A stretch of DNA of 64,000 nucleotides from a virus, in the IMG/VR virus record IMGVR_UViG_3300049489_000842, positions 1 to 64,000 of that record, one strand, 5' to 3'. A program made the translations under genes and the position numbers. Of the stretch, positions 1-64,000 are shown piece by piece; position 1 is the stretch's first letter; each line of letters starts with the position of its first letter. The notes under the pieces are model-generated. The model had not been told where the DNA came from, did no database searches, and was given only the letters and a program-made list of their open reading frames with translations.

Positions 1-3000
1 TGTCTGTCGACGCATCGGTTGTAATAGTGATATTTGTACCTGCCACCAATGTTAGTGTATCAGTAGCAGAATCCGCCACCACGTTTGACTGGCCCGACAC
101 TGCTATCGTCGAGAATGTACTTTGATCACCGGTATTAGTTCCTGATAGATTTGATGCCGATATTGCTCCGGTAAATGTCGCTCCATCAAGTTTTGCTAAT
201 TGAACCCACGATCCCCAAACACCGCTTGACATATAACGGATATAAAATCTGTTATTAACAATCTCGTGGTACATCTGGCTTTTAGCGTTTGATGTCCATT
301 GATGGTGATATAGTGTACTTCCGTTAACAGTAGCACCGACAGGGTAATTCGTTGCACCGGCAGATACTTTGTAAATACCTGATACTGTTATCGCATCTAA
401 ATCAGTAGTAATAGTAATTACAGTTATTATCGGTGTCCATTCTGACCAAGTACTTGTTGTTTTATGCCTTATCCAAAGTCGGTTATTCACAATTTCGTGA
501 TACATTTGACTTGCAGCCGTTGAATCCCAATTATTGTGATAAAGTGTACTACCATTCAATGAAGCTGTAACAGGGTAATTAGTTGCACCTGCCCCAATTC
601 TATATACACCGGTTATAGTAATGGTATTTACATCACCAATATATAACCCTTGCGCATACTTATCATAGTCGTGCGTATGTGATGTTATTGCTCCTGTTAA
701 TTTTGCTTCAATAGTAGCTTTTGTTTCATCACCGGTATTTGTACCAGATACTGCATCTAATGCTGTTCTATTTGAATGAGTTATCGCAGTCTTCTCTGCA
801 TCAGTCACATAACGTTTATTCGTACTATCAGCAATATCAGCTGTTGTAGCATCTGCGCCGGCAGTAACTAAACCTTTTGCATCATATGTGATTTTGGTTT
901 TGGTTGCTCCAGTTATCGCGACATTTGCAGCAACAAAATCTAAAGGATCTGTATATGTAGGTGCTCCTGCAGCATCAAAAGATGCTAATCTGATAGAAGC
1001 CTGATTACTTGTATGGTTTGCAGTTATCCATTCTCTATTACTTAACAAGGCATGATCGGATGCTCCACCAGTTGCAAGAATTGCTCCAGATGAGGTGGAT
1101 ACTCTTACATCTATAAATGTAGTGTTTACTAGTTTAAATTTAGCTGTAGTGAATGCACCGGTTGTATTATAATGAAAAGTGAGTCTGTAAAATGGAACTA
1201 CTTCTTGTAGTTCTAGTTTATTAAGCCCAACCAGGTTATTAAATTGAAATGGTGCTTCTCCTAATGCTGTTGTCAATGTACTATTGCTACTTTGACCCTG
1301 CCCTAATATCGCAATAACCGGCTCCGACGTGAAATTAGTGGCTAATAAGTACATTGGGAAATACCTATTGGCGGTCATATTTGTAAATCCACCAGCTGTT
1401 GTGTTATTAAACTGACATACAGCCGCTGCAATAGTAGATGGGGTTATAGCAGCTCCTCCAGATACGCCAAGGAAGTCTGTTGTAGTAAGTCTTCTCCATA
1501 TGTAATTTCCACCTGCCGCCGAACTGATGTAATATATAGGAATCCTCCCTCCTACAACTATTGCATCACCTATTGTAGCACCTGTTACTGATGTTATAGT
1601 AAATGTAGTACCAGTACCTCCAGTAACAACCGTTGCATATCCTCGTAATGTTTGAGTATTACCGTTCATTACTGTAATTGATTGACCAGTAATTAATGTA
1701 CGTGATGACGGAAATACTATTGTTGTGGCATTGGTTCCGACTGCTGCGAGATTTGTAAAACCTAAGAATTGATAAACAAATTTATCCCAATCTGTATCTG
1801 GAGTGGCTGTAGTTGATGTAATAGATAAATCTGAATGAGCTATACCGTTTTTAATATCCTCATCAAAAAAGTAACCACCACTAACTTGTAGTATTGCCCT
1901 GGCTGGTGAGTTGTCTGTATTAGAAGCTAATAAAGTAGAACTTATTCCATTATATGCACTAACTATAAATCCAGATTGATATACTGCACCTTGTGCATGG
2001 TTTCTAGCATGGTTGTAAATATCCCTACCGAATGTATGCTTTTCGTTTCCTACCCAAGCTACAGTGTTTCCTGTTGCTTCAAAATACATATTCCATAACA
2101 AAACATCCGGGTCATTTATTACCCATGGAGTTTTAGTTAAGGCCATTGCCGGGGCATTTTCATCTACCGTGGTTTGATTTATATAAAAGAAATATAAACC
2201 TTCACTAGCGGCTGCTGTCTGTGTGTATGCAGCGATATTAGCAGCTGTTACTATAAACTTTCTGTTGTTTATATAATAACTAAAAGATGTATAACCGCCT
2301 ACAAATTCTATGGATGCCGTAAGATTTCCTGTTGCGTAAGAAGTGGTTAATTTAAATTTCTTCTTTTCTTCAGATGGGATACCTGTACCCATTTTTGCAT
2401 CAAATGCCCTCTCGACATCAGACGATTCCAAATCGTTAGTGTACACACTATCGAATGAAACATCTGTATTTAATTTAGCATAGTTTGTAATATTTTCTGT
2501 AAAATCAAAAAACTTATTTGTATTGTTCCATACTGGAATTAATCCATCCGCATTTAGCGGTGTTCCATTAACATCACTTAAATCTTGTAATTTTGGTACT
2601 ATAGCAGATACAATATTTATCCTTCCATTTGTTCCATGTTTATACTCTACAATACCTACATTAATTATATAGTTAGGAACGGTTGGGAATACTTTTGTAA
2701 GTAATCCATCCAAGCCTACATATACCGGTTTCCCCTCATCGTACGCATTAGTATTTATATCACGAACTACACCCTGAATTGTGACATAACCAAAACCATT
2801 AATTGCTATATCTTGTGTTGCTAATCCGACATAAGCATATGCTGCTGGAGTAGTAATATCTACGGTTGTAAAAGCCGTAAATTGTCCTCCTACTGAATCT
2901 ATCGCTACTGGTTGTCCGTTTACTATTGGTTGGCCGGATGTATTCTTTCCGTATATATGCAGTTCCTGACCATTCTGTAATGTAACTCCATTCTTTAGTC

Positions 3001-4336
3001 TTGTTGAGTATGTAGAGTTTGCTTCATCCCAAAACATAGAACCGATTGGTTCTAAACCAGTTGGAGAGTATGAGTTGTTAAATGTTATGCCAGTGAATAT
3101 AGGAATTCCATTAATTACTGATTGTGGAGTAGTTTGATCAAGGTGTAATGATAGCGGATCTGTTTCAGTAATTGTTACCACTGTAGCATTATTGCCAGCA
3201 TTATCCGTGGCCGCAACAGCGGCTCCTACAAAGTTTAAATTTCCTCTTGCTGTTAGCGGTGTTCCTTCATTTTGTATAGTATGTCCTCCAGATAAAGGGT
3301 TTCCGTTTATAGTTATTGTATCTCCTACTATTTCTACTCCTGTATTTGATGTCTTTACATAATTAGAAGTACTGCCTTTAACTTTATAAAATACAGGATT
3401 GTATCCTGTAAAAGCTTTTATATCGAATCCTGATCCTACTACAGTACTGCTTATACTTCCTGCAGTCTGATTAGTGTAGTATAAATTTAAATCTTGTTTA
3501 GTGGCTGGAGATACAGTTCCAGTACCTCTATATATTACTATACTATATTTCTTCCCGGCCTCTAATACAAGAGGCGATGACAACACAGCATACTTTACTT
3601 CTGTATTAGCAGTTCCTATAATACCAGTCTGTCTAAAGTAAGGAGTGTTTAATAAAGGAGTATTTAAAGCGCCTAAAATTTCCCCATCAGTAAATTCTCT
3701 ATCAAAGACATCAATAACTATATCACTTACATTATTTAATGCAGAAGCTCTAAAATAAATACCTATAGAATCGATAATAGAATACTGATTATTTAAAAAA
3801 GTAGCTGAATGATAGGTTTTGGTTCCTGAAACTGTTTGTGGAGGCAGTGTATCTGGTATATCAGATAAAGTCTCTATTTTGTAATCCGTATTTTGTATAT
3901 GTAACTCAGAAAGATCCGGCTTATTCAGTATTTCAGCCCATCCTGTTACAGCATTCCAATCTGATTTTACATTTTGTAAAACTGCTAATGATGTAAATGT
4001 TGTATCTCCTAAAACATCAAAAGTTGCAACAGATTCTGGATATCCTACATGTTTAGATTGTATCCAACTTAAATTTGATAATAGGGCATGGTCTGATACT
4101 CCATCACTCCCAACTTCTTTCCAATTCAAATTATTTAGTAAACCAGAATCATAAGATTGGTAATTCAGATAATACTTTTTCATCTCGGATACAACAGATA
4201 CCTCCATCATAGGGTATCTCTCCACTAACGGAATAACATTCCTTTCTGCTATATCTAATGCTAAGATTTTAGCATCTACAGGTCTTTGAGAAGACAGATG
4301 AAAATTAGACGATAACCTTATATCTCCGATAGGCAT
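1..4336 (-). CDS. Large tail fibre/appendage protein with pyocin-knob-like repeats (3' end beyond window)
   Basis: The frame is open from an ATG at 4336 down to base 1, at least 1,445 codons, so the C-terminus is missing. The N-terminus begins MPIGDIRLSSNFHLSSQRPV. A unit containing SDHALLSN followed by a Trp-Ile occurs twice (near 4,080-4,115 and 1,030-1,070). A stretch with AKGLVTAG (near 860-890), typical of phage tail fibres, precedes two adjacent copies (about 436-645 and 197-408) of a 70-residue unit with G-x-Y near its start, then NGSTLYHxxW and SQMYHEIVNNR. This resembles the pyocin-knob fold of fibre and tailspike proteins. It is the last gene of the leftward virion operon inside the window and probably contributes to host recognition. 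The role is inferred; the fibre-type repeats are visible. Confidence 0.8.
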   Translation of the reverse strand, partial: MPIGDIRLSSNFHLSSQRPVDAKILALDIAERNVIPLVERYPMMEVSVVSEMKKYYLNYQSYDSGLLNNLNWKEVGSDGVSDHALLSNLSWIQSKHVGYPESVATFDVLGDTTFTSLAVLQNVKSDWNAVTGWAEILNKPDLSELHIQNTDYKIETLSDIPDTLPPQTVSGTKTYHSATFLNNQYSIIDSIGIYFRASALNNVSDIVIDVFDREFTDGEILGALNTPLLNTPYFRQTGIIGTANTEVKYAVLSSPLVLEAGKKYSIVIYRGTGTVSPATKQDLNLYYTNQTAGSISSTVVGSGFDIKAFTGYNPVFYKVKGSTSNYVKTSNTGVEIVGDTITINGNPLSGGHTIQNEGTPLTARGNLNFVGAAVAATDNAGNNATVVTITETDPLSLHLDQTTPQSVINGIPIFTGITFNNSYSPTGLEPIGSMFWDEANSTYSTRLKNGVTLQNGQELHIYGKNTSGQPIVNGQPVAIDSVGGQFTAFTTVDITTPAAYAYVGLATQDIAINGFGYVTIQGVVRDINTNAYDEGKPVYVGLDGLLTKVFPTVPNYIINVGIVEYKHGTNGRINIVSAIVPKLQDLSDVNGTPLNADGLIPVWNNTNKFFDFTENITNYAKLNTDVSFDSVYTNDLESSDVERAFDAKMGTGIPSEEKKKFKLTTSYATGNLTASIEFVGGYTSFSYYINNRKFIVTAANIAAYTQTAAASEGLYFFYINQTTVDENAPAMALTKTPWVINDPDVLLWNMYFEATGNTVAWVGNEKHTFGRDIYNHARNHAQGAVYQSGFIVSAYNGISSTLLASNTDNSPARAILQVSGGYFFDEDIKNGIAHSDLSITSTTATPDTDWDKFVYQFLGFTNLAAVGTNATTIVFPSSRTLITGQSITVMNGNTQTLRGYATVVTGGTGTTFTITSVTGATIGDAIVVGGRIPIYYISSAAGGNYIWRRLTTTDFLGVSGGAAITPSTIAAAVCQFNNTTAGGFTNMTANRYFPMYLLATNFTSEPVIAILGQGQSSNSTLTTALGEAPFQFNNLVGLNKLELQEVVPFYRLTFHYNTTGAFTTAKFKLVNTTFIDVRVSTSSGAILATGGASDHALLSNREWITANHTSNQASIRLASFDAAGAPTYTDPLDFVAANVAITGATKTKITYDAKGLVTAGADATTADIADSTNKRYVTDAEKTAITHSNRTALDAVSGTNTGDETKATIEAKLTGAITSHTHDYDKYAQGLYIGDVNTITITGVYRIGAGATNYPVTASLNGSTLYHNNWDSTAASQMYHEIVNNRLWIRHKTTSTWSEWTPIITVITITTDLDAITVSGIYKVSAGATNYPVGATVNGSTLYHHQWTSNAKSQMYHEIVNNRFYIRYMSSGVWGSWVQLAKLDGATFTGAISASNLSGTNTGDQSTFSTIAVSGQSNVVADSATDTLTLVAGTNITITTDASTD

Positions 4337-4339
4337 ATC

Positions 4340-4930
4340 TTAATGTTTAAAAGTATTGTTAAAGTTTACTTGAGTTGTAATATGCTGGAATTCGTACACA
4401 AGATAACTAATAGGCACTCCATCTATATCTAAGTTCTCTAATCTGTATGCCCAACCGTTTATTGTCTCAAATCCATTAATATCGAGTATTTTAGATAACA
4501 ACCCATAACTAGCAGGGTATGCTATATAGTACACTTCCATATCCAATGTATAATTATACGTTTTATCGCCTCTGGCTGACATATCCTCAGAAAGAGCTTG
4601 TATCTGTACAGGAGTTAAGCCTGGATCTCCGGAACCATAATAGTATGGGTATGTAACAGGAGGAGGAGGAGTGTTTGGAATTTTATACAAAGCTGTAACA
4701 CCACTCTTTCTTGCCATCTCCACTGCTCGCATATAAATCTCTCTTTTTGTGTTATTACCTAGATAGTCTACTTTAAGTAGAGATAAAAGTAAATCCATGT
4801 AAAGACCGAATCTAAAATCCTGCTTTCCGTAGATATCTAGATTTTTACTTTGCTTTTTAGTAAGGACATCTGTTATGTCGTATTCTTTCGACAGAACATA
4901 GTCTATGTTGAATTCCAGTAAATTACTCAT
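4340..4930 (-). CDS. Hypothetical tail-region protein
   Basis: This 196-residue protein lies 3 bp upstream of the large fibre gene on the same strand. The N-terminal half looks helical, a proline-rich linker (PNTPPPPVTYP) lies near residues 85-95, and the C-terminal half is rich in Tyr, Ile and Leu and may be beta-structured. There is no signal peptide or membrane segment. Tight spacing between two tail genes suggests a virion role, for example fibre attachment or a baseplate adaptor. I do not recognise the family. Confidence 0.7.
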   Translation of the reverse strand: MSNLLEFNIDYVLSKEYDITDVLTKKQSKNLDIYGKQDFRFGLYMDLLLSLLKVDYLGNNTKREIYMRAVEMARKSGVTALYKIPNTPPPPVTYPYYYGSGDPGLTPVQIQALSEDMSARGDKTYNYTLDMEVYYIAYPASYGLLSKILDINGFETINGWAYRLENLDIDGVPISYLVYEFQHITTQVNFNNTFKH

Positions 4931-4940
4931 AGTAACTTAT

Positions 4941-5624
4941 TTAAGGTAAAAATACATTTGTTATATCATTATTGTAATTACAGTAAGCTTCGGTGGTTAA
5001 TCCCGACCATGTAGTTCCATTTGTTACATTTGGGATAGGTGTTCCATCTCTTAATTTTGTACATGCCCAGTTACCAGCAAGCCAAACCTGTGTACCTATT
5101 TTTACAGTTCTATATATATTTCCATCTATGTCTTCGAGAAATCCAGGATCGGTTGAATCGTCTTTTATTAATCGTATATTGTCTCCAAACTTTTTATTGT
5201 TACCATTAATATAATAATTATCATCCCCAGGTAAAAGCATTATTTCATATCCAGACGTAGTAGGAGATGGAAATTGTGTTGCTGTCCAAAATTTAGCATA
5301 GACTAGCATATTTCTAAATACACCATCTGAAGCATTTCTATCTCCATCAGCTCTTGCTGAAAACCCACTAGTGTTATCAGCAATATTAGGATCATTCCAA
5401 TACGTTAATCCTGCTTCTTTTAATTTACCACCTGAAACACTATTTCCTCCTAATTCAGTACTTAATGCATTAAACTCAGTATTACTAGGTACATGCCATC
5501 CAGCAGGTGCAAATAAAGGGTTACTTGCTGCATACCAATTATATAACCTTCCGTACTTTATATTCGAAACTACAGGTGTAGGAGGTGAACCTCCTAACTG
5601 ATTTTGACCAAAAAACATTCCCAT
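4941..5624 (-). CDS. FISUMP-domain tail protein with circularly permuted domain
   Basis: This 227-residue protein carries the hallmarks of the Fibrobacter succinogenes major paralogous domain: GRLYNWYAA, GWHVPSNTEF, GGKLKEAG, FWTAT, then EDIDGNIYRTVKIGTQVW, DGTPIPNVTNGTTW and a terminal YCNYNND. In the usual order the DIDGN...YNND half comes first and the LYNWYA...GWHVP half second; here they are reversed. The gene sits among tail genes and its start overlaps the preceding stop by one base. Such domains are common in Bacteroidota surface proteins, and in phages they plausibly form a receptor-binding tip. The domain call is strong; the function is inferred. Confidence 0.85.
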   Translation of the reverse strand: MGMFFGQNQLGGSPPTPVVSNIKYGRLYNWYAASNPLFAPAGWHVPSNTEFNALSTELGGNSVSGGKLKEAGLTYWNDPNIADNTSGFSARADGDRNASDGVFRNMLVYAKFWTATQFPSPTTSGYEIMLLPGDDNYYINGNNKKFGDNIRLIKDDSTDPGFLEDIDGNIYRTVKIGTQVWLAGNWACTKLRDGTPIPNVTNGTTWSGLTTEAYCNYNNDITNVFLP

Positions 5625-6049
5625 TATGATCCTTGATTAGTATATTCAACACCAAAAGTCACAAATAAATTAGTACCATCAAATGTGTATGATAGTATAG
5701 TAATAGCTCCTGCAGTTTCTGCTATAGCAACAACTCCTCCTCCATTATTAACTACGAATGGTGTAGGTGTTATATCTAGTGTCCATGCACCAGTTCCATC
5801 TTGTGTAACAATAACATTACCTTCACAACCAGATTCTAGATTTTTAAAAATAAGTGTTGAATCAGCCTCTAGTAAAAGTTTTGCGTTCTTTGTAAATCTT
5901 GAATCTAGTGTAAATGTATCTTCCTCATTTGGTAAGTCCGAATAAGCTATATCAAAAATATTTTTAATGGATAGTTCTTTTGTCTCTCCATTAGGTAAAG
6001 TAACATCTACCTTTTCAGTACCATTCGGTACAATTCTCATATCTTCCAT
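5624..6049 (-). CDS. Putative fibre-tip or receptor-binding beta protein
   Basis: The 141-residue product has a C-terminal half of alternating hydrophobic strands: GNVIVTQDGTGAWTLDI, then AETAGAITILSYTFDGTN, then a strand LFVTFGVEYT. This pattern resembles the beta-rich head domains found at the ends of Bacteroidota phage tail fibres. No membrane segment is visible. It shares one base with the downstream FISUMP gene, so the two are probably translationally coupled and may form one appendage. The assignment is by pattern recognition only. Confidence 0.65.
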   Translation of the reverse strand: MEDMRIVPNGTEKVDVTLPNGETKELSIKNIFDIAYSDLPNEEDTFTLDSRFTKNAKLLLEADSTLIFKNLESGCEGNVIVTQDGTGAWTLDITPTPFVVNNGGGVVAIAETAGAITILSYTFDGTNLFVTFGVEYTNQGS

Positions 6050-6064
6050 ATTTATAGTTTTTTT

Positions 6065-6640
6065 TTAATATTTAACAACATAAACACCGCCAATAATCCA
6101 ACATCCAGATCCTTCTCCACAAGGAGATACATCTATATTTAAAAAGTCATCTCCAGAGTTTTCTACTACAGCCTCAACCTTATCCCATGCTCCTAGAGCC
6201 TGTTCTGTTTGACCGGCAGTAACATAGGTAATAGCTGCTTTAATGTATAAATGAAGCATGAATAGCTCATTCATTTTCTTTTCATCATCAAGGGCAAGTG
6301 TTTTATTTGCCAAGCAAATCATAGCGTAGTACGCATTTATTAATGTCTTTCCAGTAATAAAGTCTGGTCCTTCATCTGTTTCTACAACTATTGTAAATGG
6401 GCCATCAAACACATCTTTATTGTATACAGCTGCTATTTCTGGAGTGTTAACAGAAAACTGGTATTCATAAGAAGGATTAGATGGTTGAATGTAGGCATCT
6501 AAAATAACCGGGTTTTCATTCAAGTAAGCGTCCCCTATGTAAAGGTATAACTTAGTAATTTGGTTGGCTACAGGTACTGTAATTTTTGCGTACATTGTAG
6601 TAAAATCTGCTGATAGGTAATATTCTTCTATTATAGTCAT
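6065..6640 (-). CDS. Hypothetical virion protein
   Basis: The product has 191 residues. The first ~100 look like a beta-sandwich (alternating hydrophobic strands such as MYAKITVPV and KLYLYIG). A helical segment follows (about 105-165), and the tail holds two cysteines (SPCGEGSGCW). It lies between a strong upstream terminator and the appendage genes, so it probably opens a separate leftward transcription unit; TATCTTTA-like hexamers lie in the 94 bp upstream. I do not recognise the family. Its position suggests a tail or neck component. Confidence 0.65.
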   Translation of the reverse strand: MTIIEEYYLSADFTTMYAKITVPVANQITKLYLYIGDAYLNENPVILDAYIQPSNPSYEYQFSVNTPEIAAVYNKDVFDGPFTIVVETDEGPDFITGKTLINAYYAMICLANKTLALDDEKKMNELFMLHLYIKAAITYVTAGQTEQALGAWDKVEAVVENSGDDFLNIDVSPCGEGSGCWIIGGVYVVKY

Positions 6641-6680
6641 GTGTATAATTTTTCGTTAAAGATACGAATAAAGATATAAT

Positions 6681-6715
6681 AAAGAAAAAAGCCTGCCCGG
6701 ATAGGACAGGCTTTT
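6681..6715 (-). terminator. Intrinsic terminator after the 282-aa structural gene
   Basis: On the minus strand a 9-bp stem AAAAGCCTG/CAGGCTTTT with an 11-nt loop is followed by TTTTTTCTTT. It starts about 20 bp after the stop of the gene ending at 6734. A dedicated terminator suggests abundant, separately controlled expression of that gene. Confidence 0.85.
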
Positions 6716-6733
6716 ATTTGTCAAAAGCTGAAA

Positions 6734-7582
6734 TTAAACAGCAGGAGCAGCTCCAGCAGTATTGAAAGCAAGCAGTATGTCTACGTTTGCTAAAACGTGT
6801 CCATTAGCTGTTTCGATTTCTGAAAGCTCATTAATTACTTGTGTCTTGTAATTTTTAGACGCAGAAGAAAGAGCTTTAGGTTCGAAGTTATTTCTCCAAC
6901 CATTGTAACGATATGGATCCTGGTTTCCGAAAGCAAACAGTTCTCTTGCGTGAACAAATTTACCTAAACCAACACCATTTGTACCAGCTACAGTTACAGT
7001 ACCGGCTTTTACATCCACTGCAGGGCCAGAAACAAGACCTGTGTTAAAACGAACAAATCTTCCATCTTTTTTGTGAGGCACATAATCTTGAGCAACACCT
7101 GTAATGGTGATAACACCTAAAGCTGAGGTAGCAGTAATAACTGTATTACCTTCTCTTGCTAAAGAGGCATTTAACGACTTAGTCAAAGCAGTAGCAATAG
7201 TTGTAACAGTGTCGCCTGTAATAGCTTTGTAAATACCTTTTTGAACAAAGACACCGGTTTGACCCTTAATCTTTTGCTCTACATCTAAGATGTATACAGT
7301 ACCTACTTCTACTGTAGTGATTGTAACTGTCTCAACATGAGCTACAGCAGGTACATAAGCACCTAAAGTCCATGCTACAAACTTTTTAATGTATGAAGAT
7401 TCGATGATATTATTAGCATCGATACGCAGTACATACCTACCTTCATCACCAGCAATACCTGCAGTATTGTCTTTTTTGAAGAATCCTAATTCACCATTAG
7501 GCAATGCAGCTACGTTAGCAGCATTTGATTGTGCATTAAGATCGCTTACAAGTACTTGAACTACATTTTTTTGAGAACTCAT
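6734..7582 (-). CDS. Probable abundant structural protein (tail or head decoration)
   Basis: The 282-residue product is rich in Val, Ala, Thr and Gly. Its middle section (about 85-165) has many short beta strands, such as VETVTITTVEVGTVYILDV. The N-terminus is methionine-serine-rich and non-cleavable, and the end is Ala-rich (FNTAGAAPAV). No enzymatic motif is seen. It follows the two connector-like genes and is closed by a strong terminator, as expected for a highly expressed virion component. A tail-tube, ring or capsid-decoration role is possible. I do not recognise the family. Confidence 0.7.
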   Translation of the reverse strand: MSSQKNVVQVLVSDLNAQSNAANVAALPNGELGFFKKDNTAGIAGDEGRYVLRIDANNIIESSYIKKFVAWTLGAYVPAVAHVETVTITTVEVGTVYILDVEQKIKGQTGVFVQKGIYKAITGDTVTTIATALTKSLNASLAREGNTVITATSALGVITITGVAQDYVPHKKDGRFVRFNTGLVSGPAVDVKAGTVTVAGTNGVGLGKFVHARELFAFGNQDPYRYNGWRNNFEPKALSSASKNYKTQVINELSEIETANGHVLANVDILLAFNTAGAAPAV

Positions 7583-7618
7583 AATAATTTGTGTTTTAAA
7601 TTAATAACTAAAAACTAA

Positions 7619-8305
7619 TTAAGGTTTTTGGGCCGCAAAAATCTTTGTGTCTTCTACAACAGCTTTAACTGCTATGTTTATTATATCCATAATTTCTGCA
7701 TCTGGAAAAGAAAATGATGTAGTTGCAGAAGATTCTCCATGGATAGATAAACCATCCGGTAAAGTCTCTAGTATTATTGGATTAGCTTTTAAAGCTATAG
7801 TTGCTGTATATTTTGAAAGTGTTGTTCCTACTGGAACATACAACTCTACATTTCTTAATGGTACTGTACTGATGTTAGATGTTTCTTTTAAAACCCTTAC
7901 ACATCCATGTCTGTAGTGTGGTTTTCTGAAAGGATTTTGAAGTGAGTCTATTATTTCTGATAGCCTATCTTCTACAACTTGAAATTCTTTATTATTATAG
8001 ATAGGGTTTGTAGAAGTCAATAATACTTTATCCCTTAAAACTTGTTTAATTTCACTGGCAAATGCGACTGTGTATCCTCCAAAAAATGTTGGGCCATTGA
8101 AAGTACTTATTTCTACAGATTGTACCAGCCTGGCTAATTTGTATGATATAGTTGAACTATCTTCAAATACATCCAGTAAAGCATTATAATAAGTATCCTG
8201 TGCTTCGGTAAGATAAATAGATTTCTCATATTCATCTTTCGATATACCTCCAGAGAAAGCACTAAGCTTTGTGTCGAATATGTCACTGATTGTCTTGAGA
8301 TCCAT
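7619..8305 (-). CDS. Connector/ring-like structural protein, paralogue B
   Basis: This 228-residue protein is a paralogue of the neighbouring gene ending at 8283. Both begin with a short helix and then Y-E-K-S-x-x-L-T-x-A (residues about 25-36 here). Both share a later block with a Thr-x-Ser-Lys-Tyr turn, P-I-(I/V)-L-E, a glycine, and LS(I/V)xG. Its start overlaps the upstream paralogue by 23 bp. Two or more such proteins downstream of the capsid gene fit the stacked ring/adaptor proteins of crAss-like virions. The paralogy is visible; the ring role is inferred from position. Confidence 0.75.
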   Translation of the reverse strand: MDLKTISDIFDTKLSAFSGGISKDEYEKSIYLTEAQDTYYNALLDVFEDSSTISYKLARLVQSVEISTFNGPTFFGGYTVAFASEIKQVLRDKVLLTSTNPIYNNKEFQVVEDRLSEIIDSLQNPFRKPHYRHGCVRVLKETSNISTVPLRNVELYVPVGTTLSKYTATIALKANPIILETLPDGLSIHGESSATTSFSFPDAEIMDIINIAVKAVVEDTKIFAAQKP

Positions 8306-8945
8306 TGCTTTGTCCGTATTTATCTAAATAATATTGTTCAGCTAATTGTACTGCTACTTCGAGTATTTTAGGGTGAAGAGAAGGAATTAAATCTGTGTTT
8401 TGATCGATAACAACCCCTCTTACACTTAATCCTGTACCTGTCAAATCCTCCAAAACTATCGGAGCCGGAAGAACCATATATCTAATTAAATATTTAGATA
8501 TTGTTACTCCAGATCTACCTATAATTTCTACAGTAGATGTGGTTGCTGCAGATGACTCTATTCTCCATGCAGTTCTCCTTTTAGGGTATCTATAAGGCCT
8601 ACTTCTTAATAAGGAATATTCTTGAAAAGATATAGGTGTAATAGAATGTCTTTGTGCTGTGTTGTCTTCTACTTCTTCGTTTAATGTTAAAGCTAAACTA
8701 GCTGGTAACGCAAATATAACAGAATTAGGGTTTAACTTATCTACTGAAACTGTAGGCACTATACTGTCAACCTTTATAAGGTTGGCTACCAAATCTGGAG
8801 AAGATTTCAATACTTGATAAGCTACAGCTTCAGCTGCCTGAGTAAGTATAACAGATTTTTCATAAGGGATAAGCCCTGGAGCTCCTCCCTTAGAAATATT
8901 CTGATAAATTATATCAAACTCATTATGGAATTCTGTAAGATTCAT
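8283..8945 (-). CDS. Connector/ring-like structural protein, paralogue A
   Basis: The 220-residue product shares the YEKSVILTQA motif (about residues 28-37) and a C-terminal SGVTISKYLIR...PAPIVLEDL...GLSVRG block with the following gene. A basic stretch SRPYRYPKRRTAWR (about 115-128) is present only in this copy. It overlaps its downstream partner by 23 bp and starts 3 bp after the preceding gene, so the three form one translational unit. A head-tail adaptor or ring protein is the likely role, by position. Confidence 0.75.
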   Translation of the reverse strand: MNLTEFHNEFDIIYQNISKGGAPGLIPYEKSVILTQAAEAVAYQVLKSSPDLVANLIKVDSIVPTVSVDKLNPNSVIFALPASLALTLNEEVEDNTAQRHSITPISFQEYSLLRSRPYRYPKRRTAWRIESSAATTSTVEIIGRSGVTISKYLIRYMVLPAPIVLEDLTGTGLSVRGVVIDQNTDLIPSLHPKILEVAVQLAEQYYLDKYGQSNGSQDNQ

Positions 8946-8947
8946 TA

Positions 8948-9841
8948 CTATCCTATTTTAGCTTCTATTCTTTGTCTTAACGATGCATTAGCCGGGTTTG
9001 ATAAAAACTTGATTGCTGATGCCAATGAAGGACTTTCGTTTTCTTCACATAAAGTAATCCCATCTTCTAATGAGAAACTTCCATGGACATCTTTTATAAC
9101 TCCAGATAACACTCCTCTGGCTACCAAACTCCTTATTTTATAATCTTTAGTTGTGTAAATATTCACAACTTCTTCCGGCTCATTTTCTACCATTTGCCCT
9201 AACCTACTAATCAACCAAGTGATAGGTGTATCTGCTGCAACTCTGGTTCCTTTTAAATATAAGAACTCTCGTATATGTTGAGGGTTCAATTCAAGCTTTT
9301 CAGCTATCTTATAAGCCTCTTTCTTCACGTTGTATTTAACAACTTCTACATTATCTTCTTCACCCTGGCGAACCATAACAAAGTAATAAGTTGCTTTGTC
9401 ATTTAATTTTAAATCTGCTAAGCTAGGACTTACAGTGTTAGTGTAGGTAAGGAGTATTTTGTATCGTATATAATCGATTGGGTCAAATAACCTCAAATTC
9501 ATTCCTTCTTTTGGAACTGAAAATTCGAACTTATCCCAGAAGTTATTCTGGTCTTTATATAACCCAAGTCCCCCTTTATCATAACCAAGCATTTCCTCTA
9601 AGAACTTTTGCTCTTCAGCATCTAAAACCGGTATGTATTTAAAAGTTTCTTTAGACTTTTTAGGTACAAAATGTTTCGCTGTACCTTCAAGCATTCCTCC
9701 GAAAGCCACATGCTTTACATCTGAAATTGCTCCTCTTTGTTTTTTAATGAACTGAATTTTTACTGTTTCATACGGTAAGGAAAATTCTTCTTTTTCCTTT
9801 ACCTCTACTTCTGATGATTTCACTCCTGCCTTTGTTGTCAT
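8948..9841 (-). CDS. Conserved-type head protein of unknown role
   Basis: The product has 297 residues, is highly charged and has no transmembrane segment. It opens with a Lys/Glu-rich tail (KSSEVEVKEKEEF), continues with a mixed alpha/beta body, and ends in a helical region containing FLSNPANASLRQRIEAK. It directly follows the capsid gene and its terminator and precedes the connector paralogues. That position suits a capsid vertex, decoration or head-completion protein. No named family is recognised. Confidence 0.7.
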   Translation of the reverse strand: MTTKAGVKSSEVEVKEKEEFSLPYETVKIQFIKKQRGAISDVKHVAFGGMLEGTAKHFVPKKSKETFKYIPVLDAEEQKFLEEMLGYDKGGLGLYKDQNNFWDKFEFSVPKEGMNLRLFDPIDYIRYKILLTYTNTVSPSLADLKLNDKATYYFVMVRQGEEDNVEVVKYNVKKEAYKIAEKLELNPQHIREFLYLKGTRVAADTPITWLISRLGQMVENEPEEVVNIYTTKDYKIRSLVARGVLSGVIKDVHGSFSLEDGITLCEENESPSLASAIKFLSNPANASLRQRIEAKIG

Positions 9842-9865
9842 AGTTTATAAAAATTAAAGTTTGTA

Positions 9866-9898
9866 TTAAAAAAGTAAAGGTATAAAAACCTTTACTTT
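9866..9898 (-). terminator. Intrinsic terminator after the major capsid gene
   Basis: A perfect 11-bp inverted repeat AAAGTAAAGGT/ACCTTTACTTT with a 6-nt loop is followed on the minus strand by TTT and an A/T-rich run. It lies between the capsid stop at 9918 and the next gene and would limit read-through from an abundant transcript. Confidence 0.75.
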
Positions 9899-9917
9899 AA
9901 TTATACTTTAAACTTAA

Positions 9918-11414
9918 TTATTCAAGAATCGATGGTAAAATAACAGCTGTTCTGGATGGGTCGATGATGCAAGCACCAAGGTTAGTATACCTTGAGTAGG
10001 TTGCAGAATCTTCCATTGTACCCATATGAGAATTATTTACTTCACCTGTCCAAGGATTTCTAAATCCGGCCATGTATCCGCGAATATCACCAAGTTTGGT
10101 AGCAAGTCTCTTAATATTGGCTTTCTCTTTATTACCAAGATAGAAGATATCCAAACGATAAGATTCAGCTACTCCACCCTCAGGATGTTTAATCTTGTTA
10201 CGAACCTTGTTATCATAAGAGTTATCTACTTCAACCTTAAGAACAATGTTGTTTGGTAACAAGAATTCAGTGAATTGGAAACCGGCTTTTAAAGAATTAG
10301 AATGCAGATCCGAGTTTGCTTTCTCAATGGTTGGAGGGTTGTAAGTAGTTAAGTTGCTCCATCCTGATGCTGTAGTTTGTGCAGCTTTAGAAATTTTAGC
10401 GGCTCCCCTTCTACCTGTACGAATCATGAATTCAGCTACATTTTGTACATCCTCACGACCTTCAATCATGTCAGTCATAACGCTTTCCAATAATCCGATA
10501 GTAATATCGTTTGAGAAGAATACGTTAGATACTTCCATTTGTTCGCGTATACCAGCACCTTGCTTAATATAAAAACCTGATTTACCTAAGTCGGTATATG
10601 ATCCATCTTCGTTACGGTTCGAGCGAGCGAACATATAAGCACGAGATTTTTCACGTTCCCATTGTTTTTCGAATTCCCATTCTGCATATAACATCCATAC
10701 AGGAAATTCTACAACTTTACCATTAGCATCAGTTCCTACAAGATTACCAGCAACTTTACGGTTCATCATATCGCCACCAACTTTTTCTTCCATACGTAAT
10801 GTAGTAAAGCTGTTTCTCATGTCGATAGGAGAAGTGTAGCTTACTCCGCCACCTTTAGTTGAAAGAGAACTTTCAACAGGAGAGAAATCTTTAGAGAAGT
10901 ATTTACCAGGAGTAATCTCTACTGCAGGAACACCAGTCTTAGCTCCATAACCTAAAAGTTTGGTTCTGTAATGCCACCCGTCAGCTTTCTCTAATGGCTC
11001 GCCATTAACTTTGAACTGATAGATTTCATTCTTTTCACCAACGATTACGTTAACATCGCTGAATAATCTGATAGCAAAAACAAGAACAATCTCTATTCCG
11101 TTTTTACCTTGAACAGGATCTCCAGCAACAATAGGAGTACCAGCAGTAACATAAGCATATTCTAACGCAACATTCTTTTCATCATGTCCTGTTAGTTTCC
11201 AAGTAAAGTCATCATCAGTTTCTAGTACCTCTACAGGGTACTTTTCCAACTCAGTTGAAATAGTACGTACACTAGAACCAGCAAGGAACTTAGTGATCGC
11301 ATTTTGAAGTAATTGAGGCTTACCGCCGAATAACAGACCTAGTTGATTCGCGGTTACTAATCCGCTAAAATCTTGAATCTCGGTCATTTGAAATCTACCC
11401 AAATTTTGACTCAT
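9918..11414 (-). CDS. Major capsid protein
   Basis: The 498-residue product lies in the order terminase-portal-scaffold-capsid and has its own terminator, as expected of the most abundant virion protein. It has an N-terminal helical arm (MSQNLGRFQMTEIQDF), a long mixed body and a C-terminal segment with IRGYMAGFRNPWTG and ILPSILE. Its length is close to the roughly 490-500 residues usual for crAss-like capsid proteins. No protease cleavage site is obvious. The HK97-like fold cannot be proved from motifs alone; the call rests on position, size and overall pattern. Confidence 0.85.
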   Translation of the reverse strand: MSQNLGRFQMTEIQDFSGLVTANQLGLLFGGKPQLLQNAITKFLAGSSVRTISTELEKYPVEVLETDDDFTWKLTGHDEKNVALEYAYVTAGTPIVAGDPVQGKNGIEIVLVFAIRLFSDVNVIVGEKNEIYQFKVNGEPLEKADGWHYRTKLLGYGAKTGVPAVEITPGKYFSKDFSPVESSLSTKGGGVSYTSPIDMRNSFTTLRMEEKVGGDMMNRKVAGNLVGTDANGKVVEFPVWMLYAEWEFEKQWEREKSRAYMFARSNRNEDGSYTDLGKSGFYIKQGAGIREQMEVSNVFFSNDITIGLLESVMTDMIEGREDVQNVAEFMIRTGRRGAAKISKAAQTTASGWSNLTTYNPPTIEKANSDLHSNSLKAGFQFTEFLLPNNIVLKVEVDNSYDNKVRNKIKHPEGGVAESYRLDIFYLGNKEKANIKRLATKLGDIRGYMAGFRNPWTGEVNNSHMGTMEDSATYSRYTNLGACIIDPSRTAVILPSILE

Positions 11415-11434
11415 TTTATTTAATTTAAAAAGGT

Positions 11435-12619
11435 TTACACTTTAACAATATCTGGTATATCTAATGAATGACCTCCGCCAAACACTCCGGCTCCAGAACC
11501 GGTACTTAGTACGCCTGAACTTTCTATGGCTTGTTTTAAACCTTTGGCAGCGTTACTTTCTGCGGCCCTTTGCAATCTACCTAGGTTCTTAAATCCATTG
11601 GTTATAGTATAAGCGTAATAAAATCTTTTTTCAAAATCAACAGGATCTGATAGTCTATCCTTAACAACAGCGTTAACTGGAATTCCATCTACCTCATCTA
11701 CTACTTCAGTCATCATTTTGTAAACCCGGTCTTTAAGAACACCATCTACTTTTATTGATCCTAAAGCTAATGACTCATTATAAACAGCATCTTTTAAAGC
11801 AATGATTTGTCTTTCATTTTCTTTCTCTTCTGCTGCTTTTTTGTTCTCGGCTTCTATCCTCTGATTTTCAATGAACTCTTTGTTGTTTTTATGTAAAGTT
11901 ACTTTAGCTAGTAAAGCTTCTTCCACATCTTCTTTAGATTGCTTTAATCTATCAATCTGTTTTGTTATCCTATATTCGTCCCAACCTTGTGCAGATAAAT
12001 CTGCTCTGATTAAAGCTTCTCTTAATTCAGGATCTTCTTTAATATCATGATCCGTTACACTTTCTAATCTTGTCAGAACATCTATTGGACCTTGAACTAC
12101 TTCATGAGGAACTCCTGTTTCTATCGCTTTAAGATAAGTTCTCTGTAACTCAGTAAGTCCGCTGTACTTTAATTCTTCCAAAGACTCCCTTACAGCATTA
12201 GCAAAGTCTTCTGGTGTTTTGATGGAAGAAACGTCTTTAAGCTCCGGCAATGCGCCTTGCTCTATTAAAAGAGCAGCAGCAGCTTCATAGACTGATTTGG
12301 CAGGAGAGTCATTGTTACTAGCTTTGTCATCCCCTTCGCCTCCCGAAGGATCTTCGGTAGACGTTTCTTTATCATCAAAATCATCTAGTAAAGCTACCAA
12401 ATCTTCTGCTTTACCTTTATCCAGTTCGAGCTTTGGTTTTTCAATTACCTGCTCTATCTTTTCTATAGGAGGAGGCAATTGTACTGTATCCTCCGTTTTT
12501 ACTTGCGTTTCCACTTGTTTTTGTTCTTCAGAAATAGGTGGTGTCACCGTACTTCTTGCAGTATTCAGGACTATGTTGTCCAGCATACTTAAGTCTAAAA
12601 GTTGATTTTCCCCTGCCAT
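11435..12619 (-). CDS. Putative scaffolding protein
   Basis: The product has about 394 residues counted from the ATG at 12619. An upstream in-frame GTG at 12640 overlaps a promoter-like TATATTTG, so the ATG is preferred. Residues ~20-110 are acidic and low in complexity (PPPIEKIEQVIEKPK, DDFDDKETSTEDPSGGEGDD). A long coiled-coil-like region (about 205-275, KQSKEDVEEALLAKV...ENKKAAEEKENERQ) follows, and the end is Gly-rich. Location between portal and capsid genes, acidity and coiled coils are typical of phage scaffolds. The identity is inferred. Confidence 0.7.
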   Translation of the reverse strand: MAGENQLLDLSMLDNIVLNTARSTVTPPISEEQKQVETQVKTEDTVQLPPPIEKIEQVIEKPKLELDKGKAEDLVALLDDFDDKETSTEDPSGGEGDDKASNNDSPAKSVYEAAAALLIEQGALPELKDVSSIKTPEDFANAVRESLEELKYSGLTELQRTYLKAIETGVPHEVVQGPIDVLTRLESVTDHDIKEDPELREALIRADLSAQGWDEYRITKQIDRLKQSKEDVEEALLAKVTLHKNNKEFIENQRIEAENKKAAEEKENERQIIALKDAVYNESLALGSIKVDGVLKDRVYKMMTEVVDEVDGIPVNAVVKDRLSDPVDFEKRFYYAYTITNGFKNLGRLQRAAESNAAKGLKQAIESSGVLSTGSGAGVFGGGHSLDIPDIVKV

Positions 12620-12639
12620 TGTATTAAAGTTTATGTACA

Positions 12640-12647
12640 CAAATATA
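12640..12647 (-). promoter_or_regulatory. Bacteroidota-type -7 promoter element before the scaffold/capsid genes
   Basis: The minus strand reads TATATTTG, matching the TAnnTTTG -7 consensus of Bacteroidota promoters. It lies about 20 bp before the ATG at 12619, and the 100-bp gap after the portal stop is otherwise empty. No clear TTTG -33 element was found. Confidence 0.5.
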
Positions 12648-12719
12648 CCATGAAGATTAGTATAAAAATTAAATCATAAACAGTCATGGTATTTTCTGTT
12701 TATGACTCAATAGGTTTTA

Positions 12720-15047
12720 TTATTTCCTGGAAGTTTTTGTTATACTTGCCTTTTTATCAGCTACAATAACCTTCTTATGTTCTATATCTATCTTAGCTTG
12801 TAGCTCCTTGATCCTCATTAATAAGTCATCTTTAGATACAGTCTCATCTAGATCTAATTGCTTATCTGCCATACCAAGTTTCATTTCCTCAATAAGAATT
12901 TTAGTGGCATTATTAGAATCAATCTCATACAATCTTAAATCCTTCTCTTCCTGAGCTAATCTAGATTGTTCCTTAATCTGTTCTTGAGCTATCTTGTTTT
13001 GCTGTTCCTGAGCTTGTGATGCTTGTTGTTGCATATCGTACTCAGCCAATTCAATTTTCCTTCTCTTCTCGATAAGGCTGTCAGAAAACATAATATCCAT
13101 AATTGTACTGAAGCTTCCATTGTTTTGCATAAATGCATGAGCAAATTGATGTAAGTTTTCCTTCATCTCATTAGCTTTCTTAGAAGTAGTAAGGAATATA
13201 CCATATTCACTATCAGCAAACTCATTACCTTCTAAATCCAAAACTTCGGTCGAGAAGTCATTAAGTACAACTTGGGCCAACATTTTATTTCCCCTTAATG
13301 CTACTTTAGCTGTTTCTATTAGAATCTGACAACATTCTAATTTAAACAATTGGTGTTGATAAAATTCGTAATAAGTGTTATTATTACTAGCCATTACGCT
13401 TCTTTCAGTTCCACCTACAGTAGCCGAAGTCTGCACTGCACCTTGTCTTTGAGGAGTTATACCTACTATGTCAGACATTTCTGATTTAATATAGTCTAGT
13501 AAGTTTATTTGTTGCTGGATATAATTCCCGGTATCCATGTCAAGAACTCTATTTGTAGTGTTTAGGTTCCCGGCTAATTTACCAGTTGCTACCCCTTTGT
13601 TTGCCTCTTTAAATCCGTCAGTAAATGCTATACCACCTTTGTATGCATACATCATCCATCTTTCAACTGTCCAGTCTTTAGGTATTTTGGCTAAGTCTAC
13701 TTCAAGGATTTTACCTAGATTCTTTTTGATTCCATCCATTAACCGGTCCCATACAATATCGTACAGGTATTGATAAGGCTTCATTTTTGAAAGGAAAGAA
13801 ACTACTTTACCTTCGGAAATAGAGTTAACGTACCCCACAACTCCTGGATGTCCTTTAGAGGGATTACCTAAAACATTAAACTGAATAGATCGTGGTTCAA
13901 TTCCTACATAGACATCATTACCTATTTTTCTTCCTTGCCACCATTCTTCCACCCATACTTTAGCTACCTTTTCTCCGTAAAGAATGTTTGGAGTATACTC
14001 TTCAGACATAATCCTTTCATACTGATCTCCGGTATCTGGGTTAGTTCCTGTAACAATCTTTATAAGTTTTTGTGATCTCCATAAAGCCGTTAAGTGCCTA
14101 ATGTTACCGTAAATATCCACAGTAGATTTGGTAGTCGAGGCATACCCAGCTTCTCCCATACCAGCTCTTACAATACCATCAACAACTACAGCATCTGGTA
14201 CTATAAAAGATTGTTGAAGTACATCAGTATATCTGGCATCAGAAGATAGTGTATTTGCATTTATCTTATCTACCTGTTCTGGGGTGAGTTTGTCATAATA
14301 ATGATCAATTAACCTCCCCTTTGACCAGTATTCCTCAATAATGATAATGTCAGCATCAGCTATTCTGTTCGAATTACTTGAATACAGAGTATGTACCCTT
14401 TTAGGGTCAAGCTTCCTGGCAACTGGTACACCAGACACAATATCAAACATCATAATCTCTTCGCCATATACAAGCCGGTCAATCATACATTCATTAAACT
14501 TCTCCTCCATCTTTTCCTTAAGAAAGAAGTGGTTGAAAAGTTTAGTTGCATTAACTTCCTTCATATCTTTCCAGGTGTACTTGAAGTACAAATCAAGTTC
14601 TTTTAACTTGGACTTCAACTCTTCATCGGAATATTGTGATTCTAATAAAGCCGTAACCTTCTCATTAATGAGAGTTTTCTTTTGCTCCTGTTTTTCTGAT
14701 ATACTTGTTGGGTCAGTTACCATAATAGAAACATCGAATGGTTCTTTGGCTGCTTCTCCTACAAGCAACTCTATCTTCGGGCGCATGATAGGCTTATGTT
14801 GTATTTTCTTAGGAACAAATGACTTTAGAGTACCATCTGTAGATATTACTTCTATAACATCTTTCATATCCAGTACACCATCATACAACTTACCATTAGT
14901 GTACTTCTCGGCGATAGACCGGCGTACTTCCTGGTCCGTTATAAAAGAAATACCCCCATCTATTTTATCCACACACAACTTTCTCCATTCTTCATTCTTT
15001 TCCTTAAACCTAAGTTTTTGAGGAGGTAATTGTATTATACGTGCCAT
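12720..15047 (-). CDS. Portal protein
   Basis: This 775-residue protein starts 12 bp after the terminase gene. Motifs familiar from crAss-like portals are RPKIELLVGE (about 88-98), a Trp-rich central section (VEEWWQGRKIGND), GITPQRQGAVQTSATVGGTE and a following SVMASNNNTYYEF segment. The C-terminal 100 residues are a Gln/Glu/Lys coiled coil (QQASQAQEQQNKIAQEQ). The dodecameric portal forms the DNA entry vertex and docks the terminase. Family recognition and gene order agree. Confidence 0.9.
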   Translation of the reverse strand: MARIIQLPPQKLRFKEKNEEWRKLCVDKIDGGISFITDQEVRRSIAEKYTNGKLYDGVLDMKDVIEVISTDGTLKSFVPKKIQHKPIMRPKIELLVGEAAKEPFDVSIMVTDPTSISEKQEQKKTLINEKVTALLESQYSDEELKSKLKELDLYFKYTWKDMKEVNATKLFNHFFLKEKMEEKFNECMIDRLVYGEEIMMFDIVSGVPVARKLDPKRVHTLYSSNSNRIADADIIIIEEYWSKGRLIDHYYDKLTPEQVDKINANTLSSDARYTDVLQQSFIVPDAVVVDGIVRAGMGEAGYASTTKSTVDIYGNIRHLTALWRSQKLIKIVTGTNPDTGDQYERIMSEEYTPNILYGEKVAKVWVEEWWQGRKIGNDVYVGIEPRSIQFNVLGNPSKGHPGVVGYVNSISEGKVVSFLSKMKPYQYLYDIVWDRLMDGIKKNLGKILEVDLAKIPKDWTVERWMMYAYKGGIAFTDGFKEANKGVATGKLAGNLNTTNRVLDMDTGNYIQQQINLLDYIKSEMSDIVGITPQRQGAVQTSATVGGTERSVMASNNNTYYEFYQHQLFKLECCQILIETAKVALRGNKMLAQVVLNDFSTEVLDLEGNEFADSEYGIFLTTSKKANEMKENLHQFAHAFMQNNGSFSTIMDIMFSDSLIEKRRKIELAEYDMQQQASQAQEQQNKIAQEQIKEQSRLAQEEKDLRLYEIDSNNATKILIEEMKLGMADKQLDLDETVSKDDLLMRIKELQAKIDIEHKKVIVADKKASITKTSRK

Positions 15048-15059
15048 AATTTACAAGTA

Positions 15060-17228
15060 TTAAAAGTTTATATTCGAAAATTCTTCTGTACTAAATTCAC
15101 CATCTTCGGTGAAAAACTTATCTTTATTATAATCATAATCTTCTTGCTGCTTACCATCCATACCTACTATGGATTTTCGTTTATCCTCTCTTAGAATAAA
15201 CAACATAATCCTGGAAGATACTCTATCAAAGTTACCATCAATATGCCAGGAAATACACTCTCTTATATACCCTATATCTCTGATTTCTTTATAGTTAAAG
15301 TCTTCAGTAATAGGATTTTTATTTAACATCCAGTCAGCTTGTAACGTCCGACCCCATTTATTTATTTGAGCTGTAGGAGGAGTTCCCTTTTTCTTGTTAC
15401 CATATGTTTCTTTTTTAGATGAGTAATCATAATCTTGTAGGATCTCTGGAGTATCACATAAGTAATGTACCAGGTTTTTACCTAGAAGATAAGCATAAAA
15501 CCCTTTCAACTTATTCTCATAATTCAATAGGGCCCCGTAAAAAACAGCAAGCTTTATAGCCTGGTTGTAGTTGTCCTCAGCTTTTCTAAATCTTCCTATC
15601 CACCAAGCAACCTCTTTATCTGTAAATAAGTCCATTATCGCTATTGAAAATAATGATGTACCATAATCATCATCTACAGTATCTACTCCACCTATGTACC
15701 TCCCTGGTATAGGACGGCCATCTATTTTCTTCGGTAAGTTTACAATCTCAACAGCTCCTTCAGTATCTGAACGTTTAACTGGCCATTCTCGTATAGGAGT
15801 AGAATTGAAGGAAGGTTTAAATTCAACTTCATTATAGTTTACCCAGTTAAGGCTTCCAACAAGATGTCCTGAAGTAAAAGTATGCTCTATCGGAGCAATC
15901 TCTGCTAGCCTGTTCTTTAGTTCCTCTACCGGGAACTCCGAACCATGTGTTCTCATTACAGCTTCCTGAGGAGTCAATGGTTCCTCTGCTTTAGACTGTG
16001 CTGCATCTTCTGAACTTGTGCCGGCATACTTTATTTTAAGTCTTCTCTCTATAACTTCCTCTAGAGCCTTAACAACATTTGAATTTCCATCCTTATCATA
16101 ACAGTCTGCGCGATTTAAGTATTCAGGATGGAAGAATCCACATGATTGATCTATAACATTTCTGTCAAAAACATTAGGTATAGCTTTAACTCTATATGCT
16201 GTAGCTTTATAGAATAGTGCTTCCAGCCCTTCAAAATTGGCTCCTTTTTCACCACCAGTTCCGAATGCTATCATTATACCAAACACCCTATTACCATCTT
16301 CGAGAGATTTCTGCGCGATACGCCATGAAGTAAGTATGTTAGGAAATATACCGGCCTCTTCCCAGAGTATTATTTTTCCCCTTTTTCCCCTCGCTTTACC
16401 AGGGGCATTCTTAAGTGTAACACCTACTACTGAAGAAAGGAAACCTCTTTCTGATGGATCTCCAGGCATCTTATACCCGGCAGTCTTCTCCATGATAGTG
16501 TCCTTTACCCTTAACTTCTTCGCAAACCCTATGTGGGCATTAGCAAAGTTTAAGTAAGACCATGCTTTATTAAGTACACCATCTGTGGTTAAGTATTCTG
16601 TATCACTGGCAAATGCATAAGAAGCTTCTCTTCCTACCAACTGATAATTCCTTATAAGCATAGAAGCTGCTTTAAAGGAATATCCACGGCCCCTTGTTTT
16701 TAAAACACTGCAATAGTTTCCTTCATTCTCTGCCTGGTCTACATAATGAAAATACATATAGTCGCCATCAAACATATTAGGGAAGCCGGATACCCTTGAA
16801 GCTTTAACACTTCCATCTTTATTTCTTTTACCGGTAATTACCGATTTAAGAATTGGGCTATAGTTTAGGTAGTAATAGTGATATCCTGTAATCCATTCTC
16901 CATCTGACTTTCTTACATACCCCTCAAGGCATCGCCTTTTCTCCTCATCCCAGAATTTTCTATAAGGACTGTTTATATCTTTAGAAGGATAGGCATCTGT
17001 GTAGTACCCATTTTTCTCAAAAGAAATAGCCGCCTTCCTGAAGTAATCCATATCTTCAAGAATGTGCGGCTTAGTGACATTAACGATTATCCTGCCGGAA
17101 TCGTCCCTTTTTAAATCTTTAGCTCTGGGTCTGTTTTTAGACACCATATAGCTTGCCAATGTAATACTGTCAAGTATACCTTGTAATTCTATATGCTCTT
17201 CAGACCCTTCGGTAAATTTTGTTGTCAT
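15060..17228 (-). CDS. terL: Terminase large subunit
   Basis: The 722-residue packaging ATPase/nuclease has a degenerate Walker A, VLKTRGRGYSFKAA (175-188), like that of crAss-like terminases. Its Walker B is KIILWEEAG (285-293). The C-terminal RNase H-like nuclease contains YIGGVDTVDDDYGTSLFSIA, whose Asp residues are candidate metal ligands. It pumps DNA through the portal encoded next door. The intact ATPase and nuclease motifs and the location 5' of portal make this the firmest virion call. A promoter-like dyad precedes the gene. Confidence 0.95.
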   Translation of the reverse strand: MTTKFTEGSEEHIELQGILDSITLASYMVSKNRPRAKDLKRDDSGRIIVNVTKPHILEDMDYFRKAAISFEKNGYYTDAYPSKDINSPYRKFWDEEKRRCLEGYVRKSDGEWITGYHYYYLNYSPILKSVITGKRNKDGSVKASRVSGFPNMFDGDYMYFHYVDQAENEGNYCSVLKTRGRGYSFKAASMLIRNYQLVGREASYAFASDTEYLTTDGVLNKAWSYLNFANAHIGFAKKLRVKDTIMEKTAGYKMPGDPSERGFLSSVVGVTLKNAPGKARGKRGKIILWEEAGIFPNILTSWRIAQKSLEDGNRVFGIMIAFGTGGEKGANFEGLEALFYKATAYRVKAIPNVFDRNVIDQSCGFFHPEYLNRADCYDKDGNSNVVKALEEVIERRLKIKYAGTSSEDAAQSKAEEPLTPQEAVMRTHGSEFPVEELKNRLAEIAPIEHTFTSGHLVGSLNWVNYNEVEFKPSFNSTPIREWPVKRSDTEGAVEIVNLPKKIDGRPIPGRYIGGVDTVDDDYGTSLFSIAIMDLFTDKEVAWWIGRFRKAEDNYNQAIKLAVFYGALLNYENKLKGFYAYLLGKNLVHYLCDTPEILQDYDYSSKKETYGNKKKGTPPTAQINKWGRTLQADWMLNKNPITEDFNYKEIRDIGYIRECISWHIDGNFDRVSSRIMLFILREDKRKSIVGMDGKQQEDYDYNKDKFFTEDGEFSTEEFSNINF

Positions 17229-17229
17229 T

Positions 17230-17254
17230 TACATTTGTATTTCGTACAAATGTA
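17230..17254 (-). promoter_or_regulatory. Promoter element within a 25-bp dyad upstream of the terminase gene
   Basis: TACATTTGTA (17230-17239) and TACAAATGTA (17245-17254) form a perfect 10-bp inverted repeat with a 5-bp centre. Read on the minus strand, the distal arm supplies TACATTTG, a match to the TAnnTTTG -7 element, about 19 bp before the terminase ATG. The dyad could be an operator overlapping a late promoter. Confidence 0.55.
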
Positions 17255-17262
17255 ATGAAATT

Positions 17263-18201
17263 TTAATCTTTGAACAAAACACTTAAATCTTTCAGTACAA
17301 ATCCGGCAGCACCTTTATGTCCTCCTCCTCCAAATTGTTTAGCTATAACGGAGCAATCAACCAAGCCATTATCATTATATAGTGAGAAATGCCATAAGTC
17401 ATTAGCATAGTGGAAACATGCTGCTCCATCATACCCTTCTTTGTGATAGTCTATTCCAAAGTTAATTGGGTTAAAGCGTTCTTTGTTGATGCAGATGAAT
17501 TTGTATTGCTTAAAATCTTTTGCAAACCCAATTTTATCATAATGTATATTATCGAATATTATTTCAAATCCATTTTTATAACTTTGTTTAGCTTCTGTGC
17601 AAAGGTATTGATAAATGGATTTGCCCTTTTCATAAATCATTTGTGTACTATAATCAGCGGTTGTAATAGATGTGTGTAACTCTTCATATGCTTCCTCATA
17701 ATTACTAATTACACTTCTAGCTCCATATTGAAACTCCAATACTTTAGTTTCTTCCTCAGTTCCTTTATGACCGAAACAATCATACCTTCCAAGTAATCTA
17801 ACTATTTCTGGCATTGGTTCATCAGGAAAGAAGTATTTCCATGTTAATTCGCAAGCTGAAAATTTAGTATCTCTTAGTCCTTTATAGTAAGCTTTATGAG
17901 AATCTAAGTAACTATCTATTGCAGATTTGTGATGATCTATCCAAATCAGTTGATTGTTCATTGCTAACATATCTTCTAATGGAAAGCTAATGTCACACAT
18001 TACTACTTTGTCATACCCTGATAAATCTGGAATAGGTTGGCCGTAGTTGTAACCTAGGAAATCTAGAGTATCCACATCTTTTCTGAACAGGAATATTCCT
18101 GGTTGTACTTCTTGTTTTTCAGTTTCAAACCAATATTTAACTATTGCTGCAGACATCCAGCCATCCAAATCTACGCTATGATATACACATACTGTTTTCA
18201 T
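17263..18201 (-). CDS. DHH-family phosphoesterase
   Basis: The 312-residue protein has the DHH domain ligand motifs DLDG (11-14) and IDHHKS (88-93), and an N-terminal catalytic core followed by a DHHA1 domain ending in QFGGGGHKGAAGF (about 290-302). The family hydrolyses phosphodiester bonds in cyclic dinucleotides, nanoRNA or single-stranded DNA (RecJ, NrnA, GdpP). The first motif has Leu where most members have His or Ala. It is inserted between small packaging-region genes and the terminase. The substrate is unknown; degradation of a host signal nucleotide is a possibility, not shown. Confidence 0.85.
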   Translation of the reverse strand: MKTVCVYHSVDLDGWMSAAIVKYWFETEKQEVQPGIFLFRKDVDTLDFLGYNYGQPIPDLSGYDKVVMCDISFPLEDMLAMNNQLIWIDHHKSAIDSYLDSHKAYYKGLRDTKFSACELTWKYFFPDEPMPEIVRLLGRYDCFGHKGTEEETKVLEFQYGARSVISNYEEAYEELHTSITTADYSTQMIYEKGKSIYQYLCTEAKQSYKNGFEIIFDNIHYDKIGFAKDFKQYKFICINKERFNPINFGIDYHKEGYDGAACFHYANDLWHFSLYNDNGLVDCSVIAKQFGGGGHKGAAGFVLKDLSVLFKD

Positions 18202-18205
18202 AATA

Positions 18206-18511
18206 TTATTTTAGTTGTTTTATAAATTGATGTAATAAAAGGGAGAAACTCTGTACGAAAGTTTCATTTGAGTTTAATCTTTCTTCACCTAATTCCGTAA
18301 GAATTACGTGGACAAGTTCATGGTAAAATGTCTGCTCTAATTGATCCGCCGGTATATCAAATCCCTGATACTTCAAAGCTAATTTTATTTTACCGAGCAT
18401 TGCATAGGAACGTCCTAAACCTGTATCATCTATAGATTCTACCAGTTCTACTGTATAGTCCTTACCCCCAAGTTTAAACTCTAAAGGCAATACATTTATG
18501 TTCTTATCCAT
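18206..18511 (-). CDS. Small HExxH putative metallopeptidase
   Basis: The start was placed at the ATG at 18511 (MDKNINVLPLEF), which overlaps the previous stop by 8 bp, giving 101 residues. The zinc-binding motif HELVHVIL lies at about residues 65-72, with a later Glu/Asn-rich segment (NSNETFVQSFS) that could give the third ligand. The rest is short strands and one helix, like minimal SprT/Wss-type proteases. It may process a virion protein or act on a host target. The motif is clear; activity is not proven. Confidence 0.65.
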   Translation of the reverse strand: MDKNINVLPLEFKLGGKDYTVELVESIDDTGLGRSYAMLGKIKLALKYQGFDIPADQLEQTFYHELVHVILTELGEERLNSNETFVQSFSLLLHQFIKQLK

Positions 18512-19028
18512 CTTCGTACATCCCTTTCTCCCCGGCACCAACTACTTTCTTATCAATAGAAGCTTCCTTCTTAACAAGAGAATCCACTTTATCTATTCCC
18601 TCAATAAGATTTGGGAGCCTTGATACAATGTCGGCCAGAAGTTTTATATCATCCATAGTACCCATAGAAGCACTATTAATAGTAGCTGTAGCTTTCTGAA
18701 GAGACTCCTTTAAAGCCCGTACAAGTTTAATCTTAGGGGTATCCCTTTCATCCATGTAAAACAACACTGCTTCTATAGTGGTTTTATCAATCTTAACATG
18801 CCGGTTTCCATAAACTTTTTTCTTAATAGAAGTAAGTCTTTCTTCGACAGTACCTTCATCTTGTAAGTCAGATCTATAATCCGCAGCAAACCAGACAATA
18901 CAGGCCTCAACATAAGCTAAACTAAAATCCTTGTACTTATCCTTTATTGCTTTGAAAGGGGCTAATAACCAAACCTGAGGTTCAATTATCAGCTCTCCGT
19001 CATTATCTTTTGTGAAGAAATTCTTCAT
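18504..19028 (-). CDS. Hypothetical packaging-region protein
   Basis: The 174-residue, mostly helical, charged protein has W and Y residues in a first helical block (about 15-55) and a Lys-rich C-terminus. It has no zinc, P-loop or membrane motif. It lies two genes upstream of the terminase, where a small terminase subunit might be expected, but no helix-turn-helix could be recognised, so that idea is weak. It overlaps the metallopeptidase gene by 8 bp. Confidence 0.6.
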   Translation of the reverse strand: MKNFFTKDNDGELIIEPQVWLLAPFKAIKDKYKDFSLAYVEACIVWFAADYRSDLQDEGTVEERLTSIKKKVYGNRHVKIDKTTIEAVLFYMDERDTPKIKLVRALKESLQKATATINSASMGTMDDIKLLADIVSRLPNLIEGIDKVDSLVKKEASIDKKVVGAGEKGMYEDG

Positions 19029-19034
19029 AGTAGA

Positions 19035-19406
19035 TTACTCCCCCTTTTCATAAGCATACTTCAACTCACGAGTGCTTACAAATAAGTACGGCTCGTTATC
19101 AAACACTTCAATAGGAAGTACAACCTCGAACCTATCTGGTCCTGTATCGTAATGTTCCCCTACACGTTTCGGGCCCAGATTTTTCCTTTGAAACCTTGAG
19201 GTATCAATTTCCACTTCATCTCCTACCTCTACACATGAAGCCGGACCACAGCATACAACTGTTTGTCTGGTAAGAATTTCTCCTTTACCTTCATTCAGTA
19301 CAATACCACTATTGGTAACCCTTTTAACATTAGCTGTTAGTAAGATGTTATCACTAAACATCTTTAACTTTGGTAATTTTACTTTTTTTGTTTCTGCTTT
19401 TTCCAT
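19035..19406 (-). CDS. GroES-like co-chaperonin
   Basis: The product has 123 residues. The core ILLTANVKRVTNSGIVLNEG, then QTVVCCGPASCVEVGDEV, follows the GroES pattern in which a small beta-barrel has a glycine-hydrophobic hinge and a V-G-D turn. Translation could instead begin at Met16 (19361), which would reduce the overlap with the upstream gene from 53 to 8 bp. Phages such as T4 (gp31) encode such proteins to fold capsid protein with host GroEL. Its place in the packaging operon fits that role. The fold is inferred from sequence pattern. Confidence 0.6.
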   Translation of the reverse strand: MEKAETKKVKLPKLKMFSDNILLTANVKRVTNSGIVLNEGKGEILTRQTVVCCGPASCVEVGDEVEIDTSRFQRKNLGPKRVGEHYDTGPDRFEVVLPIEVFDNEPYLFVSTRELKYAYEKGE

Positions 19407-19665
19407 ATTTGTTTAGTATTCTCCCGAACCCGGGAATGTAAAAATTGATTGCTATTTCTCTTACTTTTTCCTTGGTCAAAGACCTATACCTTATCTCTGA
19501 CATTTTAGATGCTAGATGTTTAGTAAAATGAGTATACACTTCTTTCACAGTAGAAGCTTCTATCCCCATCTCCTCCGCTGCTTCTTTAAATATACCTTCC
19601 AGAACATAGTCATAATCTGGAAGTTTAGGTTTTGTAGAACCCCACTTACTACTTTGTTCCATCAT
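19354..19665 (-). CDS. Small basic protein, possibly HU/IHF-like
   Basis: The 103-residue protein has helices (YVLEGIFKEAAEEMG, VKEVYTHFTKHLASKM) followed by FYIPGFGRILNKYGK. The last segment recalls the hydrophobic-proline-glycine turn of HU/IHF arms (lPgfGkF). The C-terminus is Lys-rich. It overlaps both neighbouring genes, showing tight coupling. A DNA-binding or structural role is a guess; an IHF-like protein near packaging genes is known in crAss-like phages. Confidence 0.5.
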   Translation of the reverse strand: MMEQSSKWGSTKPKLPDYDYVLEGIFKEAAEEMGIEASTVKEVYTHFTKHLASKMSEIRYRSLTKEKVREIAINFYIPGFGRILNKYGKSRNKKSKITKVKDV

Positions 19666-20008
19666 ACTTTATTGAAATTACTATTTCTGTATTAGTGTAG
19701 TCCTGAAGAAATACCGGTTTCACCCCTGTGGCTGTAATTAAACCTTTGCTTTTAAAGGTAGAAAGATACCCACGGAATACCTGATCAGCCATCTTCATCT
19801 TACTTTTTATAGCTACTCTATTGGCGGTATTTAAGTAAAGAGTATTTGCTACCTCCTCATCGTACTTAGCGAGTAAATCCTGATATACCATAATTATCTC
19901 CGCGAATAACTCCATCTCCTTAGGTGTAAGTTTATGGAACCCATCGAGTATATTAAGATACATCAATATAGCTTCTCTCCTATCTCCTGCCTTTAAGTTT
20001 AAAACCAT
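19649..20008 (-). CDS. Hypothetical protein with a possible winged-helix segment
   Basis: The 119-residue helical protein contains LTPKEMELFAEIIMVYQDLL (28-47), then RVAIKSKMKMADQVFRGYLS and a KSKGLI turn with a following strand pair. This resembles a helix-turn-helix plus wing. It may regulate late genes or bind packaging DNA. It lies in the leftward operon, 11 bp after the amidase-fold gene. I do not recognise a named family. Confidence 0.6.
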   Translation of the reverse strand: MVLNLKAGDRREAILMYLNILDGFHKLTPKEMELFAEIIMVYQDLLAKYDEEVANTLYLNTANRVAIKSKMKMADQVFRGYLSTFKSKGLITATGVKPVFLQDYTNTEIVISIKYDGTK

Positions 20009-20018
20009 TGTGTTTTGT

Positions 20019-20648
20019 TTATAAATTTCGTAACATTCTTATGAGTTTTGTATCTGGGTACAAACCAGTAAACTCATGATTAAAAGAGTTCTGTAAATAA
20101 AACCCGGCTATTCCTGTTAGTGCTTCAATAGACACATCCCATATAGCATCTTTATACCTAATTTCTATATTATACTCAAGTCTTAGCAAGGATAAGAGTT
20201 CTTGAAGAGAGTTGATCTGATCTTTAGTGTAAGATTCAAAGAATCTAAAACCTCTGTATGTAGAAATATTAGAAACCTTACCGGTAAACTCCTTACCATT
20301 ATCCTTACAGATAAAAGTAAACTTTCTTCCTTCACTCATAGCTCCGCAAGTTACAAAAGCTATACCTATAGAAGATTTAGAACAGTTTCTTGGAATTAGA
20401 GAGTACTTGTTCATAACGATATTGGTATCCATTAAATGATCTGACCAGAACTTATCCGGATACATAGAGTAAACAGTACCATCCCTGTCAATAATATAAG
20501 ATGGACTTACAGGTAAATCCTTTTCCCTGTATTTTTGTATAATATCCTGTATATCATCCCCGATTAAAGCTTGACTCAAAACAATCTGGTTTTTAAATGA
20601 TTCCTGATGGATATACTTATCAAAATTTTCTACTTGTTCAATTATCAT
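20019..20648 (-). CDS. N-acetylmuramoyl-L-alanine amidase-fold protein, probably inactive
   Basis: The 209-residue protein follows the T7 lysozyme (amidase_2) layout: VSPSYIIDRDGTVYSMYPD (about 47-65), HL (71-72), SIGIAFVTCG (93-102), and a C-terminal helix pair. The first zinc His of T7 lysozyme (in VLHCS) is replaced by Ser25 in IVLSQAL. The distal His and Cys ligands are also not visible in the C-terminal third. It is therefore probably not a zinc hydrolase. It sits in the packaging operon rather than with lysis genes, suggesting a structural or binding role. The fold call is moderately firm; the loss of ligands is seen directly. Confidence 0.65.
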   Translation of the reverse strand: MIIEQVENFDKYIHQESFKNQIVLSQALIGDDIQDIIQKYREKDLPVSPSYIIDRDGTVYSMYPDKFWSDHLMDTNIVMNKYSLIPRNCSKSSIGIAFVTCGAMSEGRKFTFICKDNGKEFTGKVSNISTYRGFRFFESYTKDQINSLQELLSLLRLEYNIEIRYKDAIWDVSIEALTGIAGFYLQNSFNHEFTGLYPDTKLIRMLRNL

Positions 20649-20666
20649 ATAATAGTTTTTATAGGT

Positions 20667-21239
20667 TTAAAATTTATCTGGGTACACAATTTTAGCGTGC
20701 CACACATCACTATGTACCTTCCTTACCTTCAAATCTCCTTGCCATACAATAAAAGGATTCAACTCTATACTCCCTCTGGATCCTAAAATTAATCCATTCT
20801 TCTTTAATTTCTTAAGTATAACAGACAAGTACCCTTTAGTGAGTCCAAGATAATCTAAAATATAAGCTCTTCTATCACTATCAAAAGTAATTGTACTTTT
20901 GTTATACTCCATAAATTTAACCAGTATAAAAAATACTTTAAACTCTGTAGCTGTATCCAGATACTTTAACAAAGATACAGAATCAATATCTAGAAATACA
21001 AACCTACTATTAATAGTATCCTGATTTGGTTCCTCTATAGACTCTTTACTCCTTTTAACGTCTCTTTCCCTTCCTTTAAGGAAAGCCACATATTTCTTTT
21101 TATCCTTATCAGATAATTCCTGATACCATTCCAGATTCTGTACAGAACTCTCGGTATCCGACTCACCGGAAACAACCATCCCAGTGACTACATCAATCAC
21201 AGCATCCTTATAAAAAATATACCCACTCTCCTTTTCCAT
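20667..21239 (-). CDS. RepL-like winged-helix protein
   Basis: The 190-residue protein has a divergent N-terminus and a C-terminal winged helix (about 95-175): TEFKVFFILVKFMEY, DYLGLTKGYLSVILKKLKK as the recognition region, and the wing GSIELNPFIVWQGD. The last motif matches the asparagine-proline-phenylalanine...G-D ending of RepL-type plasmid initiators and related regulators. It is the second gene left of a control region with repeated dyads, so it is a good candidate to bind them, either as initiator or as repressor. The binding link is an inference. Confidence 0.65.
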   Translation of the reverse strand: MEKESGYIFYKDAVIDVVTGMVVSGESDTESSVQNLEWYQELSDKDKKKYVAFLKGRERDVKRSKESIEEPNQDTINSRFVFLDIDSVSLLKYLDTATEFKVFFILVKFMEYNKSTITFDSDRRAYILDYLGLTKGYLSVILKKLKKNGLILGSRGSIELNPFIVWQGDLKVRKVHSDVWHAKIVYPDKF

Positions 21240-21240
21240 A

Positions 21241-21507
21241 CTAATTATAGTAAGTTACCTTTAACCCAAACCATAGAAACATCAATTGTTTGTGTCTCAA
21301 GGTAAGATATACACTCAATCCTCCATCAGGATTTATCTGCCTATTCCTGACTGCCCAATAAGTACTATAATAAAACCCAAACAATTTAAAAATAAAAGGT
21401 AAAAACAAATGCCTTATATCAGATGGACTTCTATGGTAGAAAAACCCATTTGTATATTCGAAGATTTTTACCTTCTTAAACCTATCCTCAAACTCTTGTG
21501 ATACCAT
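21241..21507 (-). CDS. Small hydrophobic hypothetical protein
   Basis: The 88-residue protein is rich in Phe and Tyr. A hydrophobic stretch LFLPFIFKLFGFYYSTYW (34-51) and a second LMFLWFGLKVTYY near the end could associate with membrane. It is the first gene of the leftward operon, 78 bp from a TATATTTG promoter-like element. Its stop lies directly against the next gene. No family is recognised. First-gene position and small size resemble early phage genes aimed at host functions. Confidence 0.55.
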   Translation of the reverse strand: MVSQEFEDRFKKVKIFEYTNGFFYHRSPSDIRHLFLPFIFKLFGFYYSTYWAVRNRQINPDGGLSVYLTLRHKQLMFLWFGLKVTYYN

Positions 21508-21585
21508 ATCTTCAGTTATTATTATTAGTAACGTAATACATCTAAATTTCTAACGTGGTCATACGCCTCCGTTATGTTTTCTGTA

Positions 21586-21593
21586 CAAATATA
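21586..21593 (-). promoter_or_regulatory. Leftward promoter -7 element (TATATTTG)
   Basis: The minus strand reads TATATTTG, a full match to the Bacteroidota -7 consensus, 78 bp upstream of the leftward operon's first ATG. The dyad copy at 21601-21617 lies 7 bp upstream of it, in the spacer/-33 region, so a bound protein could block this promoter. Confidence 0.6.
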
Positions 21594-21600
21594 CGAAAAG

Positions 21601-21820
21601 TTATTCTAATAGAGTAATTCGACCCTCATTTTATTCTCCCAGAATAACAAAAAATGTATGAGGTGTGTATGGGTTTTATTCTCCCAGAATAACTTTTCCT
21701 TTCCTTAAAATAAAAAGATGGAGTTCCATACGTGTTAACCGAGTATGGGTTTTTAAGAGTTATTCTCCCAGAGTACCTGAGTTATTCTGGTAGAGTACTT
21801 GAGTTATTCTCCCAGACACA
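21601..21820. repeat. Six dyad repeats TTATTCT-nnn-AGAATAA (operator or iteron array)
   Basis: Copies start at 21601, 21631, 21676, 21760, 21782 and 21804. The copies at 21631 and 21676 are perfect 17-bp palindromes with a CCC centre. Those at 21601, 21760 and 21782 have one or two changes in the right arm, and that at 21804 has a decayed right arm. The last three are spaced 22 bp apart, about two helical turns. GTATGGGTTTT is repeated just before the third and fourth copies. Candidates are operators for a dimeric repressor or iterons for an initiator such as the nearby RepL-like protein. Confidence 0.75.
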
Positions 21821-22251
21821 TAACGGCCATTTCAAACCCAGTCGTATCAAGGGAAACACATATCTTATCTTTAATAAGGAGATTTTTTCTTTCTTTTTCC
21901 GGGGGAGGAAAGGTAGGGAGAGAGAGGTAGGGTAGGTAGGTAAGATACTACTCCCCCACCACATATTTTTTATGGCCCAGTCCTTTCACATAGAAAGGCA
22001 TAGGGGTACTTACTTACATCCCCCCCCCTAAACCAGTTGTGTATTAGAGTTCCATTTCTATCCCGAAGGGGGCACCCCTTCGGGTACTCGACATCTGGGT
22101 ATCCCCCGGCATTGAACCTCGTGGTTCCTATTGCTGTTTGGGTATGCTTCAAATGTTACGAAGAGACAACTTCGTTCCCACCTTGAGGAGAACCAAATTC
22201 GCGAAACCCGAAAAGCGTAAGAGTAGGGACATCAAATACAGAGATACTATG
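21821..22251. promoter_or_regulatory. Divergent control region: polypurine tract and hairpin leader
   Basis: No convincing gene is present. A G/A-rich tract (about 21885-21942, GGGGGAGGAAAGGTAGGG at its core) is followed by a run of nine C (22020-22028). Three hairpins then lie before the 160-aa gene: CCCGAAGGGG/CCCCTTCGGG (about 22063-22085, 3-nt loop), GAACC/GGTTC (about 22114-22127) and ACGAAG/CTTCGT (about 22158-22175). The strand switch, dyads, polypurine tract and leader hairpins together suggest an origin and/or a regulated early leader. No exact TAnnTTTG element was found for the rightward direction. Confidence 0.5.
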
Positions 22252-22734
22252 GAAAATACTTCTAAATCCATGACGCTTCAAGTTCGTTCAATTGGTTACA
22301 GTGCTAAACGTAATCGTATAGTTTTCAATTTCTCTAACCCTGAAACAGCTGGTTTAGCACATGGCGTGCCAGCAGAATGGTTCGGTAAGAAACTTGCCAA
22401 CTTCGGAATGTTTGACATTACCGCTGCGCATTTAGAGTTGTTAGTGGAATTGAACGGTGTAACCGCGCATTGTAATGGTGTATCTATCATACCAGCAGGT
22501 TCGATGCTGGAAGGTAGGGACGAACCTACAAAGCAGGACAATCTGGACGTGGTTGACTTTGACTTCCAAGTCAAAGTGTTACCAAAGCTTCAGATTAAAA
22601 AGGAACTTACTCCGGAAGTGCTTAAAGGAATGCCTGTACTGTTTAAATCTTCTGTAACCGAAGCCGAAAAGGCTGAGGTTGCTAAACCAACAGTTGCAAC
22701 TATTGCAGCAGGAATATCTGAAGACGAGGAGTAA
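22252..22734 (+). CDS. Hypothetical early protein
   Basis: The product has 160 residues from the ATG at 22252 (MENTSKSMTLQVRSIGY). In-frame upstream starts at 22138-22153 would place coding sequence across leader hairpins, so they are less likely. The body is a predicted mixed alpha/beta domain (NRIVFNFSNPETAGLAHGVP, MFDITAAHLELLVELNG). The tail is Ala/Glu-rich and acidic (ISEDEE). The DNA looks richer in GC than the replication genes. It is the first rightward gene and ends at a hairpin. Function unknown; an early, abundant DNA- or RNA-binding role is possible. Confidence 0.65.
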   Translation, partial: ENTSKSMTLQVRSIGYSAKRNRIVFNFSNPETAGLAHGVPAEWFGKKLANFGMFDITAAHLELLVELNGVTAHCNGVSIIPAGSMLEGRDEPTKQDNLDVVDFDFQVKVLPKLQIKKELTPEVLKGMPVLFKSSVTEAEKAEVAKPTVATIAAGISEDEE

Positions 22735-22788
22735 TCCTCTCTTCAGGACCCTTCGGGAGGCCTTGTGCCTTCCGAGGGGATTCCTTTT
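22733..22788 (+). terminator. Hairpin terminator candidate after the first rightward gene
   Basis: CCCTTCGGGAGGC (22749-22761) pairs with GCCTTCCGAGGG (22767-22778) across a 5-nt loop, with AATCC/GGATT extending the base, then CCTTTT. The T run is short, so partial termination or transcript processing is equally possible. Confidence 0.5.
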
Positions 22789-22800
22789 CAAATGTATACC

Positions 22801-23470
22801 TTAGGGGGCTGGAAGTGAGTGATAGCAAGGGCTGTAGCCTTCGCTAACAATCAACTCACTTCTAGCTCCCTTAATCATAACATAGTCCTAACGAAGACTA
22901 AACTTACCTACTCTCTGGTTTACAGAGGGTTGAGGGAGTTATAGCATGACTCGTTAGGACTTTCCTCTCCTTATCCTACAGAGAGAAACACTTGCTTATA
23001 GCTTTAGGCGTAGATGCAAGGTGAGTAGCACATTGAGGCTACAGTAGGGTTATGTGGCTATTTATAGCTACATTGGCAATTGTCTAAAAGGGGGATTCTC
23101 CTTTTAGATAATATACCTTGATAGAAACAAGCAGTAAAAAGATAGTACATACTGCAGGTTACAGTTCCTTCGGGGATAGTCGGTGTTGTCCGATGAAAGG
23201 TGATAACACCTGTAGCTGCTTGTTTCTTTACTAATGCACCACAACTCACTTCCCAAGGGTGAGCAGTTGTAATACCTGAAAAGGTAACAATAAAAAGGAA
23301 AGTAGGAAAAGTATAAGGCAATACCATTACAAGAGTATGTAAGAACCTTGTTGAAGTATCTTTCTTATTACAACTGAGTGCAGAGGGGTATAGAAAGCAG
23401 AGCACTCCTCGCTATAACGAGGTCGTACAGCCAGGTTTCAGTCTGGCCGGGGAGTGTTGCTTTCTTTTTT
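22801..23470 (+). ncRNA. Large structured non-coding RNA candidate (about 670 nt)
   Basis: No plausible ORF fills this stretch, but it is packed with long complementary arms. 22803-22820 pairs with 22854-22873 (18 bp including G-T pairs). 22884-22894 pairs with 22951-22961 (11 bp, perfect). 23080-23091 pairs with 23100-23111 (12 bp with one G-T). 23124-23134 pairs with 23216-23226 (11 bp, perfect, enclosing smaller hairpins). Near 23233-23262 ACAACTCAC faces GTGAG-C-AGTTGT. The end is a three-way junction, AGAAAGCA/TGCTTTCT plus CACTCC/GGAGTG enclosing two hairpins, followed by TTTCTTTTTT, like an intrinsic terminator. Size and complexity recall the large phage RNAs GOLLD and ROOL, but no signature of either was recognised. 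Confidence 0.6.
23392..23470 (+). terminator. Three-way-junction terminator-like element
   Basis: AGAAAGCA (23392-23399) and CACTCC (23403-23408) pair with GGAGTG (23451-23456) and TGCTTTCT (23458-23465). Inside are CTCG/CGAG and GCCAG/CTGGC hairpins. A run TTTCTTTTTT follows directly. It could end the structured RNA upstream or, being junction-like, act as a regulated attenuator. Confidence 0.5.
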
Positions 23471-23544
23471 AAATTGTAAACTCTTAAAAACACTATATGC
23501 GTAAAAGGATTAAGAACAATGTGAAGGCTCAGTTAGTGGCCTCT

Positions 23545-23690
23545 ACTGTAGTTGGAAAGGAATATTACCTTTCCAAACTAAGAAATTTCAAGGAAGCTAT
23601 ACTTCCTGAGAAAACACGTGCCCATAAATTGGGCATGAATATATCTGGGTTAAAAAACTACGACGAGAGTCGTAGTGTAGGCCCAGGTAC
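23545..23690 (+). ncRNA. Array of perfect hairpins overlapping a 66-codon ORF
   Basis: Four perfect hairpins follow one another: TTGGAAAGG/CCTTTCCAA (23552-23576), AGGAAG/CTTCCT (23591-23607), TGCCCA/TGGGCA (23619-23635), and ACTACGAC/GTCGTAGT (23657-23676), the last nested in CTGGG/CCCAG (23645-23686). An ORF of 66 codons (23497-23697, start MRKRIKNNVKAQ) spans them, but its sequence looks dictated by the inverted repeats. I favour an RNA, possibly a continuation of the upstream one, over a protein gene. Confidence 0.55.
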
Positions 23691-23697
23691 ATTATGA

Positions 23698-23832
23698 TTT
23701 AGAGTTTCCAAACCAGAGATAGTATCAAAGGGGAGGAAACTTATTACTTGCAGGTTTAACCTGTATGGCCACAGAGAACTCGAAAGGGTTGGTGCGAACA
23801 CTGATGCTTATGCATTAAGAAGAAACTCTAAA
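23698..23832 (+). ncRNA. Structured RNA domain closed by an 11-bp stem
   Basis: TTTAGAGTTTC (23698-23708) pairs perfectly with GAAACTCTAAA (23822-23832), enclosing 113 nt with smaller hairpins such as CAGGTTTAACCTG (about 23743-23755) and TGCTTATGCA. It ends 9 bp before the ATG of a 41-codon membrane-protein ORF. It could therefore be a separate ncRNA or a structured 5' leader. Confidence 0.5.
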
Positions 23833-23841
23833 AATATAAAA

Positions 23842-23967
23842 ATGAAAAAAGCAGTAAAACAAGAAGAAGCTGGTGCTTTGGCACTTGCAATGTTTTTAAT
23901 AACATCGTTTGTGACGGTGTTATTAATAATGGCTTTCACATTTGGGAGTAATCCCATAGGTGTTTAG
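23842..23967 (+). CDS. Small single-pass membrane protein (41 aa)
   Basis: This short ORF begins MKKAVKQEEAGALALAMFLI and continues with a hydrophobic helix (about 11-34) ending in TFGSNPIGV. The Lys-rich N-terminus would stay in the cytoplasm. It begins just after an 11-bp stem and is followed by another folded segment and a strong terminator. Small membrane proteins among early phage genes often affect superinfection or host physiology, but nothing specific is visible. Confidence 0.5.
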   Translation: MKKAVKQEEAGALALAMFLITSFVTVLLIMAFTFGSNPIGV

Positions 23968-24100
23968 ACTGATAAAACCAACAACCTGAAGCCGAATGGG
24001 GATAAGGGTGGTTGGTTAAGATAAAAACCGGATGCTAGTTATAACTGGACTTTTAGTAGAGTTTTTGTTATTGCCAACAGAGTTTTACCGGTTCTCAATT
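23968..24100 (+). ncRNA. Structured segment between the 41-aa gene and a terminator
   Basis: AACCAAC (23976-23982) pairs with GTTGGTT (24011-24017). AACCGG (24026-24031) pairs with CCGGTT (24088-24093), enclosing an AGTTATAACT hairpin. No ORF is present. It runs directly into the terminator at 24101, so it could be a 3' UTR-derived small RNA. Confidence 0.45.
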
Positions 24101-24137
24101 GAGGGGAGTCTACTTAGGTAGGCTCCTCTCTTTTTTC
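24101..24137 (+). terminator. Strong intrinsic terminator
   Basis: GAGGGGAG-CTAC pairs with GTAG-CTCCTCTC across a 4-nt loop, followed by TTTTTT. It ends the transcript that carries the early gene(s) and structured RNAs upstream. Confidence 0.85.
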
Positions 24138-24155
24138 TATTTTAATTTAAACAAA

Positions 24156-24227
24156 TCCCCCTTAATCCTTACCAACGATTTTTGGTAGTGACATAAATGT
24201 CGTGACCAAATGTGAGGATAAGGGGGG
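24156..24227 (+). promoter_or_regulatory. Structured 5' leader of the paralogous membrane-anchored gene pair
   Basis: CCCCCTTAATCCT (24157-24169) faces AGGATAAGGGGG (24215-24226), enclosing TACCAA/TTGGTA (24170-24187). The structure lies 31 bp before the ATG at 24259 and could control the following four-gene operon. No known riboswitch signature was recognised. Confidence 0.4.
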
Positions 24228-24258
24228 AAATTACTAACAGCTAAAACAATAATAAAAG

Positions 24259-24672
24259 ATGAAAAACAGAAAAACGCTAGTGTTTATAGCTATTGTAGTA
24301 AGCTTAATCTGCTTGCTAATAGCTATTGAGTTTAAGGGGAGCTCACAAGAAAAACAAAAACCTTTAGAGGCTACACATTTGGTGTACAGCCTTAGAGCAC
24401 AAGAGGGACACATATACCAGTTTAAGAAAGACAATGACTTCAACTATTACATGGATGAAGGAGATGTCTATATGTATGGTTTATCTCATATCGACTCATT
24501 AGAGGAGGTAAGAGATTATGCTAATTACTACCACCTAACTTTTAAAGTAGAGGGTGTAGGCACTCTTGAAGACTGTAAAGCTATTGCAGGAGGTCTTTAT
24601 ATGGAGTATTATACTAGCGAGTACAAAGATAAGTACTCATGGCCAGTTCCACCCGGTAACTCTTTAAACTAA
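24259..24672 (+). CDS. Membrane-anchored exported protein, paralogue 1
   Basis: The 137-residue product has an N-terminal hydrophobic helix (TLVFIAIVVSLICLLIAIEF, 6-25) after a basic start, so it is probably anchored with the rest outside the cytoplasm. The soluble part has YSLRAQEG, then DEGDVYMYG, a single Cys in TLEDCKAIAG and a PPGN ending. The next gene shares this motif order, showing a tandem duplication. Early membrane-anchored proteins in phages often mediate superinfection exclusion; that role is only a hypothesis. Confidence 0.65.
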   Translation: MKNRKTLVFIAIVVSLICLLIAIEFKGSSQEKQKPLEATHLVYSLRAQEGHIYQFKKDNDFNYYMDEGDVYMYGLSHIDSLEEVRDYANYYHLTFKVEGVGTLEDCKAIAGGLYMEYYTSEYKDKYSWPVPPGNSLN

Positions 24673-24679
24673 ACATTTT

Positions 24680-25135
24680 ATGGCACAGAGACTAAGCAAC
24701 TCAGCAATAGCTACCTTATTAGTGGCTATAACAATGTTGTTATTTGCTATAACAACACTGCACTCTACAAGAGTGGCTGAAAAAGAGAGAGCAATAGGAA
24801 GGATATTAGAGGGGGAGGATGATCTAACCCCAGCAGTACAGTACTCCCTTAAGGCACTAACCTCAGGCATGTACCCTTGCTATGCAAAGGGTGGGCCATC
24901 AGAAGTGTACCTTGAAAGGGGAGATGTCTGGAAGTATGGCCAGACATGCAATCCAACTACCAGATATTCTGGTAGGTATCTTATAGAGAATCGTCTGTAT
25001 ATGGTGACAGAGTTTGTTGGAACCAAAACAGAATGTCTAATTATGGAAAAGGAGAAAATATTCTCCTATCCTATGCTGCCGGAAGGATTAAGGACTCATC
25101 TTACCAGGCCTCCTGGTAATAAAATAGATAACTGA
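24680..25135 (+). CDS. Membrane-anchored exported protein, paralogue 2
   Basis: The 151-residue product has an N-terminal hydrophobic helix (about 9-28, IATLLVAITMLLFAITTL). It then has YSLKALTSG, LERGDVWKYG, GTKTECLIM and RPPGNK near the end, in the same order as its upstream neighbour. It has additional cysteines (PCYAKG and YGQTCNP), which may form a disulphide. The start lies 8 bp after the previous stop, and its stop overlaps the next start (TGATG). Function unknown. Confidence 0.65.
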   Translation: MAQRLSNSAIATLLVAITMLLFAITTLHSTRVAEKERAIGRILEGEDDLTPAVQYSLKALTSGMYPCYAKGGPSEVYLERGDVWKYGQTCNPTTRYSGRYLIENRLYMVTEFVGTKTECLIMEKEKIFSYPMLPEGLRTHLTRPPGNKIDN

Positions 25136-25422
25136 TGGTGATAGTTAATCCGGAACAAGAACATAGAATTATAGATTCTGATGTTCTTAAAGCAGTAATG
25201 AGTATAATAGCCAAGAAAAACATTATAATCATTACAGATTTCACAACAAATTCTAAGGGATTCCTTAAGAATTGTGAGACTGGAGAAATTAACCTGTTTG
25301 TCCCTAAAAATAACCAGGGACAATTGCTCTCAAATTGGGTAGAATTACTCAATATTATATCTTATGAGCTATCTTTGGGATTTAAACTAAACAAAAGTGG
25401 ACATATAGAATGGTTGACATGA
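25135..25422 (+). CDS. Hypothetical small protein
   Basis: The 95-residue protein has alternating strands and helices (AKKNIIIITDFTTN, LLSNWVELLNIISYELSLGF) and no membrane segment. Its ATG overlaps the preceding TGA, indicating translational coupling to the exported paralogue pair. No family is recognised. Confidence 0.6.
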   Translation: MVIVNPEQEHRIIDSDVLKAVMSIIAKKNIIIITDFTTNSKGFLKNCETGEINLFVPKNNQGQLLSNWVELLNIISYELSLGFKLNKSGHIEWLT

Positions 25423-25610
25423 GTTCAAACACAGAAAATATAGGGGAATATGAGGTTCTGAAATCCCAAGTCGGAATGAACGTTGGGATGTACTATGTTG
25501 GAAGGATGTACTTTCATGAAGGAGTATATCTACCTTACTCGGTGGATTCAGCATTCTTCATTACTAGGAATGCTGCTGAGGATTACTTTAATACTCATTT
25601 TAAGAAATAA
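25419..25610 (+). CDS. Hypothetical small protein
   Basis: The ATG at 25419 overlaps the previous stop (ATGA) and is preferred to the in-frame ATG at 25410, giving 63 residues (MSSNTENIGEYEVLKSQ). It has Tyr/Met-rich beta segments (GMNVGMYYVGRMYF) and a short helix near the end. It is the last gene before a 490-bp structured non-coding stretch. No family is recognised. Confidence 0.55.
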   Translation: MSSNTENIGEYEVLKSQVGMNVGMYYVGRMYFHEGVYLPYSVDSAFFITRNAAEDYFNTHFKK

Positions 25611-26099
25611 CACTTAACTATATAGACCGTGCAAGTGAAAAGGTTACTGGACGAATGCCCAGTGTTAGTTGAGTTTATAATAAAACTCTAGCTAAGAGTA
25701 TAACAAAGCCGCGAGGTAACTAAAGGATAAAAAGAATTAAATGCGTCGTGGCAGTGTGGCTCTGCCCTTTAGAAGTTTACCAAGCTGTAGGTGAGATTCC
25801 TACAGCTATTTTAACGGCGCAAAGCACGTAGTGTAGTCTGGAAACTGATCAACCAGAAAGGTACTATTCGATTAGTATTGCGCCTCTATAAAGTCTCTCT
25901 GCTTAGGAAACAAGCATACATACCAGCGTAAACCTGGTAGCAATATCAACTAATTATGTAGATTTGGCAAATCAGCTTGTGGAGTAGGTTATAATAATAA
26001 AGAATAACAAGAAAGTAACATAAGAAACATGACTTGCTTTAATGTTATAATACTTTGCCAGGTACAGAGAGATTTTATTTTTAATTTAAACTTAAAAAG
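25611..26099 (+). ncRNA. Structured non-coding RNA candidate (about 490 nt)
   Basis: No ORF of note is present. Visible helices include ACTGG/CCAGT (about 25646-25662), GAGTTTTATTATAAACTC-like inverted arms (about 25671-25688), GCGTCGT/ACGGCGC (25743-25749 with 25814-25820), GGCAG/CTGCC (25750-25766), a 9-bp hairpin AGCTGTAGG/CCTACAGCT (about 25783-25807), GGCGCAA/TTGCGCC (25816-25822 with 25878-25884) and CTCTCTG/CAGAGAG (about 25893-26071) closing the final domain. The GCGTCGT and GGCGCAA helices share ACGGCGCAA and are mutually exclusive, so the RNA may switch. No group I core was found here. Confidence 0.55.
25816..25884 (+). ncRNA. tRNA-like fold of 69 nt (not a canonical tRNA)
   Basis: GGCGCAA and TTGCGCC form a perfect 7-bp acceptor-like stem. 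Two linker bases, a CAC/GTG mini-hairpin in the D position, a 5-bp TCTGG/CCAGA stem with an 11-nt loop in the anticodon position, and TACTA-TTCGAT-TAGTA in the T-arm position follow in tRNA order. The loop sizes (11 and 6 instead of 7) argue against a working tRNA. It could be a decayed tRNA or a tRNA mimic within the larger RNA. Confidence 0.35.
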
Positions 26100-26378
26100 A
26101 TGGGAGTAAATCAATTAAAGAAGTATGTAATATTACACTTAACTGATAATGGGTGGAAAGTAGAGATGCCACACTATGATCGTGTATATGTAAAAGATGG
26201 AAAAACCATTATAGTAGAACATAATCATGTAAATTTTTACTTTAGAGGGTATTACTTCGGTAAGTGTGATCACACTAATTTATTAACAGATTGTCATGCA
26301 TTTATAAGATACTTTGTTGAGGGAGATAACATGGAACAGAAACCACAAGATCCTCTTAGTATCTTTGATTCATTATAA
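26100..26378 (+). CDS. Hypothetical small protein
   Basis: The 92-residue protein has a first beta-rich half (KYVILHLTDNGWKVEMP, RVYVKDGKTIIVEHNHVNFY), a His/Cys-containing middle (GKCDHTNLLTDCHAF) and an acidic tail with Pro-Gln (EQKPQDPLSIFDSL). It is flanked on both sides by structured non-coding RNA. It could be a small RNA- or DNA-binding protein, but no motif establishes that. Confidence 0.55.
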   Translation: MGVNQLKKYVILHLTDNGWKVEMPHYDRVYVKDGKTIIVEHNHVNFYFRGYYFGKCDHTNLLTDCHAFIRYFVEGDNMEQKPQDPLSIFDSL

Positions 26379-26650
26379 GGCTACGGCCTAGGCTAGAGAA
26401 AAGACAGCCTGCAGCACCTGAGAAGGACTGCGAAATATCGTCAGTAATGGCGGACATGTTATTGCCTTGAGAAAGCAAGCCGAAATAGGATTATATTGTA
26501 GTGAAAGACACTAGGGTATCCATAACATGAACTCGTTCTCGGCATAAAGAATTCCTCTCTTTAGTGTGAAGGATAACTTTAGAGATATGAACTGCTGGTA
26601 TACCAGAATCAGTCCTGTCTTTGACCCTGAGTAATCAGGGTGCTAAAACT
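26379..26650 (+). ncRNA. Structured non-coding RNA candidate (about 260 nt)
   Basis: The gap between two small genes is filled with helices: AGGCT/AGCCT (26390-26410), GCAG/CTGC (26411-26431), an 8-bp CATGTTAT/ATAACATG stem (26455-26462 with 26522-26529) enclosing CTTG/CAAG and TAGTG/CACTA hairpins, a palindrome CTGGTATACCAG (26595-26606), and CCCTGA/TCAGGG with a 4-nt loop (26625-26640). The last hairpin has no T run, so it is not an obvious terminator. It may be an RNA gene or a structured leader for the next operon. Confidence 0.5.
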
Positions 26651-26663
26651 AAAACTCTTAAAA

Positions 26664-26873
26664 ATGAAAGTAACAGTTAAACATTGTTTTACAGGAGAAT
26701 TTAACTCTTTAGAATTGGATATAACCCCAGAACAAGCAGAAAGAATCCTCAAAAATGAGGAAAAATTACAAGATATAGTTCCTCACTTATCTGCTGATGA
26801 AAGAGAATTTCTTATAACAGGAATGCTGCCTGGCGAGTTTGATGCTTTATTAGATTGTTCTGACGAATACTGA
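26664..26873 (+). CDS. Hypothetical small acidic protein
   Basis: The product has 69 residues from the ATG at 26664 (MKVTVKHCFTGEF). An upstream in-frame GTG at 26640 lies on the terminal hairpin of the RNA and is not favoured. The protein has one strand pair, then helices (ITPEQAERILKNEEKLQDI, LSADEREFLITGM) and an acidic end. It begins the polycistron that leads into the replication genes. No family is recognised. Confidence 0.55.
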   Translation: MKVTVKHCFTGEFNSLELDITPEQAERILKNEEKLQDIVPHLSADEREFLITGMLPGEFDALLDCSDEY

Positions 26874-26875
26874 TT

Positions 26876-27040
26876 ATGTATAAAGTAATTGATGAAGGCG
26901 GAAACCTCTTCCTCGTCAAGTACGAGGAAAAAGAGGAAGATGGATTATGGGTTCCAGAGATTCTAGTAGAATCAAAATCCCAAGAGATAATAGCCGAAGA
27001 GTTAATGAGGCTTGAGTTGTTAGAAATAGAAAGTAATTGA
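26876..27040 (+). CDS. Hypothetical 54-aa acidic protein
   Basis: The ORF starts MYKVIDEGGNLFLVKYEEKE two bases after the previous stop and ends with a Glu/Leu-rich helix (EELMRLELLEIE). Its TGA overlaps the next ATG (TGATG). It is short, but spacing and coupling support it as a gene. Confidence 0.5.
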   Translation: MYKVIDEGGNLFLVKYEEKEEDGLWVPEILVESKSQEIIAEELMRLELLEIESN

Positions 27041-27285
27041 TGCAGCTAGAAAAAGACAACAGTGTAGTGTTCCAAACAAATGAGGTCGAACAAACCTCTA
27101 AAGGGTACAAGCTTAACTCTGGAGGATTTATACCAAGAGAGGCTGTGCGCGTACAGATACTATCCAAGGAAAACTTCCCTGGAAAGAAATCTGTGGAGAA
27201 AATAATGCTGGTATTGAAGAGAACCAGTTTAAATAAATCTCTTTATACTCTATTACGTAGTAATAGAGAAGTCAGAAACCAATAA
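27040..27285 (+). CDS. Hypothetical small basic protein
   Basis: The product has 81 residues from the ATG at 27040, which overlaps the preceding TGA. It is Lys/Arg-rich, with a strand-turn core (SVVFQTNEVEQTSKGYKLN) and a basic C-terminal helix (LNKSLYTLLRSNREVRNQ). It may bind nucleic acid. It ends 11 bp before the 202-aa gene of the replication module. Confidence 0.5.
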   Translation: MQLEKDNSVVFQTNEVEQTSKGYKLNSGGFIPREAVRVQILSKENFPGKKSVEKIMLVLKRTSLNKSLYTLLRSNREVRNQ

Positions 27286-27296
27286 ATTTTTTAAGA

Positions 27297-27905
27297 ATGA
27301 ATTTTGATTTTTTAAATGATTTGGGAGAGTCTTTACTTCCTGTTGAAACAAAAAAGAGAGTAGCAGCTTCTAAAGTTCCTGTAAATGGAATAATGAGGGT
27401 GACTAAAAAACAGATTGTATTTGGAGATGAGTTTCGTGCATCTGTGGGAACAAAGATGATTGACATGGTTTTCTCAACTGAGTGGAGTCAATATCCTACC
27501 GGAAAACCTAAAGTCCTGTTTTGTGTAGTGCTGCTTAACGAGGAAAAACCTCTTAAGGCTGACATTAAGAAAGAAGGACCAACACAGTATGCTGCAGAGC
27601 TTCTTGGTAAACTCATTAATTTCTTTGATCTACCCGAAGATACTAAATCTGTAGAGTTAGATTGGAGCCCAGAAAATGCTGTGTTTGTGAAAAAGGCACG
27701 CTTTTCTAAAATTGTACAGAGAGGAGAAGAGAAAGGGTTGCCTACTTATGTTACCAGGGACAATGCCCACATGAACCCGGTCTTTGTTGTAGCTAATGCT
27801 GAAGAGGTATTAGAAGATGATATTGAATTGGAAGATCTTAGAAACACACCTGAGGTTGATACAGACATTGTAGAAGAGGACGCTATACCACAGAAAAAGA
27901 AGTAA
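27297..27905 (+). CDS. Replication-module protein of unknown function
   Basis: The 202-residue protein has an alpha/beta body (about 30-155) and a very acidic C-terminal tail (EEVLEDDIELEDLRNT, then EVDTDIVEEDAIPQKKK). Acidic tails of this kind occur in phage single-stranded DNA-binding and polymerase-accessory proteins. It lies 3 bp before the DNA polymerase gene, so a processivity or DNA-binding role is plausible. No named family is recognised. Confidence 0.65.
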   Translation: MNFDFLNDLGESLLPVETKKRVAASKVPVNGIMRVTKKQIVFGDEFRASVGTKMIDMVFSTEWSQYPTGKPKVLFCVVLLNEEKPLKADIKKEGPTQYAAELLGKLINFFDLPEDTKSVELDWSPENAVFVKKARFSKIVQRGEEKGLPTYVTRDNAHMNPVFVVANAEEVLEDDIELEDLRNTPEVDTDIVEEDAIPQKKK

Positions 27906-27908
27906 TCA

Positions 27909-29594
27909 ATGCTTACAATGGTATTGAGCAAAACGGGAGGGAAACTAGGAAAGTACCTCCCTTTTGTTACTGATGATTTCCAAAAGTTTAAAGACTGGAT
28001 TGATCCTATTACTGGGTATATAGCTCATGATTTAGAAACAACCATGACTAAATCAGTACTTGATAGACAAATGCTCTTATCTGCTTACTATTATGATGAT
28101 GTAGCATGGGTTGTATTTATTGAAGAGCTAACACCAGAAGAGCTTGCAGAACTGTGTGTAATAATGAGTAATAAGAAACTTATTATACAGGCATCCAAGT
28201 TCGAATATGGTATGTGGAGAAAGTATGGAGTGTTTTTAGAGAAATATCATGATATATACCTACAGGATAAACTCCTGTATATGGGTATAGATGGAGAGAA
28301 GTTTGATTTATCGAGTATTCTTCATAGATATCTTGGTAAGACTCTAGATAAAACACTACAAACAAGCTTTACAGCTTGTTCTGAGGTAACAGATGATCAG
28401 CTTGAGTATGCTGTGGCAGATATAGTAGACTTACCTTTAATTATGGAGCTTCAGCTAGAGAAAATAGCTCTTCATGATAAGAAGTTTAAGTTCTTTATCC
28501 AGAAAACTGCCCATAAAAACAGAGGATTGCAGAAAGCATCATGGTGGACGCATGAGTTCAGTAAAGTACTGAATGATATGCAGTATACCGGCGTAAACTT
28601 TAATCCTATTAAATGGGAGGAGTTGTATCATAAATCATTTCCAATTGTTGAGGCAGCTACAAAAAAGCTCAATGATATATTGGTAAGGGATTTCAAATTA
28701 CAGTTAGCCGGAGAAGGCATGTATTTACTCAAGGATACTCCTGTAGATAAGCTATTTTCTTCTCCTGATAAAAAGCTAAAACTTCTTAATATTATGTTCC
28801 CCCTTTTAACTAAAACTTCGAATTATGAAGTTACTCAGTATTTAAAAGAACATGATCCTTCATTTGTTAAAGGTAAAGCTTACCTAAATACCTATGAAAA
28901 GAACAATTTTTCTATACTCAAATTGAGTATCGCGGGGAATGTTAAGGTTTTAGAGTCGTTTTTTGTAGAAAACTTTCGAGATGAGATGGTAAAAAGGGAA
29001 TTGTTGTTACCAGCCGGAACATTGCTGGTAAACTGGGCAAGTCCTATTCAAAGAAAGACTATCTTTCAATGGATACATCCCCAATTAGAAAGTACAGATA
29101 AAGAACATATAGCTGAAATAGCTTGGAAACATGAGTTATTGCAGGTGTATTCAGAAGAATATTCCAATGCAAATAATCGCATAACTAAGTTTGGATTAAA
29201 GTATCTTGAGCATATAGATTTAGATGGAAGAATAAGAACTAACATAGATCCTGTTTTAAACACAGGAAGGATATCTTCTTCTAAACCGAATGTATTAAAT
29301 ATCATCAACGATGCTGAATACCGTTCTGCTTTTATCTGTAGTCCTGGATTTAAAATGCTTGGATGTGATTATAAAGGACAGGAGCTAGTCATTACAGCTC
29401 ATGTATCTGGCGAGCAGCAATGGATTAAAGCTATAAGGGAGGATAAGGACTTGCATTCCATCAATGCAAGAAACACATTCTCAAGCTGGAATTCCCATAC
29501 TCTTAAAGATTGTACTTTTTCTATTGATGAGAAGAAGTGTAAGTGTCCAGGGCATAATATCCTGAGGGGAAATGCTAAGACTGTTGTATTCGGT
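27909..29594 (+). CDS. polA: DNA polymerase family A, exon 1 (residues 1-562)
   Basis: The N-terminal 3'-5' exonuclease domain has the first metal motif in AHDLETTMTKS (about 38-48) and the YAVADIVDLPL motif (about 169-179). The thumb/fingers region carries GRISSSKPNVLNIIND. Motif A is MLGCDYKGQELVITAH with the catalytic Asp. The exon ends inside motif B after AKTVVFG, where the group I intron begins; without splicing the frame stops four codons into the intron. Joined to exon 2 it gives a polymerase of about 730 residues. There is no 5'-3' exonuclease domain; that activity is encoded separately at 41052. Confidence 0.9.
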
Positions 29595-30155
29595 AAACAA
29601 TCACTATAAATATGAAAAATGCCGAATTAAAAGACTGTAAATTCAGGGAAACCTTAACGCATAATGGCGATGGCAATCCTGAGCCAAGCCCAGAAAATAG
29701 GGAAGGTGCAGAGACTATAATCAGACTATGTGTGTTGTGTGGAGAACATATTTCTTTGGTGAGATCTAAACAAGCTAAATACTGCAGTAATGTATGTAAG
29801 CTTAAAATGAATAGAATTAAACGTGTTTTACTTAATGGAGGAAAGCCTGGTGTAGGTTCCGGAGGAAATCAATTTGGTGAAAAGAATAGCCAATGGATAA
29901 ACGGAAAGATTGCATTCAGGAGAATCGGAAGAGAAGCCCACGGAGAGGTTTGTAATAGATGTAAATCTACTTCTTATCTGGTAGTTCATCATATAAATGA
30001 AAATAGAGATGATAACAGAAAAGAAAACCTCGAAGTCTTATGTAAAGCATGTCACCAAAATCATCACGCAATCAGAGATGCCTTAACAGGAAGATATATC
30101 TCTAAAAATACATAAAGGGATAGTCCACTCCGGTATGAAAATATTGGGTAAAGTG
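29595..30155 (+). other. Group I intron in the DNA polymerase gene (561 bp)
   Basis: The exon end TTCGGT (29589-29594) pairs with an internal guide GCCGAA at 29621-29626, giving a P1 helix with the required U-G at the splice site. Core elements are visible: P (AATTCAGGGAAACC, about 29640), Q (AATCCTGAGCC, about 29675, with CCTGA pairing to TCAGG as P4), R (AGAGACTA, about 29710) and S (GATAGTCC, 30119-30126, with TAGTC pairing to GACTA as P7). The intron ends in G at 30155, and joining 29594 to 30156 restores VFG-IIYGITKYG of polymerase motif B. Confidence 0.92.
29612..30115 (+). CDS. Intron-encoded HNH homing endonuclease
   Basis: The 167-residue ORF lies wholly in the intron and ends where the P7 3' strand begins. 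It has a treble-clef-like zinc motif CVLCGEHISL...KYCSNVCKLKM (about 38-68) and an HNH core CNRCKSTSYLVVHHINENRDDN...NLEVLCKACHQNHH (about 121-160). The first ~35 codons overlap the P, Q and R elements, so a later start is possible. Such enzymes cut intronless alleles and spread the intron. Confidence 0.88.
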   Translation: MKNAELKDCKFRETLTHNGDGNPEPSPENREGAETIIRLCVLCGEHISLVRSKQAKYCSNVCKLKMNRIKRVLLNGGKPGVGSGGNQFGEKNSQWINGKIAFRRIGREAHGEVCNRCKSTSYLVVHHINENRDDNRKENLEVLCKACHQNHHAIRDALTGRYISKNT

Positions 30156-30662
30156 ATAATTTATGGAATTACTAAGTATGGCTTATCCTATAAGATAAAG
30201 TCCAGTGTGGATGCAGCTCAAGTTGTCATTGATGACTTTCGTGCAGCAACACCTGCAGTTACTTTATTCTTTAAGAAAATGGCTGACTTTACGGTTAACC
30301 AGGGTTATACACCTGAATCTGGATTGGGCACGGCTCGGTTTATCCAGAAAAAGAGACTGGCATACGATAAAGAAGCAGTTATGAGGGAATCTGGTAACTT
30401 CAATATTCAAGGTGTTGGAGCCGGGATATTGAAAGTAGCTACATCTCTTATGAGAAGACATATTAGACATCATGATATGGTGGATAAGGCTTTGATAGTA
30501 CTTACTCCTTATGATGAAATTGTGATGGATGTTGAAGACTCCTTAGTGGATTATTGGAAAGTAAAACTTCCTTATTTCATGGAGTTAGCAGCCAAGTTGG
30601 TTCTTGGTTCGGATATATTAAAGGCAGATACACCTGCTGTTGGAGATTTCTGGATACATTAA
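30156..30662 (+). CDS. polA: DNA polymerase family A, exon 2 (168 residues)
   Basis: The spliced frame starts IIYGITKYGLSYKI, completing motif B. Motif C is VLTPYDEIVMDVEDS (about 40 residues before the end), where the usual HDE triad reads YDE. A free-standing ATG at 30135 exists but belongs to the intron tail. The remaining palm ends normally (FWIH). Polymerase activity depends on splicing because motif B is divided by the intron. Confidence 0.88.
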   Translation: MIYGITKYGLSYKIKSSVDAAQVVIDDFRAATPAVTLFFKKMADFTVNQGYTPESGLGTARFIQKKRLAYDKEAVMRESGNFNIQGVGAGILKVATSLMRRHIRHHDMVDKALIVLTPYDEIVMDVEDSLVDYWKVKLPYFMELAAKLVLGSDILKADTPAVGDFWIH

Positions 30663-30664
30663 TT

Positions 30665-30979
30665 ATGAAAGAACTAGAAATTAAAGTACAAGATACTGTG
30701 GAGGTAAAGGCTGAAGTTCCAGTCGAGTTCAAATACCTAGGGTCTAAAAGACGTATCCCAGGATTAAAACTTTGGGAATGTGACTTAAGGACTTTTAAGG
30801 TAAAAGAAGCACCTACTAATAAAGAAGTAGTTATGGGTATGGACGGTAAGAAAAAAGAAAAATTTTCAGTTATCCATAATCATCATGCTATTTATCATCA
30901 ATCCCATTGTAAGAGAACTGCTATTAGAAAGTTTCGGGTAATTATAGAAGCTATGGGAGGGATTATACTCGATGACTAG
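30665..30979 (+). CDS. Hypothetical replication-module protein
   Basis: The product has 104 residues from the ATG at 30665, three bases after the polymerase stop; an earlier in-frame ATG lies inside the polymerase exon and is rejected. It has basic strands (KYLGSKRRIPGLKLWECDLRT) and a His cluster (IHNHHAIYHQSHCKRTA, 83-99 region) that could bind metal. It overlaps the helicase start by 8 bp. No family is recognised. Confidence 0.6.
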   Translation: MKELEIKVQDTVEVKAEVPVEFKYLGSKRRIPGLKLWECDLRTFKVKEAPTNKEVVMGMDGKKKEKFSVIHNHHAIYHQSHCKRTAIRKFRVIIEAMGGIILDD

Positions 30980-32231
30980 AGAGGAGATGCAAGATAGGGT
31001 ACTAAACGACTTTCTATCTCTTCCTAAAAAAAGGGGATTGATTATGGTTGGAACTGGAGGAGGCAAGACTAGAATAGCTATGATGGCTATAAAAGCTTTG
31101 GAGCCTGAGGAAATCTTATTTTTATCTGACAGTATAATAGGACGCGATGTAACTCTGCCGGCAGAAATGGAGAAGTGGAACTTGGGTCATCTAAAAGATA
31201 AGACTAAGTTTTCTACATACCAGACAGCTTACAAGTGGAAGAAAAGCGAAGTTGACTTATCTAAAACATTTGTTATTTCGGATGAAGTTGACTTCGCCAT
31301 GACTGGTAAGTATGGAGAGTTTTTTAAAGAGTTTAGTGATATAGATATCCTTGGTATGACCGGTTATAGTCCGGATATTAAACTTTGGTCATTTTCTCAA
31401 TATCTCCCCCTTATTTCTGATATTCCTGTTATAGAGCTACAAAAAGCCGGTATCGTAAATCAATACAAATTTGTATTTATACAATACCTCTTGAGTAGAA
31501 AGAAAGATAGGGATGTTGTTTACAAAAAGGGAGCCGTGACAGAAACGTTTAAACAAAGCGAGAATGCTAGTTACCTGTATATTAGAAAGCAGGAAAAGAA
31601 GTATTATGCTAAGTTGAATGAAGCTGTAGAAGCCGGGGATATGATTGAAGCAGCCAAATATCAGTCTCTTATTGATAATATTATACCAAGGATGAGAACA
31701 GAGTTACTTCTAACTTTGAACTCTTCAGCTGACGTAGCTAAAACTATTCTCAATGAGATTTTAAAAGAAGATGAGGTAAATAAAGTAGTAACATTCTCAC
31801 AAAGGACTGAGCAAGCTGATAAAATCAGTAAGTTCACATACCACGGAAAGAATGATGCTTCTACAAACTCAAGCTTATTTTCTAAATTTAATTCCGGAGA
31901 GATAAGGGAACTTTCTTTATGTTCTAAAATAAACAGAACTGCAAATATGGTTGGGTTAAATAACTGTATTATGGAAAGTTTTATTGGGGATAAAGTAGCG
32001 TTCATTCAAAGAACTGGTAGGATGCTCAGATTAAATCCTGAAGAGGTAGCAACTGTTTACATTTTGCTTCCATATTATATGGAAGATCCGGATGAAAATA
32101 ACCCCGAGGAAGAGATTGTTTGCAAACCTACCAGGATGGTAGGCTGGGCAAAAACAATGATGGAATCAATAGATTTTTCTTGGTCAAAATTTGAAACAAG
32201 AAACCTGACTCCGTATAAAATGTCAAAATAA
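30972..32231 (+). CDS. SF2 DNA/RNA helicase
   Basis: The 419-residue helicase has Walker A GTGGGKT (27-33), DEVD box (104-107), motif III-like GMTGYS (128-133), and motif VI IQRTGRMLRL in the second RecA domain. It resembles UvsW/DEAD-type phage helicases used in recombination-dependent replication and fork repair. A ~100-residue insertion between the two domains holds Lys-rich helices. It is encoded between the polymerase and the DnaB-like helicase. Confidence 0.88.
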   Translation: MTREEMQDRVLNDFLSLPKKRGLIMVGTGGGKTRIAMMAIKALEPEEILFLSDSIIGRDVTLPAEMEKWNLGHLKDKTKFSTYQTAYKWKKSEVDLSKTFVISDEVDFAMTGKYGEFFKEFSDIDILGMTGYSPDIKLWSFSQYLPLISDIPVIELQKAGIVNQYKFVFIQYLLSRKKDRDVVYKKGAVTETFKQSENASYLYIRKQEKKYYAKLNEAVEAGDMIEAAKYQSLIDNIIPRMRTELLLTLNSSADVAKTILNEILKEDEVNKVVTFSQRTEQADKISKFTYHGKNDASTNSSLFSKFNSGEIRELSLCSKINRTANMVGLNNCIMESFIGDKVAFIQRTGRMLRLNPEEVATVYILLPYYMEDPDENNPEEEIVCKPTRMVGWAKTMMESIDFSWSKFETRNLTPYKMSK

Positions 32232-32243
32232 AACTGTATTTTT

Positions 32244-32720
32244 ATGAAGGAATATTCAAAAGATCAACTCATCAAATTGTTGATAGACAATAACTTGATA
32301 GTTGAAGGTTCTAAAGATGTTTACTCAATCAGTACTGCTTTGGCAAAGAATATTAAGTTGGAGGTTAAGTCTAAAAGATGTATTAATTATCCAAATAAAT
32401 TTGCCCTTATAAGCGACACTCAAGTCTATAACATGGTTATGGATATGTGTGAATTAGATTTAGAAAAGTATAATAACAGTGGCGGGAGTTATTATATAAG
32501 AACATCATCGAAAGCAGCTATACAGACACTTAAAAGAATTCTGGCAACACCAGAAATTGACTTTAAGATTTTTGTTGAGACTACAAAGTCTGCTTATCTC
32601 GGTAAAACTGTCCTGCCTGGTTTTGACAAGTATTTAGTAAACAACCTATGGGAGCAGGTCTACAATGGAAGAAAGCAACAAGAAACTGAAAAATCTGGAG
32701 ATAGAAAGGGAGTTATTTAA
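32244..32720 (+). CDS. Hypothetical protein upstream of DnaB-like helicase
   Basis: The 158-residue protein is basic, with an N-terminal helix-turn-helix-like segment (YSKDQLIKLLIDNNLIVEG) and a later mixed part (SGGSYYIRTSSKAAIQTLKRI). It overlaps the DnaB-like gene by 56 bp, suggesting coupled translation. A helicase loader or primosome adaptor would fit the position, but no motif supports a specific role. Confidence 0.6.
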   Translation: MKEYSKDQLIKLLIDNNLIVEGSKDVYSISTALAKNIKLEVKSKRCINYPNKFALISDTQVYNMVMDMCELDLEKYNNSGGSYYIRTSSKAAIQTLKRILATPEIDFKIFVETTKSAYLGKTVLPGFDKYLVNNLWEQVYNGRKQQETEKSGDRKGVI

Positions 32721-33885
32721 GAAAATTAGACAGTCCTTAAATAACAAGGATTTCTTTTTAAAACACCCAATCGAAAGACAATCATCAATCTTCAACTTTT
32801 ATGCAGAGCAGTATATCCTTCTTGGGTCCATAACCGGGACAGGAAAAACTAGCTATGTTGACCATTGTATATTAGCCATGATGGAACAAATCCTCACTTT
32901 TGATCCTAATGAAGTACATATAGAATTCCTGTATTTCTCGATGGAAAGAAGGAAAAGGATAAAGTATGCCAAATGGCTATCCTGGAAAATATTTCACGAA
33001 ACTAAACTAAGAATCCCCTCAGATGCCATCCTTAATAAGGACAATACCATGACTGAAGATCAGCTGGAATATATAGAAGGCTATGCTGAGTGGCTAGAAA
33101 AAGTTTTGGAGTTTGTGGATGTGAGGGAAGGGGCTAAAACTGTACCTGAAATAGAAGCCATGTTGCTTGAGAAAGCTAAATCTATGGGCTCTTACTATGA
33201 GTCTGATGACCTTAATGTTTATAGATATGGAGAGCCGGTGGCTACTTTTGATGATAAATATGTAGATACCAAGTATGGTAAAAAGAAGTACATAAATATC
33301 ACAAAGAAAGGGGAAACGTATACTCTTTATCAGAATGATAGGATATACATCCCGAATAAGCCAACATTATTCTTCGTAATTATAGACCACGTAGGTAAAG
33401 TTAAATCTGTAGGTAATGCGAAAAAGAAAGAAACCTTAGATGCCCTGGACACTGTTTTGTCAGATGCACGGGATAAGTATGGTATCTCTATTATAGCTAT
33501 ATCTCAGTTCAACAGAGCTATCTCATCCACAGACAGGTTGAAGTATCACCAAGGTGATTTGGACCCTGTAATGGAAGATTTTAAGGATACCAGCAACATG
33601 ACAGAGAGTGCTGATTTAGTAATTTCTGTTTTTGAACCGGGCAGGTACAAGTCTTGGAACTCCCATGGAGAGTATAAGGGGTACAATATCAGAGATGGTA
33701 TGGTTACTCCAAGTGGTAAATCACGTGCAAGAAGTGTCCATTTCTTAAAGAATTCACATGGACCTTCTGGAGGAACTCAAGTTCTCCGTTTTACAGGAGA
33801 ATCTATGTATTTTGAATCCCTTCCTATCCCTGAGGATAAAGATGGGTTAGCCAAAATATATTCAGAAGTACAAAGAGGTTTATAA
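32665..33885 (+). CDS. DnaB-like replicative helicase
   Basis: The 406-residue RecA-fold ATPase has Walker A GSITGTGKTS (54-63), a FSMERRKR segment matching the DnaB H1a motif, Walker B FFVIIDHVGK (about 233-242), and IIAISQFNRA matching DnaB motif H3. The DnaB N-terminal primase-interaction domain is absent. It is the probable fork helicase, near a Toprim primase. A Shine-Dalgarno-like AAGGAGG follows it, upstream of the next gene. Confidence 0.88.
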   Translation: MEESNKKLKNLEIERELFKKIRQSLNNKDFFLKHPIERQSSIFNFYAEQYILLGSITGTGKTSYVDHCILAMMEQILTFDPNEVHIEFLYFSMERRKRIKYAKWLSWKIFHETKLRIPSDAILNKDNTMTEDQLEYIEGYAEWLEKVLEFVDVREGAKTVPEIEAMLLEKAKSMGSYYESDDLNVYRYGEPVATFDDKYVDTKYGKKKYINITKKGETYTLYQNDRIYIPNKPTLFFVIIDHVGKVKSVGNAKKKETLDALDTVLSDARDKYGISIIAISQFNRAISSTDRLKYHQGDLDPVMEDFKDTSNMTESADLVISVFEPGRYKSWNSHGEYKGYNIRDGMVTPSGKSRARSVHFLKNSHGPSGGTQVLRFTGESMYFESLPIPEDKDGLAKIYSEVQRGL

Positions 33886-33902
33886 AGAAGGAGGAAAAAT
33901 AA

Positions 33903-34700
33903 ATGGGATTTGAAATTCCTAAAGAACCAATTAAACCGGCTAGTAAAGAACCAAGAACTTTAATTATTTATGGTTCTCCTAAGTCTGGTAAAACAACTAT
34001 TACAGCACAGCTCCCTAATTCTCTTATTTTAGAACATGAAAATGCAGGAGCAGATGCTTTGGAAGCCAGGTATATTTATTTATTGAACCCTTATCAAATT
34101 GAGGAGTTTGTAAACGAACATGCTAAAAATCCGAAGATGCTGGATGGTATTGAAACTTTAATAGTAGATACAATCACACAGCTGGATGCTTGGTCAGAAA
34201 TTGTAGGAACCTATGATTTTATGAATAAAGTCCAGGGTAAAAACTTTAATGTGGTAAACAATGAGAGATTAGCTCACACAGATCCCAGATTTGACACCGT
34301 TCACTCTCTGGGAGAAGGTTACGGTTATAGATATTCTCGTGAAGCTATGATAAAATGGTATTCACTTCTTATCTCAACTGGTAAGAGAGTAATCTTTATC
34401 GCTCACGTTAAAGACAAGATGATTCAAACTGCATCTGGTGATATTGTAGAAACTACAGAACTGAACTTAACCGGTAAGTTAAAATTTATTTTCGCGTCTA
34501 AGGTTGATGCTATTGCTATCTTTAAAAGGAAAGGCAATAAAGGGTATCTTGTATTTGAAAATGGAGGAGATGTTATATCAGGTAGTAGATATGCCTATCT
34601 ATCTGGTAAAATACTTATCTCAGAAAGCGACGATGCTGGTAACGTGAAAACCTATTGGGAAAACATCTTCCCTCATTCATTAGCTAATATTAATAAATAA
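33903..34700 (+). CDS. Sak4-like RecA-family ATPase (recombination)
   Basis: The 265-residue P-loop ATPase has Walker A GSPKSGKT (24-31), an acidic residue in LEHENAGADAL, Walker B TLIVDTI (about 84-90) and an IFIAHVKDK sensor segment. This layout matches the Sak4/AAA_24 group of phage single-strand annealing or RecA-like proteins, which work with phage SSB. It has an unusually clear Shine-Dalgarno (AAGGAGG, 33889-33895) for a Bacteroidota phage. Confidence 0.82.
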   Translation: MGFEIPKEPIKPASKEPRTLIIYGSPKSGKTTITAQLPNSLILEHENAGADALEARYIYLLNPYQIEEFVNEHAKNPKMLDGIETLIVDTITQLDAWSEIVGTYDFMNKVQGKNFNVVNNERLAHTDPRFDTVHSLGEGYGYRYSREAMIKWYSLLISTGKRVIFIAHVKDKMIQTASGDIVETTELNLTGKLKFIFASKVDAIAIFKRKGNKGYLVFENGGDVISGSRYAYLSGKILISESDDAGNVKTYWENIFPHSLANINK

Positions 34701-34707
34701 GTATAGT

Positions 34708-35436
34708 ATGTTAGAGATAGGAATTAACAGGAAGTTAAACCTCGCGTTAGGTGAGGCAAAGGGTGATGACCAGTTCATTATGAAATTCGCTGTTGGTGCT
34801 AAACCAAAAAGTGTTATGGAGTTGTTTGCATCTCAGGAAGATCTAGAGACAAATAATATATACATTTTTGGACCTAAAGTAGCGGATAAAAAGGGTGCAG
34901 TTAAAGATTTCATGCTTATCGCGGAAGATTTAAGGACAACTTATTTTATTTACCGTGGTCTATTTGAGTTGTACTTAACAGCGGAAGAAATAACCGAGCA
35001 CTTTGGTCCAGAAATTCTTTATGGTGATTACAAAATTAACGAGGACAATCAAGTAGCTATGATGACAAATCAAACTGTTGTCAATAAGATTTTCCAGGGA
35101 ATTTGTAAGAGAGCAAATGAAGTGATTACTTTCTTCTCTTTAGATAAAGAGAAACCTTTAAAATTGAAACTTTATAGACAGTCACCAGAAAAAGCTATGC
35201 CAAGGTATACTTACAAGCCATTGTTCAAAAACTGGTGTGAACTGGATGAAGTATCAGATGAGGAAACTATTGTAAAATGGACTGATTACGAAAAGAGTAA
35301 AGGATTTAATAATCCATTACCACTTGAAAAAGATGCCACTAAAGCTGCGCCTAAGAACTTCGCCACACCTGGTGATGTTAATGAGGCTCCAGCAACAGAT
35401 ACCATCCCATCAGCTAAGGATTTACCATTCAAATAG
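34708..35436 (+). CDS. Putative single-stranded DNA-binding protein
   Basis: The 242-residue protein follows the Sak4-like gene by 7 bp. The body is mixed alpha/beta (LFASQEDLETNNIYIFGPKV, AEDLRTTYFIYRGLFELYL). A disordered acidic/Pro-rich linker leads to the C-terminus AKDLPFK, like the conserved DLPF tip of bacterial SSB that recruits partners. Sak4-type ATPases are commonly paired with SSB. The OB fold could not be confirmed by eye, so the call rests on context and tail. Confidence 0.55.
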   Translation: MLEIGINRKLNLALGEAKGDDQFIMKFAVGAKPKSVMELFASQEDLETNNIYIFGPKVADKKGAVKDFMLIAEDLRTTYFIYRGLFELYLTAEEITEHFGPEILYGDYKINEDNQVAMMTNQTVVNKIFQGICKRANEVITFFSLDKEKPLKLKLYRQSPEKAMPRYTYKPLFKNWCELDEVSDEETIVKWTDYEKSKGFNNPLPLEKDATKAAPKNFATPGDVNEAPATDTIPSAKDLPFK

Positions 35437-35437
35437 T

Positions 35438-36415
35438 ATGTTTGAAACCCTTCTTACTGAAGACAATGTATTAGAAAGAGTGGATGCTTATAGCATCTAT
35501 TCTTTTTATATAGGATCTGAGTTAGAGGTCGGAAGGGTTTATCTCTCCCCTTTAAGGGAAGATGACATAAAACCTTCTTTTTCTTTATACGAGTATAAAG
35601 GAACTCTATTCTTCAGAGATCATGGTAAAGGTATTTCTGGAAATGTATTCAAATTTATAAAGATATTGTTCGGATTTAATACTTCTATGGAAGTACTTAG
35701 TGCTGTAAATAAAGATTTTGATTTGGAACTACAAGGTGGTATTCCTTATGTTAAAGGAGAAAAAGCCCCCTTAATAGCATCTTACAAAAAGAAAGCAAAA
35801 CTGGTTAAAATTGAAGTGGCTTCCAGGAAAAATCAAAGGGTATTTTTAGAGTATCTGATGGAGTATGGTATAACTAAACGTACTTCAGACTATTATGAAG
35901 CCACTGAAGCTGCAGTACTTTACTTTCACTATGAAGATAATTTAACTAGAACTGTGTACCCAAAAACGTTGTGTATCGCTTATCCTATTTATGATAAGTA
36001 TAAGATATACCAACCATTTGAGGACCAAAGGTTTTTCAACAATTATCCTTCAGATTATGTAGAGGGATTTTTACAGCTGAAGTACGAAAAGGATTTCTGT
36101 ATAATCACTAAAAGTACGAAAGAGATAATGTTTTTTAGAGAACATTACGACTGGGATACAGTTGCAGGTAAATCTGAAAGTACTCATGTTACAAGAGTCA
36201 TAATGCTTATCTTATTAAAGAGATTCAAGAAGATTTACATTTGGCTAGATAATGATACTACCGGATTAGCCAGGCAAGCTTTATATTTACAAGAATACCC
36301 TTTCTTAATACCTGTGTATTTTAATGTACCGCAGAAAGATCCGACAGATTTTTATAAAACTACTAAGAATAAGGCATTTGCTTTATCAGTAATTAAAAAA
36401 CAAATAGAAATTTAA
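35438..36415 (+). CDS. DNA primase with Toprim domain
   Basis: The product has 325 residues from the ATG at 35438; an upstream in-frame ATG overlaps the previous gene by 113 bp and is rejected. It has FFRDHGKGISGNVFKFIK (58-75), as in DnaG-type primases. The Toprim domain follows with FCIITKSTKEIMFF and WLDNDTTGLARQ (269-280), where D271 and D273 are metal ligands, then KDPTDFYK. No zinc finger is present. It makes RNA primers for the DnaB-like helicase and PolA. Confidence 0.88.
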   Translation: MFETLLTEDNVLERVDAYSIYSFYIGSELEVGRVYLSPLREDDIKPSFSLYEYKGTLFFRDHGKGISGNVFKFIKILFGFNTSMEVLSAVNKDFDLELQGGIPYVKGEKAPLIASYKKKAKLVKIEVASRKNQRVFLEYLMEYGITKRTSDYYEATEAAVLYFHYEDNLTRTVYPKTLCIAYPIYDKYKIYQPFEDQRFFNNYPSDYVEGFLQLKYEKDFCIITKSTKEIMFFREHYDWDTVAGKSESTHVTRVIMLILLKRFKKIYIWLDNDTTGLARQALYLQEYPFLIPVYFNVPQKDPTDFYKTTKNKAFALSVIKKQIEI

Positions 36416-39397
36416 ATGGCTATACTAGAAAAAGACATAGTAAGAAATAGTGGGCTTGTCAAAGATATTGACCAGGATTCTCTGGACATGATAATTGACA
36501 TGGTACAGATAAACCTGTACAAGTATCCTGAGGATTCTGCTATTAGAGAGTATTTCTCTAACATGTACGACTCTCTTATGGAGAAGTTCAACGCTATAAA
36601 AATACTCAAAGGAGAAGCTAAAGTTTCCGACTTCTATGTTGAGGATGATTCGCGAAAGGAAACAAAAACAAGTAAATTTAATCCGGAATACTACTCTTTA
36701 GATCACCTGGATGGTTCCATATCAAAAGCAACGATAAGTTATGTAGACGATGCTGATAATGGTAAAGACATGATATTCTTTTCTGACTATGGTGTAGGGT
36801 TAGATTTAAACAGATTACTGGGTTCTATGAAAATTGGTTATAGTACTAAAAGATTGTCTAATGCTATGATTGGCAAGTTCGGAGCCGGAGCTAAAAGTGC
36901 CTTGGCAACTAATGTCGATTTTTATGTTTTAGAATCCTGGTATAATGGATTGTATACTAAAATGATGGTTTATGACCATTTCTTCAATTGTATTATTCCA
37001 GAAGAAACTACTGTCCATACAGATATAGTTAAAGGTAAAAAGCGAGAGATCGTAGATGGAGAGGAGGTTATAGTAGATTCACAGGATTACATACGATGGG
37101 AAAAGACTGACCGAAAAAACGGTGCTACAGTATCATTTCATGTGAAAAAGCATAATAAACCGAAGTATATTGAAGGCATAAAAAGACAGTTAATGTACTT
37201 CGGAGATTATCTTGATGTTTACGATATTGATTCGGAGGGAGTTAAGAATTACGTACATTTTGCTTCAAAAGTATTACTTGAGACTCCTTTATTTAAGATT
37301 GTAAGAGGAATTATTACAGTTCCACATATTTTAATAAATAATGTGAATTATGGCCCGGTTGACTTTGCAGAAATAGGTATAAACAAGAAATTCGGTTCTG
37401 TTGCATTGAAAGGTACTCCGACTGATGTAAATGTTATGTCAAACAGAGAGAGTTTAAAGTGGGATGATAAAGCTCGTGAATTTGTACTCAGGATAAGCGA
37501 TGAGGCTAATATTCAAGCTGGAAAGATCTTACAAGAAGAGTTGAATAAGATAGATAACCCTATTGAAAGATACTTCGCTTCTAATAAACTTTCTTTTCAA
37601 GGCACATCAGATAGAGATTACATTATTAATACTTTAAAGGCCTTTAGTGGTGATATATCTCCTAGCTTTAACTTAAATCCGCAGGATTATCTTGATGATA
37701 AGCAAAAATTGATTTATAAAGCTAAGAGTATTTCTATAAAAGAAATACTTTATATCTACTCATACTTCAGAGTTACACTTATATCTAAAGGAAGCAGTAC
37801 ACTAAAAGTTGTTTCACATCCAAATCTAGCAGAACTAGACTTTAGTAGGATTGTATTTAAAGTTGAGGAAAAATTTGAGAATATAAGAACATCCGAAGCT
37901 TTGTACGTTTTTAACAAGGTTCTTATGGGCAATCCAGATTCGTTTGTTTACATATCTATACCAAGTAAGGCAGAAAGCATAAAGTCTTTTGAAGATTATG
38001 ATGAAATACTTCAAAGTGGTGAAAAAGCTAAACTTCTTAAGAAGATTAAAGAAGCTAAAGTTCCAGAAGTAATAGCTAGTCTAGAAAAGGACCTTGAAGA
38101 TTTAAACAATAAAATCCAAGGTATGTATTTAAACTACATTAAGAGGGAGAAAACTATTATGATGGCTAAAGCTATTTTTATAAACATCCTTAAAAAGTTC
38201 TCTTTAAATGCAGATGAGTATTTAATAGAATCTAATGTAAAAGCTTACGCTAAAGTGTTAAGATTGGCTTCTGATAGTGCCTTGACTACTAAGAAGGAAG
38301 AGGCAACAACACATCAAATACATACCGTATCTGACAGAGATGCTCAAAGGGCCGAATGGCTAGAAATGAAAAAGAGTAAGCAGATATTTCCGGTTCGTAT
38401 GTTAAATTATGGTGGTACAAGGTTTTTTAATTCTGACGGATTCACAAGAATAAACTTAGTGGATATAAAATTAGTTGACTTAGTCAAGGAAATAGAGTCT
38501 TACGATAATTTAGAAGATAAAGCTTCCAGAGCTATTTTAATTTATGGTGAAACAGAGGATAAAGATCTTTTAGACTTTTTGTATAGGATCCTTGCTTTTA
38601 TAGGAGGAGAAAAGGGTGCAGGGTATTTACCCTCATACAATCCATTAAACCCTTTAAGGAGAGATATACCTGTACTTCTTACTGTAGCTAAAGATAATAT
38701 TAAAATTATCAAGAATATTCCTTGGGCTATACATATCAAAGATTATATTTTAAGTAAAACAATCTCAAATAACAAGATGAATATAGAATTTAAACCTGCT
38801 TTAAGGGATTTTATAACCTGTATAAGGCTTCTACAAATAACAAAAGAGTATCCTTTGGCCGACATTATTAGAGGGAATGTACTATTGCATAATAATTCTT
38901 ACTTCAAGAATTTACTCTATACTAAAAAGGCACAAGAATTATTGTCTAAGTTTCCTATAGAAGTCAAGAATACTAGTGATGAAAGTATTATCAGTACTCT
39001 ACTTTCTGGTATAAAATACAAGTCTTTTGAGGAAACTTTAAGATCTTTCTTTTCTTCTATAGAATCCTTAATAAAAATACAGGAATTACCATGGATAGAA
39101 TTGGAGGAGTCTCAAAAAGCCATGCTATCGAAGTTTGAGTCTTATAAAATAGACTTATATGATAAAGAATTATGCGAAGGGTTGATTAAAGAGATAGGTA
39201 ATAACAAAGAAAGAATAGAAAAATCTTTAATGAAGGTAGCTGTTACTGATGCTTTTAATTATGATCATCCTATTCTTATAGATTACCTTAGAAACTCAGA
39301 GATACTACTAGTAGAAGAAGAGGAGGAAATAGAAGAGGAAGCAGAGTTTACGAATACAACAGAGCAGACAGAGGATTCAGATGAGATTGATTTTTAG
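36416..39397 (+). CDS. rIIA: rIIA-like GHKL ATPase domain protein
   Basis: The 993-residue protein has a GHKL ATP-binding fold: an N box with E45 and N49 (REYFSNMYDS), SDYGVGLD (123-130) as the DxGxG box, and GKFGAGAKSAL (153-163). Long helical regions and a very acidic tail (EEEEEIEEEAEFTN) follow. The size, domain and a following rIIB-like gene match the T4 rIIA/rIIB pair, which in T4 affects lysis timing and blocks the lambda Rex exclusion. The start directly follows the primase stop. Confidence 0.82.
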   Translation: MAILEKDIVRNSGLVKDIDQDSLDMIIDMVQINLYKYPEDSAIREYFSNMYDSLMEKFNAIKILKGEAKVSDFYVEDDSRKETKTSKFNPEYYSLDHLDGSISKATISYVDDADNGKDMIFFSDYGVGLDLNRLLGSMKIGYSTKRLSNAMIGKFGAGAKSALATNVDFYVLESWYNGLYTKMMVYDHFFNCIIPEETTVHTDIVKGKKREIVDGEEVIVDSQDYIRWEKTDRKNGATVSFHVKKHNKPKYIEGIKRQLMYFGDYLDVYDIDSEGVKNYVHFASKVLLETPLFKIVRGIITVPHILINNVNYGPVDFAEIGINKKFGSVALKGTPTDVNVMSNRESLKWDDKAREFVLRISDEANIQAGKILQEELNKIDNPIERYFASNKLSFQGTSDRDYIINTLKAFSGDISPSFNLNPQDYLDDKQKLIYKAKSISIKEILYIYSYFRVTLISKGSSTLKVVSHPNLAELDFSRIVFKVEEKFENIRTSEALYVFNKVLMGNPDSFVYISIPSKAESIKSFEDYDEILQSGEKAKLLKKIKEAKVPEVIASLEKDLEDLNNKIQGMYLNYIKREKTIMMAKAIFINILKKFSLNADEYLIESNVKAYAKVLRLASDSALTTKKEEATTHQIHTVSDRDAQRAEWLEMKKSKQIFPVRMLNYGGTRFFNSDGFTRINLVDIKLVDLVKEIESYDNLEDKASRAILIYGETEDKDLLDFLYRILAFIGGEKGAGYLPSYNPLNPLRRDIPVLLTVAKDNIKIIKNIPWAIHIKDYILSKTISNNKMNIEFKPALRDFITCIRLLQITKEYPLADIIRGNVLLHNNSYFKNLLYTKKAQELLSKFPIEVKNTSDESIISTLLSGIKYKSFEETLRSFFSSIESLIKIQELPWIELEESQKAMLSKFESYKIDLYDKELCEGLIKEIGNNKERIEKSLMKVAVTDAFNYDHPILIDYLRNSEILLVEEEEEIEEEAEFTNTTEQTEDSDEIDF

Positions 39398-39451
39398 TGT
39401 TTTTATTAGAAAAATTTAGTAATTTTAATCTTTAATTAAAAATTGTAAAAC

Positions 39452-40681
39452 ATGATTTTAGTAAATCGAAAAAATGACAGACTAACTGGGTCTATAAATT
39501 CAGTACCCTACAGTATTCCTTATGATAAGGATGTAGAAGAAACTTTAAAAGTTTTATCTGACAGATTAAAGCTCTGCAAGGACCGGGAAACTTTTAATGC
39601 TGTGATTGAAGATGCTAAAAAAGCGATCCAAATCGATTTTAAAGCTGAGGTTGCAGCTGCAAATGGATACTTAAAGTATCGGAAAGATGGGCATTACTAT
39701 TTAGTGGTAAACAAAGGGGAGGATAATGAAACAGTATCCGACATACCTCTTCCAAAAGCTTTATCAGATAGGATTATACAGTCTTATGAAGAGAAATCTG
39801 ATTTTATGCCTATAATTCTTGCATGGCAGAGATTCCTTGCAAAGCAATTGATTCTCGAGACAAAGAAGCCTAATGGGTTCGATTTAAAGCATAACTGTGA
39901 GTTATTTGCAAACTACATTACAGCAATGTATGTCGACAAAGAAAAAGCAGAGTTGCTTATGGAATCAGATGGTGTATCTCAGGAGGTAGCTAATGAATTG
40001 GCGACATTTAATGACATTGCTATTACAAACTTTGGTATTCTTGTAACCTATAAGGTTGTAGATGAAATCGAAGAAATCTGGAGTCTTGAAAAAGATAAAG
40101 ATGGTAATGATATTAAAGTAAAGAAACCGATCTTCACACCTTCAAAGAAAATTGATCCTATTTCTGGTAAAGTTGATGTAACTAAAGGAAAAGCAGATTT
40201 TGCAGAAAACAGAGTATTTACTCCTGCCATACATAAAAGTGGGGATAAGTTCTTCTGCGGAGAAGACTTAAGTTATATGTATAAAGTTGGAAAGATGCAT
40301 GTGTTACCTGAAGATGCTGTTAGAAACTACCAAAATACTTTTGGTGGAGGCGGATTGTACGCCGGTGGACTAAATTACATCGAAGGGTACAGAAGTAATC
40401 ATAATGTTACTTTAACTTGCTTTATAGATCCATTTGACATCATTTCTTTCCAAGATGATGGAAGAGCATTCCGCACTGATGGTATGTTTATCAACGGTAT
40501 ATTAAATGACGAAACAGAATTACAAGGAATGTACTTTGATTCTGATTTTGCTGCAGCTTCTGATGAGGTTATAAAAAAACGAATGATCGAAGTTGTTACA
40601 AAACATACCAGTAATGTGAAGGATGAAAATTCTGCTATTGAATCTAAGGTAGATTTGTTAAACTCTATTCTTAAGAAGTAG
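39452..40681 (+). CDS. rIIB: rIIB-like protein
   Basis: The 409-residue protein has an N-terminal domain with PYSIPYDKDVEETLKVLSD and a C-terminal part with TCFIDPFDIISFQDDGR. The latter is the Asp-Pro-x-Asp-(I/V)-(I/V) signature seen in rIIB proteins, which often follow a VMP-like YMYKVGKMHVLPEDAV segment such as that here. It is directly downstream of the rIIA-like gene, as in T4. Function in this host is unknown; anti-exclusion or membrane association is likely by analogy. Confidence 0.8.
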   Translation: MILVNRKNDRLTGSINSVPYSIPYDKDVEETLKVLSDRLKLCKDRETFNAVIEDAKKAIQIDFKAEVAAANGYLKYRKDGHYYLVVNKGEDNETVSDIPLPKALSDRIIQSYEEKSDFMPIILAWQRFLAKQLILETKKPNGFDLKHNCELFANYITAMYVDKEKAELLMESDGVSQEVANELATFNDIAITNFGILVTYKVVDEIEEIWSLEKDKDGNDIKVKKPIFTPSKKIDPISGKVDVTKGKADFAENRVFTPAIHKSGDKFFCGEDLSYMYKVGKMHVLPEDAVRNYQNTFGGGGLYAGGLNYIEGYRSNHNVTLTCFIDPFDIISFQDDGRAFRTDGMFINGILNDETELQGMYFDSDFAAASDEVIKKRMIEVVTKHTSNVKDENSAIESKVDLLNSILKK

Positions 40682-40684
40682 TAG

Positions 40685-41083
40685 ATGGTTAATCCTTATG
40701 AGCAAGAAATTGTAGAAAGGTTAAATATGATGAAGGGTCCTGATGGGACCCTTTTTCCTAAGCTCATTAGCTCTCACGGACTGAGGTCTTTTGACCATGT
40801 TTTGAAATTAGATATTGTTACTGCAGATTTTGATGATATGGAGAAATTCGGTCTTCTTATCCAGGCTAAAATGAAGGGAGGGGTAGCAAAATACCCATTA
40901 CTTTTAGATAAACTTAATGCTGCAGTTGATAAGTATCCTAATTCTATTCCGGTTATTTACCATAAACAGGTAATAAAAGGGGAGGTTGGTCAAGAGTACG
41001 CTTTGATGTATGTACAAGATTTTGAAAATTTAATATGTAAAATAAAAAGGTATGAAAACCCTAGTCGTTATAGATTTGGATAG
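40685..41083 (+). CDS. Putative small nuclease/resolvase
   Basis: The 132-residue protein contains LDIVTADFDDMEKFGLLIQAKMKGG (about 56-80), where an Asp and a Q-A-K triad resemble the D...(E/Q)xK core of PD-(D/E)XK nucleases. A helix and a strand pair with PVIYHKQV and ALMYVQDFENLI follow, as in small resolvases. It lies between rIIB and the FEN exonuclease and overlaps the latter by 32 bp. The active site is not certain. Confidence 0.45.
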   Translation: MVNPYEQEIVERLNMMKGPDGTLFPKLISSHGLRSFDHVLKLDIVTADFDDMEKFGLLIQAKMKGGVAKYPLLLDKLNAAVDKYPNSIPVIYHKQVIKGEVGQEYALMYVQDFENLICKIKRYENPSRYRFG

Positions 41084-41855
41084 CATAGGGTGGACTGTTG
41101 CTGGAGGTCCTATATTTAAAGATTTGAATAGAGACATAAGCACAGAACCATTCATGCGTAATAGCCTTAAAAAGTTTATAAATTCTATATTTTTAAACAC
41201 TAAGGCTGATAGTTACATTGGATTTTACCAAGGTCCTGGACATAAAAACTTTAGAAAGAACTTAAATCCTTTCTACAAGAGTAATAGAAAAGAGAAACCT
41301 GAATTTATGAAAATATGGGAACCTGTAATATTCGAAACATTAAAGGAATACCCAGGATTTGTAAATTTAAGGTGCATTGAAAGCGATGATGCTTTACGTA
41401 TAACAAACAACAGATACAAATCGGAGTATAACATTATCTTATCGCATGCTGATAAAGACTTAAAGTGTATTCCGGGAAACCATTTTAACTATAAAAAGGC
41501 CTTACATTTTTCTATAAAAGAAGAGGAAGCTTTAATAAATGAATATGCTCAGTTTATATCGGGAGACTCTACTGATGGAGTTCCAGGTATTTATGGAATA
41601 GGACCGGCTAAGGCAGCTAAACTTGTGAAGAAACACAATATGAAATTCGTTGCTGCATTTAAAGACGCTTACTATTCCACTGGTATGGAAAGAGGTATGA
41701 CATGGAGAAAACTGTTGTGGACTACTTATCATAGTATAAGAATATTACCAAACATAGAAGGCTATAAAAGGTTTTCTGATGTTGAGGAAATGCCTTTAGA
41801 TGTGATAACGGATGTGATAAAAGAACAAAAAAGACCGACTTTAGATAACTGGTAG
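41052..41855 (+). CDS. 5'-3' exonuclease (FEN/PIN family)
   Basis: The 267-residue protein begins with the metal-binding strand TLVVIDLDSIGW, followed by a helical arch region with FRKNLNPFYKSNRKEK (basic, DNA-threading), acidic CIESDDALR, SHADKDLKCIPG, and the helix-hairpin-helix SGDSTDGVPGIYGIGPAKA (about 165-185). This is the typical phage exonuclease that removes primers and may supply the activity missing from the PolA gene. Confidence 0.88.
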   Translation: MKTLVVIDLDSIGWTVAGGPIFKDLNRDISTEPFMRNSLKKFINSIFLNTKADSYIGFYQGPGHKNFRKNLNPFYKSNRKEKPEFMKIWEPVIFETLKEYPGFVNLRCIESDDALRITNNRYKSEYNIILSHADKDLKCIPGNHFNYKKALHFSIKEEEALINEYAQFISGDSTDGVPGIYGIGPAKAAKLVKKHNMKFVAAFKDAYYSTGMERGMTWRKLLWTTYHSIRILPNIEGYKRFSDVEEMPLDVITDVIKEQKRPTLDNW

Positions 41856-41856
41856 T

Positions 41857-42414
41857 ATGAAAAGTAGATTTTTACCCAATAAAAAAGAAGACTCAATCCT
41901 GCATTATTACGGATTACCACTTGTAGGGTTAAATAAAAGTAGTTTTCACGACAATTTAAAATCCGTAAAAATCAACTTTGATGGAACTGTTATTTTTGTA
42001 GAGGTAGTTCAAGATATCTACTCGGATATTTTATATCCGAATAAGATAAAATATGAAGATACGACCTATTTGTTTTTCAAGATACCTAATCATTTATTGG
42101 ATGATTCCAGAAAAATTGTGGAAGGAAAGTATAGCCAGCTTAGTATAGCAGCTAAAAAGAAAATACACGATCTTTCTGAGTTGTATAATAATACCCTTGT
42201 AGGAGGAAATTATATAACATCCAAACTGATATTTGCTTTAGATAAAAGTCCTACTTTAATAAATTATATGTACGAAATCTTAAAATCTCCTTATGAAAAA
42301 GGAGATAAGTTTAATAGTGAATTGTGGAAACTCCTTTGTAAAGGAGAATTAACAGAAAAACTATCTGAGGAAGATTTCTACTTCAATGTTGAGGAGGAAA
42401 TTTATGGGGTATAG
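41857..42414 (+). CDS. Hypothetical protein downstream of the exonuclease
   Basis: The 185-residue protein has a beta-rich N-terminus (LKSVKINFDGTVIFVEVVQDIYS) and a helical C-terminal half, with acidic end residues (EEDFYFNVEEEIYG). It overlaps the next start by 11 bp. No zinc, P-loop or membrane motif was seen. Context suggests a DNA-metabolism accessory. Confidence 0.6.
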   Translation: MKSRFLPNKKEDSILHYYGLPLVGLNKSSFHDNLKSVKINFDGTVIFVEVVQDIYSDILYPNKIKYEDTTYLFFKIPNHLLDDSRKIVEGKYSQLSIAAKKKIHDLSELYNNTLVGGNYITSKLIFALDKSPTLINYMYEILKSPYEKGDKFNSELWKLLCKGELTEKLSEEDFYFNVEEEIYGV

Positions 42415-42625
42415 TAGAGGATTCAAAAATACTTACTGTTATGCCAGGATAAAAGATGGTACAGATAAAGCATTTGGTGGAGGAGAACTTGAACTTGAAC
42501 TTTGGGTTGGAACCAAGAAGAAAGATAAACAGATTATAGGAACTATAAAAGTAAGTATCGACTGGACAAAGGGACTTGGTATTCTAGAATTAAATGACAA
42601 AGTTCTCAAAACAGTTCAAATATAA
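42404..42625 (+). CDS. Hypothetical small beta protein
   Basis: The product has 73 residues from the ATG at 42404, where the ATG at 42386 is less likely because it lies 28 bp inside the previous gene. The sequence alternates strands (ELELELWVGTKKKDKQIIGTIKVSIDW) and looks like a small beta-barrel. It ends the replication operon segment just before a terminator. Function unknown. Confidence 0.5.
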   Translation: MGYSRGFKNTYCYARIKDGTDKAFGGGELELELWVGTKKKDKQIIGTIKVSIDWTKGLGILELNDKVLKTVQI

Positions 42626-42652
42626 AATAGTGATTAGGTGGTTGATGTAGGT

Positions 42653-42694
42653 AGGGGGATTGGATGAGTATATTCATATCCCCCTTAATTTTTC
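42653..42694 (+). terminator. Intrinsic terminator before the DnaA-domain gene
   Basis: GGGGGAT (42654-42660) pairs with ATCCCCC (42678-42684), with a smaller internal stem around GAGTATATTC, followed by TTAATTTTTC. It separates the replication operon from the DnaA-like gene, which must then have its own promoter or depend on read-through. Confidence 0.7.
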
Positions 42695-42706
42695 TAAAAA
42701 CTAAAT

Positions 42707-43153
42707 ATGAGAAAAAGAACAAAAGAACAAATTAGAAAATGGGGACAAACTCCTTATCCTATAGTAGACTTTTTAGAACAGAAACTGCTAGAAGTATCTG
42801 CAGTTACTAAAGTTCCTATATCAGTTATGGAAGGTACAGATAGGCATCGAGATTTTGTTATTGCCAGACAATTGTATTGCTATATCGCTTATCGAACTAA
42901 ACCTTTTGAAATTTCTCTCAGAGAAGTAGGTTTGGGTATAAAAAAAGATCACGCAACTGTTATGCATAGTAACGGAGTAATTGAAAATTATATCTTTTCT
43001 AAAAATAAAGATATACTTCAATTTTTACAGTTGTTAAAAAAAGATGAGCATTATACATCTTACACTTTAAGTTATAAAAGAATCAGTTTAAAGGAATGTA
43101 TAAAAATGAGAACCTACTTAGATCCCGTTGTTTTACAAGAAAATTTTTATTAA
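42707..43153 (+). CDS. Stand-alone DnaA domain IV (DNA-binding) protein
   Basis: The 148-residue protein matches the C-terminal DNA-binding domain of DnaA: ISVMEGTDRHRDFVIARQLYCYI (38-60), EISLREVGLGIKKDHATVMHS (68-88), where the last part corresponds to the GxDHTTVxHA signature (D81, H82, T84). The AAA+ ATPase domains of DnaA are absent. It could bind DnaA boxes, mark a phage origin or titrate host initiation. It is preceded by a terminator, giving it independent expression. Confidence 0.85.
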   Translation: MRKRTKEQIRKWGQTPYPIVDFLEQKLLEVSAVTKVPISVMEGTDRHRDFVIARQLYCYIAYRTKPFEISLREVGLGIKKDHATVMHSNGVIENYIFSKNKDILQFLQLLKKDEHYTSYTLSYKRISLKECIKMRTYLDPVVLQENFY

Positions 43154-43169
43154 AGAAAGGAGAAAAATA

Positions 43170-43382
43170 ATGTCAAAAAATTCAGGTAACTCCGGTATAG
43201 GAGTTTTAGGTTTGCTGGGAACAGCATTTGTAGTCTTAAGGTTAGCTGGAATAATAGAATGGTCATGGTGGTGGGTTACACTTCCTTTTTGGGGAGGATT
43301 CGCTTTATTGCTATTTGTTGTAATAGTTATGTGGATAATTTTACTGGTTGACAGAAAAAACCAGAAAGATAAGTGGTGGTAA
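43170..43382 (+). CDS. Two-helix membrane protein (Fragile-X-F-associated type)
   Basis: The product has 70 residues from the ATG at 43170, which follows a Shine-Dalgarno-like AAGGAG; the earlier ATG at 43128 would overlap the DnaA-like gene. Two hydrophobic helices (about 9-28 and 35-58) frame EWSWWWVTLPFWGG, a motif common in small phage membrane proteins annotated as transmembrane Fragile-X-F proteins. Function unknown. Confidence 0.65.
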   Translation: MSKNSGNSGIGVLGLLGTAFVVLRLAGIIEWSWWWVTLPFWGGFALLLFVVIVMWIILLVDRKNQKDKWW

Positions 43383-43567
43383 TGGCTTCACATGAAAATA
43401 TTGCTAATGGAAGGCTATGTCAGCTTTGTTTAAAGGCTTTCAAAAAGCCAAATGGTGAGCCTGGTATTTACACTCACGGCTATATGGTAGTTTGTGAAGA
43501 GTGTTATGAAGCTATAGATTCTACTTTTGTAAAAGAAAATTACATAAAAGCTGATAAAGGAACATAA
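43382..43567 (+). CDS. Small zinc-binding protein
   Basis: The product has 61 residues from the ATG at 43382, which overlaps the previous stop (TAATG). It contains CQLC and VCEEC pairs about 25 residues apart, with conserved Gly and His between them, giving a zinc-ribbon-like site. It lies next to another 44-aa zinc ribbon gene. A regulatory or RNA-polymerase-binding role is possible but not shown. Confidence 0.6.
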   Translation: MASHENIANGRLCQLCLKAFKKPNGEPGIYTHGYMVVCEECYEAIDSTFVKENYIKADKGT

Positions 43568-43575
43568 AAAATACT

Positions 43576-43583
43576 TAATTTTG
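43576..43583 (+). promoter_or_regulatory. TAATTTTG -7 element before the zinc ribbon gene
   Basis: TAATTTTG matches the TAnnTTTG consensus and ends 13 bp before the ATG at 43597. No TTTG -33 partner was found at the expected spacing, so the promoter is tentative. Confidence 0.45.
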
Positions 43584-43596
43584 TAAATAAAACTGT

Positions 43597-43731
43597 ATGT
43601 TTTCATTGTGTGGATGTCCGAAGTGTGGTAAAAAGAGTTTTAAGAAGTTCGAAGAGAATGATGGCTCCTTTTACTGGAAATGTTTTAGTTGTGGGTATGA
43701 AACTCAGATAACAAGAAGAAGTAAACATTAA
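43597..43731 (+). CDS. 44-aa zinc ribbon protein
   Basis: The short ORF has CPKCGKKSF and CFSCGYE, a CxxC-x(19)-CxxC zinc ribbon with aromatic residues between the pairs (FYWK). The ATG follows a promoter-like TAATTTTG by 13 bp. Such mini zinc ribbons resemble those of primase or transcription factor TFIIS/RpoM-like domains. No further motif is present. Confidence 0.6.
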   Translation: MFSLCGCPKCGKKSFKKFEENDGSFYWKCFSCGYETQITRRSKH

Positions 43732-43750
43732 ACCTTAAATATAAATTCTA

Positions 43751-43951
43751 ATGAGTAATCGCACTATTGTAATAATAGCTATCTCATTATTGTGGTTAAT
43801 AACAGGTCTAGGCTTCTACGTTCTAGTAGAGACTATAAGGATTTTCTCTTATAATTTTCTTGCAAGCGTAGAATACTTATATCTTTGGTCCACAATAATA
43901 AGTTTATTATTTTCTGTAAGGGTTGTTTATAAAACTTTTACAAAAAAGTAA
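43751..43951 (+). CDS. Two-helix small membrane protein
   Basis: The 66-residue protein has two hydrophobic helices (IVIIAISLLWLITGLGFYVL and a second around YLWSTIISLLFSVRVV), with a basic C-terminus (KTFTKK). It ends at a strong terminator, closing this small operon. Function unknown. Confidence 0.6.
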   Translation: MSNRTIVIIAISLLWLITGLGFYVLVETIRIFSYNFLASVEYLYLWSTIISLLFSVRVVYKTFTKK

Positions 43952-43982
43952 ATCATGTTTTTTTTTCGTTTTTAGTTGTTTC

Positions 43983-44019
43983 TCCCCGGGATTATAGCTG
44001 TTTTCCCGGGGATTTTTAT
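43983..44019 (+). terminator. Intrinsic terminator
   Basis: A 9-bp perfect stem TCCCCGGGA/TCCCGGGGA with a 12-nt loop is followed by TTTTTATTT. It separates the small membrane/zinc genes from the nuclease/lysis operon. Confidence 0.88.
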
Positions 44020-44059
44020 TTAACTATAATCCGGAATTGTTCTAATGAGTAATAAAGGG

Positions 44060-44091
44060 TTTGGATTTGTAAAAAATAATACTGACCTTTG
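44060..44091 (+). promoter_or_regulatory. Candidate promoter of the nuclease/lysis operon
   Basis: TTTG (44060-44063), a 20-bp spacer and GACCTTTG (44084-44091) resemble the Bacteroidota TTTG-N19-21-TAnnTTTG promoter with one mismatch. It lies between a strong terminator and the ATG at 44109. Confidence 0.55.
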
Positions 44092-44108
44092 ACTCTCATT
44101 CATTAAAC

Positions 44109-44675
44109 ATGAATACAAAAGATACCAGTGCAGGAGAGATAATGGCTCGGGCTTTCTTTGAGGAACTTAAAACTTTAGGGTTTATAGTGAAAATCGAGGA
44201 ACAACCTGAGCCTTTTATATTATCTGATAAGGTAAGTATCATAAAAGAGATACACCTTAAAACAAAGATTAAAACAGAAGAGCATACCCTTTTAGACTCG
44301 AATATATATACAGCTGATTTTAAGATCATATGGAATGGACCCAACATTTTCCATCACGATCTATTGCTGCCGATTGTAAAACCTCCAGTCTTTTATTCGT
44401 CAAATAATATTTCTTACATAGAGTGTAAGCCTATCTGGGATTACAACAATATGACAAGGATATTTTTACAAAGAACAAGGCCATGGGTTTATCAAAAGTT
44501 TGGCGTTTACGTCAACTTAATGAAGTCCCCCGACTTTTTTAAAAGTACATTTATCCCTGCAAAATGCCTCAGTAGTTTTTACTATAAAGTAGGTGTTAAG
44601 AAAGGACTCCCTAAGTTTAAATGGGAGTACAGTACTTCTAAAGACTTTATACAAAGTCGGAGTATGTCTAACTAA
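44109..44675 (+). CDS. PD-(D/E)XK nuclease, DUF1064-like
   Basis: The 188-residue protein shows an Asp in NIYTADFKIIW (D70) followed about 35 residues later by YIECKP (E105, K107), the D...ExK core of PD-(D/E)XK nucleases. The N-terminal helix and the order of strands match small phage resolvase-like enzymes. It lies at the head of the lysis operon. It may be a Holliday junction or debranching nuclease acting before packaging. Confidence 0.7.
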   Translation: MNTKDTSAGEIMARAFFEELKTLGFIVKIEEQPEPFILSDKVSIIKEIHLKTKIKTEEHTLLDSNIYTADFKIIWNGPNIFHHDLLLPIVKPPVFYSSNNISYIECKPIWDYNNMTRIFLQRTRPWVYQKFGVYVNLMKSPDFFKSTFIPAKCLSSFYYKVGVKKGLPKFKWEYSTSKDFIQSRSMSN

Positions 44676-44686
44676 TAAAAACAGTA

Positions 44687-45265
44687 ATGAAATGGTTATG
44701 GTTAATAATTCTATTATTCCCTACTTCTATTGTATCCGCCCCTTCAAGTAAGGGCATTGACTTTATTCCTATAAACTCAGTCATTGAAGTAGTGGAAATT
44801 AGGCATAATTTGTCTAAAGACCTCGAAAAGAAAATTAAAGAAGTAAGTAAAGCATTGCAGATTAAACCGGAATGGCTTGTGTCTGTAATACAAGAAGAGT
44901 CCAGATTCAACTCTAAAAAAGAGAATCATATAGGAGCCGTAGGGTTCATCCAGTTTCTTCCTATCACTTTAAAGCAATTGAAAATATCTAAAGACTCATT
45001 GCTTTCACTTTCTGACACAGCACAATTAAATATTATAGAAAAGTTTTATAAGCCTGTTGCAGGTAAAGTCTTCAATGCAGAAGACCTGCACTTGTACACA
45101 TTCTTTCCTATAGCTGTGACTCAAAAATGGGGGGATGAAAGAATTCTGGAAACGTCCCGCGTGTCAGCACAGACAGTAGTAAAATGTAATAGGCCAATAG
45201 ACTTAAATAAGGATATGAAAATAACTGTTGGTGAGTATAAAACATATTTAAAACTAATAAAATGA
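44687..45265 (+). CDS. Exported lytic transglycosylase
   Basis: The 192-residue protein starts with a signal peptide (MKWLWLIILLFPTSIVSAPS). The SLT domain has the catalytic Glu in VIQEESRFN (67-75), then HIGAVGFIQFLPITL (81-95), the G-A-x-G-x-x-Q-F-x-P motif of lytic transglycosylases. It cleaves the glycan strands of peptidoglycan. The three small membrane proteins that follow make a lysis cassette likely. The stop overlaps the next ATG. Confidence 0.85.
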   Translation: MKWLWLIILLFPTSIVSAPSSKGIDFIPINSVIEVVEIRHNLSKDLEKKIKEVSKALQIKPEWLVSVIQEESRFNSKKENHIGAVGFIQFLPITLKQLKISKDSLLSLSDTAQLNIIEKFYKPVAGKVFNAEDLHLYTFFPIAVTQKWGDERILETSRVSAQTVVKCNRPIDLNKDMKITVGEYKTYLKLIK

Positions 45266-45432
45266 AATATGCATCCTTTTTACTTATACTCTCATGGAGT
45301 ATATATACCCTTGTAACTGAGGGTAATATAAGACCTAGCGATAACATTATATTATGGATACTAGGTGTACTTTCTGTTTTTTACTCTTGCGTACAAGCAA
45401 TAATATGGATTCAACAACCTAATAAAAAGTAA
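45262..45432 (+). CDS. 56-aa two-helix membrane protein (lysis cassette)
   Basis: The short ORF overlaps the preceding stop (ATGA) and has two hydrophobic segments (ASFLLILSWSIYTLV and IILWILGVLSVFYSCVQAII) separated by a polar loop (TEGNIRPSDN), then a basic end. Size, topology and position suit a holin, antiholin or spanin-related component. Confidence 0.6.
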   Translation: MKYASFLLILSWSIYTLVTEGNIRPSDNIILWILGVLSVFYSCVQAIIWIQQPNKK

Positions 45433-45436
45433 CTAA

Positions 45437-45652
45437 ATGGGAAGATTTTTAAAGTCTGTTATTACAGTAGTTATAGCATGGATTATACTGTCTTGTATGT
45501 TTTGGTTAGGTATAGCTTTTATAAAAGCAGAGTTAAATCCGTTCTTATGGAAAGAAGAACTTAGGGTCACATTGGTATTTTTAATACTATGCATTACTTT
45601 ATTTTCTCCAATAGTAACTCAGTCTTTATATGACGAAGTATTTAAAAACTAA
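45437..45652 (+). CDS. Two-helix membrane protein, holin candidate
   Basis: The 71-residue protein has two hydrophobic helices (about 7-27 VITVVIAWIILSCMFWLG and 43-62 RVTLVFLILCITLFSPIV), separated by an acidic/basic loop, and ends in acidic residues. It lies 4 bp after the previous small membrane gene. Topology and context support a holin, with no decisive motif. Confidence 0.6.
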   Translation: MGRFLKSVITVVIAWIILSCMFWLGIAFIKAELNPFLWKEELRVTLVFLILCITLFSPIVTQSLYDEVFKN

Positions 45653-45668
45653 TATAAATATTAACAAA

Positions 45669-45866
45669 ATGATCCTACTTAAAATTCTAGTAACTCAAGT
45701 TATTTTATTTTTCTTGTCTATGCTTTTACTTCATCCGGATTCTCCAGCTATATCTTTTATAGAAAAGAAATCATTAAACTACGGTAAAATAGTAGCATTA
45801 ACAGCTATCATTCAGATGATACTAATATTAGTAGTACTCTTGATTGTTGTATGGATAGCAAAATAA
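45669..45866 (+). CDS. Two-helix membrane protein (lysis cassette)
   Basis: The product has 65 residues from the ATG at 45669; an in-frame ATG at 45630 lies inside the previous gene and is less likely. Two hydrophobic helices (about 1-18 and 43-64) flank a polar loop with Lys residues. It is the last gene before a convergent terminator. A holin/antiholin pair with the upstream gene is possible. Confidence 0.55.
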   Translation: MILLKILVTQVILFFLSMLLLHPDSPAISFIEKKSLNYGKIVALTAIIQMILILVVLLIVVWIAK

Positions 45867-45883
45867 AGAACTTTAAAAGTAAA

Positions 45884-45904
45884 GAGACTCTCTAGTAGAG
45901 TCTC
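45884..45904. terminator. Convergent terminator between lysis genes and the giant gene
   Basis: GAGACTCT (45884-45891) pairs with AGAGTCTC (45897-45904) across a 5-nt loop. On the minus strand it is followed by TTTACTTTT, which suits the giant gene ending at 45892. The plus-strand side lacks a T run. Confidence 0.6.
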
Positions 45905-48900
45905 GATACTTCATCTAGTTCGGCCCATTTAAATAGCTCTTTTGCTCCTGGGGTCATTTTTATAGCTTCATTTAAAAACTTGTTTTCTCCTTGTTGGTTT
46001 TCCATTCCTCTTCCTGCTAGCACATCTTCTGCATATCCTACTACTCTGTTTAAGCTTTGCATATACTTTAGAATAGCTGTTGGATTGTTTAGGATATCCA
46101 AATATCCTTTGACTGACCAGAATGTTCTTGTTTCTTGGTCTAACCTACGTAAACTAGATACAAGGAATTTACCTGCTGCGCTTCTACATTTTAGTGTAGA
46201 GGCGGAATTATTATTACACATCTCAGCTTTAACTAGAGCCTGTAAAACATAAGTCATTACTCCTACAGTAAGCTCCATCATAGTTACTCTTAAATTCTGT
46301 AGCTGTACAGCTGAAACTTCTCCTCTGTCGTAAGCCGCTTTAAAAGTTTTATAGTTCAGTCCGAATTCTCTTATAGCTTGTAGTGTAGTTATATATCTTC
46401 CTTGCTTATAGGATTGAGAAATATAATCCCATCTTTTTGGACCAAATCTGGCCATAAAGGGATCAAAAAACCAAGTTTTGAACAGTATCAATGCTCTACC
46501 GGTAGCATACTTTTGTACAAGTTTCGGATTAGTATAATCTCCGTGTATAGCTGTAAGTTGATTTCTTACTTTTAAAGTTATGCCTGTAATAGCTTCATCT
46601 CCTGTTTTACCGTTAAAGGAGTATTTATCAGTTCCATCTGATTTTAATATTAGTTTTCCTGATTCATCTACCGCATCCCAGAAAGATATCTCTTCTCCAG
46701 TGTCAACATCTTTAACTTTATGATGTAGCATCATAGCTACCATTACTTGTCCCTGGTTAACTGTTTCTACAAACTTATTCCCTTCCATAGGCTTAATAAA
46801 TCTCGCTGCATTGCCTAATGAAGATTTTTTCTCTTCGAATGGATTTTTATGTGCGAAATCGTACATTATATCCCCAAGAATAGCATAGTTTTTAACAATA
46901 TTATCAAATTTACCTCTTTCTGAAAATAGTAAACCTGTAGCTTGCTTTAATCCTGATGTAGTGAAGTTTTCACCTCTTACAGACTCAATTAAATTAGCCA
47001 CATTACCTTGAAGTAAATTAGCTAAAAAGGACGGTAAGTTCCAGGATAAAGCTGTAAATCGGAGACTATCTATTAAAGATTGTACCATCTTATCAACAGA
47101 AATATATCTACCTAATGAGTTTATTCTTGTTTCGATAGTATCTATTTTACTTTGGTTCCCTCCTTTAGATTTTAAAACATCTAGTTCCTGCTTTAAAAGT
47201 AAAAGTTCTTCTTTTTCTTTTTTGGTATAAAATTTTCTTCCTTTTCTAAAGGATCTATCTTCACCTCCTAAGTCATAGTACTCTTTATCTACAAAGTAGT
47301 TAATCATGTCTTTGGCATTCTGTACATCTTGTTCAGTAATATCTTTAAGCTTTACATTATTACCTGTATTCTTTAAAGCTAATTCGAGCTTTTCAATAAT
47401 GAACTTATTAGGATTTGGCTTTTTCTTCTCATCTTCCAGTTCTGCTATCATTCTTTGTCTGCCGGTTAATCCAGCCATCTCATCGAGATAGTGCATAGCC
47501 AAGTCTATTTCAGGCTGTATAGCTGCTTTATAAGAGTAAGTCATTGATGCAAGATTAAGAGAGTTTAGGGCCATAAAAATATCCCCCTTATCACCTGACA
47601 TTATATAGTTAGAGGCCTCAGTAAATAAAATAGCCTCATCTTTAGCAGTTAAGTTTATCTTTTGTGCTTTTAATAAATCTCTTCTTCTTTTATACTCTAC
47701 CTCGATAGCTTCGGCTAATGTTATGACACTTTTCTCAACTTTCTTTACCTCTTTTCCAGTAATAGGATCAATAACCTTCTCCTTATTATTTGCTGAAGTA
47801 AAGTAATTTATAGCAGCATCTTTTGCAAAATCTTTTATCCCTAATTGATGCATTTCTTGTATCATTCCACTCTCTACATGAGCTAAAGTGAATCTGGATA
47901 AACTGCTGTCATTAAAGTTATTGTAGGCATCATCAACAATTTTTGCAGCCTCTTCATAAAAAGCGAAAGCTATAGGGTCATTTTTTATTGTTTCATAGTT
48001 TTTATCATATAGATTAAGAGGTTTCCCTTTACTATCGTATTTTTTAGGCACAATAACTATAAACCTATCTGCATCATATCCTACTAAATTCTTATATTTA
48101 GAATTAGGTGCCGCATCAACGGTAAATAGTCTGTGCCTTCTTACCGGAGAGTTATTATTAATCCATGAATCATAAATATTTAGTTCAGCTGATGTTAATC
48201 TATTCAAATCTGTATGACCAAATTCTGCTATCATAAAATCTTTCGAGATGGACTTGTATTCTTTAAAGAGTGCAGCTGCCTCATCTACTTTTTTAGTAGC
48301 CATTTCTACTCCTATATTAGGAGTAAGTTCATCTATATAGTCTTGTCTGTCTTTCTCAGCTCTTTTTGGATCTATTATAAATGTATTATCCCTTAACCAG
48401 CTTACTGATGTTTTATTCTTGTGGAAATTACGCATATTGTTCCAAAACTTGAATGTATACTCGGTAACAAGATTACCAGTAATGTCGTCATTATTTCCTT
48501 TTTGCCAGAACAGTTCTACGTCAAATTTAGAATCTTTTAACCTTTTATACAACTCACCTAACTCCCTACTTTTAGTTATAGCTCTAGTTGTAGCCATCGA
48601 GTTTACGGTATTGATCTTATTCATAAGATAAGCTGCAATAGGGTTGTCAAGATGAGCTATAGAATAGAAGTTTTTATATATCCAATTCCAAACCCGGGTT
48701 TTTAATGTAATCATATCTCGGAATGTAAATGTCTTACCAAGATTCTCAGAAGCTCTATTCACAAAAACCGATTTACCTAATTTATTCAAGTCTTTACCTA
48801 AGGTTTCGAACTCTATGTATATATCTCTAAATAAAGCTTTAACAGTTGGATCTTGTATTTCTACATCTTCTAACAAATAGTTAGTAGATTCATCTTCAAA

Positions 48901-51900
48901 GTCGGAGATAGCTGCCCAAGTATCTATTATCTTCCTAGCCGATAGGATATCTTCCGAAGATACTAAAGTAGAATTCAGTATTCTCTCGACTTCTTTCTTA
49001 TCCATATCTGCCATCTGCTTTATCTGAGTAACAGATTTGAAGTTTTTGATGTCTTTAAGTACTTGCTTTTTCTCGTTAACCCTATCTATAAAATATTGCA
49101 AATCTTTTTCAGCAGATCCTTTTAACCTTTCGCGATGAATGTGATTCTCCAGTGATTTTATCTCTGTCTTCACCTTCTTTTCTGCATTCGGAACTTTGAT
49201 GTTTAAGAATATTTCCTCGCTAAGTTCATCAGTCGGAGCCATTTTTACTAGTTCCCTGGATACGGATGTTGAGTAATTATCATACATCAGTTTGTTGTAC
49301 AAGTCCATGTCACTAGTACCTGTTACTTGTACAATTCTAGGGTCCGATGGATCGGTAGTTATAGAATCATATAGTCTGGAATTGAATTCTGAAATAACAG
49401 GTGATGAGGGAAGGTTTAAAATGATGGCCTCAGGAACAGCTTCGATAATCGCTTTTTCTATTGCAGTCCCCTCGGCCATATTCCCTGGATATATTATGTG
49501 ATCAGCCGGGTTTAAACTCATACCTTCAAGTAAAATGTTTACTCTTTCCTCTAATGAATTAGGTGGGATTACTCTACTGGCTAAAGATATGTTATTATCT
49601 TCTGACTTTTTTTGGTAAGCTTTTTTAGTAGGCCTAGAGTAAAAATTAACTCCTTCCTTTACACCTGATACCCATCCTAGTTTAACAAAAGATTTCTCTA
49701 TGACCTCATTATCATAGGATGTTCGAAACTTTTCTGGTTTAACTACAAAAGATAAAACCCCACCTGTAATAGCGGCATCTATCTCAGCTAAAGCTTCAGC
49801 TACTTCTCCCTCAGACATTATATTTATGAACGGAGTGTCTTCTTTGGAGTAGGACGTTAATGCCAGGTCTTCATCTATAGTTGGTTTTTGTTCAAGTTCG
49901 GTTAAGTCTTGTCTTGTTAAGAATGCATCTGTAAGTATTTTAGTAAGGGCAGCTTTATCTAGTAAGGATAACTTGTTTAGGTCCCCTAAAAACCAATTTA
50001 CAAACTTTTTCCACCATTCCCAGGCATCTCCTTTTTGTTTTACAGCCTGTTCTCCAATGCTTTGAACTAAAGCTTCCTCACTTCCCCATTTTTTTATAGC
50101 TTCTTGAACAATAGGGGTATTTCTATTCCATGCAATATAGTGATGAGCATATTCATGAGGTAAAGTATCTTGTTTTTGGTTTATAGCATCTACAAGAATA
50201 GTTAATGCTTTAGTATTAGCTTGACCTATTATTTGGTTAGCCTCATTTTTCTGTAAAAAGATATTACTTAAATCCCTGGCAGGGTTTATTGTGATCTCTC
50301 TCCATTCATTGCCATACTCATCAGTAATAGTTTTAACATTATCTTTACCGAATTGCTTTTCTAGTATATTACCTACTTTAATTTCATAAAATGCTTCAAT
50401 GGGTTTAAGTTTTTCTATACCTTGGGACTTAAGTTCTTGTTTCTCTTTTTCTGCTTTATCTAAAAGATCCTTATTTGCTGGAAAATATCCGCTATTACCT
50501 CTATGATCTTCATAATAATATTCGTCTTGTCCTTTCTCTATAGCATATTTTATATGATCTATCTCCGCATCTTTTCTCTTTATACTATCAGCAATAGTTT
50601 CATGCCCTTCTACTTTAGCAGCAGTTTCACCTTTAGGAAATAATACTTTCTCATATCCTTTCTTAGCACTATCTTGAATAATAGATTTAATAAAGAATGT
50701 TACCCAATTGTTGTCTTTGTTAAGAAGTTGTAAGAAAGAATTTCTAGTAATATATTCTTCTTCACCTTTAGGGTTTTTTGCAAAATCTTCTTCTGTTGTT
50801 GGTGTATAAAAATCAGTTGCTAAATCATCTTTATCTCTACCCTTCTGAAATAAATCAGATTGTACTTCTAGTATTCTACGAGTTTTAGGTAAATTATTTA
50901 TATAAGTATTTATATAAGATTCTGCTTCTTTTTTTGTAGCATATTCACCTAATGGTTCGTTAGTAGTTCTATCTCTAACATAGAATTTATTATTGTATTC
51001 AAATACCTCTTGACCTCCAATATATTGAGTAGGGTATACACTATCATCTTTTGTAAAATTATAATAGGTGTATAGTGGATTATGTTTATGTGTATTATTT
51101 GGGATAAACTTTTCATCACTTCTAAACCATCCAATACCATTATCAGTACTAAATTCTGCATGTCCTTTAATACTAGGTACAATTAATGGGGTAGATATTT
51201 CATTCTCAGTGTAGTTAGTACCACCTGGTACTGTTAGGTTTGAGTAATATTCAGAATTTCTTTCATACATACCTCCTTCTAATATACCAGTATCCTCATT
51301 ATAGTAAGCTGGGGTTTGTTCTGATTTAGCAGTATTAATCTCAACACTATAACTATACTTACTAGCTAGTTCTAAGGCTAATTGTTCTCTATCAGTAATA
51401 CCTAAATCTAATAATAATTGTTTTTGCTCTTTAGGCACGGAAAGTTCTGTTAAAATTTTATTTAAATCCCACTTAGCTTTTTCTCCTTTAGAAAATATTT
51501 GTTTTGCTTTATCAGATAAAAGTATCTCCGTAGCTTTAAGTCTATAGTTAATTTGCTTATCATATTCTTCTTGATTGAATACATTATCTCCGTACTCCCA
51601 AGCAGGAGTATTGGTAATATTAAGTTTAATTTCTGGGTATAACTTCTGAAGTTTATCCTGGATTTTCTGAGCTAATTGACTATCAAAAGAGGAATTAGGT
51701 GAAGTTTTTGTAACTACAGTAGCCGGGATGTTATTTTTACCAGCTTCATAAGCTTTAGTGAGGTATTCTGCAGAATCCTCGAATGTTTCATCAGCCAGGC
51801 TAACACCAGTACTCTTTATGATTATAATCTTGGCATCATTAGTTATAAAAGCAGGAGGAGAGTCTATATCATCTCCTTTAATAATTTCACGTTTACCTTC

Positions 51901-52587
51901 TTTCTTTAATCTAGAAGTAGGTACTCGAGTTAATTTAGATATCCCACCTTTTATTACTCTTGGGTCTACTAAGTCAACCATAGGAACACCTCCTTCAACA
52001 TACGATTTGTATACATAATATACAGTCACTTTATTATCAGTACTTTCTATCTTCTTACCATCAACTTGATCTTGAGAATATAGAACAACTGACCCGGCTT
52101 TTATTGGGCCATCCGGCTCTTTAGTATACTGCTTTCTTAAAGCTTTCTCATAAGATTCCACATCTACATTAGGTACAGGAACTTTACTGGCAAGAACTAT
52201 ATCCTGGTAATCCATTAATGGTATTTTCCCGGATTTACCAACAAAGAAATCCGCATTATAATCTTTAAACAAAACAGGTTCAAGATTACGATCTTGTTTT
52301 ACACCGGAGTATTCCTTTGCAAGGTCTATATATCTCCAGTCTCCGAACTCTTTTATGAATTCAGGAGAGTGAATCCTGGCTTTTAACAGATGTGTTTTTG
52401 TAGTGTCTTGAACTACGCTTTCTATGGTTTTATATAGTATTGAAGGTTCTCCTTCTCTGGTATAATCTAAAGGATACCCGTTATTAGATTCAAGAACAGC
52501 ATAAGCTATATCTTTATTTCCGAACATTTTAGTTAAATCCCTAAGATTTTTTCTTACGGAAGGTAGATTTAATGCTAAACAACCCAT
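45892..52587 (-). CDS. Giant internal virion protein with an HExxH motif (2,231 aa)
   Basis: This is the largest gene in the window. The N-terminal part has SPEFIKEFGDW, as in other large phage/polyvalent proteins, followed by RRILEVQSDLFQKGRD and a zincin-like LPHEYAHHYIAW (HExxH at 811-815). A coiled-coil region lies about 1120-1200. The C-terminal third has SWNLPSFLANLLQGNVANLI and ALILFKTWFFDPFMARFGPKRW. No RNA polymerase DxDGD motif was seen. Its size and its separate single-gene transcription unit suggest a capsid-packaged, ejected protein, possibly a peptidase; both are inferences. A TACATTTG promoter element precedes it. Confidence 0.8.
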   Translation of the reverse strand: MGCLALNLPSVRKNLRDLTKMFGNKDIAYAVLESNNGYPLDYTREGEPSILYKTIESVVQDTTKTHLLKARIHSPEFIKEFGDWRYIDLAKEYSGVKQDRNLEPVLFKDYNADFFVGKSGKIPLMDYQDIVLASKVPVPNVDVESYEKALRKQYTKEPDGPIKAGSVVLYSQDQVDGKKIESTDNKVTVYYVYKSYVEGGVPMVDLVDPRVIKGGISKLTRVPTSRLKKEGKREIIKGDDIDSPPAFITNDAKIIIIKSTGVSLADETFEDSAEYLTKAYEAGKNNIPATVVTKTSPNSSFDSQLAQKIQDKLQKLYPEIKLNITNTPAWEYGDNVFNQEEYDKQINYRLKATEILLSDKAKQIFSKGEKAKWDLNKILTELSVPKEQKQLLLDLGITDREQLALELASKYSYSVEINTAKSEQTPAYYNEDTGILEGGMYERNSEYYSNLTVPGGTNYTENEISTPLIVPSIKGHAEFSTDNGIGWFRSDEKFIPNNTHKHNPLYTYYNFTKDDSVYPTQYIGGQEVFEYNNKFYVRDRTTNEPLGEYATKKEAESYINTYINNLPKTRRILEVQSDLFQKGRDKDDLATDFYTPTTEEDFAKNPKGEEEYITRNSFLQLLNKDNNWVTFFIKSIIQDSAKKGYEKVLFPKGETAAKVEGHETIADSIKRKDAEIDHIKYAIEKGQDEYYYEDHRGNSGYFPANKDLLDKAEKEKQELKSQGIEKLKPIEAFYEIKVGNILEKQFGKDNVKTITDEYGNEWREITINPARDLSNIFLQKNEANQIIGQANTKALTILVDAINQKQDTLPHEYAHHYIAWNRNTPIVQEAIKKWGSEEALVQSIGEQAVKQKGDAWEWWKKFVNWFLGDLNKLSLLDKAALTKILTDAFLTRQDLTELEQKPTIDEDLALTSYSKEDTPFINIMSEGEVAEALAEIDAAITGGVLSFVVKPEKFRTSYDNEVIEKSFVKLGWVSGVKEGVNFYSRPTKKAYQKKSEDNNISLASRVIPPNSLEERVNILLEGMSLNPADHIIYPGNMAEGTAIEKAIIEAVPEAIILNLPSSPVISEFNSRLYDSITTDPSDPRIVQVTGTSDMDLYNKLMYDNYSTSVSRELVKMAPTDELSEEIFLNIKVPNAEKKVKTEIKSLENHIHRERLKGSAEKDLQYFIDRVNEKKQVLKDIKNFKSVTQIKQMADMDKKEVERILNSTLVSSEDILSARKIIDTWAAISDFEDESTNYLLEDVEIQDPTVKALFRDIYIEFETLGKDLNKLGKSVFVNRASENLGKTFTFRDMITLKTRVWNWIYKNFYSIAHLDNPIAAYLMNKINTVNSMATTRAITKSRELGELYKRLKDSKFDVELFWQKGNNDDITGNLVTEYTFKFWNNMRNFHKNKTSVSWLRDNTFIIDPKRAEKDRQDYIDELTPNIGVEMATKKVDEAAALFKEYKSISKDFMIAEFGHTDLNRLTSAELNIYDSWINNNSPVRRHRLFTVDAAPNSKYKNLVGYDADRFIVIVPKKYDSKGKPLNLYDKNYETIKNDPIAFAFYEEAAKIVDDAYNNFNDSSLSRFTLAHVESGMIQEMHQLGIKDFAKDAAINYFTSANNKEKVIDPITGKEVKKVEKSVITLAEAIEVEYKRRRDLLKAQKINLTAKDEAILFTEASNYIMSGDKGDIFMALNSLNLASMTYSYKAAIQPEIDLAMHYLDEMAGLTGRQRMIAELEDEKKKPNPNKFIIEKLELALKNTGNNVKLKDITEQDVQNAKDMINYFVDKEYYDLGGEDRSFRKGRKFYTKKEKEELLLLKQELDVLKSKGGNQSKIDTIETRINSLGRYISVDKMVQSLIDSLRFTALSWNLPSFLANLLQGNVANLIESVRGENFTTSGLKQATGLLFSERGKFDNIVKNYAILGDIMYDFAHKNPFEEKKSSLGNAARFIKPMEGNKFVETVNQGQVMVAMMLHHKVKDVDTGEEISFWDAVDESGKLILKSDGTDKYSFNGKTGDEAITGITLKVRNQLTAIHGDYTNPKLVQKYATGRALILFKTWFFDPFMARFGPKRWDYISQSYKQGRYITTLQAIREFGLNYKTFKAAYDRGEVSAVQLQNLRVTMMELTVGVMTYVLQALVKAEMCNNNSASTLKCRSAAGKFLVSSLRRLDQETRTFWSVKGYLDILNNPTAILKYMQSLNRVVGYAEDVLAGRGMENQQGENKFLNEAIKMTPGAKELFKWAELDEVSRLY

Positions 52588-52611
52588 AATTTTATATATT
52601 TATTTATAGTA

Positions 52612-52619
52612 CAAATGTA
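52612..52619 (-). promoter_or_regulatory. TACATTTG -7 element for the giant gene
   Basis: The minus strand reads TACATTTG, identical to the element before the terminase gene, 25 bp upstream of the giant gene's ATG. The same TAnnTTTG pattern precedes the scaffold gene, so all three probably belong to one late promoter class. Confidence 0.6.
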
Positions 52620-52639
52620 ATAATTTAAAAGATAATACG

Positions 52640-53044
52640 ATGAACGAAAAATCACATGTTGCTCTTGTAAAAAGAGTATGTAGAGTATGCCTTCAAACAG
52701 AAGATGCTGAAATACTTTTAGCAACCCATTATCATAAAAATGGAGAACCTGTAGAAGATCTTGCTCCTATGCATGGTAAAGTAGTAGGCTTTATAGAAGA
52801 TGGTATGTGTAAAAAATGTAAAGAAAAGCACGAAGGTTTTCTTGTTTTAATAGGCTGTGACTTAAGTGCTAATGACTCTTCAAAAGATAACCCAGTACTG
52901 TTAGGAAAGAATGTACTTGTTAAAAAAGATTCAGGTTTTGGTTTATATTTACAAGAAAAAGGTCTTATAAAAGATGATATAGCTTATATTGATAAACCAG
53001 ATTTTGAAGAACTACAATTAAAAATATCTTCAGAACAAAACTAA
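52640..53044 (+). CDS. Hypothetical zinc-binding protein
   Basis: The 134-residue protein has VCRVCLQTED (about 13-22) and MCKKCKEKHEGF (about 56-67), two CxxC pairs forming a probable zinc site, then a beta-rich C-terminal half. It starts 52 bp from the divergent giant gene. Function unknown. Confidence 0.6.
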   Translation: MNEKSHVALVKRVCRVCLQTEDAEILLATHYHKNGEPVEDLAPMHGKVVGFIEDGMCKKCKEKHEGFLVLIGCDLSANDSSKDNPVLLGKNVLVKKDSGFGLYLQEKGLIKDDIAYIDKPDFEELQLKISSEQN

Positions 53045-53049
53045 GTTTT

Positions 53050-53229
53050 ATGATAGGATGTGGTTATTGTCTTTACGAAAAGGAGTGTCATGTACATAAT
53101 CCTAATGTAAACAAGGCTAGCTTCGGCTGTCCTGGCTTCCGTCACTTTGACGATGCGCCAATTTCAAATGTAAACTTCCCTAAGGAAGAAGTGTCTAATT
53201 TTAACGATAGATTGAATGAAAAAAATTGA
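53050..53229 (+). CDS. 59-aa cysteine-rich protein
   Basis: The short ORF begins MIGCGYCLYEKECHVHNPNV and has four cysteines at 4, 7, 13 and 27 (C-x2-C-x5-C-x13-C), which could hold zinc or an iron-sulphur cluster. It overlaps the dUTPase start by 14 bp. The spacing of cysteines supports a real gene, but the family is not recognised. Confidence 0.5.
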   Translation: MIGCGYCLYEKECHVHNPNVNKASFGCPGFRHFDDAPISNVNFPKEEVSNFNDRLNEKN

Positions 53230-53641
53230 AGTAAAGATTGCAGGGGCTGGACAAATGCCCCTTTATGCTAAACCTGGAGATGCAGGTTGCGATTTGTGTT
53301 ACTATGGGGATAAACCGCTAGGTTTAAAGCCAAGGGAGATAACAAAAGTTCCGACCGGAGTATTTCTCGAGATACCAGAAGGGTATGAATGCCAAGTTAG
53401 GCCTAGAAGCGGATTAGCTTTAAAAGGTATTATAACTATATTAGGCACAGTGGATTCTGGCTATAGAGGAGAGATTTGTGCTATAGTGCATAACACAACA
53501 TCAGAGATGTTTGTACTTCAACCTTTTGATAGAATATCTCAGTTAGTATTCAATAAAGTTGTTCAGGCAGATTTTGAAAGAGTTATTACACTATCAGAAT
53601 CGGAAAGGGGAATAGGAGGATTTGGACATACTGGAATATGA
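53216..53641 (+). CDS. dut: dUTPase
   Basis: The 141-residue protein has all five trimeric dUTPase motifs: KPGDAGCDL (about 19-27), RPRSGLALKG (about 62-71), LGTVDSGYRGEI (about 75-86), RISQLVF (about 107-113) and the C-terminal RGIGGFGHTG. It hydrolyses dUTP to dUMP, preventing uracil incorporation and supplying dTMP precursor. Its stop overlaps the next ATG. Confidence 0.95.
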   Translation: MKKIEVKIAGAGQMPLYAKPGDAGCDLCYYGDKPLGLKPREITKVPTGVFLEIPEGYECQVRPRSGLALKGIITILGTVDSGYRGEICAIVHNTTSEMFVLQPFDRISQLVFNKVVQADFERVITLSESERGIGGFGHTGI

Positions 53642-53892
53642 GTTTAACGTTTTCTAAAGCTGATGTTCAGTTTAAAGTAGGAAGTAAACTTGTAAAGTTC
53701 AGTGTAGTTCATAATTTACCTGAAATTTTTGGGTTACATTTCGAAGGGGCACTAACAAATTGGTTAGTAAGAACAGATACTTTCACAGCAAAGTCTCTTT
53801 GTAAGTATATAAATCAGAAACAGGATGAATATGTATGCATGACTATTAAAACTTGGAATAGATTAAATAAAAATGACAACACAGAAACCTGA
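53638..53892 (+). CDS. Hypothetical protein, paralogue of the gene at 55274
   Basis: The 84-residue protein shares VKFSVVHNLPEIFGL, AL-x-NW-x-x-RTD, TAKSLCKYI and YVCMT with the 94-residue protein encoded at 55274, about 1.6 kb downstream. This is a tandem-type duplication separated by other small genes and the broken kinase. No signal peptide or membrane segment. Function unknown. Confidence 0.6.
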   Translation: MSLTFSKADVQFKVGSKLVKFSVVHNLPEIFGLHFEGALTNWLVRTDTFTAKSLCKYINQKQDEYVCMTIKTWNRLNKNDNTET

Positions 53893-54037
53893 AGTTCAAA
53901 CTATTTTCACCAGAGAAGAGGTGGAGAAATTATTAGCAAGGCAAAGGAGGTTTTCTACAAAAGGTATAAGACACATCCATCCATTTACCCGGACTTTAGT
54001 ACGGGAACACATTAAGAAATCAAAATTAAAATTTTAA
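53873..54037 (+). CDS. 54-aa basic protein
   Basis: The short ORF overlaps the previous gene by 20 bp. The product is highly basic (VEKLLARQRRFSTKGIRHIH, then HIKKSKLKF) and may bind nucleic acid. It ends 15 bp before a gene with a good Shine-Dalgarno. No family is recognised. Confidence 0.45.
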   Translation: MTTQKPEVQTIFTREEVEKLLARQRRFSTKGIRHIHPFTRTLVREHIKKSKLKF

Positions 54038-54052
54038 AAAGGAGAATTAAGT

Positions 54053-54238
54053 ATGAAAAAAAGATTATTAAAGTTACTAGGCCTATACACACAGGCAGAT
54101 ATGGTTTCCTTCGGGAATTACCTTCTTTCTATGGAAAGAGAAAAAGTTTTAATGGAAAACTGCAACTCTCCATTTGAGTATGAAGCGAAGAGTGTTAAAG
54201 TACATGACGCGGATTTTGACCAATGGAAAAGCCGGTAG
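54053..54238 (+). CDS. Hypothetical small protein
   Basis: The 61-residue protein follows an AAAAAGGAG Shine-Dalgarno-like sequence. It is amphipathic and helical at the start (KKRLLKLLGLYTQADMVSFG) and mixed at the end. Its last codons overlap the next small ORF by 16 bp. Function unknown. Confidence 0.5.
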   Translation: MKKRLLKLLGLYTQADMVSFGNYLLSMEREKVLMENCNSPFEYEAKSVKVHDADFDQWKSR

Positions 54239-54372
54239 AAAAACTATGGATTAGCTTTGAAGAATGGAAATTTGAAAAAGAATGGTTGAAGGGTAGAGAA
54301 AAGTTATTCTTTAGGGCTAATCCTATTGCACACGAACTCCTTCATGAAACTATACGGAAAAACATTAAATGA
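54223..54372 (+). CDS. 49-aa hypothetical protein
   Basis: The short ORF (MEKPVEKLWISFEEWKFEKE) overlaps the preceding gene's end by 16 bp and contains several Trp and charged residues and a HELLHE segment (not a full HExxH site). It ends 27 bp before the disrupted kinase gene. Support is spacing and reading-frame coupling only. Confidence 0.4.
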   Translation: MEKPVEKLWISFEEWKFEKEWLKGREKLFFRANPIAHELLHETIRKNIK

Positions 54373-54399
54373 ACTAATGAAAGAAAGGGTAAAAACAAA

Positions 54400-55271
54400 A
54401 TGAATAAAGATAAAAATAATAAACTCCCCATACATCTGATTGGTATCAGTGGTCGTATGGGGAGTGGTTAAGTAAAGATACTGTTGGAAAAATTGTACAG
54501 TATTTATTTGCTAAAGAAGAATCTTCTATAATATATGTAAAGTCAAAGTTAGTAAAAGACATGAGTAATATTTTATTAGACTTTGAAGGATATATTAATG
54601 AAGGATATGATAAAAACAGTAACTGGCAAATAAAGAAGTTCGCTACCAAAGTTAAGGAGATATGCTCACTTCTCACTGGGATACCTGTGAAAGACTTTGA
54701 GAAAGAAGAAGTTAAAAGTAGTTATTTAGGAGAAGAGTGGGACTATATTAAGTTTGAAAGTTCCGGTAAAAAAGTAATGAATAGAAAAGAGTATTTGGAT
54801 TACATAGCAGGTACAACTTTTATGCATACTAAATTAGATTTTAACAGGATGACAGTAAGAGAACTACTTCAAAAAGTAGGTACAGATGCAATGAGAGATG
54901 TTATACATCCTGATGTTTGGGTTAATGCTTTGATGAAGGATTATAGAGATAAAGTAGACTTTGATAAATCTTTACCACCAAATAAAAACTGGTTAATTAC
55001 AGATGTACGCTTTCCTAATGAGGCTAAAGCTATTAAAGATAGAGGTGGGATTGTTGTTAGGGTTAATAGACCTTCTGTAAGAAAAGAGGAAGTCACAAAT
55101 GCTTTGACAGGAGAGAAAGATTACTTTCATGTCCATTATCCGAAGGACGAACATCCTTCTGAAACAGCTTTGGATGGCTATCAATTCGACTATATCATTG
55201 ACAATTCTGGTAGTATTGAGGATCTTATACGTAAGACAAAGGAGTTTTTAATCTCATTTAATCTTTTATAA
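54400..55271 (+). pseudogene. Deoxynucleoside monophosphate kinase gene disrupted at the P-loop
   Basis: The first frame reads LIGISGRMGSG from the ATG at 54400, then a TAA stop at 54469. The P-loop continues in another frame as KDTVGKIVQYLF from 54474, five bases later, and runs on to 55271 (WLITDVRFPNEA, with a body typical of phage dNMP kinases). Deleting TAAGT (54469-54473) restores GRMGSGKDTVG exactly. A downstream ATG at 54561 could yield a 236-aa product lacking the ATP site. Either a recent inactivation, a translational bypass or a sequence error explains this. Confidence 0.8.
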
Positions 55272-55273
55272 AG

Positions 55274-55558
55274 ATGATTGGAATAATGAACGTTAAATTT
55301 ATACATATGAAATTAGTATTAGCTGAAATAGAATTTGAAGTAGATGCCAAACCTGTAAAATTTAGTGTGTATCACAACTTACCAGATACTTTTGGTTTAA
55401 GCTTACAAGATGCACTCGAGAATTGGTTTATAAGAACTGACAAATATACTGCTGCATCTCTTTGTAATTATATTAAAAACAAAGGAATAGAGTATGTTTG
55501 TATGACTGAAACACAGTATAAACGATTAAATAAATATGAAAACAAACGAAATAATTGA
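55274..55558 (+). CDS. Hypothetical protein, paralogue of the gene at 53638
   Basis: The 94-residue protein shares VKFSVYHNLPDTFGL, ALENWFIRTD, YTAASLCNYI and YVCMT with the product of 53638-53892, plus a longer N-terminus. It starts 2 bp after the disrupted kinase and overlaps the next gene by 23 bp. Two copies around a broken gene suggest local duplication. Function unknown. Confidence 0.6.
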   Translation: MIGIMNVKFIHMKLVLAEIEFEVDAKPVKFSVYHNLPDTFGLSLQDALENWFIRTDKYTAASLCNYIKNKGIEYVCMTETQYKRLNKYENKRNN

Positions 55559-55976
55559 AGGAAATAAGTTGATTGCCGAGTTTATGGGTTATGTGCTTCA
55601 TGATCTAGGTGATGGAAAAAGCCCATACTATAATCATAATAATAAGTATTTAAAACCCTGCGCAGTAATACGTTTAGATAAAGGAGAGAAACTTCAATTT
55701 GACTCTTCTTGGGACTGGCTTATGCCAGTTGTAGAGAAAATTGAAAGTTTGACAAACTATGTAAATACTGTAGAATATAATAAAAGTAATTATTTAGGAG
55801 CTTTTTATTTCTCTATTCTAACAATTCCATTTAGTTCTATTACACAACATGTGTACATTAATGCGGAACATAAGAAAATGATGGGTAAAGATGTTACAGA
55901 TAGTTGGGCAGATACTAAGATAGAAGCTGTATATAAAGTAGTAGTTGAATTTATAAAATGGTACAATGGAAAGTAA
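55536..55976 (+). CDS. Conserved-type Bacteroidota phage protein
   Basis: The 146-residue protein has NKLIAEFMGYVLHDLG (about 10-25), DSSWDWLMPVVEKIESL (about 56-72) and a C-terminal VYKVVVEFIKWYN. I recognise this pattern from many Bacteroidota phage and prophage proteins of unknown function, in which an IAEFMG start and SWDWLMPVVEKI middle recur. It overlaps both neighbours. Confidence 0.65.
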   Translation: MKTNEIIEGNKLIAEFMGYVLHDLGDGKSPYYNHNNKYLKPCAVIRLDKGEKLQFDSSWDWLMPVVEKIESLTNYVNTVEYNKSNYLGAFYFSILTIPFSSITQHVYINAEHKKMMGKDVTDSWADTKIEAVYKVVVEFIKWYNGK

Positions 55977-56310
55977 ATATAAAGAAAGAGCTGAAGAAAT
56001 CTTAAAAATGAATATCTGTATAGATGTAATTGGAGAGGATACGAGTACTTATGCTTATACTATTAAAGCCATGTGCCAGTTGGCAGAAGAAGTTGAAAAA
56101 GTCTACAGAGATCCTTTAATGTTTGGAGAAGAAGGTTCTATACAAAAGGTATATTCAAAAGCTTATGTAGAAGAACTCCTGCAAAAACAGAGAGAACTGT
56201 GTCTTGAAACTGTAAAATCAGATGCGATGAAACTTTATGACTCTGATGTTCCTGATTGTTGGGATGGAGATAGTATTCTAAACGCAAAACTTAAAATTGA
56301 TGGATGCTAA
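55966..56310 (+). CDS. Hypothetical helical protein
   Basis: The 114-residue protein is mostly helical and acidic (KERAEEILKMNICIDVIGED, YVEELLQKQRELCLETVKSD). It has no membrane or metal motif. It overlaps the previous gene by 11 bp. Function unknown. Confidence 0.55.
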   Translation: MESKYKERAEEILKMNICIDVIGEDTSTYAYTIKAMCQLAEEVEKVYRDPLMFGEEGSIQKVYSKAYVEELLQKQRELCLETVKSDAMKLYDSDVPDCWDGDSILNAKLKIDGC

Positions 56311-56899
56311 ATTAAGATTTAAAGAAGGTTGGATAATGTTACTTCGCCCTTTTAGGTTTGCTGAACTTAAACAGCCTTTACAAAAGATGACTATACTGTA
56401 CGCTTATTCTGAAAAACCTATGCTCAAAGTTGAATTGAGTGAAAAAGGAAAGGAGGCTATCAGTGAGCTTTATAATCATAGTTTTGAAGGTGATCCAGGC
56501 AGACTGTTTATGGAGCCTGAAGATGAGTATTATACTAGAATCCAATTATCAGAAGATGCTATTTTTAAAGCATATTCTACTGTAGAAATATACTCTGGAG
56601 AAGTAGTACAATGCTATGTAGAAAAAACTATGTGTCGATTTTATCCTGATGAGTATACTGTAATACGTAGAGAAACTTTTGAAGAAGTTATGACCTCAGA
56701 GGAATACACTATGGACATAGAATCAGGTAGTTATTATGATATAGAAAATATCCAAGATAAAGTACATTATGTTAGAAGTAGAGGAATAGATGATACGTTA
56801 GCAAAACGTATGTGTTCTTCTGAAGCTAAGGATTCAGTAATTTTTAGGCCTAAGCGGGAACTACTAGAGATATTCTGTAGGGAACATGAAATTTATTAA
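56300..56899 (+). CDS. Hypothetical protein
   Basis: The product has 199 residues from the ATG at 56300, which overlaps the previous stop by 11 bp. The middle is beta-rich (YTRIQLSEDAIFKAYSTVEIY, TMCRFYPDEYTVIRRE). A segment HYVRSRGIDDTLAKRMCSS near 158-176 resembles a helical motif in SufB/SufD C-termini, but the rest does not fit. Function unknown. Confidence 0.55.
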   Translation: MDAKLRFKEGWIMLLRPFRFAELKQPLQKMTILYAYSEKPMLKVELSEKGKEAISELYNHSFEGDPGRLFMEPEDEYYTRIQLSEDAIFKAYSTVEIYSGEVVQCYVEKTMCRFYPDEYTVIRRETFEEVMTSEEYTMDIESGSYYDIENIQDKVHYVRSRGIDDTLAKRMCSSEAKDSVIFRPKRELLEIFCREHEIY

Positions 56900-56919
56900 A
56901 AACTTAAAATTGATTGATT

Positions 56920-57108
56920 ATGTCTGATATTGAAGTAGATAAATGTGATTTTTGTCAAAAGATAGTACAAGTAGTGAGAACTTATTTAAGGCCTTCTTTG
57001 TTTATAAAACCATCTGTGTTTGAGGAATATAAAGACCTCTATAATTCAGGTAATTATTTTATTATAATCAAAACTTGTAATAGTTGTGGTAAACCTAAAA
57101 TTGATTAA
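56920..57108 (+). CDS. Small zinc-ribbon-like protein
   Basis: The product has 62 residues from the ATG at 56920 (MSDIEVDKCDFCQKIV). CDFC and CNSCGK pairs about 42 residues apart suggest a zinc-binding fold. Two bases upstream of the next gene's ATG. Function unknown. Confidence 0.55.
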   Translation: MSDIEVDKCDFCQKIVQVVRTYLRPSLFIKPSVFEEYKDLYNSGNYFIIIKTCNSCGKPKID

Positions 57109-57109
57109 T

Positions 57110-57484
57110 ATGGAAAAGATACTAAGAAAAGTCAGTACGAAGGATAGACTTCCTGAACCTTTAGAAGAAGTTTTTTGTGATTGTGGCGAATACGGATTAA
57201 ATGTGCTTTATCTTAATAAAGACCATGCCATTAAAAAATTTGATAAATGGACTATTTCTAATTCTGGATACAACGCTTTGTTTGAGCCAGAATATTGGTA
57301 TGAAGAAGTTGATTTGATCGAATTACTGCCTAAGCAAGCTATTTCTCATTTAGCTTTATATGATGAAGCTAAAGAAAGATATGAAAAAGCTATGTCTGTA
57401 CTAAAAAATGGAAATTACATCAGAACTAGTATGGTTCATATTGAAAAAGCACTTAAAATTGCAGCAGGTATTAAGGAGGAATAA
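57110..57484 (+). CDS. Hypothetical protein, possibly DUF551-like
   Basis: The product has 124 residues from the ATG at 57110. It has STKDRLPEPLEEVFCDCGEYG (about 8-28) and PEYWYEE (about 61-67), a pattern recalling DUF551 phage proteins that have a conserved Pro-(x)-V strand and a W near the C-terminus. The C-terminal part is helical. The match is partial. Confidence 0.5.
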   Translation: MEKILRKVSTKDRLPEPLEEVFCDCGEYGLNVLYLNKDHAIKKFDKWTISNSGYNALFEPEYWYEEVDLIELLPKQAISHLALYDEAKERYEKAMSVLKNGNYIRTSMVHIEKALKIAAGIKEE

Positions 57485-57486
57485 TT

Positions 57487-57876
57487 ATGACAGTACAAGA
57501 AATGGATAAATCCCTTACTACTTCATGGAAACAAATGCCGGAATGGTGGGGGAATCCAGAACTAGGTTTTGAGTGCTGGGGTAAGAGATATGAAAAAAAC
57601 TATGGTACTTATAAAGTCTACATATTTGGTAAAAAAGATTACGGGAAAAATAGTCCGCAATATGATTACACTAATAAGGACCCAGAAAAAGGTTTCTATG
57701 ATGAATCTACTAGATATATTAAAGGATATGTTGATCATAGTGATTGGAGTTTTTGTGTTAGGGGATGTTATTCCGGTTCAGTAGGTTATGCACATTTAAA
57801 TGACATATTACCTCAAAGCGGAGAAGAGGCATGTAAAATGCTTGACGAAATATTTAAAAAAGAAAGGATTTACTAA
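57487..57876 (+). CDS. Hypothetical Trp/Tyr-rich protein
   Basis: The 129-residue protein has SWKQMPEWWGNPELGFECWG (13-32), many aromatic residues and a short helix at the end (EEACKMLDEIFKKERIY). It has no membrane or metal motif. It overlaps the next ATG by one base (TAATG). Function unknown. Confidence 0.55.
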   Translation: MTVQEMDKSLTTSWKQMPEWWGNPELGFECWGKRYEKNYGTYKVYIFGKKDYGKNSPQYDYTNKDPEKGFYDESTRYIKGYVDHSDWSFCVRGCYSGSVGYAHLNDILPQSGEEACKMLDEIFKKERIY

Positions 57877-58070
57877 TGAAAAGTTATAAAATTGAAATAA
57901 CACAACGTGAAGATAATAGTATTAGTATGACAAGGACCAATGATGGTTTTAATCTAGCTGAATTATTAGGTTTTTTAGAACTTGTAAGAATGGAACTTTA
58001 TGCTATTTTTAAACAGGAAATTAAAGTAGATGAAATTAAAAGAAATACTATTATAGATGGCAAAGATTAA
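57876..58070 (+). CDS. Hypothetical small protein
   Basis: The 64-residue protein has a strand pair (YKIEITQREDNSISMTRT) and a helix (LAELLGFLELVRMELYAIF). It overlaps the next gene by 14 bp. Similar small one-domain proteins are frequent in Bacteroidota phages. Function unknown. Confidence 0.5.
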   Translation: MKSYKIEITQREDNSISMTRTNDGFNLAELLGFLELVRMELYAIFKQEIKVDEIKRNTIIDGKD

Positions 58071-59268
58071 AGAATGGTGGGAATATGTCCAACCGGGGCA
58101 TACTCTTAAATGCATAGATGTTAAATTACCGGAAGGTGTTAAAGAACCAGTACTAGGGGCTGGCTATGGTGGATCAGGGTGGTCAAAAGCTGCAATAATA
58201 AAAGTGCGAGTTATAAATGTACATGGTGATCATGCAGTATTCTTTTATGAAGGTTCTATATGTGGAGTTTATTCTTATGCTTGTGAGCCTTGTTATCAAG
58301 TTGGAGATTGGGTTATAGATGAGTCAGCTAAGGCTCCTGCAGCCTATAAGATTATTTCTGTAAATGGAGATATACTTATGGCATCTAAAAACTCTTGTTT
58401 TTATTCTAATCAACATGGGTTAAGGTATGCTACTAAAAAAGAAATTGACAAAGCAATTCTTTTAAATAACTCTCTTTCTGTAAACGATCTTATTATAGGT
58501 AATTTTTATAAAATTACAGACGCTAATGGCACTTTCCTTATAATTAAATTCCTTTATAAACCGGACGACCCTAATAGAATCGCAGGAACTTATATTTCCA
58601 ACATGAATTCTATATGGGAGTTTAAAACATCAAGCCATGTTTGGCATCATGAAAGACGTTTAGAGGTTGCTACTGAAGAAGAAACTATATGGCTTGAGGC
58701 TTGTATTAAAGAAGATAAGTTTATAAAAAAAGAGGATATAAAAAAAGATACTTTACCTGAAAAATGGTGCGTAAAAGTTTCTGATATTCCTAGGGATTTA
58801 ATGGAAAAGTGGCGGAAAGCTGCTTTAGGTATTAGTACTTATGTTGATGATAATGAGTATTTAGAGCACACATCCTTTAGAATAGACCCCTATAGGTATC
58901 CTGATCGTATAATACTACCTTTCGAACAGGTTAAAGACTATATCTATAGTAAAATAGGTATGACAGAGATTCCAGAGTTACGACCTACTACAGAAGAAGG
59001 GTGTACTGAATGTGATGGTACAGGTTATGTTATGACTGCAAAATTATACCCATCTGGACATACTGAAGTAAGCGAAATTTGTGAAGTTTGTGGAGGAGAA
59101 GGTGTTTTAGAAAAGGAGGAAACAATGAATGACCTAGAAAAAGTTAACTCCATGCTTAATATGGAGTCTAATTTAAGAAGAACTCATAGCGGTGATGACG
59201 TACAATTACCTAAATTTGTATTGACTAAAGAGTACGTAAATTACTTCGAGAAAATAGAAGATGAATAG
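58057..59268 (+). CDS. Hypothetical protein with a DnaJ-type zinc finger
   Basis: The 403-residue protein begins with a WW/barrel-like region (WWEYVQPGHTLKCIDVKLPEG) and two related beta modules. Near residue 323-351 it has CTECDGTGYV...CEVCGGEGVL, the CxxCxGxG repeats of DnaJ-type zinc fingers, in a two-repeat (half-size) version. It is the largest gene in the accessory cluster. A protein-binding or thiol role is possible. Function unknown. Confidence 0.65.
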   Translation: MAKIKEWWEYVQPGHTLKCIDVKLPEGVKEPVLGAGYGGSGWSKAAIIKVRVINVHGDHAVFFYEGSICGVYSYACEPCYQVGDWVIDESAKAPAAYKIISVNGDILMASKNSCFYSNQHGLRYATKKEIDKAILLNNSLSVNDLIIGNFYKITDANGTFLIIKFLYKPDDPNRIAGTYISNMNSIWEFKTSSHVWHHERRLEVATEEETIWLEACIKEDKFIKKEDIKKDTLPEKWCVKVSDIPRDLMEKWRKAALGISTYVDDNEYLEHTSFRIDPYRYPDRIILPFEQVKDYIYSKIGMTEIPELRPTTEEGCTECDGTGYVMTAKLYPSGHTEVSEICEVCGGEGVLEKEETMNDLEKVNSMLNMESNLRRTHSGDDVQLPKFVLTKEYVNYFEKIEDE

Positions 59269-59292
59269 TAATAAACAATTAAATTAAAATTT

Positions 59293-59751
59293 ATGACAAA
59301 AGCAGCTAAAAGTAAAGTAGTAGAAGAATCCAAATCTTTAGGGGATAGGGCTTCTGAGTTTTTAAACATCTCAGCAAAAGAGAATATCGATATGTTTGAG
59401 GAGAAGATGACTAGTCATTGGACTCAACAAATCCGGAAAGCTAAATCAAAATTAAACTCTTTAAAAGAGGATTTTGATAATGAGATGAGGGATCATCAGT
59501 ATAGGTTGGATGAGTTAAGAAAAGAATGCTCAAACTCTTTCTTAAGGATTAACATTAACAGAGTTAGTTCTGTTATAGATCGCCAAAATTATGTCGAGTC
59601 TTATGAAACTCAAATCAACGATGCCTTTAACTTATATCGAAACTATGAAAGAGCAGTAGATATGTTCGTAAACAGTTACGAAATAGAGGCAAAAACACTT
59701 AACTCTAGAATCAGCTTCTGGGAAGAATGCCTGAAGTTCGGTAAGGAGTAG
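59293..59751 (+). CDS. Coiled-coil hypothetical protein
   Basis: The 152-residue protein is almost entirely helical, with a Lys-rich start (KAAKSKVVEESKSLGDRA) and a coiled coil (QIRKAKSKLNSLKEDFDNEM and the following HQYRLDELRKECSN). It ends at a terminator. It may be structural or a DNA-associated protein. No family is recognised. Confidence 0.6.
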   Translation: MTKAAKSKVVEESKSLGDRASEFLNISAKENIDMFEEKMTSHWTQQIRKAKSKLNSLKEDFDNEMRDHQYRLDELRKECSNSFLRININRVSSVIDRQNYVESYETQINDAFNLYRNYERAVDMFVNSYEIEAKTLNSRISFWEECLKFGKE

Positions 59752-59757
59752 CTCTCT

Positions 59758-59786
59758 TAACCCGGTGTAATGCCGGGTATATTTTA
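59758..59786 (+). terminator. Terminator after the coiled-coil gene
   Basis: ACCCGG (59760-59765) pairs with CCGGGT (59773-59778) across a 7-nt loop, followed by ATATTTTA. It separates the accessory operon from the M23 endopeptidase gene. Confidence 0.65.
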
Positions 59787-59816
59787 ACATTTTTAAATAA
59801 CAAAAACGAAATTAAA

Positions 59817-60335
59817 ATGAAAACTATTTTTATAACTTTTATACTTTTAAATATTTTAGGGTTTAATTCTATTAAGTTAAATCCAGGTTTTGTACATCCT
59901 ACTGAACAGAAAGGATATTACGTTGCACAATCTTTTGGTAATTACTCTAAAAGAGGAGTACACTTAGGTGTAGATATAACAAAACGTGGTGCTCCAAATG
60001 CCGATTTAGGAGAACCTGTGTACGCTATATGCGATATGACTATATCCTCTGTTAATGGTAACAATAAAGGTTATCTTTCTGCAATAGCTAAAATGGACGG
60101 TAAGTACTATAGAATTATATATTTACATTTAGATACTATCTTTGTAAAAGAAGGATGGAAAGTAAACTGTGGAAGATACATAGGAACTATAGGAAATGAC
60201 GAAGGAAGTACTACGGCCCATCTACACCTTGAAATAACATCTGATACTACTAAGTACTTAGGGGCTTACGGAGCTTTAGAATTCAATGAATCTTTTATGG
60301 ATCCTATGAAACTTATACCTAAATACAAAGAATAA
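59817..60335 (+). CDS. Exported M23 peptidoglycan endopeptidase
   Basis: The 172-residue protein has an N-terminal hydrophobic signal (KTIFITFILLNILGF). The LytM/M23 catalytic core has HLGVD (49-53, H49 and D53) and HLHLEI (135-140), the zinc ligands and catalytic His of this family. It would cut peptide cross-links in peptidoglycan. It is transcribed alone between two terminators, apart from the transglycosylase at 44687. A lysis or entry role is possible. Confidence 0.85.
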   Translation: MKTIFITFILLNILGFNSIKLNPGFVHPTEQKGYYVAQSFGNYSKRGVHLGVDITKRGAPNADLGEPVYAICDMTISSVNGNNKGYLSAIAKMDGKYYRIIYLHLDTIFVKEGWKVNCGRYIGTIGNDEGSTTAHLHLEITSDTTKYLGAYGALEFNESFMDPMKLIPKYKE

Positions 60336-60387
60336 CAGTAACAAAAAGGGATATTGTTCCATATATATATATATATTGACTTTTTAG

Positions 60388-60417
60388 ACAGGGGAGTAAA
60401 ATCCCCTGTTTTTTTTT
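60388..60417 (+). terminator. Intrinsic terminator after the M23 gene
   Basis: ACAGGGGA (60388-60395) pairs with TCCCCTGT (60402-60409) with a 6-nt loop, followed by at least eight T. A (TA) repeat of about 16 bp lies just upstream (60361-60376). Confidence 0.88.
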
Positions 60418-60418
60418 A

Positions 60419-61996
60419 TTATTTATTTATACCACTCTTTTTTGCGTACTCTACATTTCTATTGTGTTTTTTAGCCCTTTCTATTTTAGCCTTATCCCAA
60501 CTTTGGTGTTCGTTTAAAGCAGTAGCGTAATAAACATCTTTTTCTTTCATGAAGTCTTCAGGGTAATAATCCGCTTTTCCGGAATTACCAACGGAATATA
60601 CATTACCATAATCGTACATTATATGATCTCCATTTTCATCTATACCTACAGATGTCAATGAATGTCTAGTTCGTATAGCTTGTTCTCCTATATTCTCTTT
60701 AATAGTTTTACCTTTTTCAGTTCTTTCTATAGAAATTTTATCTCCACTATTGGTGTAAGTCATACCAGTGTCTGCATCTCCTGTATTAAATATAGTACCA
60801 ATAGGTACGTTATCCCAAGTTTTAGCGAACTCATTTCTACTTTTTTCTATTGATTCATAAAACTCTCCGGCTCTTTCTTCATCTATTTCTGTCTTAGCTT
60901 TATTTAAGTAATCAGATTTTTTAACTGATGGCTTTAACAGAGTTTTTCCAAATCCAAAATGTTCAGCTATAGATGGTAATTCCCAAGAATCTAATCCTGG
61001 AAAGTCATTATTATTTAAATAGCCAGATTGACCTGTTCTTATTTTAGCTCCTTTAAGGTTCTTATCTCGTATACTATAATAGGATGGTAAGTCTGGGTTG
61101 ATTATACTTTGTGCTCTACATGCTGAACCTAAACAACCTTGAGAATCCGCATAAGGAGCCCCTTCAAATTTTTCAACAGGTTTTCCTTTATCATTAAAGG
61201 CTCCTGTATAGTTGTTAAACCATTCCCTTCCTGATGTATTCCATGCATTTACTGTAGATTCAATATCAGATTTTCGTAAACTAGCACTTTTAGGTAATGT
61301 TACTATATCCTCTCCGAACTCTTTTGTAAAGTCTTCAGGTAATTCTTCTAATGGAGTTCTATATTTAGGGACATTTACTTTATTTTCTTGTTTTGGTATC
61401 TTAAGTCCATCAGCTGCTTTCACGTATCCCCCAGTTTTAAACTGGTTTGTACTAGCAACGTTTTGTGATTGAGACTGTCCAGTTCCTTCTAAAAGTGCCT
61501 CATAATCAACAGGTAATTCTAAACCTCTTTCTTTTAATCCTGGTAAATCTCTCTTCCTTATAGGAAGGATTTTATTTGTTTTTACATATTCTTCATGTGT
61601 TCCTTTTTTATAAGGACCATAATCTTCATTAGAATAATACCCTAATATAAAGTCGTCAGCTTCAGCACCAACTAAACCTTTGTATTTACTTAATCCAGCA
61701 CTTGTAGAGAACCATTTAGTTTTATCTGATGGTTGAAACATAGGAGGTGCATTAAGGCCTTGTGATCCTGCAGGAGGATCTGTAGGGTTTTTCTTTTTAG
61801 TAGGTAACATCAAAGTACCATCCTCGGCATAGTCCTCTTCCAAAGGAAGAGTATTTACTATCTGATCTATACCTTCATAATCCTCTTGTTCTAGTAACGA
61901 CCTAACTCTACCGCCAAGGTACTTCGGGATAACCGCGTAACTTCCATTTCCACTTCTTAATATAAGCTCTCCACCTTCTGCTTCTACTTTTTTCAT
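60419..61996 (-). CDS. Putative virion protein with cysteine-peptidase-like C-terminus
   Basis: The 525-residue protein begins with EGGELILRSGNGSYAVIPKY, a segment like those in phage proteins bound to internal virion cargo, and a disordered middle (KKKNPTDPPAGSQGLNAPP, GTGQSQSQNV). The C-terminal domain has GCLGSACRAQ (about 287-296), later RHSLTSVGIDENGDHIMYDYG (about 448-468), suggesting a Cys-His-Asp site as in NlpC/P60 or C39-like folds. It shares the minus strand with the ferritin gene and a large virion-type gene. The fold assignment is by motif only. Confidence 0.6.
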   Translation of the reverse strand: MKKVEAEGGELILRSGNGSYAVIPKYLGGRVRSLLEQEDYEGIDQIVNTLPLEEDYAEDGTLMLPTKKKNPTDPPAGSQGLNAPPMFQPSDKTKWFSTSAGLSKYKGLVGAEADDFILGYYSNEDYGPYKKGTHEEYVKTNKILPIRKRDLPGLKERGLELPVDYEALLEGTGQSQSQNVASTNQFKTGGYVKAADGLKIPKQENKVNVPKYRTPLEELPEDFTKEFGEDIVTLPKSASLRKSDIESTVNAWNTSGREWFNNYTGAFNDKGKPVEKFEGAPYADSQGCLGSACRAQSIINPDLPSYYSIRDKNLKGAKIRTGQSGYLNNNDFPGLDSWELPSIAEHFGFGKTLLKPSVKKSDYLNKAKTEIDEERAGEFYESIEKSRNEFAKTWDNVPIGTIFNTGDADTGMTYTNSGDKISIERTEKGKTIKENIGEQAIRTRHSLTSVGIDENGDHIMYDYGNVYSVGNSGKADYYPEDFMKEKDVYYATALNEHQSWDKAKIERAKKHNRNVEYAKKSGINK

Positions 61997-62505
61997 ACCA
62001 TTTCGTTTATCTGGTTATCTAATAATTTTAATGATTCTCTGGATATACTTCCGTCTTCTTCAGTAAGGGATTCAAGGATGTCACATAGAGTTGTAGTCTT
62101 TTCAATCTCCTCTACTTGTTCATTGAGATATTTCTGAGCTAAAGCTAACGTCATAAAAGATCCTTCTTCCATAGCTGCTTTAGCAAGCTTCTCGCATTGA
62201 TTTGTAATCTCTACTTCATGCTTAAATGCTGCAATAAGTACGTCTTTTAAACAAGGGAAAGTATCAGGTTCTGGAGCTTTTAAAGCCGGAACTGTAGGAT
62301 TAATATCAAGGGAAAGTAGATACTTGTATGCCCATTCTGCGTGAGTAGCTTCTTCTTCTGAATACTTTTTGAACAGTTTTTCTGCTCCAAGGTATCCATG
62401 GTATCCCATACAAATAGACATCCTTTTATAGAGCCTACTTGAGTACTCTTCCTGTTCTATTCTATAGTTCAGAAGATCAATAAGTTTTTTAGGTAGTAAA
62501 TCCAT
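61993..62505 (-). CDS. Ferritin-like protein with an intact ferroxidase centre
   Basis: The 170-residue four-helix protein has EEYSS (E19), EEEATHAEW (E52, H55), AFKHEVEIT (E97) and YLNEQVEE (E129, Q130). These align one for one with E. coli FtnA E17, E50, H53, E94, E126 and Q127. Ferritins oxidise Fe(II) and store iron, limiting Fenton damage. It overlaps the 525-aa gene start by 4 bp and lies 12 bp from another virion-type gene, so it could be made late and even packaged. The family call is firm; the phage role is unknown. Confidence 0.9.
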   Translation of the reverse strand: MDLLPKKLIDLLNYRIEQEEYSSRLYKRMSICMGYHGYLGAEKLFKKYSEEEATHAEWAYKYLLSLDINPTVPALKAPEPDTFPCLKDVLIAAFKHEVEITNQCEKLAKAAMEEGSFMTLALAQKYLNEQVEEIEKTTTLCDILESLTEEDGSISRESLKLLDNQINEMV

Positions 62506-62516
62506 CTTTATAAAAT

Positions 62517-64000
62517 TTAATTTTTATATCTTTTCTTTTTAAGTACTCTTTGTGGGGTCTTATCAAAAGATGCTGTAGATTCTAGTGTTTCGGTTGGAGT
62601 ATCCTGAACCATAATATGTACACCATATTCAGCTTTAATACTTGTTTCCCCCCTTACCATTTGCACACCTTCATCTCCTATTTTTAGTTTAATACCTCCA
62701 TTAGCATGTGATGGTCCTTCTAAATCTTTAACAAGTTCCCACTTTCCACCTACAAAGTTATTACTATTTTTAATATAGGCTCCATCTTTTTTATCAGATT
62801 TACCACCGACTAAACTCCAAGAGTCGCTTTTTATTCCATGGTTTCTTGCTTGTACAATACCTCCATATTTCATGTTATGTTGGCCTATTTTAGCATTAGA
62901 TAAGCTCCATGTTTCCCCTGAGTAGTGATAAGGTTTAGTTATAACTAAACCGTGTTCTGCATATATGGAAGGATTAGCGTCAACAGCTGTCCATCTAGAA
63001 CCGGTTTTAGCCCCACCTCCACATTTAGAAATTAGTTCTTTACCCAAAGAAACAAGGCTTTTAAGATTTATATTATCCAGAATAGAATCATTATCCAGTT
63101 TATCTTTTAAACTTTTAGAAACATCATTATTTCCAATAACTTTATTGGAAAACTTAGCTACCTTTTCTAGGTATGCTTGAAACTCATCCGGAGCCTCAGT
63201 AGATACTATTTCAGTATTTACTGGGGTTTTTTCTTTTTTTACAGGCTCAACGATAGCTTCCTCATTTTGCTCCGGATTAAACGTTCTGTCTATACCTAAT
63301 CTTTTATATAAGTCGGTTATGAGTGTATTTGCATCTCTTTTTGCTCTTTTACTCTCTCCATTTTCTACGATATCATTTAAAACAGATAAGGCAATAGCAG
63401 CTTTATCAATAGGAATATCTTTCTTAAAATCCCTAATCATCTCTGATATATAGTCATACTTATTTGAGTCTACTTTATTATTCCATACAGTTTTCCAGTC
63501 TTTTGCTGAATCTATAAAGGATTCTATATACTCTTTAAGTACCTGCTTAAAAATATCTGGCTCCATTATAACCATCTGGTTTATCTGGTTGACAAAGACA
63601 GTACCTTTAGGTTTAATCACATCTCCGTTATATGGCATGTAGTTATTGAATGTTTTTGTCTTTCCGCTTCCACTCATATCTGGCATAACTAATTCTACCT
63701 GAGATATCGTAAGTACATCCGCTATAATACTTTCTATAAACTCGTCGTTAAGTCCAAGAGCTTTTAGTAAAGACCTATACAACTGTTTAGCTGCTTCCCA
63801 TATCTTTTTGCCTAAGTTAGTCTTTAGCATAGTAGGTTCGGACCCGGCATGAGCAACAAACTCATGAATGTTGGATAAAGAGTATAAGTAAGTAGAGTTA
63901 GCCATACCTGTTATACCCCTCATCTTAGCTAATTCCATCTCTGTAAATGAGGATACTTTTGTGAAATAGCTTATATCCTGGTTTATCTTTTCTCTCTCTT
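62517..64000 (-). CDS. C-terminal part of a large virion/polyvalent-type protein (5' end beyond window)
   Basis: The frame is open through 64000. Upstream of the first internal Met (63938) the codons read KINQDISYFTKVSSFTE, so the apparent 473-aa ORF is only a fragment of a longer gene. Near that Met is NIHEFVAHAGSEPTM, resembling a motif in large phage polyvalent proteins (not a true HExxH). The C-terminal ~150 residues have repeated SW-x-L/V-x-G/A blocks (SRWTAVDANPS, ETWSLSNAK, DSWSLVGGKSD, GKWELVKDL), then SHANGGIKL, like a tail of internal virion proteins. It ends 12 bp before the ferritin gene. Confidence 0.7.
   Translation of the reverse strand, partial: EREKINQDISYFTKVSSFTEMELAKMRGITGMANSTYLYSLSNIHEFVAHAGSEPTMLKTNLGKKIWEAAKQLYRSLLKALGLNDEFIESIIADVLTISQVELVMPDMSGSGKTKTFNNYMPYNGDVIKPKGTVFVNQINQMVIMEPDIFKQVLKEYIESFIDSAKDWKTVWNNKVDSNKYDYISEMIRDFKKDIPIDKAAIALSVLNDIVENGESKRAKRDANTLITDLYKRLGIDRTFNPEQNEEAIVEPVKKEKTPVNTEIVSTEAPDEFQAYLEKVAKFSNKVIGNNDVSKSLKDKLDNDSILDNINLKSLVSLGKELISKCGGGAKTGSRWTAVDANPSIYAEHGLVITKPYHYSGETWSLSNAKIGQHNMKYGGIVQARNHGIKSDSWSLVGGKSDKKDGAYIKNSNNFVGGKWELVKDLEGPSHANGGIKLKIGDEGVQMVRGETSIKAEYGVHIMVQDTPTETLESTASFDKTPQRVLKKKRYKN

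Follow-up and report, generated by a model that had tools for sequence, protein, structure and literature searches.

A directional repeat array at the strand switch of a crAss-like phage: a candidate iteron-type protein-binding site

Genes and elements around the strand switch

The window analysed here comprises bases 1–64,000 of a viral record that is 88,518 bases in full. Its terminase and portal proteins matched the crAss-like families phrog_6681 and phrog_6547. Compared with crAss001 terL, the window terminase is a homologue with 38% identity, and the gene order HU-like, GroES-like, terL is common to the window and crAss001. Judged by its crAss-type terminase, portal and gene order, the phage is a crAss-like phage (Crassvirales).

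The positions of the open reading frames (ORFs) confirmed a strand switch between 21507 and 22249. The leftward operon, which contains the structural genes and is late, begins at 21507 with an ORF of 88 aa (P0002; 21241–21507, minus strand). In the rightward replication operon, the first plausible gene starts at 22249 and encodes a protein of 161 aa (P0003; 22249–22734, plus strand). Neither product matched any family. The rightward operon also encodes PolA, an AAA ATPase, a DnaB-like helicase and another helicase, which counts in favour of the replication origin proposed below. Homology between P0003 and the counterpart gene in the relatives described below was not significant, and the candidate designation of P0003 as ‘ssb-like’, for which there was no support, was dropped.

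The interval between the two operons contains the repeat array and, to its right, several further elements. A G-rich polypurine tract lies on the plus strand at 21899–21941, between the array and the rightward operon, with 82% purine in 21900–21949; the equivalent gap of one relative (L009) contains a polypyrimidine tract. A CTATCCC element that is common to the relatives is found together with a hairpin, CCCGAAGGGGGCACCCCTTCGGG, at 22059–22085 (plus strand). In the leader of the first rightward gene, positions 22198–22229 (plus strand) resemble the DUF805b cis-regulatory RNA element (RF02914) with a score of 35.1 bits, 0.5 bit below the Rfam gathering score of 35.6; no comparable match was obtained in L009, L011 or L012. 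The kilobase to the right of the array, 22001–23000, is the most GC-rich of the record (45% compared with ~35%).

The leftward operon also encodes P0001 (190 aa; 20667–21239, minus strand), which the first-pass annotation had called a RepL-like winged-helix protein. We found support for the fold and for a family resemblance, but P0001 itself had no match to Pfam RepL (PF05732). A model built from the relatives' proteins alone detected P0001 with an E-value of 1.6e-4, and a profile comparison gave 9.5e-5. By these comparisons, P0001 is a true, though divergent, member of a small winged-helix family in this clade. One of its relatives, P0009, aligned with Pfam RepL over positions 37–122 (E 0.007), with 16.2 bits against a cut-off of 20.3. 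A direct tblastn search with P0001 retrieved no relatives; these were reached via the terminase and alignments.

In the AlphaFold2 model of P0001, whose confidence is low overall (mean pLDDT 59), helices and a wing were predicted at residues 97–166, with local pLDDT mostly 67–89 up to residue 160. The model matched winged-helix structures weakly and has the features of a winged-helix fold. Its PDB matches were generic winged-helix regulators, and its best viral matches included annotated replication initiators with modest E-values. Taken together, a winged-helix fold and a rough affinity to RepL are supported for P0001. Two repL copies are known in p-crAssphage (PMC10136315). P0001 resembles the RepL proteins of crAss-like phages and Firmicute plasmids in its fold and through the profile match of P0009, but differs from them in that this match is below the cut-off, that P0001 has none, and that it is encoded in the leftward operon.

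Structure of the repeat array

The heptamer TTATTCT occurs six times without mismatch on the plus strand, at 21601, 21631, 21676, 21760, 21782 and 21804. The intervals between successive copies are irregular (30, 45, 84, 22 and 22 bp), the last three copies forming a head-to-tail series spaced by exactly 22 bp. The repeat core is TTATTCTCCCAGA, and a core of 13 bp is kept across the irregularly spaced copies. Repeat 1 (TTATTCT-AAT-AGAGTAA; 21601–21617) is followed by two copies of the perfect dyad TTATTCT-CCC-AGAATAA, repeat 2 at 21631–21647 and repeat 3 at 21676–21692. Repeats 4 to 6 are the head-to-tail 22-bp units GAGTTATTCTCCCAGAGTACCT (21757–21778), GAGTTATTCTGGTAGAGTACTT (21779–21800) and GAGTTATTCTCCCAGACACATA (21801–21822), the last of which has lost its right arm. 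All six lie on the plus strand.

The array had been described at first as six dyads within 220 bp. Six sites, three of them 22 bp apart, are indeed present, but only those at 21631 and 21676 are perfect dyads. The left arm is invariant in all six copies, and mismatches are confined to the right arm (one at 21601, two each at 21760 and 21782, and three at 21804), which reads AGAATAA twice, AGAGTAC twice, and AGAGTAA and AGACACA once each. In the whole window, dyads with up to three mismatches were not unusual (22 observed vs 18.1 expected). The repeats are therefore better described as directional units of ~22 bp with a partly palindromic core than as six symmetric operators. Direct repeats of ~17–25 bp in the same orientation, as in iterons, were found (six copies, three of them with a 22-bp period), whereas the symmetric half-sites that a palindromic operator would have in every copy were confined to two of the six.

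Six TTATTCT heptamers on one strand in 220 bp represent the maximum in the window for any 7-mer within 235 bp, all others reaching four at most. The corresponding maxima were 3–4 in 15 shuffles of the whole window and never exceeded 4 in 1000 local shuffles. A weight matrix built on the six units scored them at 23.9–33.2, values inflated by their derivation from the same six sites, while the best site beyond the array scored 12.9. Furthermore, searching the full 88,518-bp record for the pattern gave no additional copies. The absence of the repeats elsewhere in the 88.5 kb points to a local site rather than a genome-wide operator.

Repeat 1 is located just upstream of TATATTTG, a −7-like box at 21586–21593 on the minus strand that reads into the leftward operon. 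The first-pass annotation had reported a consensus promoter beside one copy. The box and its neighbouring dyad were confirmed, but the TTTG expected at −33 is missing. The 8-mer TATATTTG occurs five times on the minus strand, and its looser form TANNTTTG occurs 91 times in the window. Given the missing −33 TTTG and these frequencies, the promoter call is weak, and TATATTTG is a plausible candidate promoter.

This arrangement bears on whether the array might be an operator only, at which a phage regulator, possibly P0001, would bind palindromic sites and toggle between the two operons without taking part in replication. The position between divergent operons, the perfect dyads of copies 2 and 3, and the abutment of copy 1 on the leftward TATATTTG are all consistent with such a switch, as is the resemblance of P0001 to generic winged-helix regulators (MarR, ArsR, CRP) no less than to Rep proteins. 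In addition, the authors of the crAss001 report proposed that the DNA-binding proteins heading each half control transcription of both halves (PMC6235969). On the other hand, the repeats have a direction and poor dyads make up four of the six, the promoter lacks the −33 box and has a common −7 word, and a rightward promoter beside copies 4–6 was not found. We regard an operator-only function as the main alternative, to be taken seriously although probably not correct.

The perfect dyads also resemble a different kind of promoter. The early promoters of phage N4 are hairpins with a 3-nt loop (PMC4496689), and crAss-like phages possess a giant virion RNA polymerase (PMC7886860), both of which would fit hairpin promoters of the N4 style, with a stem of 5–7 bp and a 3-nt loop extruded as a cruciform. 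In copies 2 and 3, the stem measures 7 bp and the loop 3 nt (DNA fold −3.0 kcal/mol, z ~ −5). However, copies 1, 4, 5 and 6 folded no better than shuffles, so that four of the six form no hairpin, and the RNA polymerases belong to different families. Since a stable 3-nt-loop hairpin was restricted to copies 2 and 3, N4-type promoters were rejected on folding, and we consider them the least probable explanation of the array.

Counterpart arrays in related phages

The three closest usable contigs (L009, L011 and L012) encode terminases 64–66% identical to that of the window. The window's repeat sequence was present in no relative examined, and the paired repeat had no match in viral or genomic contig collections. 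A single 17-mer gave five scattered single matches and no clusters in these collections, which is consistent with chance. Absence of the dyads from close relatives, which the first-pass annotation had set against its own proposal, is thus literally true of the sequence, although the corresponding place contains another array. L009 has an array at 6431–6506 and L011 has one at 2514–2584, both with a 23-bp period, and L012 has two distinct arrays in one gap, at 3448–3656 (~25 bp) and 3831–3892 (19 bp). All of these are tandem arrays unrelated in sequence to that of the window. In a scan for 14-mer clusters, the array ranked first in the window and in both L011 and L012; in L009 it tied with one other cluster.

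The places were taken as equivalent on the basis of the flanking leftward operon, a rightward gene at 26664–26873 that is matched in L011 and L012, and the CTATCCC element. Homology between the genes that follow the array in the window and in the relatives was not demonstrable. From these comparisons, the place and architecture of the array appear to be kept among the relatives, while its sequence is not. Non-functional local duplications that turn over by slippage would agree with the lack of conservation of the repeat sequence. Against this, the 13-bp core is kept despite the irregular distances, and four genomes have an array in the corresponding interval; we judge such an origin of the repeats to be decidedly improbable.

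In L009, L011 and L012, the arrays lie just downstream of a winged-helix gene (P0004–P0006, the fold being assigned from a predicted model of P0005) and upstream of the next rightward gene. This family was not detectable in the genome of the present phage, and its homology to P0001 was not significant. The relatives do have a P0001 homologue, yet their arrays adjoin the different winged-helix gene, and P0001 as the binder of the array is therefore unsupported.

The arrays of L011 and L012 differ from that of the window in two further respects. They have no dyad excess, which argues against both palindromic operators and N4-type hairpins. They are also located 1.5 to 3.5 kb inside the rightward block and off the strand switch itself; this position is not between promoters, as an operator function would imply, and it likewise counts against an origin at the switch. 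More distant relatives, including the slightly more distant L016 and L109, showed no comparable array, which again speaks against the origin reading.

Evidence for and against a replication origin

Over the whole record, cumulative GC skew is lowest at 22,340, in agreement with the skew inversion that had been anticipated here. However, skew tracks gene direction throughout, and we therefore set the raw skew aside, as it does not constitute independent evidence. We then used a strand-corrected scan of 4-fold degenerate sites in which gene strand was fitted. The optimum lay at 22.5 kb for the origin and at 69 kb for the opposite switch, and not one of 60 block permutations did as well. An origin at 39 kb or 6 kb, however, gave an almost equally good fit, and strand-corrected signals of similar size were obtained in five control crAss-like phages, often away from their own strand switch. 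Because the control phages give similar signals elsewhere, the 22.5-kb signal was downgraded, and skew is not decisive for an origin at the array. An AT-rich unwinding element was not found at the array, where AT content is 60–72% compared with ~65% in the genome, and this too weighs against an origin. The AT maximum near the array is 78%, in 21500–21549, overlapping a gene start.

Arrays of repeats act as packaging or partition sites in other phages and plasmids. Direct terminal repeats are reported for crAss001 (PMC6235969), which would favour a packaging site of the pac or cos-like type. The array is, however, 4.4 kb from terL, the two ends of the record lie elsewhere and do not overlap, and neither parA nor parB was recognised among the genes scanned. 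A packaging or partition site is accordingly very unlikely.

The first-pass annotation had left open whether the array at the divergent switch consists of operators or iterons. Either fits the location, but the iteron alternative is better supported by the six same-facing copies, the invariant left arm, the decaying right arm and the 19–25 bp tandem arrays of the relatives. We therefore favour, with about an even chance of being right, an iteron-type protein-binding array that lies at or near the origin of phage replication or belongs to it, and consider this likelier than a pure operator. A phage-encoded DNA-binding protein would bind cooperatively to the six same-facing repeats, and the bound array would mark, or form part of, an origin between the late leftward and the rightward replication operons. 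As the outermost copy adjoins the leftward TATATTTG, the same occupancy could also reduce the activity of the leftward promoter. What we infer in this proposal is that a protein binds, which protein this is, that the site serves as an origin and that the promoter is affected. The absence from this genome of the winged-helix gene that adjoins the relatives' arrays stands against it.

Known plasmid iterons are 17–22 bp long and are bound by winged-helix Rep proteins (PMC4980987). The array resembles those of the iteron theta plasmids R6K, pPS10, P1, F and RK2 (PMC4980987) in having several same-facing noncoding repeats of ~22 bp, with winged-helix proteins encoded nearby (P0001 here and P0004–P0006 in the relatives). 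It is unlike them in that no AT-rich element was detected, the spacing is irregular, the element belongs to a phage and the binder is putative. With crAss001, the phage shares opposed gene halves, an inverted GC skew at the switch and DNA-binding proteins starting each half, whereas a repeat array at the switch is not mentioned in the available portion of that report (PMC6235969).

The comparison with the relatives raises a further, rather unlikely idea. The origin of this lineage might be an iteron array whose sequence is replaced in every lineage at a fixed place, with the adjacent winged-helix initiator exchanged or lost, that is, by rapid co-turnover. If the repeat sequence and initiator do turn over jointly, these phages would provide a natural system for studying initiator–site co-evolution. 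If the array is an operator only, it would reflect ordinary phage regulation. In either case, a compact candidate site between the gene halves, with a counterpart in relatives, offers a concrete segment for origin and footprinting work. As far as the literature searched shows, the replication start of crAss-like phages has so far been inferred only via GC skew or Ori-Finder, the latter having been used to predict the origin of a zeta crAss-like phage (PMC12386605). None of the papers searched, which did not include subscription papers and preprints, mentioned crAss-like phages and iterons together, and this absence is therefore weak evidence of novelty.

Two features were also observed farther into the rightward block. 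The region 22740–24235 (plus strand, ~1.5 kb) has few convincing ORFs, and large RNA hairpins of very high predicted stability follow one another along it. Folding of six of these gave z values of −3.1 to −7.1. There was no convincing Rfam match, and the region could encode several structured phage RNAs. At 27909–30115 (plus strand), the PolA-like ORF (566 aa) stops within the polymerase domain and is directly followed by an HNH-endonuclease-like ORF. This arrangement suggests that a mobile intron or endonuclease may interrupt the polymerase gene.
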